From: Candidatus Hydrogenedentota bacterium
Lineage (GTDB): Bacteria; Hydrogenedentota; Hydrogenedentia; Hydrogenedentales; JAEUWI01
Length of the DNA stretch: 36,103 nucleotides
Reading direction: 5' to 3'
NCBI GenBank assembly: GCA_016791475.1
Contig: JAEUWI010000068.1
Coordinates: forward strand, 1-36,103
The position numbers were made by a program, and so were the translations under genes. The notes below the pieces were generated by a model that worked only from the letters and a program-made list of their open reading frames with translations, was not told the origin of the DNA and made no database searches. Of this stretch, positions 1-36,103 are shown piece after piece. The number at the start of each line of letters is the position of its first letter. Position 1 is the stretch's first letter.

Positions 1-128
1 GTGGGTCGTGGGTCGTGGGTCGTGGGTCGTGGGTCGTGGGTCGTGGGTCGTGGGTCGTGGGTCGCGGGTCGCGGGTCGCGGGTCGCGGGTCGCGGGTCGC
101 GGGTCGTGGGTCGTGGGTCGTGGGTCGT
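1..128. repeat. Heptanucleotide tandem array (GTGGGTC/GCGGGTC)
   Basis: About 18 head-to-tail copies of a 7-nt unit. It begins as GTGGGTC, changes to a block of GCGGGTC, and returns to GTGGGTC. The array starts at base 1, so it probably continues beyond the window. An open frame running through it encodes only a low-complexity Gly/Arg/Ser/Trp/Val peptide and is not a gene. The GGGTCGT core also occurs in the 9-nt repeats further along. Confidence 0.95.
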
Positions 129-225
129 AAGGTCGCAGGGGTGTCTGGCGGCTGATCTCATCGTGACCTTCACGACCTGTAAGACTTATTCTTTGTTCTC
201 TTCACGCAGGCTTCCTCCGATCTGC

Positions 226-231
226 TATAAT
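226..231 (+). promoter_or_regulatory. Candidate -10 element for the first MFS gene
   Basis: A perfect TATAAT preceded by TGC lies about 80 bp upstream of the GTG start at 312. The upstream -35 match is weak (TTCACG at 201-206, 19-bp spacing). TGC next to the -10 also occurs at two of the candidate rRNA promoters in this window. Confidence 0.4.
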
Positions 232-311
232 CCCACCGGGCGTCCACATTCGGCAGGGCGCTCCGTCTTTTCAGCGCCCGCCCTCGACAGTCGAAGTATG
301 GAGGATTCCCG

Positions 312-1703
312 GTGGGAGTACCGGTGCTCAGTGAATTTCAGAAGCTCAGCCAGCCACCGCGCCAGTTCCTCGTATTCAGCGCCTTGAATCTGTTCACCTG
401 GTTTTCCATTGGTGGCCCGGTGATGGTGCTCTTTGCCCGTCACATCGAGATGCCCGCATCCTGGATTGGCGTCCTCAATTCCTTCCTTCAGTTGGCCACC
501 CTGCTCGTCATCGTCACCATACCGCTGGTGCTGAAACTCGGATCGAAGCGCCTGTTGCTTATTACCTGGTCGCTCCAGAGCGTGGCGGCCTCGCTGCTTT
601 TTCTCGTGCCCTGGTTTCTCAAGGCCTACGGGCCTCACGTGGGCTGGTGCGTCATGCTCGCCGCGGTCCTCGGCTTCTGCCTGGTCCGCGCCACGGGCAT
701 CGGCGGCTGGTTCCCCCTGATCCACGATGTGGTGCCGAAAGGGGAGCAGGGCGCCTTTTTCAGCACGGAAATGGCCCTGCTTCAGGGGTGCACCGTCACC
801 GCCACCCTGGTCCAGGCCTTCATTCTCGGCAGCGACCCCACCATCGGCCGCTTTTTATTCATCAACGGATTTGGAATTACGTGCGGTGTGCTCAGCGCAT
901 TGTGGCTGAAGCGTATCCCCGTCACCGAGCAAAAGCATACCCCGATCAAAGGCAGCGGAAGCATTGAGGCCTACACCGCCGCCCTGAAGGACAAGGGCTA
1001 CCTGCTCTTCGTCTTCACCACGGTCACATGCTTTTCCGGCTTCGCCTGGATCAACACGAGCATTGTGCTCTACATGCGCGATGCCATGCATTTCACCGAT
1101 ATGAACATCATGATCTTTCTGGCGGCGGGCAATTTCGGTGTGCTGCTCACCATCGCCTTCTGGGGTCGCTTCGCGGAGCACAGCGGCTCGGGTTATGCCG
1201 GGCTGCTTGCCATGCTGGGTCACTCCTTCGGCGCAATTGCCTACCTCTTTCTTCCCCCGGGTGCTCCGTGGTCCGCCTGGCTCCTGCCGCCCACGCTGGT
1301 CTGCACCACCCTACTGGGCGCGGCCTACTGGACCATCAACCATCGCTACATGATCAGCCTGGTGGACAAAGAGCACAAGGTCGGCTACACCAACCTGTGG
1401 ATCGTGGGCACGGCCCTCGCCATGGGCGTCACGCCCGTCATCACCGGCTATATCATTGAGCACTACGGTATGCTGGGCTTCCGCGCCGCCTTCGCCATTT
1501 CCGGCTTCGGGGGAATACTCGCGGGTCTGGCCAACTTCTGGGTCGTGCACAACCGCCGCCCCCTCCGTCACGCCCTCGATGAGCTTGTCAACCCCATGCT
1601 TCCCCTGCGGACCGTCGGGCGTATCGCCTGGGTGACCGTGGGACTGCATAGCAGCAACCGCCGGGCCGTGGTGCATGACGAGCACACCCGAAAGGCTGGG
1701 TAA
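312..1703 (+). CDS. MFS-type transporter, copy 1
   Basis: Polytopic membrane protein of 463 residues with about 12 hydrophobic segments and the length of a major facilitator superfamily carrier. It probably moves a small solute across the inner membrane; the substrate cannot be read from sequence. The GTG start at 312 is chosen because it has a GGAGG site at 302-306 and because the N-terminus (MGVPVLSEFQKL) then aligns residue for residue with the paralogue at 1868 (MPFPLINDFRKL). The two proteins match along their whole length, including PASWIG, GGWFP, FFSTE, WGRFAE, VGYTN and a shared tail around RIAWVTVGLHSSN. Copy 1 has a slightly longer, basic C-terminus. Its TAA stop touches the following 9-nt repeat array. 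A candidate -10 lies at 226. The family assignment is solid at the level of an MFS-like transporter only. Confidence 0.85.
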   Translation: MGVPVLSEFQKLSQPPRQFLVFSALNLFTWFSIGGPVMVLFARHIEMPASWIGVLNSFLQLATLLVIVTIPLVLKLGSKRLLLITWSLQSVAASLLFLVPWFLKAYGPHVGWCVMLAAVLGFCLVRATGIGGWFPLIHDVVPKGEQGAFFSTEMALLQGCTVTATLVQAFILGSDPTIGRFLFINGFGITCGVLSALWLKRIPVTEQKHTPIKGSGSIEAYTAALKDKGYLLFVFTTVTCFSGFAWINTSIVLYMRDAMHFTDMNIMIFLAAGNFGVLLTIAFWGRFAEHSGSGYAGLLAMLGHSFGAIAYLFLPPGAPWSAWLLPPTLVCTTLLGAAYWTINHRYMISLVDKEHKVGYTNLWIVGTALAMGVTPVITGYIIEHYGMLGFRAAFAISGFGGILAGLANFWVVHNRRPLRHALDELVNPMLPLRTVGRIAWVTVGLHSSNRRAVVHDEHTRKAG

Positions 1704-1778
1704 TGGGTCTTATGGGTCGTATGGGTCGTATGGGTCGTATGGGTCGTATGGGTCGTATGGCGCCTCATACCGACCCAT
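1703..1778. repeat. 9-nt tandem repeat (ATGGGTCGT) with inverted copy
   Basis: Six 9-nt units run from the stop codon of the first transporter gene (ATGGGTCTT, then ATGGGTCGT five times, to 1756). After a short spacer, an inverted partial copy (TCATACCGACCCAT, 1765-1778) could pair with the array as a hairpin. The same arrangement recurs at 10101-10189. Confidence 0.9.
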
Positions 1779-1808
1779 AAAACCCAAAGGGTGCATGAGA
1801 CCCGTTTT

Positions 1809-1864
1809 CATCCTTCATCCTTCATTTTTCATCCTTCATTTTTCATCCTTCATTTTTCATCCTC
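1809..1864. repeat. Pyrimidine-rich heptad array (CATCCTT/CATTTTT)
   Basis: Eight consecutive 7-nt units, mostly alternating CATCCTT and CATTTTT, end three bases before the ATG of the second transporter. The units fit the consensus CAKYYYY shared with the longer array at 10193-10471. It occupies the place where a Shine-Dalgarno site would be expected. Confidence 0.9.
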
Positions 1865-1867
1865 CCA

Positions 1868-3235
1868 ATGCCCTTTCCCCTTATCAACGACTTCCGAAAG
1901 CTTAGCCAGGCGCCCCAGCGCTTCCTGGTCTTCAGCACGTTCAACGTCTTCTCCTGGTTTTCCCTGGTGGGGCCGGTGGTGGTGCTCTTTGGCCGAACCA
2001 TTGATATGCCCGCGTCCTGGATTGGTTTTCTCCTTTCCTTCATGCCCCTGTCCATGCTGCTGGTAATGGCCACGATACCCCTGGTCACCCGCTTCGGTCC
2101 GAAGCGTTTGATGATTGTGACGTGGATAGGGCGGAATCTGGCCGCGTCACTGGTTTTCTTTATTCCGTGGATGTTGCATAACCACGGCGCGCGATCTTCC
2201 TGGATTCTCCTGTTAACCGCCGTGCTGAGCTTCTGTCTCGTGCGCGCGGCGGGGGTGGGGGGCTGGTTTCCCTGGCTCCACGAAGTCGTGCCGGAAAAGG
2301 AGCAGAACACCTTTTTCAGCACGGAAACGGCTTTGGCCCAGTTTTGCATCGTGGTGGTGACCCTTTCCCAGGCCGCCATCCTCGGTCGGGAACCGGGCGT
2401 CCCCCATTTCATGGTGATCTATGCCTTCGGTATCGCCGCGGGGCTGATGAGCGCGCTTTGGCTCTCCCGCGTGCCCGGTGGCCGCGCCACCTATAATCCG
2501 GAGTTTCCCCAAAGCAGCTTCATCTCCTATCGCGCCGCCTGGCGGGATCGTCCCTATATCCGTTTCGTGTTTACCACCGGCCTCTGCTACTCGTGCCTGG
2601 CCTGGATCAACGCCAGCGCCGTGCTGTACATGCGCGATGCGCTCCATTTCACCGATCTGCGCATCATGCTGGTATTGTCCGCTGGAAATCTCGGCGTGCT
2701 TTCGACGATCCACTTCTGGGGGCGTTTCGCGGAACAAAACGGGACGGGGCACGCCGCCGTGCTGGCGATGGTGGGCCACTCCTGCGCGGCGCTTACCTTT
2801 CTGTTGCTCCCGCCCGGCGCTCCCTGGACCGCCTGGCTGTTGCCCCCCGTATTCGTGGCGTCGTGCGTATTGAATCTGGCCTACTGGACCCTGACCCACA
2901 AACACATGATTCAAGTCGTCGATGAGCACCACAAGGTGGGCTACACCAACATCTGGATCCTCGGCACCGCGCTCTCGCTTGGACTCACACCCATTTTCGC
3001 GGGTTACATTATCGAGCACCTGAACCTGACCGGTTATCGAATCGCCTTTTCCCTCGCGGGATTCGGCGGGCTGGTCGCGGCATTGGCGAACTACTGGGTG
3101 GTCTTTGATCGCAAACCGTTGCGCAGCGCGCTGGATGAACTGATCGACCCGGCCCTTCCCGTGCGGACCCTCGCCCGGATCGCCTGGGTCACCGTGGGGC
3201 TCCATTCCAGCAACCGCAAGCGGGATGGGGAGTAG
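1868..3235 (+). CDS. MFS-type transporter, copy 2
   Basis: Membrane protein of 455 residues with about 12 hydrophobic segments, a full-length paralogue of the gene at 312. By eye roughly half the residues are identical, with conserved blocks PASWIG, FCLVRA, GGWFP, FFSTE, WGRFAE, VGYTN and LHSSNR. It is probably a secondary solute carrier in the inner membrane; the substrate is unknown. ATG 1868 is the only start that aligns with copy 1. No purine-rich ribosome-binding site precedes it: the bases upstream are the heptad repeat ending in CATCCTCCCA. Translation may depend on an atypical initiation region, or expression may be low. The two copies most likely arose by local duplication. Confidence 0.85.
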   Translation: MPFPLINDFRKLSQAPQRFLVFSTFNVFSWFSLVGPVVVLFGRTIDMPASWIGFLLSFMPLSMLLVMATIPLVTRFGPKRLMIVTWIGRNLAASLVFFIPWMLHNHGARSSWILLLTAVLSFCLVRAAGVGGWFPWLHEVVPEKEQNTFFSTETALAQFCIVVVTLSQAAILGREPGVPHFMVIYAFGIAAGLMSALWLSRVPGGRATYNPEFPQSSFISYRAAWRDRPYIRFVFTTGLCYSCLAWINASAVLYMRDALHFTDLRIMLVLSAGNLGVLSTIHFWGRFAEQNGTGHAAVLAMVGHSCAALTFLLLPPGAPWTAWLLPPVFVASCVLNLAYWTLTHKHMIQVVDEHHKVGYTNIWILGTALSLGLTPIFAGYIIEHLNLTGYRIAFSLAGFGGLVAALANYWVVFDRKPLRSALDELIDPALPVRTLARIAWVTVGLHSSNRKRDGE

Positions 3236-3452
3236 GGGGACCGCCAGACTAAGGGCATTTCCCGGTAATTCGAAGGTTAACCCCGGGTGCAGGGACTATA
3301 CGCAAGTGGCAAGATCCTTGATTTACATCAAGCATTTCGCGTTGAAATCATGGGGTTTCATTCAAGTCCGCTTCCGCGAAGTTACACCCGTAAACTTGGT
3401 CGCCAGGGCTCCCGCGCGTACAGGTGGCACCCTGCATCACTTTCCATCGCCA

Positions 3453-6305
3453 CTACACCTTGTCCTTCAAAAACCGGCCCGTGTGGCTAGCCTTGTTTGC
3501 CGCGATCTTCGCGGGTGTGCCCGTGGCGATAACCTTGCCGCCCGCATCGCCGCCCTCGGGCCCGATGTCGATAATCCAGTCCGCCGTGCGGATGACATCC
3601 AGATTGTGCTCAATGACCACCACCGTATTGCCGTGGTCGGTCAGGCGGTGGAGCACCTGGAGAAGCTTGTCCACGTCCGCCGCGTGGAGGCCTGTGGTGG
3701 GCTCGTCCAATATATACAAGGTGCGGCCCGTCTGACGCTTGGCGAGCTCCGTGGCCAGCTTCACGCGCTGGGCCTCGCCGCCGGAGAGGGTCGTGGCTGC
3801 CTGGCCCAGGGTGATGTAGCCCAGGCCCACATCCATCAGCGTCTGCACGGGCCGGTAAATCGCCGGTATGTTTCGGAAGAAGGTGCAGGCATCCTCCACC
3901 GTCATTTCCAGCACTTCGGCGATATTCTTGCCCTTGTAACGAATCTCCAGGGTGTCTCGGTTATAACGGTGGCCGTGGCAGGTATCGCAGGGCACATACA
4001 CATCGGGAAGGAAGTGCATCTCGATGGTGATGAGGCCGTTGCCCTCGCAGGCCTCGCAACGGCCGCCCTTCACGTTGAAACTGAAGCGGCCCGGCTTGTA
4101 GCCTCGGGCTTTCGCTTCGGGCACATAGGTGAATAGATCGCGGATCGCGCCGAACATGCCCGTGTAGGTCGCGGGGTTGGAGCGGGGCGTACGCCCGATG
4201 GGCGACTGGTCGATATCGATGATCTTGTCGATATGCTCCAGGCCCTCGATGCTCTTGTGCTTGCCCGGCTTTTCTTTCGTGCCGCCGTGGAGCGCCCGGG
4301 CCACCGCCGGATAGAGGGTTTCGTTGATCAGGCTGGATTTGCCCGAGCCCGATACTCCCGTGATGCAAACAAAGAGGCCCAGGGGAATATCCACGTTAAC
4401 CTTTTTCAGGTTGTTGTGCTCCGCACCCCGGATCGAGATGAATTTGCCGTTGCCCTTGCGCGGCCCTTCGGGGCAGTGGATTTTCAGCTTGCCGGTGAGG
4501 TATTGCCCCGTGAGGGACTTGGGCGACGCCATGATTTCCTTTGGGGTGCCCTGCGCCACCACGCGCCCGCCGTGGACGCCCGCGCCCGGGCCCATGTCTA
4601 CCACGAAATCCGCCGTGCGGATGGTGTCTTCGTCGTGCTCCACCACAATCACGGTATTGCCCAGATTGCGCAGGCGTTCCAGCGTGGCGATGAGCTTTTC
4701 ATTGTCGCGCTGGTGCAGGCCGATACTCGGTTCGTCGAGAATATACACCACGCCCACCAGGCCCGAGCCGATCTGGGTGGCCAGCCGAATGCGCTGGGAC
4801 TCGCCCCCGGAAAGGCTGCCTGCCTGGCGATCGAGGGACAGATAATTCAGGCCCACGCTGGAAAGGAAGCCCAGGCGCTCGCGAATTTCTTTCAGGATGC
4901 GCTCCGCGATGACCTTCTGCGATTTGTCCAGCTTGAGGCTTTTCATATACTCCAGCGCTTCGCCGATGGACATGGCGGTCACGTCGATGATATTGCGGTT
5001 GTCCACTTTCACCGCCATGGACTCGGGCCGCAATCGCGCGCCCTTGCACTGGGGACAGGGCCGTCCCCCCATGAATTCGCCGATGACTTCCCGCGCGCGG
5101 TTGGATTCCGTGTCGCGGTGGCGGCGTTCGAGATTGGGAATGACGCCCTCGAAGGGCCGGGAGGTCTCGTAGGTGCTCTTGGCGCTGTTGTAGGCAAATT
5201 TAACTTCTTCGAGGCCGGACCCATAGAGCACGATCTGCTTGAAGCGATCCGACAGGTCGCGCCAAGGCGTGCGGGTGCTCACCTTATAATGCTTGCACAC
5301 CGACTCCAGCGCCATGCGGTACATGCCGTCCATCACCTTGTGCATGCTCCACGGGCGCACCGCGCCGTCGTCGATGCTCAGGGAGGGATCGGGGATGACC
5401 AGCTCGGGGTCTACTTCCATCACCGAGCCGAGGCCCGTGCAATGGGGGCAGGCGCCGTGGGGGTTGTTGAAGGAAAAGGCGCGGGGCTCCAGCTCTTCCG
5501 AGGCGATGCCGCACTCCACGCAGGCCAGGTGCTCGCTCTGGAGGATCTCCTTTTCCTGTCCGTCGGGCAACTGGGACCACACGCGCATGAGGCCCTTGCC
5601 CAGCTTCAGGCAGGTCTCCACCGAATCGGTCAGGCGTTTTTGCACGCCCTCCTTCACCACCACGCGATCCACCACCACATCGATGTCGTGCTTCACATAG
5701 CGCTCCATCTCGATGTCGTCGTCGACGTTGTGGAACGCGCCGTCCACGCGGATGCGCGTGAAGCCCTGGTGCTTCACATCGTCGAAGACCTTCTGGTAGG
5801 TGCCCTTGCGCTGGCGGATGATGGGCGCGAGCAATTGCACCTTGGTCGACTCCGGCAATGCCAGGATCGAGTCCACAATGCTCTGGGGCGTCTGCGACAC
5901 GATGACCTTGCCGCACTGGTGGCAGTGGGGCGTGCCGATGCGCGCAAAGAGCAGGCGCAGGTAGTCGTAGATCTCCGTCACCGTGCCCACGGTCGAGCGC
6001 GGGTTGCGGTGCGTCGTCTTTTGCTCGATGGAGATGGCGGGACTCAGCCCTTCGATGTGATCCACATCGGGCTTGTCCATTTGATCGAGGAACTGTCGCG
6101 CATAGGCCGAGAGGCTCTCAACGTAACGCCGCTGTCCCTCCGCATAGAGTGTGTCGAAGGCCAGGCTCGACTTTCCCGAACCGCTCAGGCCGGTGATGAC
6201 CACCAGTTTGTCCCGGGGGATGTCGAGGTTGATGTCCTTAAGATTATGTTCGCGGGCACCCTTGATGGAGATCACGTGGGTCGGCCCGGATTGTTTCGGA
6301 GGCAT
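3453..6305 (-). CDS. uvrA: Excinuclease ABC subunit A
   Basis: UvrA recognises DNA damage in nucleotide excision repair, acting as a cytoplasmic ABC-ATPase dimer that loads UvrB. The protein is 950 residues, close to the usual 940-960. It starts MPPKQ, and the first Walker A (GLSGSGKSS) lies at about residues 39-47. Zinc-binding cysteine pairs (CVEC...CPHC) lie in the first half. The first ABC signature is [12 protein letters not shown]. The second Walker A is GVSGSGKSS. The second zinc module is CEAC...CDTC, and the second signature [12 protein letters not shown] is followed by [10 protein letters not shown]. The frame stays open 64 codons further upstream, but that stretch has no UvrA similarity, and ATG 6305 has an AAGG site about 10 nt before it. 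It is transcribed alone, convergent with the MFS pair. The long frames on its opposite strand are shadows. Confidence 0.98.
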
Positions 6306-6449
6306 GGCGATTACTACCTTTTCGCCCGGCAAGGGCGGTGCATGACAAGCCCCATAGCATACCGGCCAACCGCGCGCGCCGCAACCGCGGGAAGGAAGGC
6401 CAGACCGGGGAAAGAATACTAAATATAGGTTCAGTGATTCCAGTCGAGA

Positions 6450-6575
6450 GTGGGACCGTCCTGAAAAGTGAACGTCTTCCGCAAGAAAGACTGGCAACTG
6501 TATTCACCACCCGTACCGAGGGATGCCACCCCGGACAGGACAGTCCCACGTTTTTAGAACCGCGGGACGGTCCCG
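6450..6575. repeat. GTGGGAC-GTCC inverted repeats
   Basis: TGGGACCGTCCTG at 6451-6463 is mirrored by an inverted copy with one mismatch at 6536-6548 (AGGACAGTCCCA). A second small palindrome CGGGACGGTCCCG follows at 6562-6574. The motif variants resemble each other and look like members of a short dispersed repeat family rather than a single regulatory site. Confidence 0.6.
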
Positions 6576-6652
6576 CACGCCTGGTGCGCGATATTTAGTC
6601 GGGAAGTGTTTTTGTGCAGGGCGAAGAATGGCAAGGTGTCCTCGATATCTAC

Positions 6653-6715
6653 AGGACGAATAGGACGGATACGACCGATTCTCCACATCCGTCCTATCCG
6701 TCAAATCCGTCCTAT
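6653..6715. repeat. TAGGACGGAT-type inverted repeat
   Basis: The left arm (6653-6680) consists of about 10-nt units like TAGGACGGAT. The right arm (6687-6715) is its inverted counterpart (ATCCGTCCTATCCGTC and following). A single arm of the same sequence recurs at 30701-30730, between two genes of the polysaccharide locus, so the repeat is dispersed. Confidence 0.75.
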
Positions 6716-6835
6716 GGATTGCCCGCATTGCCAGTATAGCAGCGCGCGGTCATCGGTCAAATAAGTTTGGTTGATCCATCGCCTTTTTTGGTAGAGTATC
6801 GCTTTCATGGTTTTCACCGAGGAAGGAAGCGACCC

Positions 6836-8128
6836 ATGCATCATACCCCATTCAAGGCCCTCGCGCTGGCCGCCGTTGTCGCGCTCGGCGCGCTGGCGGG
6901 CCCCGCCCAGGCACAGCCGGGCAACGAAGACATCCACATTCAGAACGGTATTCTCACGCGGGACAATCGCGAAGTGAAGGTCCGGGCCATCATGGCGCCC
7001 GACCTGATCACCAAGAAGGATGTCCTGGCCGATACCGCGCCGGTTCTGGCGGCCATCGCCTACGTGGGCGGCAACGCCGTCTGCGCCGATCTGCCCGGCT
7101 TCAACCCCGAAGGCACCTTCCTGTCGCCCGAAAGCGTGGTGACCGTCGGCCTGCTGGGCCATCGCACGAAGGAACAGCATATGTCCCTGGTGGTGCGGGT
7201 GCTGGGTGGCAACAACGACCCGGCATTCTGCGCCAACGCCGTGAAGACGGCGGCGGCGGCCCTCGCCGGTGAGCGTCGGGCGCTCTACTACTTCGACGGT
7301 CCCGATGCGGACAAGTGGGCGGCGGAGTTTCGCGCCCTGGCGCCGAATCTCGCGGTGGCATCGCCCACGGCGGGCCACGTCAAAGTCGTGACGGAGACTC
7401 CGGCGGAACCCTGCGCGAAGCCGACCCTGGTCGTCGGCACGCCCAACGCCAGCATGGATGTGAACACCCACTTTCTCATGGGCTGCGAGAAGGCCGACTA
7501 TGATGCGGTGGAGGCTGCCCTGACCAACGACGTGCAGAAAGCCCCCTGGGAACCCGATAATTCGCGTCTTTCCGAGGCCGAGCGCAACGAGGGCTTCGTC
7601 GCCCTCAACAACGGCAAGGATTTTGCCGGCTGGTGGTATCCCTTCGAGAAAAACAGCTTCATCGTCAATGCCGAGGGCGACTTCGAGTTCAAAGAGCAGG
7701 GCGGCAAGGCCATACTCACGCGCAACCGCTACGACAACTTCATCCTGCGCCTCGACTATAAGATCGCGGAAGGCGGTAACAGCGGCGTCTTCCTGCGCGC
7801 ACCCCGCGCCGCGCGCCAGTCCAAGATCGGCATGGAATTCCAGATCCACGGCGATGTGGGCGCGCCCGTGGGCGACGACATGACCGGCGCCATTTATCTG
7901 GTGGTCCCGCCGAAGGTGAATGCGACCAACCCGCCGATGACGTGGAACACGCTCGAAATCGTGCTAAACGGCAGCCACATCAAGGCCACGCTGAACGGCA
8001 CGGTGGTCCACGATTTCAATATGGACACCGTGGAAGAACTGAAGTATCGGCTGAAGGACGGCTTCATCGGCCTGCAGGATCACAATCATTTTGTGGCGTT
8101 TCGCAACGTGCGGATCAAGGAACTCTAA
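6836..8128 (+). CDS. Secreted DUF1080 (3-keto-disaccharide hydrolase-like) protein
   Basis: Predicted exported protein of 430 residues. ATG 6836 is preceded by a GAGGAAGGA site, and a signal peptide follows (hydrophobic segment about 8-20, AQA-type cleavage near 27). The C-terminal part, about residues 252-429, is a DUF1080/3-keto-disaccharide hydrolase domain: GFVALNNGKDFAGWW, NSGVFLR, MEFQIHGD, WNTLEIVLNGSHIKATLNG and the closing IGLQDHNHFVAFRNVRIKEL. This family adopts a concanavalin-like fold and takes part in breakdown of 3-keto-glycosides. The first ~220 residues after the signal are not recognised; a stretch starting near REVKVRAI could be a reduced TIM-barrel-like module, but this is speculative. 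The next gene, 32 bp downstream, is a sugar phosphate isomerase-like TIM barrel, a common partner of DUF1080 proteins, so the pair probably processes a sugar in the periplasm. Confidence 0.85.
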   Translation: MHHTPFKALALAAVVALGALAGPAQAQPGNEDIHIQNGILTRDNREVKVRAIMAPDLITKKDVLADTAPVLAAIAYVGGNAVCADLPGFNPEGTFLSPESVVTVGLLGHRTKEQHMSLVVRVLGGNNDPAFCANAVKTAAAALAGERRALYYFDGPDADKWAAEFRALAPNLAVASPTAGHVKVVTETPAEPCAKPTLVVGTPNASMDVNTHFLMGCEKADYDAVEAALTNDVQKAPWEPDNSRLSEAERNEGFVALNNGKDFAGWWYPFEKNSFIVNAEGDFEFKEQGGKAILTRNRYDNFILRLDYKIAEGGNSGVFLRAPRAARQSKIGMEFQIHGDVGAPVGDDMTGAIYLVVPPKVNATNPPMTWNTLEIVLNGSHIKATLNGTVVHDFNMDTVEELKYRLKDGFIGLQDHNHFVAFRNVRIKEL

Positions 8129-8160
8129 TCTTTTAATTGCTCACAATGGAGAGGCAAGCA

Positions 8161-8979
8161 ATGAATAAATCCAGAAGACTGTTTATCGGCCAGTTGGCCG
8201 CCATCCCCGCCGTGGCCGCGTTCGCGGGCAAGGCCGTCGCCGCCCCCGGACCCGCCTGGCGCCTGGGCACCCAGAGCTACAGCTTCCGCAATTTCGATAC
8301 CGCCGGTGCGATCGCGGAAGCCAAGAAGATCGGCCTGACCAACATTGAATTCTGCGCCGCCCATTTTCCCTGCGATGCCAATGATCCCGGCCTCGAAGCG
8401 GTCAAGGCGCTGATCAAGGAGCAGGGCGTCAATGTGCTCTGCTACGGCGTGGAAGAGTTCGGCGCGGACGAAGCCAAGAACCGCGCAAAGTTCGACTTTG
8501 CCAAGGCCCTCGGCATCAAGATCATCACCGCCAACCCCGAAGCGAACTCCTTCGACAACCTCGACAAGCTCACCGAGGAATACGGCGTGAAGATCGCCAT
8601 TCACAATCACGGTCCCGGCGCGCGCTATGACGGCGTGCAGATGACCCTGGACGCTATCAAGGATCACAGCAAGCTCATCGGCGCCTGCGTCGATACCGGG
8701 CACGTGATTCGTACGGGCGAGAAGCCCCACGAAGTGATCGCCGCCCTGGGCGACCGCGTCCACTCCCTCCACCTGAAGGACTGGGTCCACGGTGGCGAAG
8801 AGAAAATCCTCGGCGAAGGCGACATCAACCTCGTGGAGGTCGTCAAGGCCCTCAAGGCGATCAAGTTCAAGGGCCCGCTTATGATCGAGTATGAGAACAC
8901 CCCGGACAATCCCGGCCCGGACATGGCCATCGGGATCGCGAATTTCCAGAAGGCCGTGGACGAAGTCTACAAGGGCTAG
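8161..8979 (+). CDS. Tat-exported sugar phosphate isomerase/epimerase-like TIM barrel
   Basis: Protein of 272 residues of the xylose isomerase-like TIM-barrel superfamily (AP endonuclease family 2 fold). The N-terminus MNKSRRLFIGQL is a twin-arginine signal with an AxA site near residue 28, so the folded protein is probably exported with its metal. Likely metal ligands are E63 (NIEFC), D178 with H181 (VDTGH), H204 (LHLKDW) and E243 (IEYE), spaced as in the family. ATG 8161 is chosen over an upstream TTG because of a GGAGAG site at 8148-8153 and because the Tat motif sits at its start. It forms an operon with the DUF1080 gene and ends before a strong terminator. The substrate is unknown; isomerisation or elimination of a keto-sugar is plausible from context. 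Confidence 0.85.
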   Translation: MNKSRRLFIGQLAAIPAVAAFAGKAVAAPGPAWRLGTQSYSFRNFDTAGAIAEAKKIGLTNIEFCAAHFPCDANDPGLEAVKALIKEQGVNVLCYGVEEFGADEAKNRAKFDFAKALGIKIITANPEANSFDNLDKLTEEYGVKIAIHNHGPGARYDGVQMTLDAIKDHSKLIGACVDTGHVIRTGEKPHEVIAALGDRVHSLHLKDWVHGGEEKILGEGDINLVEVVKALKAIKFKGPLMIEYENTPDNPGPDMAIGIANFQKAVDEVYKG

Positions 8980-9006
8980 GCCCTCGGCGTTCGTGCGATC
9001 TTGCAA

Positions 9007-9037
9007 CGCGCCCGGCCCGTCGCCGGGCGCGTTTTTT
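9007..9037 (+). terminator. Rho-independent terminator
   Basis: A perfect 10-bp GC stem (CGCGCCCGGC at 9007-9016 pairing with 9022-9031), a 5-nt loop CCGTC and a run of six T. It lies 28 bp after the isomerase-like gene and closes the DUF1080/isomerase operon. Confidence 0.95.
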
Positions 9038-9038
9038 A

Positions 9039-9120
9039 TATGGGCCTTATGGATCCCATGGCCCTCGGTAGTTTCATAAGACCCATAAGACCTATACGAC
9101 CCATAAGACCCATAAGACCC
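9039..9120. repeat. 9-nt tandem repeat (ATAAGACCC), inverse of ATGGGTCTT
   Basis: Five 9-nt units (ATAAGACCC with one ATACGACCC and one ATAAGACCT variant) at 9076-9120. They are preceded at 9039-9051 by a unit in the opposite orientation (ATGGGCCTT ATGG). It is the same family as the arrays at 1703 and 10125, here without the following heptad array. Confidence 0.85.
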
Positions 9121-9148
9121 ATTCTTCCGCCGTCAAAAGGAGGCTGTC

Positions 9149-10090
9149 ATGAATCCAATCCTGCTCGCCACACTCCTCGCAGTCCTCGGTGCCGACGGCG
9201 TGGAAGGCACCAACTTCCACCTCTACGAATCCCGCAAACTCTCGATCGTCATCGGCGACAATTCCGCGCTGGGGGAGCACAAGGCCCGTTACAACGGCAT
9301 CTACAGCCTCACGACTCCGAAGTTGAAGGTGTCGCCCTTCGTGCCGGACTACGCCGGACTCAACCTCGAGCACTACTTCGACATGCGGCCCGGCATCAAC
9401 AAAGACAACAACGTCTTCTTCGAGCCGCGTATCGCCCCCATGACCTTCAAGCAGATCGACGAGCATAGCTCCGAGCTATTTCAACCCGAGACTCCCTACT
9501 GGGGCGTCGAAAGCACCACCCGCTTCACCGTCGCGCCGGAAGGCCACATCGACCTCGATTTCACCTGCACGCCGAAGCGCGACCACTTCGTGGGCGGTTT
9601 CCTCGGCGTCTTCTGGGCCTCCTACATTAATGCGCCGGAAGACAAGAGCATCTACTTCCTCGAAGCGGGCTCCTCCCTCGACGCCCCCCAATGGGTCCAA
9701 TACTGCACCCAGCGCCACGGGCTCCACAGTACCGTGCGCGGGGCGGGCGACGATCTCCCCATGGAAGGGCCCGAGAGCACGACAAACCTCTTCATGAGCA
9801 CCTCGCCCCTGCGCTACGCCATGCCCTTCTACTATGGCCGGTTTCACGACCAGGTGTTGATCTTCATGTATGAAGCCGGCGACGGCGGCCTGATCCGCCT
9901 GTCTCACTCGCCCTCGGGCGGTGGCGATACCCCGGACAAGACCGATACCAATCCCGCCTGGGACGTGCAGTTGATCGTGCCCAATCCCGTGGTGGGTCAG
10001 GCCTACGGCATGAAAGCGCGCCTCGTCGTGAAGCCGTGGAAAGATCGCGCAGACGTGCTGGCGATTGTAAAAAACTACTACGGGAAGTAG
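9149..10090 (+). CDS. Uncharacterised secreted protein
   Basis: Protein of 313 residues that I do not recognise. The ATG at 9149 has one of the best Shine-Dalgarno sites in the window (AAAGGAGG, 6 nt upstream). A short hydrophobic N-terminus (MNPILLATLLAVLGADG) could be a signal peptide but lacks a strong basic start. The rest is rich in aromatic residues and predicted beta strands, for example FHLYESRKLSIVIGD, EHYFDMRPG, FFEPRIAPMTF, GVFWASYINAPEDKSIYFLE and FYYGRFHDQVLIFMYE. No catalytic motif is obvious. It stands alone between two repeat arrays and downstream of a keto-sugar operon, so a role in carbohydrate binding or breakdown is possible but not shown. Confidence 0.75.
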   Translation: MNPILLATLLAVLGADGVEGTNFHLYESRKLSIVIGDNSALGEHKARYNGIYSLTTPKLKVSPFVPDYAGLNLEHYFDMRPGINKDNNVFFEPRIAPMTFKQIDEHSSELFQPETPYWGVESTTRFTVAPEGHIDLDFTCTPKRDHFVGGFLGVFWASYINAPEDKSIYFLEAGSSLDAPQWVQYCTQRHGLHSTVRGAGDDLPMEGPESTTNLFMSTSPLRYAMPFYYGRFHDQVLIFMYEAGDGGLIRLSHSPSGGGDTPDKTDTNPAWDVQLIVPNPVVGQAYGMKARLVVKPWKDRADVLAIVKNYYGK

Positions 10091-10100
10091 GGCTCTGGGA

Positions 10101-10189
10101 CATACGACGGGCCGCGGACGCGCGATGGGTCGTATGGGTCGTATGGGTCGTATGGGAACGCAGTTTTCATACTGACTCATACGACCCAT
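10101..10189. repeat. 9-nt tandem repeat (ATGGGTCGT) with inverted copies
   Basis: Three perfect ATGGGTCGT units at 10125-10151 with a partial fourth, flanked on both sides by inverted copies (CATACGAC at 10101-10108 and CATACGACCCAT at 10178-10189). It directly precedes the heptad array, as at 1703-1864. Confidence 0.9.
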
Positions 10190-10192
10190 TTT

Positions 10193-10471
10193 CATCCTCC
10201 AGCCTCCAGCCTCCAGCCTCCAGCCTCCATCCTCCATCCTCCAGCCTTCAGCCTCCAGCCTCCAGCCTCCAGCCTCCAGCCTCCAGCCTCCAGCCTCCAG
10301 CCTCCAGCCTCCAGCCTCCAGCCTCCAGCCTCCAGCCTTCAGCCTTCAGCCTTCAGCCTTCAGCCCCCAGCCCCCAGCCCCAGCCTTCAGCCTTCAGCCT
10401 TCAGCCTTCAGCCTTCAGCCCCCAGCCCCCAGCCCCCAGCCTTCAGCCTTCAGCCTTCAGCCCCCAGCCTT
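10193..10471. repeat. Long pyrimidine-rich heptad array (CAGCCTC/CAGCCTT/CAGCCCC)
   Basis: About 40 consecutive 7-nt units: CATCCTC, CAGCCTC, CAGCCTT and CAGCCCC in blocks, with one 6-nt slip near 10376-10381. The strand is almost free of purines apart from the fixed A (and G) of each unit. Blocks of identical variants suggest repeated slippage or local duplication. The + strand frame through it encodes Ser-Leu-Gln-Pro-Pro-Ala-Ser repeats, upstream of and in frame with the AGE-family gene, but this is probably untranslated. The whole gap 10091-10566 holds only this and the 9-nt array. Confidence 0.95.
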
Positions 10472-10566
10472 TCGCCCTTCCCATCGCCGTGATTTTCTGG
10501 CAACCGCCCCCTCTGATCAACTATGCTCTTGCCGCAGTGTCAGCACCCCGAACAGAAGAGAATCCC

Positions 10567-11802
10567 ATGCCCACCCCCAATACCGCGTTGAGCCCCGCCC
10601 GTCTTGCCGAATTGTCCGCCACCTACCGCGACGGCCTGTTGAATGACATCGTGCCTTTCTGGCTGCGCCACGGACTTGATCGGGAGCATGGCGGTATCAT
10701 GACCGCTCTCAACCGCGATGGCGCCGTGATCGATACGGACAAGGGCCTGTGGCAGCAGGGCCGTTTTGTCTGGCTTCTGGCGACGCTCTGTCATTCCGTG
10801 GAGCCTCGCGAGGAGTGGATCGCGGCCGCGGAGTCGACGGTGAACTTCATTCACAAGTCCGCCCACACCGAAGACGACCTCATGTATTTCCAGGTGACCC
10901 GGGAAGGCAAGCCCCTGCGCCGCCGGCGGTACGTCTACACCGAATCCTTTGCGGCCATCGCCCTGGCCGCCTGGTCGCGCGTTTCGGGAGACCCGGAAGC
11001 CCGCGCGGAGGCCATCGATCACTTCCATCGCTTCGTCGATTACAATCGTACCCCCGGCTGGATCGCCCCCAAGGTCGATCTGGCCACCCGGCCCAGCCAG
11101 GGTCTCGGGCCCAACCTCATCCTCATCAACACCTGCCGCGTTCTCCGTGACGCCATCGGCTTCGGCGAGGCAGACGCCTTTATCGACGAGGCCATTGAGA
11201 TCATCGAGCGCTGCTTCGTCAATGAAGAGTACCAGGCCGTCCTGGAAACCGTGGGGCCCGAGGGCGAGATCATCGATCACTTCGACGGACGCCTCCTCAA
11301 CCCCGGCCACGCCATCGAGCTGGCCTGGTTTATCCTCCATGAAGCCTGGCAGCGCGGCAACGACGCACGGCTCCTGGCGCTCGGCTGCAAGATCCTCGAC
11401 TGGACCTGGGCCCGCGGCTGGGATCAGGAATACGGCGGCATCCTTTACTTCCGCGACCTCAAGGGCCTTCCTGTGCAGGAATACTGGCAGGACATGAAGT
11501 TCTGGTGGCCGCAGAACGAGACCATCATCGCCACCCTTCTGGCCTATGCCCTCACCGGCGACGCGAAATATGCCGAATGGCATACCCTGATTCACGATTG
11601 GACCCACAGCCTCTTCCCCGATCCCGAGTATGGCGAGTGGTTCGGCTACCTCCACCGCGACGGTCGGATTTCCGTGCCCCTCAAGGGAAACATCTGGAAG
11701 GGCCCATTCCATATCCCCCGGATGCAGTGGTACTGCTGGCAGCTCTGTGATCGCATGATCGCCCGCGAAGGCGACGCCCCAATCACGCCCATCAGCTTCT
11801 GA
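10567..11802 (+). CDS. AGE-family (N-acylglucosamine 2-epimerase-like) protein
   Basis: Cytoplasmic-type protein of 411 residues, typical of the N-acylglucosamine 2-epimerase/cellobiose 2-epimerase family, an (alpha/alpha)6 barrel that interconverts the C2 configuration of sugars. Family features are HGGIMTALNRDG near the start, GLWQQGRFVWLLA (about 60-72), YTESFAAIALA, LLNPGHAIELAW with the catalytic-type His248, WWPQNETIIA, and GPFHIPRMQWYCWQL with His382. The ATG at 10567 follows a purine-rich AGAAGAG. Extending the frame upstream would add over 170 residues of repeat-encoded low-complexity sequence, which no family member has. The exact substrate (ManNAc, mannose or cellobiose type) cannot be told. 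It is convergent with the histidine kinase gene, leaving a 12-bp gap. Confidence 0.9.
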   Translation: MPTPNTALSPARLAELSATYRDGLLNDIVPFWLRHGLDREHGGIMTALNRDGAVIDTDKGLWQQGRFVWLLATLCHSVEPREEWIAAAESTVNFIHKSAHTEDDLMYFQVTREGKPLRRRRYVYTESFAAIALAAWSRVSGDPEARAEAIDHFHRFVDYNRTPGWIAPKVDLATRPSQGLGPNLILINTCRVLRDAIGFGEADAFIDEAIEIIERCFVNEEYQAVLETVGPEGEIIDHFDGRLLNPGHAIELAWFILHEAWQRGNDARLLALGCKILDWTWARGWDQEYGGILYFRDLKGLPVQEYWQDMKFWWPQNETIIATLLAYALTGDAKYAEWHTLIHDWTHSLFPDPEYGEWFGYLHRDGRISVPLKGNIWKGPFHIPRMQWYCWQLCDRMIAREGDAPITPISF

Positions 11803-11814
11803 GGGGAGGCCCCA

Positions 11815-13089
11815 TCACCCCGCCAGGAGCGGGAGTTCGATGATGACCGTCGTACCTTTACCGGCCTCGCTTTCAAAAGAGAGCTCCCCGCCGTGGCCCC
11901 GAACCGTCTCTTGAACCACGGGCACGCCCAGTCCCACGCCAAACGCGCGCGTACTGAAAAGGGGCGTGCCCACCTGTTTCAGCACCTCCCGGGACATTCC
12001 GGGACCCGTATCCGTGATGCGGATCTCGCAGGTCGTGCCCCGGGCATAGCTCGTCACCATCAGGCGGTGCTCCCGGCCCGCGTCGTCCTCAAAAGACTGT
12101 ACGCTGTTGTTGATCAGGTTCATCAGCGCGCGCCGCATCTTCTCCCGATCCAGGGACACCATCACACCCGGCTGGAGCTGCACCTCGCAATATACCGCGG
12201 GCGGAATCTCCGCCGTGGAAAGCACACCCGTCAGCCACGTGTCCAGCGTGGTCGCCCGACGCTCGATTTCATGGGCGCGACTCAAGTCGAGCAACTCCTC
12301 GATGATCCGGTCACAGCGGATGATGTTGCGCTCGCCCCGCTCGATGGCCCGGCGAAGGCGCTCCCGATCCACACCGTCAATCCCGTTCTTCAACGTGAAA
12401 AGTGAGCTCCGCACCGTTCCGAGGGGATTGCGGATCTCATGGCTCACCGCCGCCATAATTTCCCCCAGCATCGCCAGGCGCTCCTTCGCCAGCAGCGCCC
12501 GTTGCGATTCCTGCAACTCCGCCGTGCGGCGCGCCACGATCTCCTCCAGATTGTCCCGGTGCGCGGCGAGTTCCGCCTGCGCCTCAATCCGCTCCGCCAC
12601 CTCCTCCGCCAGCGCCTCGCCCTCCTCCGCCAGCGCGTCCCGCGCCGCCCCCAGCTCCACCACCGCCAGAATGAGCGCGCAGAACATGGCAATGATGCCA
12701 AGCGTCACAAATACCGCATCCAGAAAGCCGTTCCACGCCGAAGCGTTCCCCAGTACCGGAATGTTTACGAGTGCCGGAATGTCCTCCGTCGTGCTCAGAA
12801 ACTGCCCGCACACCACCCCGACCGCCCCCGCCAGCGTCAGCGCCTTCACCAGCAGGCCGCACCGATAAGAAGCCATCAGCCGGGTAAACATCAGAAGGAC
12901 AATCAGGACCGTCGCCAGTAGGAGTGCGTCTCGGTAGAGGGGGGTAGCGATCTGCGTACACACAAGCACCAGTGTAAAGACAAGAACGATGCCGCCGAGG
13001 TATGATTGCGCCGTCTTCCGGGCCGAAGGGCGCGAAAATGGACCGACGCCTCCCACCCGTGCAAGGGGGTCGTGCTCCCTGGATTTCAT
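11815..13089 (-). CDS. Membrane sensor histidine kinase
   Basis: Protein of 424 residues. Four hydrophobic segments (about 31-49, 54-72, 78-96, 122-145) anchor it in the inner membrane without a large periplasmic domain. A coiled-coil linker (about 148-200) follows, then a HisKA domain with the phospho-acceptor His217 in SHEIRNPLG. The HATPase domain has the N box NLINNSVQS (about 324-332), G1 DTGPGM (360-365) and G2 GVGLGVP (384-390). It should autophosphorylate and pass phosphate to a response regulator, but none is encoded nearby, so it is an orphan kinase here. Start ATG 13089 has GGGGAG upstream; the open frame before it shows no conserved features. The signal sensed is unknown; the membrane-embedded sensor suggests a membrane-linked or lipophilic cue. 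Confidence 0.93.
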   Translation of the reverse strand: MKSREHDPLARVGGVGPFSRPSARKTAQSYLGGIVLVFTLVLVCTQIATPLYRDALLLATVLIVLLMFTRLMASYRCGLLVKALTLAGAVGVVCGQFLSTTEDIPALVNIPVLGNASAWNGFLDAVFVTLGIIAMFCALILAVVELGAARDALAEEGEALAEEVAERIEAQAELAAHRDNLEEIVARRTAELQESQRALLAKERLAMLGEIMAAVSHEIRNPLGTVRSSLFTLKNGIDGVDRERLRRAIERGERNIIRCDRIIEELLDLSRAHEIERRATTLDTWLTGVLSTAEIPPAVYCEVQLQPGVMVSLDREKMRRALMNLINNSVQSFEDDAGREHRLMVTSYARGTTCEIRITDTGPGMSREVLKQVGTPLFSTRAFGVGLGVPVVQETVRGHGGELSFESEAGKGTTVIIELPLLAG

Positions 13090-13253
13090 ATGCGGCTCCC
13101 CGCGCCTGCCGGGCGCGTGCCTTCTGGATCCTGTCGCCGATGCTTCGCAGTGGCCAACGGCGTAACGGAATGCTGCCTGCACCTGTACGAAGTGTAGCCT
13201 ATTCGGACGCTGCTGTAAAGTGCCCTCAATACCGCTCACGCGGCTCAGGCAAA

Positions 13254-13297
13254 CGAAAAGAAGCAGCCGGGTTCACGCATACGCGCAGACCCGGCTG
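13254..13297 (-). terminator. Terminator after tRNA-Lys
   Basis: On the minus strand, 12 nt past the CCA end of the tRNA, a perfect 9-bp stem (CAGCCGGGT at 13264-13272 pairing with ACCCGGCTG at 13289-13297) encloses a 16-nt loop and is followed by a T-rich stretch (CTTCTTTTCG). It would end the tRNA transcript and separate it from the kinase gene downstream. Confidence 0.7.
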
Positions 13298-13308
13298 GAA
13301 AGTGAGAA

Positions 13309-13384
13309 TGGTGAACGGGGTGGGGATCGAACCCACGACCACCGGATTAAAAGTCCGATGCTCTACCGACTGAGCTACCCGTTC
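13309..13384 (-). tRNA. tRNA-Lys (anticodon TTT)
   Basis: A 76-nt tRNA with encoded CCA (complement of TGG at 13309-13311). On the minus strand it begins GAACGGGTAGCTCAG. The acceptor stem GAACGGG pairs with CCCGTTC, the D arm contains AGCTCAGTCGGTAGAGC, and the anticodon loop CTTTTAA holds TTT. The T arm contains GGTTCGATCCC and the discriminator base is A. All four arms fold. An own terminator follows. Confidence 0.97.
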
Positions 13385-14122
13385 ATAGGGAGAGATGGTC
13401 GTTCAGGCACAAATAGGGCTTGAACGAAGTTGAACTGGTATTGTACCGAAAAGGGGCGTCGGCGTGCAAATTTCGGGCATACTTGGGCGTTCTGGTTTCC
13501 CGGCGGCAGCGTGCTACACTCGCGGTTCGGCGTGAAATGGTGCGTCGATGGAGTCGCTGTCGTGGTGTGAAATTGGATTGGACCTCAAAGGACCCAACTG
13601 GAACAACAATAGGTGCACCTTTGTGCCCTTTGCGTTCGTTGAGGTTTCAGTTCTTTCTGTAACACTCCAGCCGAATGAAGTGGCGCCGGTGTTTTATCGT
13701 TGTGACCTGATTCAGCGAAGAGGATCGGCAAGGCTGGGAGCGCAGGCGTCCCCGCCTGCAACGCACCGAAGGTGCGCCCGAGGTGCTATTCGAGTACTTA
13801 CGCTCAGCATGAGATCGGTACCAATCTGCAATCAATCCATGCGCCGGTGACGCATAATGCAGGCGAGGACGCCTGTCCGCCGAGGCGCATCTTCGACGCT
13901 CCCAGCCCACACGAGTGCTTTGCAGGATCAGAATCGAGTGGCAAAAGCATATTTACTTCATACGGCTGGAGTGTTACTTCCTCCTATGTTTCTTGAATGC
14001 CGTTCCGGTGCCGCAGTTCCGCAGGAAGCCTGTTTCGTGCGTGAAATCGGGGCTCCATACGCGTGTGGATTCGTATCCCCCATAGCCAAGTCGTGGGGAA
14101 TTTGACCCAAAGGAAAAACCTG
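13385..14122. other. Intergenic region upstream of the metallophosphoesterase gene
   Basis: About 740 bp without a supportable gene; the short frames here have no ribosome sites or recognisable composition. The central part is a nested inverted-repeat structure (13659-13977), listed separately. The left part must contain the minus-strand promoter for tRNA-Lys, which I could not place with confidence. Confidence 0.6.
13659..13977. repeat. Nested inverted-repeat element, about 319 bp
   Basis: Outer ends are 21-bp inverted repeats with one mismatch: GTAACACTCCAGCCG plus AATGAA at 13659-13679 and its reverse complement at 13957-13977. Inside lies a second inverted pair, GGCTGGGAGCG near 13732-13742 and CGCTCCCAGCC near 13897-13907. 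Each member is next to a G/C-rich GCAGGCGTCC-type palindrome (13743-13760 and 13859-13880). No transposase is encoded. The size and end structure resemble a non-autonomous mobile element, but target duplications could not be identified. Confidence 0.65.
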
Positions 14123-15904
14123 ATGCGCATTCTAATTCTCCTCGCGCTGGCCCTAACCGGGATTGCAACGGCCACGGCGCAGCGCCCCACCCTGTCGGAC
14201 GACCTGCCGCTCATCGATAAACCGTGGTCGAACGACGGGGAGAAGTTCAGCTTTGTGATCCTGGGCGACAAGACGAGCGGGGGCGAGGGGAAATGGCCGA
14301 TCTATGATCGCGCGGTGGACGCCATCAACCTGCTCAAGCCCGATTTCGTCATCACCGTGGGCGATATGATCCCCGGTCACATGGAAACCCGGCCCCAGTG
14401 GGATGCGGAGTGGGGGGAGTACATGGCGCACGCGAAACGTATTGAAGCGCCCCTCTTCCTTACCGTGGGCAACCACGACATCGCCAATCTCGCCTGCTAC
14501 GAATTCTGGCGCGAAGACTTCGGGCGCACCTACTATTCCTTTGATTACAAGGGCTGCCATTTCCTCATCTTCAACACCGAGGAAGAGCGGATCGATGGGC
14601 GCGGTCCGGCCTGGCGCGCCATGATGGACTGGGTGAAGACGGATCTGGCCGCCGCCTCGGAGGCGCGCCACACCTACGTGTTTTTTCACAAACCCATGTG
14701 GGACGATCCCCGTTTCATGGGGGACTGGGCGGAGTTGGAGGGCTACCTCGGTGCCCGCCCCTTCACCGTGGTGGCGGGCCACGAGCACTATCACAGCACG
14801 GACATCCGTGATGGCAACACGTACGTCATACAGAGCGCCACGGGCGGCGGCATCCAGTTGAGCGATGCAAGGAAGTGGGGGGGATTCCACAGCTTCGGCT
14901 TTGTCACGGTGGACGGCGCGGAATCGCGCTACGCCGTGGTGGAGCCCGAGGGCGGCATCTGGCCGGTGGATGTTGCCCCGGCTTCCTTCCGCAAGGCCAT
15001 CAACAGCGAGCTGGTGCGGGCGGATGCAAAGCCTGGCGCGGATTTCAGCAGCGGGAGCGCGGATGTACAGGTGGATTTCAATCTGAGCAACGTGCTGGAT
15101 AAGGATATCGAATTGCGTATCGTGCTGGAGGGCTTCTCGGAAACCGGCTGGCGGGTCCAGAACCCCGAGAGCTGGAATGAGGAAGAGGCTGCCCTGGTTT
15201 ACGCGGCGAAGCTCGATCGTGGCGCCCAGGCGCTAATCCCCCTGCACCTCGAAGTTCCGCGGGATCGCGCGGCATTCCCACCCAATGTGGGCGTCCATGT
15301 CCGCTACGACGGCGCATGGATCGAAAAGGAGAGCATGCGCATGGCCGAGATCAATACGCTGCCGCTCCATCCCGTCTCATCGTATAAGGCGGCACCTGCC
15401 CTGCGGATTGTGGGGCCCTTCGTCCTCGGCCCCATCGACACCAGCCACCTGCCTGAGCACCCCGAAAAGGCCAACGCGGCGCTGGCTCGTCCATGGGGTC
15501 CCGAAAATGGCGCGGCCCCCGGTCCCTTCGAAGGCGGCCTGGCCTGGACGCAGATTTTGCCTCAGGGCTTCGGCTTGATCAACGCCAACGCCCTGCTCGG
15601 CACCCTCGACGGTGCGGCGGCCTATGTCGCCTGTGCGGTGCACAGCCCGGAAGATCAGCGTACCCACGCGATTATCGCGGCGGACAATTTCTCCCAGACC
15701 TATGTCAACGGCGCGCTGGTCGCGTCCGGCCAGGGCTTTGGCGCGCCGGGCGACTTCGTCTATCCCGAACTGGCCCTGAAAAAGGGCTGGAACCACGTCG
15801 TGGTGAAGCTCATCAACAATAAAGCCGACTGGTTTCTACGCTTTGTCATCGCGGATCCGATGGGGAATCTGATCCTTGCCGCAGACGCGCCTTCGGGTGA
15901 ATAG
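14123..15904 (+). CDS. Secreted calcineurin-like metallophosphoesterase
   Basis: Predicted exported protein of 593 residues. ATG 14123 follows an AAAGGAAAA site, and a signal peptide covers residues 1 to about 19 (ATATAQ). The phosphoesterase domain occupies about 40-230, with the dinuclear metal motifs in order: ILGD49K, VGD81, GNHD (N117-H118), FFH189KP and AGH220EH222. It should hydrolyse a phosphate mono- or diester in the periplasm or outside the cell. The region after 230 is beta-rich. Its last ~120 residues (for example WTQILPQGFGLINAN, YVACAVHSPEDQR, QTYVNGALVASG, LKKGWNHVVVKL) look like a galactose-binding or jelly-roll module of the kind fused to secreted hydrolases, suggesting glycan binding. 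It lies 99 bp upstream of an enolase-superfamily gene on the same strand; the two may be co-transcribed. The substrate is unknown. Confidence 0.88.
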   Translation: MRILILLALALTGIATATAQRPTLSDDLPLIDKPWSNDGEKFSFVILGDKTSGGEGKWPIYDRAVDAINLLKPDFVITVGDMIPGHMETRPQWDAEWGEYMAHAKRIEAPLFLTVGNHDIANLACYEFWREDFGRTYYSFDYKGCHFLIFNTEEERIDGRGPAWRAMMDWVKTDLAAASEARHTYVFFHKPMWDDPRFMGDWAELEGYLGARPFTVVAGHEHYHSTDIRDGNTYVIQSATGGGIQLSDARKWGGFHSFGFVTVDGAESRYAVVEPEGGIWPVDVAPASFRKAINSELVRADAKPGADFSSGSADVQVDFNLSNVLDKDIELRIVLEGFSETGWRVQNPESWNEEEAALVYAAKLDRGAQALIPLHLEVPRDRAAFPPNVGVHVRYDGAWIEKESMRMAEINTLPLHPVSSYKAAPALRIVGPFVLGPIDTSHLPEHPEKANAALARPWGPENGAAPGPFEGGLAWTQILPQGFGLINANALLGTLDGAAAYVACAVHSPEDQRTHAIIAADNFSQTYVNGALVASGQGFGAPGDFVYPELALKKGWNHVVVKLINNKADWFLRFVIADPMGNLILAADAPSGE

Positions 15905-16003
15905 AAGCGTTCAACCGGCCACATTGTAGAAACGGGCCATGTCGTGGCACACTTCCTCCGGCTGATGGCAGCCGCACGATCTGGAAATAGAAAGTACCCC
16001 TGA

Positions 16004-17413
16004 ATGGCCAAGCCCTTTGACGTCCGCCCTGCGGGCGCCGCGCTCTACTATATCCCCTGCACCCTCCGTGTGCCCCTCAAGTTCGGTTCCGCCGTCTCCA
16101 CCCATATTCAGTGCGCGCGGGTGAAGCTGGAGGTCGTGAATCGTGAAGGTCGCCGCGCCACCGGCTGGGGTGAGACGCCCCTGAGCGCCAACTGGGTCTG
16201 GCCCAGCGCCCTGGACTACCCCGAGCGGGAAGCCGCCTTGATGGCGTTCAGCGAAGTCCTGGGTGAGGCGTGGGCGAATTTCGAAGTCTACGGTCACCCG
16301 ATGGAAGTGGGCCACGCGTTCCTGCACGAGCGTCTGCCTGGACTCCTGGAGGCCTTTAACGGAGCACGCACGCGTGAGCCCATGCCCTGGCTCGCCGCGC
16401 TCGTCTGCTGCTCCGCCTTCGATATCGCGCTGCATGACGCCTACGGCATTCTGAACGAAGTTCCGGTTTACAAGACCTACAACGCCGATTACATGAACGC
16501 GGATTTGGCGGCATACCTGACGCCCGCCGATGGTGTCGACGTGAGCTTTGTCGGCAAATATCCCCAGGATTTCTTCCAGCTACCCCGTCGCAAGGAACTG
16601 CCCGCCTGGCACCTCGTGGGCGGAAAAGATCCCCTCGATCCCTTCGAGCCGGACCTTGTGCTGCCGCAGGATGACTACCCCGTTTTTCTGCGCGAATGGA
16701 TCCGCACCGACGGCCTCATGTGTCTCAAGATCAAGCTCTGTGGCACCGATGCCGCCTGGGACTACAAGCGAATCGTGGATATTGGAAACATCGCCATCGA
16801 CGAGGGTGTCGTCTGGCTCACGACGGACTTCAACTGCACCGTCACCGACCCTACCTATGTGAACGTTATCCTCGACCGGCTCATTATGGAGCACCCCCGC
16901 ATCTGCGGCATGCTGCTCTATGTGGAGCAGCCCTTTCCCTATGATTTGGAGGCCAACCGCATCGACGTGCACAGTGTCTCATCGCGCAAACCGCTCTTCA
17001 TGGACGAAAGCGCGCACGACTGGGAACTGGTGCGTCTGGGACGGGAGCTCGGATGGACGGGGGTCGCGTTGAAGACGTGCAAGACCCAGACGGGCGCACT
17101 ACTGAGTCTGTGCTGGGCCAAGGCCCACGGCATGACCCTCATGGTGCAGGACCTCACCAACCCCATGCTGGCCCAGATTCCTCATGTGCTCCTGGCGGCC
17201 CACGCCGGCACCATCATGGGCGTGGAGACGAACGCCATGCAGTTTTACCCCGATGCCAGCCTTCCCGAAGGGGAAATCCATCCGGGACTCTATCAACGAC
17301 GTGAGGGGGTTGTGAAACTCGACTCTATCTCGGGCAACGGCTTTGGCTACCGACTCAACGAGATCAAGCGCGAATTGCCCGCTCCCGCGGGTGAATGGAC
17401 CGTTGATAGTTGA
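16004..17413 (+). CDS. Enolase-superfamily (mandelate racemase/muconate lactonizing-like) protein
   Basis: Protein of 469 residues, somewhat longer than most members. The barrel-domain residues of the superfamily are visible. LKIKLCG (K242, K244) gives the base pair of strand 2, TTDFN (D275) and VEQPF (E308) are metal ligands, MDES (D334/E335) is the third ligand, and ALKTCKTQ (K357 or K360) is the opposite-face base. Such enzymes abstract a proton alpha to a carboxylate, giving dehydration, racemisation or cycloisomerisation, usually of sugar acids. An insertion around residues 155-225, before the catalytic lysines, is unusual and may shape the active site. No signal peptide is seen, so it is cytoplasmic. 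The ribosome site is weak (GGAAA about 17 nt upstream). Its last codons fall in a GTTGATAGT repeat. The substrate cannot be assigned. Confidence 0.85.
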   Translation: MAKPFDVRPAGAALYYIPCTLRVPLKFGSAVSTHIQCARVKLEVVNREGRRATGWGETPLSANWVWPSALDYPEREAALMAFSEVLGEAWANFEVYGHPMEVGHAFLHERLPGLLEAFNGARTREPMPWLAALVCCSAFDIALHDAYGILNEVPVYKTYNADYMNADLAAYLTPADGVDVSFVGKYPQDFFQLPRRKELPAWHLVGGKDPLDPFEPDLVLPQDDYPVFLREWIRTDGLMCLKIKLCGTDAAWDYKRIVDIGNIAIDEGVVWLTTDFNCTVTDPTYVNVILDRLIMEHPRICGMLLYVEQPFPYDLEANRIDVHSVSSRKPLFMDESAHDWELVRLGRELGWTGVALKTCKTQTGALLSLCWAKAHGMTLMVQDLTNPMLAQIPHVLLAAHAGTIMGVETNAMQFYPDASLPEGEIHPGLYQRREGVVKLDSISGNGFGYRLNEIKRELPAPAGEWTVDS

Positions 17414-17507
17414 TAGTGAAGTTGCGAGCGGTAATTAGAGCCGGTCTGTTCTTACATGATGAACGGCCCCTCGTCGTCGTCAACGGTCAACGATCCATTA
17501 TCAACCG
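17398..17507. repeat. GTTGATAGT-type inverted repeat between convergent genes
   Basis: GACCGTTGATAGTTGATAG at 17398-17416 and an inverted, diverged copy at about 17483-17507 (GGTCAACGATCCATTATCAA) span the junction of the convergent enolase-superfamily and antiporter genes. The left copy encodes the last residues (TVDS) and stop of the upstream gene. It may fold as a hairpin; there is no T tract. Confidence 0.5.
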
Positions 17508-19198
17508 CCTTCCGGATTCTTGATGATCGCGAGAAACTCCGCGTAGTTCTTGGTGCGCAGCACCTGCTCCGTCGTCTCAAAGCGCCGGAAGCGCCGTGCA
17601 ATTTCGGCTCCGAGTTCCAACTGGGCGCTGGGCAGTTCTTCCGGCGTCAGCGCCAGGAATATGATGTTGGCCGGTTTTCCATCCGGCGCGTCGAAGTCGA
17701 TACCGGTCTCGGAAATCCCCACCGCCACCATGGGCTCTTTCAACCCCGGCACCCGCGCATGGGGTAGGGCGATGCCATTTCCGATACCGGTGGGCATGGC
17801 TTCTTCCCTCGACCACACGGCCGGCTCAACCGAGTTGAGGTCCAGCCCGGTGGACTCGCACATGGCCGCCGCCAGTTCGTGAACCACCGCGCGGCGCGAG
17901 GTTGCGGCGAGCTGTCGATTGAACAATTTGGAACGGAGCGCATCCTGAAGGCGCTTGGCTTTTGTATGCTGGAGAATCATCTTCATGAAAGGGCCGCTCA
18001 TCATGGAGGTCACGATGGCCATGATGACCAGCGCCACGAACAGGGGCTGGCGGATGATACCCGCCTCCAGGGCCAGCAGTCCCAGCACGATTTCCATCGC
18101 GCCGCGGGCGTTCATCGCAAAGCCCACCGCCCAGGCGTCGCGCTTCGGCATGCCGCCCCACTTCGCGCCCAGAACCCCGCCCGCCAGCTTGCAGATGCAG
18201 GCGATCAGGAGCACGGTCAACACCAGTCCCAGGTTGAAATGGGAGACGAAGTTGACCTTCAGACCGATGCTGGCAAAGAAGAGGGGGGCAAAGATAAATG
18301 ATACGAATTGATCGATCACGACCCGGGTGTGCTCGCGCATGTGGGGCGAATCCCCGATGGCGACGCCCACGATAAATGATCCGAATATGGCGTGAATACC
18401 GATCCACTCCGTCAGCGCGGCCGCCAGCAGCGCGGCGGTAAGGGCAAAACTGAGGACCCCGCCGGGCCAGTGCGTGTAGGCCTGGAGATAGGGCAGGATC
18501 CGATTGATCAGCCAGCGGCCCGCTGTAAGCATGCCAACGGCGAAAACCAGCGTCAGCAGGATCGTCATGGGGATGTCCCGCATGTGACCCGAGCCGGCCT
18601 CCATCATACCCAGTATTACCGCAAAGATCGTCCAGCCGATCAAATCGTTGAAAATCGCCGCGCTGATCACCACCATCCCCAGGTCGCTCCGGTACAAATC
18701 CAGATCCATCAGCGTCTTCGCGATGACGGGCAGTGCGGTAATGGAAAGGGCTGTCGCCAGGAACAGGGCGAAAACCAGCGGATCGGCCCCCGCTTCCGCA
18801 CCCAGTGCGTCGGGGACATACCAGGCCAGGCCAAAACCGATGACGAAGGGGATCACCATGCCCATGATCCCCACTTTCAGCGCCACCCGCCCCTGGCGGC
18901 TCACGGTGGAAAGGTCCACCTCCAAACCAGCCACCAGCAGGAACAGGACGATGGCCACCGTCACCAGCGTGTCCAACGCGATCGCGTTTGCACCCTGGGG
19001 GGGAAATAGAGCGAGATTCAATTCCGGCAACACCATCCCGAGCACGGTCGGCCCCAGGAGCACGCCAGCCATGAGTTCGCCCAGCACCGCTGGCTGGCGG
19101 AAGCGCTGCGCGATTTCCCCGAGGGTTCTTGCGGTGCCCAGGAGAATCCCGATAGCGAGGAAAAGGGTGATGATATTTTGGTGAGAAAGACTGTCCAT
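17501..19198 (-). CDS. Na+/H+ antiporter (CPA2) with C-terminal PTS EIIA domain
   Basis: Protein of 565 residues with two parts. Residues about 1-410 form a monovalent cation:proton antiporter-2 membrane domain of 11-13 helices, including RQPAVLGELMAGVLLGP, LLVAGLEVDL, and the ion-binding FNDLIGW (N184-D185); an Asn-Asp pair is typical of electroneutral exchangers. Residues about 430-560 form a PTS EIIA (fructose/nitrogen type) domain with the phosphorylatable His480 in GIALPHAR and AQLELGAEIARRF near the end. This suggests that phosphotransfer state gates ion exchange, though no EI or HPr gene is present in the window. ATG 19198 is chosen over an upstream GTG because family members start close to the first helix; both have weak ribosome sites. 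Confidence 0.92.
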   Translation of the reverse strand: MDSLSHQNIITLFLAIGILLGTARTLGEIAQRFRQPAVLGELMAGVLLGPTVLGMVLPELNLALFPPQGANAIALDTLVTVAIVLFLLVAGLEVDLSTVSRQGRVALKVGIMGMVIPFVIGFGLAWYVPDALGAEAGADPLVFALFLATALSITALPVIAKTLMDLDLYRSDLGMVVISAAIFNDLIGWTIFAVILGMMEAGSGHMRDIPMTILLTLVFAVGMLTAGRWLINRILPYLQAYTHWPGGVLSFALTAALLAAALTEWIGIHAIFGSFIVGVAIGDSPHMREHTRVVIDQFVSFIFAPLFFASIGLKVNFVSHFNLGLVLTVLLIACICKLAGGVLGAKWGGMPKRDAWAVGFAMNARGAMEIVLGLLALEAGIIRQPLFVALVIMAIVTSMMSGPFMKMILQHTKAKRLQDALRSKLFNRQLAATSRRAVVHELAAAMCESTGLDLNSVEPAVWSREEAMPTGIGNGIALPHARVPGLKEPMVAVGISETGIDFDAPDGKPANIIFLALTPEELPSAQLELGAEIARRFRRFETTEQVLRTKNYAEFLAIIKNPEGG

Positions 19199-19916
19199 CG
19201 TTCGTTCTTGTTGGTTTTTGTCGCGCGGGTCCCCGCCAGGCACGCGACAGAGCCAATTTCAGTCCCTATTGGACCATAGTCCTGGACACGGGTACAAATC
19301 CCGCTTCCCGCGCGAATCGGAGAGCTTGCCTTAATCTGAATTCAATGCTATTATTCAGCTCCGTAAGCAATAGGTGAATAGTGTTAGACCAGTTCTACGA
19401 GGGATGATCCGGGACGTGCAGGGTTGTCCCGGCGGGATCTTGAGATTATTCATCCTCCGTTGCGGTGCCTTGTCGCCGTGGAAGCCTCGTCGTACGGTGT
19501 ACCGGGCGGAATTGGATGTTTAGTCTCCGGTTGCATTGCAATCGGGCGATCCATTAGCGTGAAGCGCGGCGGTGATGGTGATCGATTGCTAAAAGCAGGT
19601 CGTGCCTTACACCGTTGCCGCAGGGAGAGATCCCCGGAACGAGAGAGATTTTCGTCGACGAGGAAGCGATGCAGTTGCCATAGCAATGCAGGCAGTCGTG
19701 CAGTACTGGATGATGGCCCGGTTCAGTTACGGAGTGAATGTGGGTTCTCCAGGTGATCTACGGCTCATTTAGCAGAGGGTCCGTGCGAGTATGGGGTCTG
19801 AGAATCGGAATACGCAGACGGTGAACTGCCCGAGGGAGACGGGTAGATTTGAGACTGGCGCCGCCGACGGTGGGGAGGCCTATTCCTCGCCCGCCCGGTT
19901 GGATGGAGGCCGTGTC
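19199..19916. other. Unexplained 718-bp intergenic region
   Basis: It lies between the antiporter (leftward) and a small membrane protein gene (rightward). A short hairpin with a 3-nt bulge occurs at 19406-19439 (GATCCGGGAC pairing with GTCCC/GGGATC), without a T tract. A 110-codon frame at 19424-19756 has an Arg/Ser/Cys-rich, gene-unlike translation and no ribosome site. I see no RNA gene or repeat family here. Confidence 0.5.
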
Positions 19917-20231
19917 ATGGACAGCAGCGAGGAACGACGGGTCATATCCCGCTTCAACGCTTCGCTCATCGTAGCTGTTCCCGGTTTGGTTCTGCTGGGG
20001 GTGGGCTTCCTCCTCCTCCACACCGCACCCGTGCCCGGCCAGATAATCGGACAGGAGCGCGTAATCCAGCGCTTTTGCGGGCTCGTTGCAACGACCACCG
20101 GTACCGCCGCCCTGGCGGCCTCCGTGTTGCTCGTAACCTCCACCATGGTGCGCTCCCGTGGAAAACAATCCCGGCTGGCCGTCTACATGCTCGGTCTTGC
20201 CGTGCTTGCGGCGCTCGTCGCCCTCACCTGA
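19917..20231 (+). CDS. Small membrane protein
   Basis: Protein of 104 residues, not recognised. ATG 19917 has a good TGGAGG site 6 nt upstream; the frame is open further upstream but that part has no protein-like composition. Three hydrophobic segments are visible: about residues 17-34 (LIVAVPGLVLLGVGFLLL), 53-72 (CGLVATTTGTAALAASVLLV) and 86-103. Basic loops (RVISRF, RSRGKQSR) suggest the topology. It ends 2 bp before the end of the convergent sterol desaturase gene. The function is unknown. Confidence 0.65.
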   Translation: MDSSEERRVISRFNASLIVAVPGLVLLGVGFLLLHTAPVPGQIIGQERVIQRFCGLVATTTGTAALAASVLLVTSTMVRSRGKQSRLAVYMLGLAVLAALVALT

Positions 20232-20233
20232 GC

Positions 20234-21073
20234 TCAGCCCGGAGTCTGGTCCTGTCGCGGGGTTCGGGCTTGCTTTCGGAAGGGTGATGTGATGATTGCC
20301 CGAAGCGACTGCCACTCCCCCTTCTCCTGACCATCGTCCAGCCCGAGCTGGATCGTGCCGGGGTCGTCCCGCAGGCGAAATGTGCCAAAGAGCCGATCCC
20401 AGATGGAAAGCACGCTCGAAAAATTGGAATCGGTCTCCGGCTGCCAGTTCGAGTGATGGACCCAGTGCATCCACGGCGTGGTGATGACACAGCGCAGCGC
20501 CCGATCCAGACCCGAGGGGATTCGGATATTGCTGTGGTGGAAGAGAATCACCGGCAGCAAGATCGCTTCGTAGAGCAGAAGCTGGGGCATCGTCAGACCA
20601 ATCAACGGCAACACCATCAGCCGCGCCGTGGACGAAATCACAATCTCGCCCGTGTGAAAGCGCACCGCCGAGGTCACATCCATCGCCCGATCGGAATGGT
20701 GCACCGCGTGGAAACGCCACAAAAATTTCACCCGATGGCTCAGCCGGTGCCAGGTGTACATCCACCCGTCGAATAGCACCAGCCCCAGCGGCCATTCCAC
20801 CCAGGCGGGCAGCGCCAGCCAATGGAGAAGGCCAAAGGGCTGCAGGCGTGCCCACTCCGTCACGAACAGCATGGAGGCACCGAAGATCAGCGCCGCAAGC
20901 ACCGCGTTGGCCACGCCAAGCACAAGGTTGACCGCGCCATGGCGCACACGCCCCGTTCGCCCGGCAAACATGGGCACGGTGGATTCGGCGGTCCAGAGGA
21001 GTACCAGCATGACGGCCGCCGCGGCGGGCTTCGCATCGGCGAGCCAGGTGCTATCCTGAAGTTCGCCCATCAT
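20234..21073 (-). CDS. Fatty acid hydroxylase/sterol desaturase family membrane protein
   Basis: Integral membrane di-iron enzyme family protein of 279 residues. The histidine clusters that bind the metal pair are all present: HRLSH (109-113), HAVHH (122-126), H140, HH (179-180) and HWVHH (203-207). Hydrophobic segments lie at about 18-35, 50-72, 85-105 and 148-178. The C-terminal signature NWQPETDSNFSSVLSIWDRLFGTFR is typical. It would hydroxylate or desaturate a lipid, for example a fatty acyl chain, sterol or carotenoid; the substrate is not determined. ATG 21073 or the adjacent ATG 21070 could be used; neither has a clear ribosome site, so translation may be coupled to the acidic secreted protein gene whose end lies 22 bp upstream. 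The two likely form an operon. Confidence 0.9.
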   Translation of the reverse strand: MMGELQDSTWLADAKPAAAAVMLVLLWTAESTVPMFAGRTGRVRHGAVNLVLGVANAVLAALIFGASMLFVTEWARLQPFGLLHWLALPAWVEWPLGLVLFDGWMYTWHRLSHRVKFLWRFHAVHHSDRAMDVTSAVRFHTGEIVISSTARLMVLPLIGLTMPQLLLYEAILLPVILFHHSNIRIPSGLDRALRCVITTPWMHWVHHSNWQPETDSNFSSVLSIWDRLFGTFRLRDDPGTIQLGLDDGQEKGEWQSLRAIITSPFRKQARTPRQDQTPG

Positions 21074-21095
21074 TGAAGTTCAATCATGCGACGGC

Positions 21096-21641
21096 TCATT
21101 CCGAAACCTCCACACGCAAGGTGACCAGGAAGGCACCCGCCTTCACGAGCTCCCGCGACTCACCCGGTTTGATTCGCGTGCTGGCCTCGAACTCGATGGA
21201 CGACTCAACCTTCAACTCGCTTTCGCTGTCACCGGATTCGTCCTCGGTGCTTTTTGATTCCCGGATGGATCCCGTGCAGGTGACCAGCACCGTGCCGGTC
21301 GCATCATCAATCGAGACCGTCCCTTCAATTTTCGAACGGCTTTCGATGGCCAATTCGGATGAGGCCTTATCCCCGCTGTTCTCTGTCGACTCCTCGGCCT
21401 CTTCAACACCGTCCTGCGACTCCTTGCTCTGCTCCGTCTCGATCTGGAAGGCCGAGGTCGCGGTGGAAATTGTCACGTTCTTTCCGGCGCCCGCCATCTC
21501 AAAATTCAGGGTCACGGTCTTGCTGAGTACCGTGCCTTCCGGTGCGCGAGATTCTTCCTGTCCGTGCGCCGGCACGGTTCCAACAATAGTAAGGGCCACG
21601 GCAACCGCCAGAAGGGCGGTCCACCAATGTGAAGATAACAT
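21096..21641 (-). CDS. Secreted acidic Ser/Glu-rich protein
   Basis: Predicted exported protein of 181 residues, not assigned to a family. The signal peptide covers about residues 1-27 (MLSSHWWTALLAVAVALTIV, cleavage after AHG). A mature beta-type segment (KTVTLNFEMAGAGKNVTIST) follows. Then come a strongly acidic, Ser/Glu-rich section (about 65-105, with ESQDGVEEAEEST), another beta segment (GTVLVTCTGSI), a second acidic stretch (128-150) and a C-terminal strand (FLVTLRVEVSE). ATG 21641 has a GGGGAT site about 8 nt upstream; a TTG two codons earlier is less likely. It lies upstream of the sterol desaturase gene in the same operon, so it may act on the same envelope process. Alternating acidic and beta segments could bind calcium or extend from the surface, but that is speculation. 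Confidence 0.65.
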   Translation of the reverse strand: MLSSHWWTALLAVAVALTIVGTVPAHGQEESRAPEGTVLSKTVTLNFEMAGAGKNVTISTATSAFQIETEQSKESQDGVEEAEESTENSGDKASSELAIESRSKIEGTVSIDDATGTVLVTCTGSIRESKSTEDESGDSESELKVESSIEFEASTRIKPGESRELVKAGAFLVTLRVEVSE

Positions 21642-21721
21642 GAGCAAATCCCCGTAAGTTCTGAGTTCGTCATTGCGGGACGCGGTCTATTCCAGCACGT
21701 AAAGCGCGCGCCTGATGCCAT

Positions 21722-21727
21722 TTGACA
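21722..21727 (+). promoter_or_regulatory. Possible -35 element before the class-III PLP enzyme gene
   Basis: A perfect TTGACA lies 51 bp upstream of ATG 21778, but no good -10 hexamer occurs at the standard 16-19 bp spacing. If it is a promoter, the alternative start at 21715 could not be used. Confidence 0.2.
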
Positions 21728-21777
21728 TTGTACAGGTACGATGCCCTAGCCTGATAGCACCTTCTATATCTGGCCCG

Positions 21778-23148
21778 ATGGATACCCTGACCGTGCAAAT
21801 AGGCGATGACCACAGCGACCTCCGTTCCGAGGGCGACCTAAACCTTTCCGACGCACGGCTTCGCTGGCAGGCCGAACACCTGGACCGGGATACCCGCACC
21901 CTGCTGGACGAAGACGCCGCGGTGTTCCTGCACCAGTCCCTCTCCACGCCCTGCCTGAACGCGCTGGAAAGCTGCGAAGGCCCTCATATCGTGGATACCC
22001 AGGGGCGGCGCATCTTCGATTTCCACGGCAATTCTCTGCATCAGGTGGGCCATGCAAACCCGAAGGTCATCGAAGCCATCCAGCGGCAACTGGCCGAGCT
22101 GGCCTTCTGCCCACGGCGCTACACCAACCGACCGGCCATCGATCTCGCGAAAAAGCTCGTGGAAAAAGCACCCGGCGATCTCAGCCGCGTCCTTTTCGCG
22201 CCAGGGGGCACCTCCGCCATCGGCATGGCCCTCAAGCTCGCCCGCGCCGCCACCGGCCGCTACAAGACCATTTCCATGTGGGATTCCTTCCATGGCGCCT
22301 CCCTCGACGCCATCTCCATAGGCGGCGAGGCCATATTCCGGAAGGGAATCGGTCCCTTGATGCCGGGAACGGAGCACGTGCCCCCGCCCGACCCCGCGAG
22401 TTGCCCTTTCAAATGCGGGACGGTCTGCACCCTCCAGTGCGCGGACTATATCGAGTATGTGCTCGAAAAAGAGGGCGATGTCGCCGCCGTCATCTCGGAG
22501 ACGGTTCGCAGCACGCCCTATATTCCGCCGCCGGACTACTGGAAGCGCGTCCGTGCCGCCTGCGATCGCCACGGCGCTCTGCTGATTCTCGACGAAATCC
22601 CCACCTGCCTCGGGCGGACCGGCACCTTCTACACCCACGAGCACTACGGTATCGTCCCCGATATGGTCGTCATCGGCAAGGGACTCGGCGGCGGCGTCTT
22701 CCCCCTGGCCGCCCTCCTCGCCCGGGAGCACCTGAACAGCGCCATGCCCGAGCGCGCCCTCGGCCACTACACCCACGAAAAGAATCCCGTCGCCTGCGCC
22801 GCCGCATTGGCCACGATAGCCTTCATCGAAGAGAACGACCTCCTCGAGCACGTGACGGAACTGGGGACTTACACCCTGGAGCGTCTGCGCGGGTTGCAGG
22901 AAGAATTTCCGTGCATCGGCGACGTGCGTGGACTCGGCCTGCTGCTGGGTGTCGCCATCGTCGAGCCCGGGACCGCTAAGCCCGCCCCCGCGCATGCGGA
23001 GAAAATCCTCTATGCCGCCCTCAGTCGCGGATTGAGCTTCAAAGTCAGCATGGGCAACGTGCTCACCCTCGCGCCCGCGCTCACCATCACGCGGGAGCAA
23101 ATGGACGAGGCGCTGGGGATATTGGCGCAAAGCCTCTCTTCTACTTGA
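21778..23148 (+). CDS. Class-III PLP enzyme, PbfA-like phosphonate ammonia-lyase candidate
   Basis: Fold-type I PLP enzyme of 456 residues. The cofactor lysine is K301 in IGKGLGGG, the aspartate contacting PLP nitrogen is D272 in LDEIPTC, and the phosphate-binding loop is APGGTSAIGM (141-150). The conserved blocks GDLNLS, HQSLSTPCLNAL, FCPRRYTNRPAI, SMWDSFHGASLDAIS and HVPPPDP match, from memory, a subgroup that includes (R)-1-hydroxy-2-aminoethylphosphonate ammonia-lyase (PbfA) rather than ordinary transaminases. PbfA would release ammonia and phosphonoacetaldehyde. No phosphonate gene is nearby, so the substrate remains open. Four cysteines at 209, 213, 217 and 221 are spaced every four residues, a possible metal or structural cluster. 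ATG 21778 places GDLNLS near residue 19; ATG 21715 is the alternative. Confidence 0.8.
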   Translation: MDTLTVQIGDDHSDLRSEGDLNLSDARLRWQAEHLDRDTRTLLDEDAAVFLHQSLSTPCLNALESCEGPHIVDTQGRRIFDFHGNSLHQVGHANPKVIEAIQRQLAELAFCPRRYTNRPAIDLAKKLVEKAPGDLSRVLFAPGGTSAIGMALKLARAATGRYKTISMWDSFHGASLDAISIGGEAIFRKGIGPLMPGTEHVPPPDPASCPFKCGTVCTLQCADYIEYVLEKEGDVAAVISETVRSTPYIPPPDYWKRVRAACDRHGALLILDEIPTCLGRTGTFYTHEHYGIVPDMVVIGKGLGGGVFPLAALLAREHLNSAMPERALGHYTHEKNPVACAAALATIAFIEENDLLEHVTELGTYTLERLRGLQEEFPCIGDVRGLGLLLGVAIVEPGTAKPAPAHAEKILYAALSRGLSFKVSMGNVLTLAPALTITREQMDEALGILAQSLSST

Positions 23149-23176
23149 AGTTCCGCAGTCAACGAAAACTATATTG

Positions 23177-23297
23177 ACCACGGAGTTCGCGGAGGCACGG
23201 AGAAGTATGAGAGGTGAGATCACCGCGCTCAAATCAATGCGTATGAGATGACAGGGTCACCCCCCACTTTTCTTCTCAGTGCCTCCGTGTCTCCGTG
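23177..23297. repeat. CACGGAG-type dispersed inverted repeat
   Basis: The left arm at 23177-23205 (ACCACGGAGTTCGCGGAGGC and on to GAGAAG) and the right arm at 23272-23297 (CTTCTCAGTGCCTCCGTGTC and on) are imperfect inverted copies about 66 bp apart. They could form a long hairpin after the PLP enzyme gene. The arm resembles the 25-30 nt C/G-rich repeats common between genes of uncultured bacteria. The gap 23149-23435 holds little else. Confidence 0.8.
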
Positions 23298-23435
23298 TTC
23301 ATTTCGTGACTTATTTTTTCGGTCGAAGCCCCAACCCCTTGTGTTGCTCGGAATCCCTTCTCTATACTGTGGCGTACCCTTTCGGGCCCGATTGCAGCAA
23401 GGCGGGGCCTGCCAATTCAGGATTCTCTTATCTTT

Positions 23436-24410
23436 ATGAAACGCATTCTCGTCACCGGCGCCGCCGGTTTCATCGGCTCCCATCTGGTGGACACGTTGCT
23501 CGCGCGGGGCGACGAAGTCCTTGGTGTGGACAGTTTCAATACCTACTACGATCCCGCCATCAAGCGGCGCAATCTCTCCCAGGCCGAGGGTATGGACCGC
23601 TTCAGCCTGAGCGAGATCGACATCTGCGACGAAGCCGCCCTGCGCGCGGTCTTCGCGGCGTTCCAGCCCGAGGTGGTGGTCCATCTGGCGGCGCGTGCGG
23701 GCGTACGGCCTTCCCTGCAGGACCCCAATCTCTATCACCGCGTGAACGTCATCGGCGGCCAGCACATCCTCGATGCCTGCCGCGATTTCAAGCCCTCGCA
23801 CCTGGTCTTCGCGTCGAGTTCGTCGGTCTACGGCGGCAGCAAAGAGGTGCCCTTCCGCGAGACGGACCCCGTGATGACGCCCGTGAGCCCCTATGCCGCC
23901 ACCAAGCGCATGAACGAACTTCAGGCGCATGTCTACCACCACATTTACGGCGTGCGCACGACCATGCTTCGCTTCTTCACCGTCTACGGGCCCCGTCAGC
24001 GCCCCGATATGGCCATCCATAAATTCACAAAGATGATCCTCGCGGGGGAGCCCATCCCCATGTTCGGCGACGGCTCCACCTATCGCGACTACACCTACAT
24101 CGACGATATCATCGACGGCGTCGTGCGCTGCGTCGACACACCCTTCGACTACGAGATTTTCAACCTCGGCGAAAGCCATACCACCAGCCTGCGTGAATTG
24201 ATTACGCTCATCGAACGCCACACGGGTCGCGAGGCCATCATCGACGAGCAGCCCATGCAGGCGGGCGATGTGGAAAAGACCTACGCCAACGTGGATCACG
24301 CCGGAGAAAAGCTGGGCTACGCCCCGCGCTTTACCATGGACGAAGGCATCAAACGCTTCGTGACTTGGTATCAAGATCAGAATGAATCCTCATCCGCGGT
24401 CACAACCTGA
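23436..24410 (+). CDS. NAD-dependent nucleotide-sugar epimerase (UDP-glucuronate 4-epimerase type)
   Basis: Extended short-chain dehydrogenase of 324 residues. The Rossmann motif is TGAAGFIGSH (7-16), the catalytic pair is Y153/K157 in SPYAATK, and the assisting serines are in FASSSSVYG. The N-terminal DSFNTYYDPAIKRRNL matches the loop typical of UDP-glucuronate 4-epimerases, which make UDP-galacturonate for surface polysaccharides. TVYGPRQRPDMAI and FGDGSTYRDYTYIDD support this group over GalE. It acts in the cytoplasm. It is the first gene of a polysaccharide locus and lies 15 bp upstream of gmd, so the two are likely co-transcribed. The ribosome site is poor (AGGA about 13 nt upstream). 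Confidence 0.88.
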   Translation: MKRILVTGAAGFIGSHLVDTLLARGDEVLGVDSFNTYYDPAIKRRNLSQAEGMDRFSLSEIDICDEAALRAVFAAFQPEVVVHLAARAGVRPSLQDPNLYHRVNVIGGQHILDACRDFKPSHLVFASSSSVYGGSKEVPFRETDPVMTPVSPYAATKRMNELQAHVYHHIYGVRTTMLRFFTVYGPRQRPDMAIHKFTKMILAGEPIPMFGDGSTYRDYTYIDDIIDGVVRCVDTPFDYEIFNLGESHTTSLRELITLIERHTGREAIIDEQPMQAGDVEKTYANVDHAGEKLGYAPRFTMDEGIKRFVTWYQDQNESSSAVTT

Positions 24411-26355
<1,945 letters not shown>

Positions 26356-26359
<4 letters not shown>

Positions 26360-27489
26360 GCAGACCCGCATCGGGGCCGCATGTGGCCCGTTCTCGGCCC
26401 AATCGCGCGCTGCGCACGCTCACATGGGTCATCGCCCACCTGCCCGGTGGCGTGCATCCGACGCCCGCGCAGGACCCGCGCAGCATCCTCGTCTACCGCA
26501 TGGGGAACCTCGGCGACATCGTAGTGGCCCTGCCCGCTTTCCATGCCCTCCGGGATCGCTATCCCAAGGCTCGCATGATGCTCGTCACCTCGCCCACGAA
26601 GCGCGGCGCACCCGGTGCGGTGGAGGTGCTCGCGAAGGACGACACCTTCAACGAGATGATCGTCTACTACGAAGACGAGTCCAGCAGCCCGGCATTCTTG
26701 AGGAAGCTCCGACGCCAGATCATCGCCGCGAAAGTCGATTTCGCCATTCTACTGCCCGACGACCTCTCCACCGCGAAAAGCCTCGCCAAGCAGATGGCCA
26801 TCCTTGCGGCCTCCGGCGTACGGCGCATCATTGGCGCGGAAGTGGTAGACCACAAAGACTTTGCCAAAGGTCAGGTGCCGCGATTGATGGAACTGATTCG
26901 GCCGCTCGGTTGTAGCGAGGTGGAGTCTTTCCCGTGGATCAAGGCGGATCAGTCCGACGCGGCCCGGATTGCGGCACTTCTTCCGCCCGGCCAGGGTCCC
27001 CTCATCGGCATGCAGTGCGGCGCCAAGCGCCCCGCCAACCGCTGGATGCCCGAACGCTTCATCGCCCTGGGACAGGCCCTCGTGAGCGAGCTGGACGCCC
27101 GCCTCATCTTCACCGGCAGCGAAGGGGAAAAGCCTCTGATCGAAAGCATCATCCAGGGCATCGGCCCCGGCTGCACCAACCTCGTGGGCCAAACCACCAT
27201 CCCCGAACTCGCCGCTCTCGCCAACCTGTGCGATTGCTTTGTTTCCAACGACACCGGGACCATGCACGTCGTCGCGAGCACCGGCAAACCCGTCGTCGCC
27301 ATCTTCTCCGCCCGCGACCACGCCCACCGCTGGTATCCCTACGGCGAGCAGCACATCGTCCTGCGCCACAATCCCGAGTGCAGCCCCTGCCTCCAGGACA
27401 CCTGCCCGCTCTACGACGCCCCCATCTGCCTCACCGCCCACGAGGTGGCTCATGTGCTGGCCGCGGTGCGGGAAGTGCTGGCGCGGTGA
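26356..27489 (+). CDS. Glycosyltransferase family 9 (heptosyltransferase-like)
   Basis: Protein of 377 residues with a GT-B fold of the ADP-heptose:LPS heptosyltransferase family. The motif YRMGNLGDIVVALPAFHALR (about 47-66) is the N-terminal acceptor site. The nucleotide-sugar site comprises GMQCGAKRPANRWMPERF, GSEGEKPLIE, NLVGQTTIPELAALA and VSNDTGTMHVVASTGKPVVAIF. A cluster CSPCLQDTCPLYDAPICL near the end is common in GT9. About 40 residues precede the first motif and are poorly conserved. It probably adds a sugar, perhaps heptose or the rhamnose made by its neighbours, to a lipid-linked or LPS-type glycan at the cytoplasmic face. The start overlaps the rmd stop (ATGA). Confidence 0.93.
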
Positions 27490-27741
27490 GGATATTGTAT
27501 TACCACGAAACACACGAAGAGCACGAATAATAATGAGAGAGGGAATGGTTGTTTCCGTCGTACGCCAGACAAATCGCTTTGGACTGGCATTTTCAATTAA
27601 CTTTGCGCCTTCGCGCCTTTGCGTGCAGTACATTTGTGACTCAAGCGTAGGGGGTGCGGAAGCCAGATGCAGCCGGTTTGCCTTTGGGAGAAATACTTTT
27701 CTCGCCATTTCAGCTATAATAATCCCAAAAGGAGAATAGCG
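27490..27741. other. Intergenic region with dispersed repeat arms
   Basis: It holds two single arms of repeats found elsewhere in the window: an ACCACGAAACACACGAAGAG-type element at 27501-27530, related in inverse to 32350-32379, and TTTGCGCCTTCGCGCCTTTG at 27602-27621, extending to 27628 and related to the hairpin at 32211-32282. A candidate -10 TATAAT lies at 27715-27720. Confidence 0.7.
27715..27720 (+). promoter_or_regulatory. Candidate -10 of the parDE operon
   Basis: A perfect TATAAT lies 22 bp before the parD start, immediately followed by the AAAAGGAG ribosome site, so the leader would be very short. No good -35 hexamer is seen at 16-19 bp. Such modules are usually autoregulated at this position by the antitoxin. 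Confidence 0.4.
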
Positions 27742-28020
27742 ATGAATGTCATACTTCCAGAAAGGCTTCAGGAGTTCGTCCGTTCCAGGGTGGAGTCCGG
27801 CGAGTTTCGATCAGTGGACGAGGTCCTTGAGCAGGGTGTGCTGTTGTTGCAGGAGAAGTATGAGAAGGACCGTGACGATTCGGCGCGGCTCGAAGAACTG
27901 AAGTCCATGGTTGCCGCTGGTATTGCCGATGCCGATCAGGGACGGTTGACAAGTTTCAATCTCGAAAAGATAAGGGAGCGTGGACAAGCGCGACTCGAAG
28001 CTGAAAGGGCAAAGGGGTAA
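27742..28020 (+). CDS. parD: ParD-type antitoxin
   Basis: Protein of 92 residues. The first third (MNVILPERLQEFVRSRVESG plus EFRSVDEVLEQGVLLLQE) is the ribbon-helix-helix DNA-binding region of ParD/CopG-like antitoxins: a short strand, then two helices. The C-terminal part is charged and helical, suited to wrapping the toxin. ATG 27742 has an AAAAGGAG site. The toxin gene starts 3 bp after its stop. It should neutralise ParE and repress the operon. Confidence 0.9.
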   Translation: MNVILPERLQEFVRSRVESGEFRSVDEVLEQGVLLLQEKYEKDRDDSARLEELKSMVAAGIADADQGRLTSFNLEKIRERGQARLEAERAKG

Positions 28021-28023
28021 TAC

Positions 28024-28323
28024 GTGGGGCACGTTCGATACACGTTTCTTGCAGAGACGGATCTCGAAGATATTTGGTTCTACATTGCCCGCGACGACCG
28101 TCGTGCGGCGGATCGTGCTGTCATTGCGATAGATGCCGAATGCGTGAGGTTTTCGGATGTCCCAGACGCGGGGAGAGCGCGTCAGGATATCGGGGAAGGA
28201 GTTCGACATGTGGCGTGGGGGCGATACGTGATCTATTACCGTCGAATTGAAGGTGGTATCCAAGTCTTGCGAATTCTTCACAGTGCACGCGATATAACAA
28301 CCGACCTGTTTGAACTCGAATGA
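28024..28323 (+). CDS. parE: ParE/RelE-type toxin
   Basis: Protein of 99 residues of the ParE/RelE superfamily. Family marks are YTFLAETDLEDIWFYIARDD at the start, RQDIGEGVRHVAWGRYVIYYR in the middle and a closing VLRILHSARDITTDLFE. ParE toxins inhibit DNA gyrase; RelE relatives cut mRNA. The arrangement with a ParD antitoxin favours ParE. A GTG start at 28024 lies 3 bp past the antitoxin stop, so translation is probably coupled. The pair sits inside a polysaccharide locus, probably as an acquired element. It converges with a second antitoxin gene 16 bp away. Confidence 0.9.
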   Translation: MGHVRYTFLAETDLEDIWFYIARDDRRAADRAVIAIDAECVRFSDVPDAGRARQDIGEGVRHVAWGRYVIYYRRIEGGIQVLRILHSARDITTDLFELE

Positions 28324-28339
28324 GTCGACTATTGCTTGG

Positions 28340-28561
28340 TCAAGCTCGCTCCATTTCACCCAGTATCCGCTGCTTTGCCAGTTCCCAATCTTCAAGCTCT
28401 GTCTCGCCAGTCTTCAACGCCGTATCGCGTTCGTGTAACACCTCTCCGTGCCACGCGGGCGATGGGACGCTCGATTCATTGCGGTAAAGATCTTCCCAAA
28501 TAAGCTCCATAGTCTGGCGCTTGTCTTCCACAGACCTTTCGTCCAAGGGAATGGGAATCAT
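28340..28561 (-). CDS. Solitary addiction-module antitoxin (Unstab_antitox-like)
   Basis: Protein of 73 residues. The core MELIWEDLYRNESSVPSPAW followed by HGEVLHERD and the ending EDWELAKQRILGEMER match the small addiction-module component family (TIGR02574 type), normally encoded just upstream of a RelE/ParE-like toxin. ATG 28561 has an AAAGGATG site. Downstream on its strand there is no toxin; instead the convergent parE ends 16 bp away. It may be a relic of a second module, or it may act with a toxin encoded elsewhere or with the neighbouring ParE. Confidence 0.75.
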   Translation of the reverse strand: MIPIPLDERSVEDKRQTMELIWEDLYRNESSVPSPAWHGEVLHERDTALKTGETELEDWELAKQRILGEMERA

Positions 28562-28745
28562 GGTTCATCCTTTCGTTGGCGGATTGGCGTCGGTCATGCC
28601 GACATCAAAACTATACACCAATCCGACCCACTGCTCGGCAATTTCCGCCATCAAGCATCGCCCCACGCGCAACACGTGGCACCCGCCGCCGAATCCGTGT
28701 AGAATCGCCCCACAGTCCACCCATACACCCCAACCCCGGAACCCT

Positions 28746-30692
<1,947 letters not shown>

Positions 30693-30700
30693 ACCAAAAA

Positions 30701-30730
30701 CATCCGTCCTATCCGTCGAATCGGTCCTAT
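30701..30730. repeat. Single arm of the ATCCGTCCTAT dispersed repeat
   Basis: CATCCGTCCTATCCGTC followed by GAATCGGTCCTAT is nearly identical to the right arm of the inverted repeat at 6653-6715. It occupies most of the short gap between asnB and the next gene. Confidence 0.75.
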
Positions 30731-30745
30731 ACCCTGGAGCGTCTC

Positions 30746-32197
30746 GTGCCCTCCGAAGTCACCGCCACATCGCGCCTCACCGCAAGCCTGCTCCTCCTGG
30801 GCGTGGCCGTGGTTGCCTGCTGCCTGGCCATCGCCGGGCTCTCCAGTGGCTTCGCCTATGGCACCGACATGGCCGACCGACCCATATTGCCCTTCGTCGC
30901 GTTCCTCATGCTCGCCGCGTTGCCCTACTTCGCTTCGGTCTATCTCGCGCCGCGCGCAAGCCATTCGCGAAAACTCGCCTGGGGCATTTTTATCATCGGC
31001 GTCGCCATGCGCCTCGTCATGGCCATTGCCCAGCCCATTCTCGAAGATGATTTCTACCGCTATCTCTGGGATGGCGCCGTTACCGCGCATGGACACCATC
31101 CCTACACGATCCGTCCCGCCGATGCCCGCGCCGGCGGGGAAGGGGTATCGCCCGAGCTCCTCGCCCTCGCGCAGGAGAGCGGGGTCGTACTGCAACGCGT
31201 CAATCATCCGGAGCTCGGCACCATTTATCCCCCCGTGACCCAGGCCGTATTCGGCCTCGCCCACGTCCTCGCCCCCTGGAGCCGCGCGGGCCTCCTCACC
31301 CTCTACTACGCAGCCGATTGCGTCGCCTTCGCCCTCCTGCTGGCCCTCCTGCGCCGTCTCGGCAGGAATCCCGCCCTCGTGCTGGTCTATTGGTGGAATC
31401 CCCTCTGCGTGAAGGAAATCTATAATTCACTGCACATGGACATCCTCCTCGCGCCTTGTCTGCTGCTTTTCCTGTTGATGTTTTTACGCAGACGACCCGT
31501 CATCGCGTCATGCGCTCTGGCCGTGGCCACCGCTGTCAAACTGTGGCCGTTCCTCCTCCTCGCGCCCATGCTCGTGACGCTTCGCAAGTCGCCCCGTGCC
31601 CTCGTTATCAGTTTGTGCGCCTGCCTGCTGCTTTCCGCCTTGCTCCTCGCGCCCATGGCGGGCACCCGCATGCTGGGCAATGCCTCCGGCCTTGCGGCCT
31701 ACAGCGCACGCTGGGAAATGAACGATGCCCTTTTCATGGTGTTCCCCTGGTCCATCAGGCACATTGCCACCATCGCGGGCCACACCCTCAGCGCCGGCGA
31801 GGCCCACCGCGCGGGAAAACTGATCGCCGGACTCGTTTTGCTCGCCGCCACTGTCCTGATTTGCCGCCGCGCCGTGAACCAGGACTCGAGCCACGCTGAG
31901 CCCGAACACCGGATGGCGGCCGCCGTACTCTGGATCACCGCCGCCCTTTTTCTACTCAGCCCCACCCAGTTCCCCTGGTATTTCATCTGGTTTGCCCCAC
32001 TCCTCTCCCTGATTCCCAGTCGCGGCCTGATGCTCCTGACCCTCACCCTGCCGCTCTACTACCTCAAATTCTATCTCGACGCCCGCGGTCAGGTGCAGCT
32101 CTTCCACCACGGCGTCGTCTGGCTGGAATACGTTCCCGTGTGGCTTCTGCTTCTTTGGGACCGGGGGAAAGAAACTCCCAGGCATGTCGCCAATTGA
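30746..32197 (+). CDS. Polytopic GT87/mannosyltransferase-like membrane glycosyltransferase
   Basis: Integral membrane protein of 483 residues with about 11 hydrophobic helices. The loop after the second or third helix carries EDDFYRYLWDGAVTAHGHHPY, the acidic motif expected of polyprenol-phosphate-sugar-dependent (GT-C) mannosyltransferases such as GT87. TIYPPVTQAVF and YWWNPLCVKEIYNSLHMD are further marks of the group. It probably transfers a sugar from a lipid carrier on the outer face of the inner membrane. There is no ATG near the start; GTG 30746 has GGAG 7 nt upstream and places the first helix at about residue 11. It is followed by the multi-domain glycosyltransferase, whose first domain could make the lipid-linked sugar donor it uses. 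Confidence 0.85.
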   Translation: MPSEVTATSRLTASLLLLGVAVVACCLAIAGLSSGFAYGTDMADRPILPFVAFLMLAALPYFASVYLAPRASHSRKLAWGIFIIGVAMRLVMAIAQPILEDDFYRYLWDGAVTAHGHHPYTIRPADARAGGEGVSPELLALAQESGVVLQRVNHPELGTIYPPVTQAVFGLAHVLAPWSRAGLLTLYYAADCVAFALLLALLRRLGRNPALVLVYWWNPLCVKEIYNSLHMDILLAPCLLLFLLMFLRRRPVIASCALAVATAVKLWPFLLLAPMLVTLRKSPRALVISLCACLLLSALLLAPMAGTRMLGNASGLAAYSARWEMNDALFMVFPWSIRHIATIAGHTLSAGEAHRAGKLIAGLVLLAATVLICRRAVNQDSSHAEPEHRMAAAVLWITAALFLLSPTQFPWYFIWFAPLLSLIPSRGLMLLTLTLPLYYLKFYLDARGQVQLFHHGVVWLEYVPVWLLLLWDRGKETPRHVAN

Positions 32198-32210
32198 TGA
32201 CAAGAATCCT

Positions 32211-32282
32211 TCCTTTGCGCCTCAGCGCCTTTGCGTGCCGATTTGGGAAGATCCGCACGCAAAGGCGCTGAGGCACAAAGGA
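32211..32282. repeat. Long dispersed hairpin repeat
   Basis: Arms of 28 bp (32211-32238 and 32255-32282) pair with one mismatch around a 16-nt loop. The left arm begins TCCTTTGCGCCTCAGCGCC. A single arm of the same sequence is at 27602-27628. No T tract follows, so it is not an obvious terminator. A second dispersed element (TTCGTGCTCCTCGCGTGCTT) begins at 32351. The whole gap 32198-32460 is made of such pieces. Confidence 0.9.
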
Positions 32283-32460
32283 CTGTTCGGCCCCGGATGC
32301 GCGATTGTGGATAGTAGTACACCGGCCGTTCTTTTCTCTTCCTCTCTTTCTTCGTGCTCCTCGCGTGCTTCGTGGTGATCTCTCCTCCGCCGATTTCCCA
32401 CCCGCGCCCCCCATCGTGCTATCGTGTAGCCCTCTGTGTCCTGCTCTAAAGAAAGTCCCC

Positions 32461-34452
32461 ATGCGAAACGAACACACCATTGCCGTCATCATCCCGGTCC
32501 TCAACGAAGAAGCCGCAATCGGCAAGGTGATCGGCGACATCCCCGCCTGGGTGGACGACATCATCGTCGTCGACAACGGCTCCACAGACGACACGGCCCG
32601 CGTCGCGGCGGAGCACGGCGCACGGGTGATTGCGGAGCCGCAGCGGGGCTATGGCGCGGCCTGTCTGCGCGGCATCTCGGCCCTGAACGCAACGGATATC
32701 GTCGTCTTTCTCGACGGCGACTACAGCGATCACCCGGAAGAAATGCCCCTGTTGGTCGATCCCGTGATCCAGGGTGAAGTCGATTTCATGGTCGGCTCGC
32801 GCGCTCGTGGTGTCCGCGAGCCCGGTTCTCTCACGCCCCAGGCGGCCTTCGGTAACTGGCTCGCCACAAAGCTCATCCGCATTTTCTGGGGCATCCGATA
32901 TTCCGATCTGGGGCCCTTTCGCGCCATCCGCTACCGCACCCTGCTCCAACTGGGTATGGCCGATCGGGACTACGGCTGGACCGTGGAAATGCAGATTAAG
33001 GCGGCCCTCCACGCGGTGCCCGCCGATGAAGTTCCCGTCTCCTATCGCAAACGCGAAGGCGTCTCGAAAGTTTCCGGCACCGTGCGCGGGGTCGTTGGCG
33101 CGGGCTATAAAATCCTCAGCACCATCTTCCTCAGCGCGCTTTTCTCCAAACACACCCTCAAGACCGGACTGCTGATCTATTTCACCCGATTCCCCGAGTC
33201 CGGCACCACGAAAACCCGCCTGATTCCCGCGCTGGGGCCCGAGGGCGCCGCTGAACTCCAGCGCCAACTGACGGAGCACACCCTCCGTCAGTCCATTCCC
33301 CCGCTGGATGAAGTGGAAACTCAGATTCGCTACACCGGCGCGGCTCGATCGGCGCTGCGCGAATGGCTCGGGCCCGACCATCTCTACGCCCCCCAGGGCG
33401 AGGGAAATCTCGGCGACCGGATGGCCCGTGCCGTGGAGGAGGGCTTCAATCAGGCCTATGGCAAAGTGGTCCTCTGCGGCACCGACTGTCCGGCCTTGAA
33501 CAGCCGTCACACCCTCGAAGCCTTTCGCGCACTGGACACGGTAGACCTCGTCATCGGACCCGCCGTTGATGGCGGCTACTACCTCATCGGACTCGCCCTC
33601 AACGGCGGACCCGATGAGGTCCAGCGACTCTTCGAAGGCGTTGAATGGAGTACGTCGACCGTGCGCGAACAGACCTTGGCGAATGCGGAACGGATTGGCC
33701 TTTCCGTGGAATTGCTGGAGGAATTGTCCGATGTGGATGAGCCGGAAGACCTCGTTCATTGGAAAAACTCCCAACGCGACACGGGTCTCTCCGTCATCAT
33801 CCCCACCTGGAACGAGGAGGAGCACATCGGCAAGCTGCTCGATGTCGTGGCGATCAGTCCCGAAGTCGAAGTTATCGTCGCCGATGGCGGCAGCAGCGAC
33901 CGAACGGTTGAGATAGCCGCCGGGCGCGCCCGCGTTGTACACGCGGAGCGGGGGAGAGCCTCGCAGATGAACGCCGGCGCCGCGGTCGCCACCGGGCGCT
34001 ATCTGCTCTTTCTACACGCAGACAGCCTTCCGCCCGACGACTTCTCCTCGTGTGTGCGTCGGACGCTGGCCTTCGAAAACGTGGCCCTCGGCGCTTTCGA
34101 ACTGCGGATTGACGGGGCCGGAGGCGCGATGCGGTTCATAGAAAGCGCTGCCAACCTGCGGAGCCGGTGGCTCTCCACGCCCTACGGCGATCAGGGCCTT
34201 TTTCTGCGCCGAGATACCTGGGAAGCCGTCGGCGGCTACCCCGTCCTTCCCATGCTGGAAGACTATGCACTCGTTCGGGCCGCACGAAAGGTGGGGGCGG
34301 TTGTAACCCTGAGCGCCATCACCTCTACCTCCCCGCGCCGATGGGAGCGCGAGGGTCTCCTGCGTTTGACGGCGATGAATGTAGTCACGTTTTTTGCCTA
34401 CCCCATGGGGGTATCGCCCGAAAGGATTGCGCGATGGTATGGGCGGGAGTAG
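32461..34452 (+). CDS. Triple-domain glycosyltransferase fusion (GT2 + TIGR04282-type + TIGR04283-type)
   Basis: Protein of 663 residues made of three nucleotide-sugar-transferase-like domains. Domain 1 (about 1-232) is a GT2 dolichyl-phosphate-sugar synthase-like unit: IIPVLNEE, VVDNGSTDDT, FLDGDYSDHPEE and SYRKREGVSKVSGT. Domain 2 (about 236-435) resembles the DUF2064/TIGR04282 group: YFTRFPESGTTKTRLIPALG, GNLGDRMARA, LCGTDCPAL, VDGGYYLIGL. Domain 3 (about 443-663) is a second GT2 unit of the TIGR04283 type: SVIIPTWNEE, VADGGSSDRT, RGRASQMNAGA, FLHADSLPP, PYGDQGLFLRRDTWEAVGGYP. Domains 2 and 3 are commonly adjacent genes; joining them to a polyprenyl-phosphate synthase-like domain is uncommon. 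Some relatives of domains 2 and 3 are named for arsenosugar synthesis, but no arsenic gene is here. ATG 32461 starts precisely at the first domain. Confidence 0.92.
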   Translation: MRNEHTIAVIIPVLNEEAAIGKVIGDIPAWVDDIIVVDNGSTDDTARVAAEHGARVIAEPQRGYGAACLRGISALNATDIVVFLDGDYSDHPEEMPLLVDPVIQGEVDFMVGSRARGVREPGSLTPQAAFGNWLATKLIRIFWGIRYSDLGPFRAIRYRTLLQLGMADRDYGWTVEMQIKAALHAVPADEVPVSYRKREGVSKVSGTVRGVVGAGYKILSTIFLSALFSKHTLKTGLLIYFTRFPESGTTKTRLIPALGPEGAAELQRQLTEHTLRQSIPPLDEVETQIRYTGAARSALREWLGPDHLYAPQGEGNLGDRMARAVEEGFNQAYGKVVLCGTDCPALNSRHTLEAFRALDTVDLVIGPAVDGGYYLIGLALNGGPDEVQRLFEGVEWSTSTVREQTLANAERIGLSVELLEELSDVDEPEDLVHWKNSQRDTGLSVIIPTWNEEEHIGKLLDVVAISPEVEVIVADGGSSDRTVEIAAGRARVVHAERGRASQMNAGAAVATGRYLLFLHADSLPPDDFSSCVRRTLAFENVALGAFELRIDGAGGAMRFIESAANLRSRWLSTPYGDQGLFLRRDTWEAVGGYPVLPMLEDYALVRAARKVGAVVTLSAITSTSPRRWEREGLLRLTAMNVVTFFAYPMGVSPERIARWYGRE

Positions 34453-34477
34453 TGGGTATTCCGATCCCGGAAGGGGC

Positions 34478-34756
34478 TCACCCGTCGCTGTGGCCCAGCG
34501 ATTGCCCAGGCGCTATCTGATCGCGAAGCCGTTGTTTGAGGACCTTCAATTCCGGAAATCCGCCCTCCGCTATCCGCGACCACAGCAGTACGTCGTCGCA
34601 GCGAACCTCAAACACACCACCGCTACCCGGGATCAGGGCCACTTCGCCCAACTGTCCCTGAAATGTGGTCAAGAGCTCCTGAGCATACCATGTTGCGCGG
34701 AGCATCCAACGGCACTGGTTGCAATACTGGATAGAAATACGGGGTGTGCGTTCCAT
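34478..34756 (-). CDS. SelT/SelW/SelH-family (Rdx) thioredoxin-fold protein
   Basis: Protein of 92 residues. A strand leads into the redox motif CNQC (YCNQCRWMLRATWYAQELL), then come GEVALIPGSGGVFEVRCDD, GGFPELKVLKQRLRD and the family ending LGHSDG. Both positions of the CxxC are ordinary cysteine codons, so no selenocysteine is needed. These small cytoplasmic proteins are thought to act as thiol redox partners; their exact role is unsettled. ATG 34756 has GGAAAGG about 10 nt upstream; longer starts only add an unconserved tail. It is convergent with the triple glycosyltransferase gene, 25 bp away. Confidence 0.88.
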   Translation of the reverse strand: MERTPRISIQYCNQCRWMLRATWYAQELLTTFQGQLGEVALIPGSGGVFEVRCDDVLLWSRIAEGGFPELKVLKQRLRDQIAPGQSLGHSDG

Positions 34757-35002
34757 AATGAGGGCCTTTCCGTGCTGAGCGGCCATTATGGCGAAGGCTC
34801 TAGAAAAAGTAAACGCAAGATTGACTTCCCTCTCGTCCAAATGCAATACTACTGCTCCTTTGCGCGAAACGCGTTGGTTTGTCGGCATTCGTGACCGGAA
34901 AACTCCGAAAAATTGAGCGCGCCACCTGAGCATTTATTGTTTTGATGGCTTTTCTCACGTTGGACGCTGAATTGGGTGCAGGCTTCGGCCCTCCCGAAAA
35001 AT

Positions 35003-35032
35003 TTGAAATTGAATTTCGAGTTTTGGTAGTAT
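35003..35032 (+). promoter_or_regulatory. Candidate rRNA promoter P1
   Basis: -35 TTGAAA (35003-35008), 18-bp spacer, -10 TAGTAT (35027-35032). This is the weakest of the four. Confidence 0.5.
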
Positions 35033-35176
35033 TTCGCATCTCGCAGCGGTGAGCAAGTCTTCGGGCAAGTGAACGCAGCGGCAAAGTTGAACGTTCCCTA
35101 AAGTGCGACTCTGGCTTGGCCAGGTGTTCGGTGCTTCCTTGTGAAGCGCGAAGTCGTTTCCGGTAAACCCCGCGAT

Positions 35177-35206
35177 TTGACAATGCCTTTATGGATTTGC
35201 TAAGAT
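35177..35206 (+). promoter_or_regulatory. Candidate rRNA promoter P2
   Basis: -35 TTGACA (35177-35182), 18-bp spacer ending TTTGC, -10 TAAGAT (35201-35206). A small perfect hairpin (TCGGAC GCGA GTCCGA) follows about 10 nt later, within the initial transcript. Confidence 0.7.
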
Positions 35207-35345
35207 TTCATAGTTCTCGGACGCGAGTCCGAATCAATGACCTGCTTGACGCGGGTCGCGCAGTAAGTTGAATCGAGTCGCCTCCGTGAATGCAGTGCCC
35301 TGGTGCTGCTGCGAATGAGAGGTTGGTGGTTGTCCCGATGGCAAT

Positions 35346-35375
35346 TTGACACAGGTCATATTTGTTCGGTATACT
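35346..35375 (+). promoter_or_regulatory. Candidate rRNA promoter P3
   Basis: -35 TTGACA (35346-35351), 18-bp spacer, -10 TATACT (35370-35375), close to consensus. Confidence 0.75.
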
Positions 35376-35512
35376 ACTTGTCCGCTGGTGCGAAAGTGCG
35401 GCGGCCCCATTCCCCAACCCGCCTTCGGGCTGGCTGTGTTTTGTGGAGTGCGACATTTGAATGGATAGCGTCTGTGCTTTTTGTGCGGCTTTAAAATAAG
35501 TTGAGCGCATGG

Positions 35513-35542
35513 TTGACACGGGCATTTGGAAATTGCTATCAT
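35513..35542 (+). promoter_or_regulatory. Candidate rRNA promoter P4
   Basis: -35 TTGACA (35513-35518), 18-bp spacer ending TTGC, -10 TATCAT (35537-35542). An 8-bp hairpin (CGCTTGAC pairing with GTCAAGCG) begins 6 nt downstream. It is closest to 16S rRNA, about 280 bp away. Confidence 0.75.
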
Positions 35543-35640
35543 ACTCATCGCTTGACTGCGACGACGGTCAAGCGCATGAAACACGCAGCGGCGTCCCGCG
35601 CTCAGGTGTGGGTGCCGTAGGGTTTGCGTGTGTGCTTTTA

Positions 35641-35653
35641 TGCTCTTTGAAAA
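35641..35653 (+). promoter_or_regulatory. boxA-like antitermination site
   Basis: TGCTCTTTGAAAA resembles the conserved boxA (TGCTCTTTAACA type) found in rRNA leaders, where NusB/NusE bind to prevent Rho termination. It lies about 180 bp before 16S rRNA and downstream of all four candidate promoters. Confidence 0.65.
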
Positions 35654-35820
35654 TTGAATACGATGCATATCGACAAAATAAACCATTGTCTTGTGCGCCA
35701 TGCTGCGTTTTAACGTGGTATGGCACCCCAAATTATGATTCCTAAAGTAATGTCTTTCGGGACAATGAAAAGGGAGTCAAACAAACCATAAGATTCCGTG
35801 GGTTTGCCCGCGGTAAATTT

Positions 35821-36103
35821 TTATCGGAGAGTTTGATCCTGGCTCAGAACGAACGCTGGCGGCACGCCTCATACATGCAAGTCGAGCGCGAAATCGCCTT
35901 CGGGTGACGTAGAGCGGCGAACGGGTGAGTAACAGGTGGGTAATCTGCCCTTTGGCGGGGGACAACAGCTGGAAACGGCTGCTAATACCGCATGTGGTTG
36001 TGTGTTCATGACGCACAAAGAAAGGCGCTTCACGGCGCCACCAAAGGATGAGCCCGCCCCCCATTAGCTAGTTGGTGAGATAACAGCTCACCAAGGCATC
36101 GAT
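35821..36103 (+). rRNA. rrs: 16S ribosomal RNA, 5' part (cut by window end)
   Basis: The universal 5' sequence AGAGTTTGATCCTGGCTCAG begins at 35828, followed by GAACGCTGGCGGC, CATGCAAGTCGAGCG, GGCGAACGGGTGAGTAA and CTAATACCGCATG, all in order. The mature 5' end is estimated from the spacing in E. coli, about 7 nt before AGAGTTTG. Only about 283 nt are present; the gene continues past the window. The following rRNA genes are not visible. Confidence 0.97.

Follow-up and report, generated by a model that had tools for sequence, protein, structure and literature searches.

A DPM1-like/DUF2064/GT2 fusion with kin in arsenosugar-type operons: a candidate lipid-carrier-loading enzyme in a Hydrogenedentota family without detected ArsS

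The fusion gene and its surroundings

The window, by which we mean the whole stretch of 36,103 nucleotides analyzed from a Candidatus Hydrogenedentota bacterium, carries toward its end a single frame that encodes three domains in one chain. This frame, hereafter the triple, runs on the plus strand from an ATG at 32461 to a stop at 34452 and encodes 663 amino acids with no internal stops. The features on which our argument draws are as follows.

24426..25424, plus strand: GDP-mannose 4,6-dehydratase (gmd), 459.9 bits (cut-off 415)
28521..30692, plus strand, likely start 28746: asparagine-synthase-like amidotransferase, TIGR01536 470.3 bits (cut-off 267.1), matched from aa 77
30641..32197, plus strand: GT-C (GT87-like) glycosyltransferase, GT87 32.4 bits, above the Pfam gathering score of 25
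32211..32282, no strand: long inverted repeat between the GT-C and triple genes, 32-nt arms and 8-nt loop
32461..33153, plus strand: D1, DPM1/AglJ-like GT2 domain (aa 1-231), PF00535, AglJ TIGR04182 below cut-off, DPMS fold
33172..33753, plus strand: D2, TIGR04282/DUF2064 domain (aa 238-431), nucleotidyltransferase fold
33787..34440, plus strand: D3, TIGR04283 GT2 domain (aa 443-660), GT-A fold

The initial annotation had described one polypeptide with three domains, and this description stands: Pfam places DUF2064 once and Glycos_transf_2 in two stretches, TIGR04282 and TIGR04283 both score over their cut-offs, the N-terminal domain is DPM1-like, and the structure model of the whole chain has a mean pLDDT of 88.8. 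Its caveat that a frameshift or separate genes might underlie the frame fell away, because full-length homologues from independent assemblies, 53-68% identical to the window protein, occur in five of the six other host-family genomes. An artefact of assembly joining two genes is thereby ruled out. Counting the window's own genome, the full triple is present in 6/7 host-family genomes; the remaining one, G001, has the GT-C gene and no triple.

Several other elements of the window deserve mention in their own right. A small frame just past the triple (34478-34933, minus strand) has homologues near the triple in two related genomes, G003 and G002, at 59-64% identity, and the start of a 16S rRNA gene lies at the contig end (35821-36103, plus strand). 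An 18-mer of the inverted repeat recurs with two mismatches 4.6 kb upstream, at 27608-27625, and is perhaps a dispersed repeat. The frame at 21715-23148 (plus strand) matches the (R)-1-hydroxy-2-aminoethylphosphonate ammonia-lyase PbfA at 683.8 bits, over cut-off, pointing to phosphonate use. Short tandem repeats occupy positions 1-128, 1703-1760, 10125-10156, and 10196-10470 (GTGGGTC x18, ATGGGTCGT x6 and x3.6, CCTCCAG x39).

Domain families, folds, and the GT-C partner

The best NCBIfam match of D1 is the archaeal glycosyltransferase AglJ TIGR04182, at 157.2 bits over aa 7-228 against a cut-off of 325. D1 in fact reaches the cut-off of no named lipid-carrier family in NCBIfam, which counts against a role at a lipid carrier. 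By structure, its closest tested fold is the Pyrococcus dolichyl-phosphate mannose synthase (DPMS) 5mlz, with Z 25.5 and 2.2 A over 219 residues, and the profile of aa 75-228 retrieves only dolichol-phosphate mannose synthase from the PDB (E 0.0049), with the R..GxSK segment aligned; aa 120-228 alone retrieve two designed proteins only (E about 0.45). D85/D87 and R198-x-G-x-S-K, which we take to be the acidic motif and the R..GxSK segment of DPM-type enzymes, are invariant in all 17 aligned triples. This alignment covers 17 of the 19 triples collected. L164, which contains a stretch of unread bases, and L165 come from genomes of 72% and 76% completeness, with an ambiguous ArsS state, and were excluded on that account. 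On fold and conserved motifs, D1 has the predicted features of a DPM-type enzyme, in agreement with the initial proposal of a polyprenyl-phosphate sugar synthase-like N-terminal domain. It has no membrane anchor of its own, and it differs from DPMS and from the mycobacterial pair Ppm1 and PimE (GT87), which D1 and its GT-C neighbor otherwise recall in fold, in being fused to D2 and D3 and scoring under the AglJ and other cut-offs.

The fold comparison is a tie, since glucosyl-3-phosphoglycerate synthase (GPGS) reaches Z 24.6 with the same aligner (VIA-align). GPGS also heads the Foldseek list for D1 in the search with the whole model, where DPMS is absent among the first 50 rows listed, and it is the best PDB sequence match for D1 when the whole protein is the query. 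D1 might therefore be a soluble-product enzyme of the GPGS kind, with the triple making a compatible solute or a glycerate glycoside and the GT-C gene an unrelated neighbor; the likeness of D2 to 3-phosphoglycerate guanylyltransferase would fit such a product. We consider this quite unlikely. The GPGS model NF010496 scores 94.9 bits against a cut-off of 262 and covers only part of the domain, whereas AglJ spans the whole of it, the region beyond aa 75 matches DPMS and nothing else in the PDB, and D1 and GT-C genes adjoin across phyla.

D2 scores 205.9 bits against TIGR04282 over aa 238-431, above the curated cut-off of 134, and shares the fold of the solved DUF2064 protein 3cgx (Z 26.4); unlike those proteins, it sits fused between two GT2 domains, in a genome without ArsS over cut-off. 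Its fold also resembles the CofC and 3-phosphoglycerate guanylyltransferases (7p97, Z 20.0), a likeness of fold only, as CofC TIGR03552 scores 25.8 bits against a cut-off of 105. K251-T-R, D342-x-P, and D370-G-G are invariant in 17/17 aligned triples. D3 scores 281.8 bits against TIGR04283 for the whole protein (the sum of two stretches) and 241.5 bits for the C-terminal stretch alone, both above the curated cut-off of 182, and its model has a GT-A fold (6p61, Z 22.0; the WrtF fucosyltransferase, Z 21.8). It differs from other TIGR04283 proteins, named "arsenosugar biosynthesis glycosyltransferase," in forming the C-terminal part of a fusion. As modeled, D1 and D3 look like glycosyltransferases and D2 looks like a nucleotidyltransferase-fold domain, a glycosyltransferase by annotation only. 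The earlier description of three glycosyltransferase domains is therefore borne out only in part.

The GT-C gene lies directly upstream on the same strand. Its model (AF2, pLDDT 87.2) matches ALG3 (Z 23.3), GPI mannosyltransferase I bound to Dol-P-Man (22.2), ALG6 (18.3), ArnT (17.8), and PimE (17.4), and by sequence the profile of its family recovers GPI mannosyltransferase 1 (E 2.5e-7) and PimE (E 0.002). The true start of the gene is uncertain, with the first 36 residues modeled at low confidence. PimE is described in PMC12041525 as consuming polyprenyl-phospho-mannose (PPM) supplied by Ppm1. Because the fold matches enzymes that use lipid-phosphate sugars (ALG3, GPI mannosyltransferase I, PimE), the GT-C neighbor is probably such a user and the partner of the triple, in line with the initial suggestion that it could use the lipid-linked donor.

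Gene neighborhoods bear on this partnership from both sides. Ten of the 19 triples (the window, L048, L077, L078, L080, L094, L155, L158, L159, and L160) are immediately preceded by the GT-C gene in the same orientation, and D1 genes of the single-domain form have it as a neighbor in Bacteroidota, Hyphomicrobiaceae, and Acidobacteriota as well. A same-strand GT-C homologue occurs within 3 kb of D1 in 46/79 loci and at one other place in those loci, where the 79 come from the best 80 of at least 541 relatives in a GTDB contig scan, minus L075, a duplicate of L046; five of the 46 went into building the GT-C model, so that the independent count is 41/74. A chance neighborhood is ruled out by this contrast. 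Against the partnership, the GT-C gene does not adjoin the triple in four of the six host-family triples, lying elsewhere in the genome, and in the window a 263-bp gap with a strong hairpin separates the two. In G003, G004, and G005, the surroundings of the GT-C gene instead include homologues of other window genes, namely gmd, GT9, or the amidotransferase gene. The gmd gene (92% identical in L179) neighbors the GT-C gene in the same-genus genome G003, and the amidotransferase gene (70% identical in L181) adjoins it in G005.

Origin of the fusion and kinship with ArsS operons

The architecture search that had been proposed for GT2-DUF2064-GT2 proteins collected 19 full-length triples across several phyla, including MAGs of Planctomycetota, Kiritimatiellota, Acidobacteriota, and Thermodesulfobacteriota. 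The contig scan (best 80 of at least 541 relatives) contributed Planctomycetota, Kiritimatiellota, Blastocatellia, and Syntrophaceae. Among the loci collected, D1-D2 proteins occur in two and D2-D3 proteins in three; L157, cut by a contig end, was counted under no architecture. Within the phylum, TIGR04282 is over cut-off in 19/68 genomes. A single branch (SH-aLRT 94) separates the 21 fused rows (19 triples and two D1-D2 proteins) from the rest of a 92-row D1 tree. Since this tree requires only one change between fused and single, one fusion followed by spread over several phyla appears to be the simplest history; in the tree of the triples themselves, 6/16 inner branches are starred. The claim that no studied protein has this triple architecture met nothing contrary in the literature searched, a scope with most subscription journals outside it.

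In relatives, the gene order is ArsS (radical SAM-DUF3641), then DUF547 and/or VTT, a pyridine nucleotide-disulphide oxidoreductase, GT-C, and the triple, with the run incomplete and its members varying at some loci. By gene order, the triple is akin to the gene that closes an arsenosugar-type operon. Outside the host family, 10/13 triples have ArsS in the genome and 7/13 have it within the fetched locus; those without are L097 (G041) and, from incomplete genomes, L164 and L165. Of the 68 phylum genomes, ten exceed the ArsS cut-off, and in seven of these ten a TIGR04282 gene is encoded no more than 6 kb away, on the same contig and strand.

The host family departs from this pattern. The best match to ArsS (TIGR04167, cut-off 300) in the window's own genome, which is 96% complete, is 36.3 bits, and none of the six relatives (0/7 with the own genome) has ArsS over cut-off. 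The arsenosugar-type ArsM (NF038099) is over cut-off in none of the 68 phylum genomes, a weak test, since this includes the ArsS-bearing ones. With neither ArsS nor arsenosugar-type ArsM over cut-off, the own genome differs from known ArsS/ArsM pathways. It does carry a general arsenite methyltransferase ArsM (NF008823, 340.5 bits), which leaves some probability to an arsenic substrate, and DUF547 proteins at other places. All seven rows of ArsS-less triples group in one clade (100/99), implying one change on the tree of triples, where L164 and L165 were given no ArsS state on account of their genome completeness. Loss of ArsS in this clade is the natural reading of the tree, and transfer of the triple without ArsS may be an alternative. 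The operon kinship and the absence of ArsS in the host family are additions to the initial annotation, whose overall interpretation is partly supported.

Some related loci show arrangements of separate interest. A methyltransferase is fused to ArsS in a 732-aa frame in L156 (G045; 10672-12867, minus strand), and VTT and DUF547 share one frame within the ArsS operon at L159:6537-8192, L160:4416-6110, and L099:4354-6384 (by Pfam for L159 and by purpose-built models for all three). Many Bacteroidota loci (L088-L153) carry, whole or in part, a recurrent run of oxidoreductase, Fe-S protein, D1, cellulose-synthase-like GT2, GT-C, and TIGR04282, which also occurs in genomes without ArsS over cut-off, for example that of L104. 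In the genome of L076, an ArsS match (G068:C246:982-1878) reads across one TGA, perhaps selenocysteine.

A working arsenosugar enzyme, as the NCBI family names imply, would account for part of this picture. D2 would activate arsenoribose phosphate, supplied jointly by ArsM, a phosphorylase, and an adenosylating enzyme of some kind, D3 would transfer it, and D1 with GT-C would put it on a lipid. TIGR04282 and TIGR04283 are both over cut-off, the triples outside the host family accompany ArsS, the own genome keeps a general ArsM, and Flavobacteriaceae D16 has TIGR04282 (D2), purine nucleoside phosphorylase, arsenosugar-type ArsM, DUF547, and TIGR04283 (D3) in one run, with D1, a cellulose-synthase-like GT2, and GT-C a few genes further. 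With ArsS below cut-off in the own genome and all six relatives, and arsenosugar-type ArsM likewise in the 68 phylum genomes (the ArsS-bearing ones included), we regard such an enzyme in this organism as very doubtful.

The rates of the domains raise the possibility of a relic, in which only D1 would be useful without ArsS while D2 and D3 are carried along and drift. In the ArsS-less clade, mean identity is 74% for D1, the best-conserved domain, and 54% for D2 and D3. D2 and D3 are also somewhat faster relative to D1 there, 0.53 vs 0.40, a mild difference expressed as the ratio of branch length inside to outside on a fixed tree; branch lengths were used because pairwise identity ratios may be saturated. 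The motif columns of all three domains are invariant across the 17 aligned triples, with one clear exception in the wider D2 motif: in L049, the GPA motif is partly lost. Given the faster D2 and D3 and this partial loss, the two domains may be decaying instead of being repurposed. Pure drift is nonetheless disfavored, because the seven clade members have kept their full length and their motif residues (bar D2 of L049) at 53-68% identity to the window protein, and D1 is the slowest domain in ArsS-bearing triples too. We judge the relic rather improbable.

Proposed function and its implications

Our preferred reading, to which we assign a probability of about 0.6, is that the triple is a three-domain lipid-carrier-loading enzyme that arose by one fusion, has its kin in ArsS operons, and serves ordinary envelope glycosylation in a lineage without ArsS. 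D1 would charge polyprenyl phosphate with a sugar taken from a nucleotide-sugar donor, and GT-C would use this lipid-linked sugar on the membrane's outer face to glycosylate an envelope lipid or glycan. D2 would combine an NTP with a sugar phosphate, and the sugar so activated would be transferred by D3, placing activation and transfer in one chain. Because ArsS is absent in the host family, the substrate there is probably an ordinary sugar and not an arsenical. The leading candidate is mannose or a sugar derived from GDP-mannose, as gmd lies in the same cluster and near GT-C in G003. The single frame, the domain families, the tree compatible with one fusion, the operon kinship, ArsS below cut-off, and the intact motifs are seen in the sequences themselves; the reactions, sugar, acceptor, step order, and any channelling are all inferred.

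A broader scheme, which we hold to be unlikely, would join the host family to its ArsS-bearing relatives. The run of ArsM/ArsS, VTT, oxidoreductase, GT-C, and triple would be a lipid-carrier assembly line for arsenosugar glycolipids, reused in the host family for a normal sugar after the loss of ArsS. D2 would activate arsenoribose phosphate, D1 would load it on polyprenyl phosphate, VTT would help to recycle the carrier, and GT-C would attach arsenoribose outside the membrane. If true, this scheme would supply the late steps of arsenosugar and arsenolipid synthesis.

The fusion is a new variation on known enzyme families. To our knowledge, no assignment has been made for the part of arsenosugar synthesis that comes after ArsS. 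The chemistry of ArsS itself is credited to Cheng 2021 in PMC12159101. In the literature searched, we found no tested reaction behind the name "arsenosugar biosynthesis glycosyltransferase" of TIGR04282 and TIGR04283, and genes so annotated are counted as arsenic detoxification in at least one paper, PMC13077682. The automatic label is untrustworthy here because the host lineage lacks ArsS and yet keeps the fusion; the arsenosugar label alone is no proof of arsenic metabolism. With a loader of the DPM type joined in one chain to a GT2 domain and a domain of nucleotidyltransferase fold, and with a GT-C of the lipid-phosphate-sugar-using kind adjoining, the fusion suggests a concrete, testable order of steps. 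Its main value would lie in that order for arsenosugar synthesis past ArsS and in the warning it gives about the family label in ArsS-less lineages.
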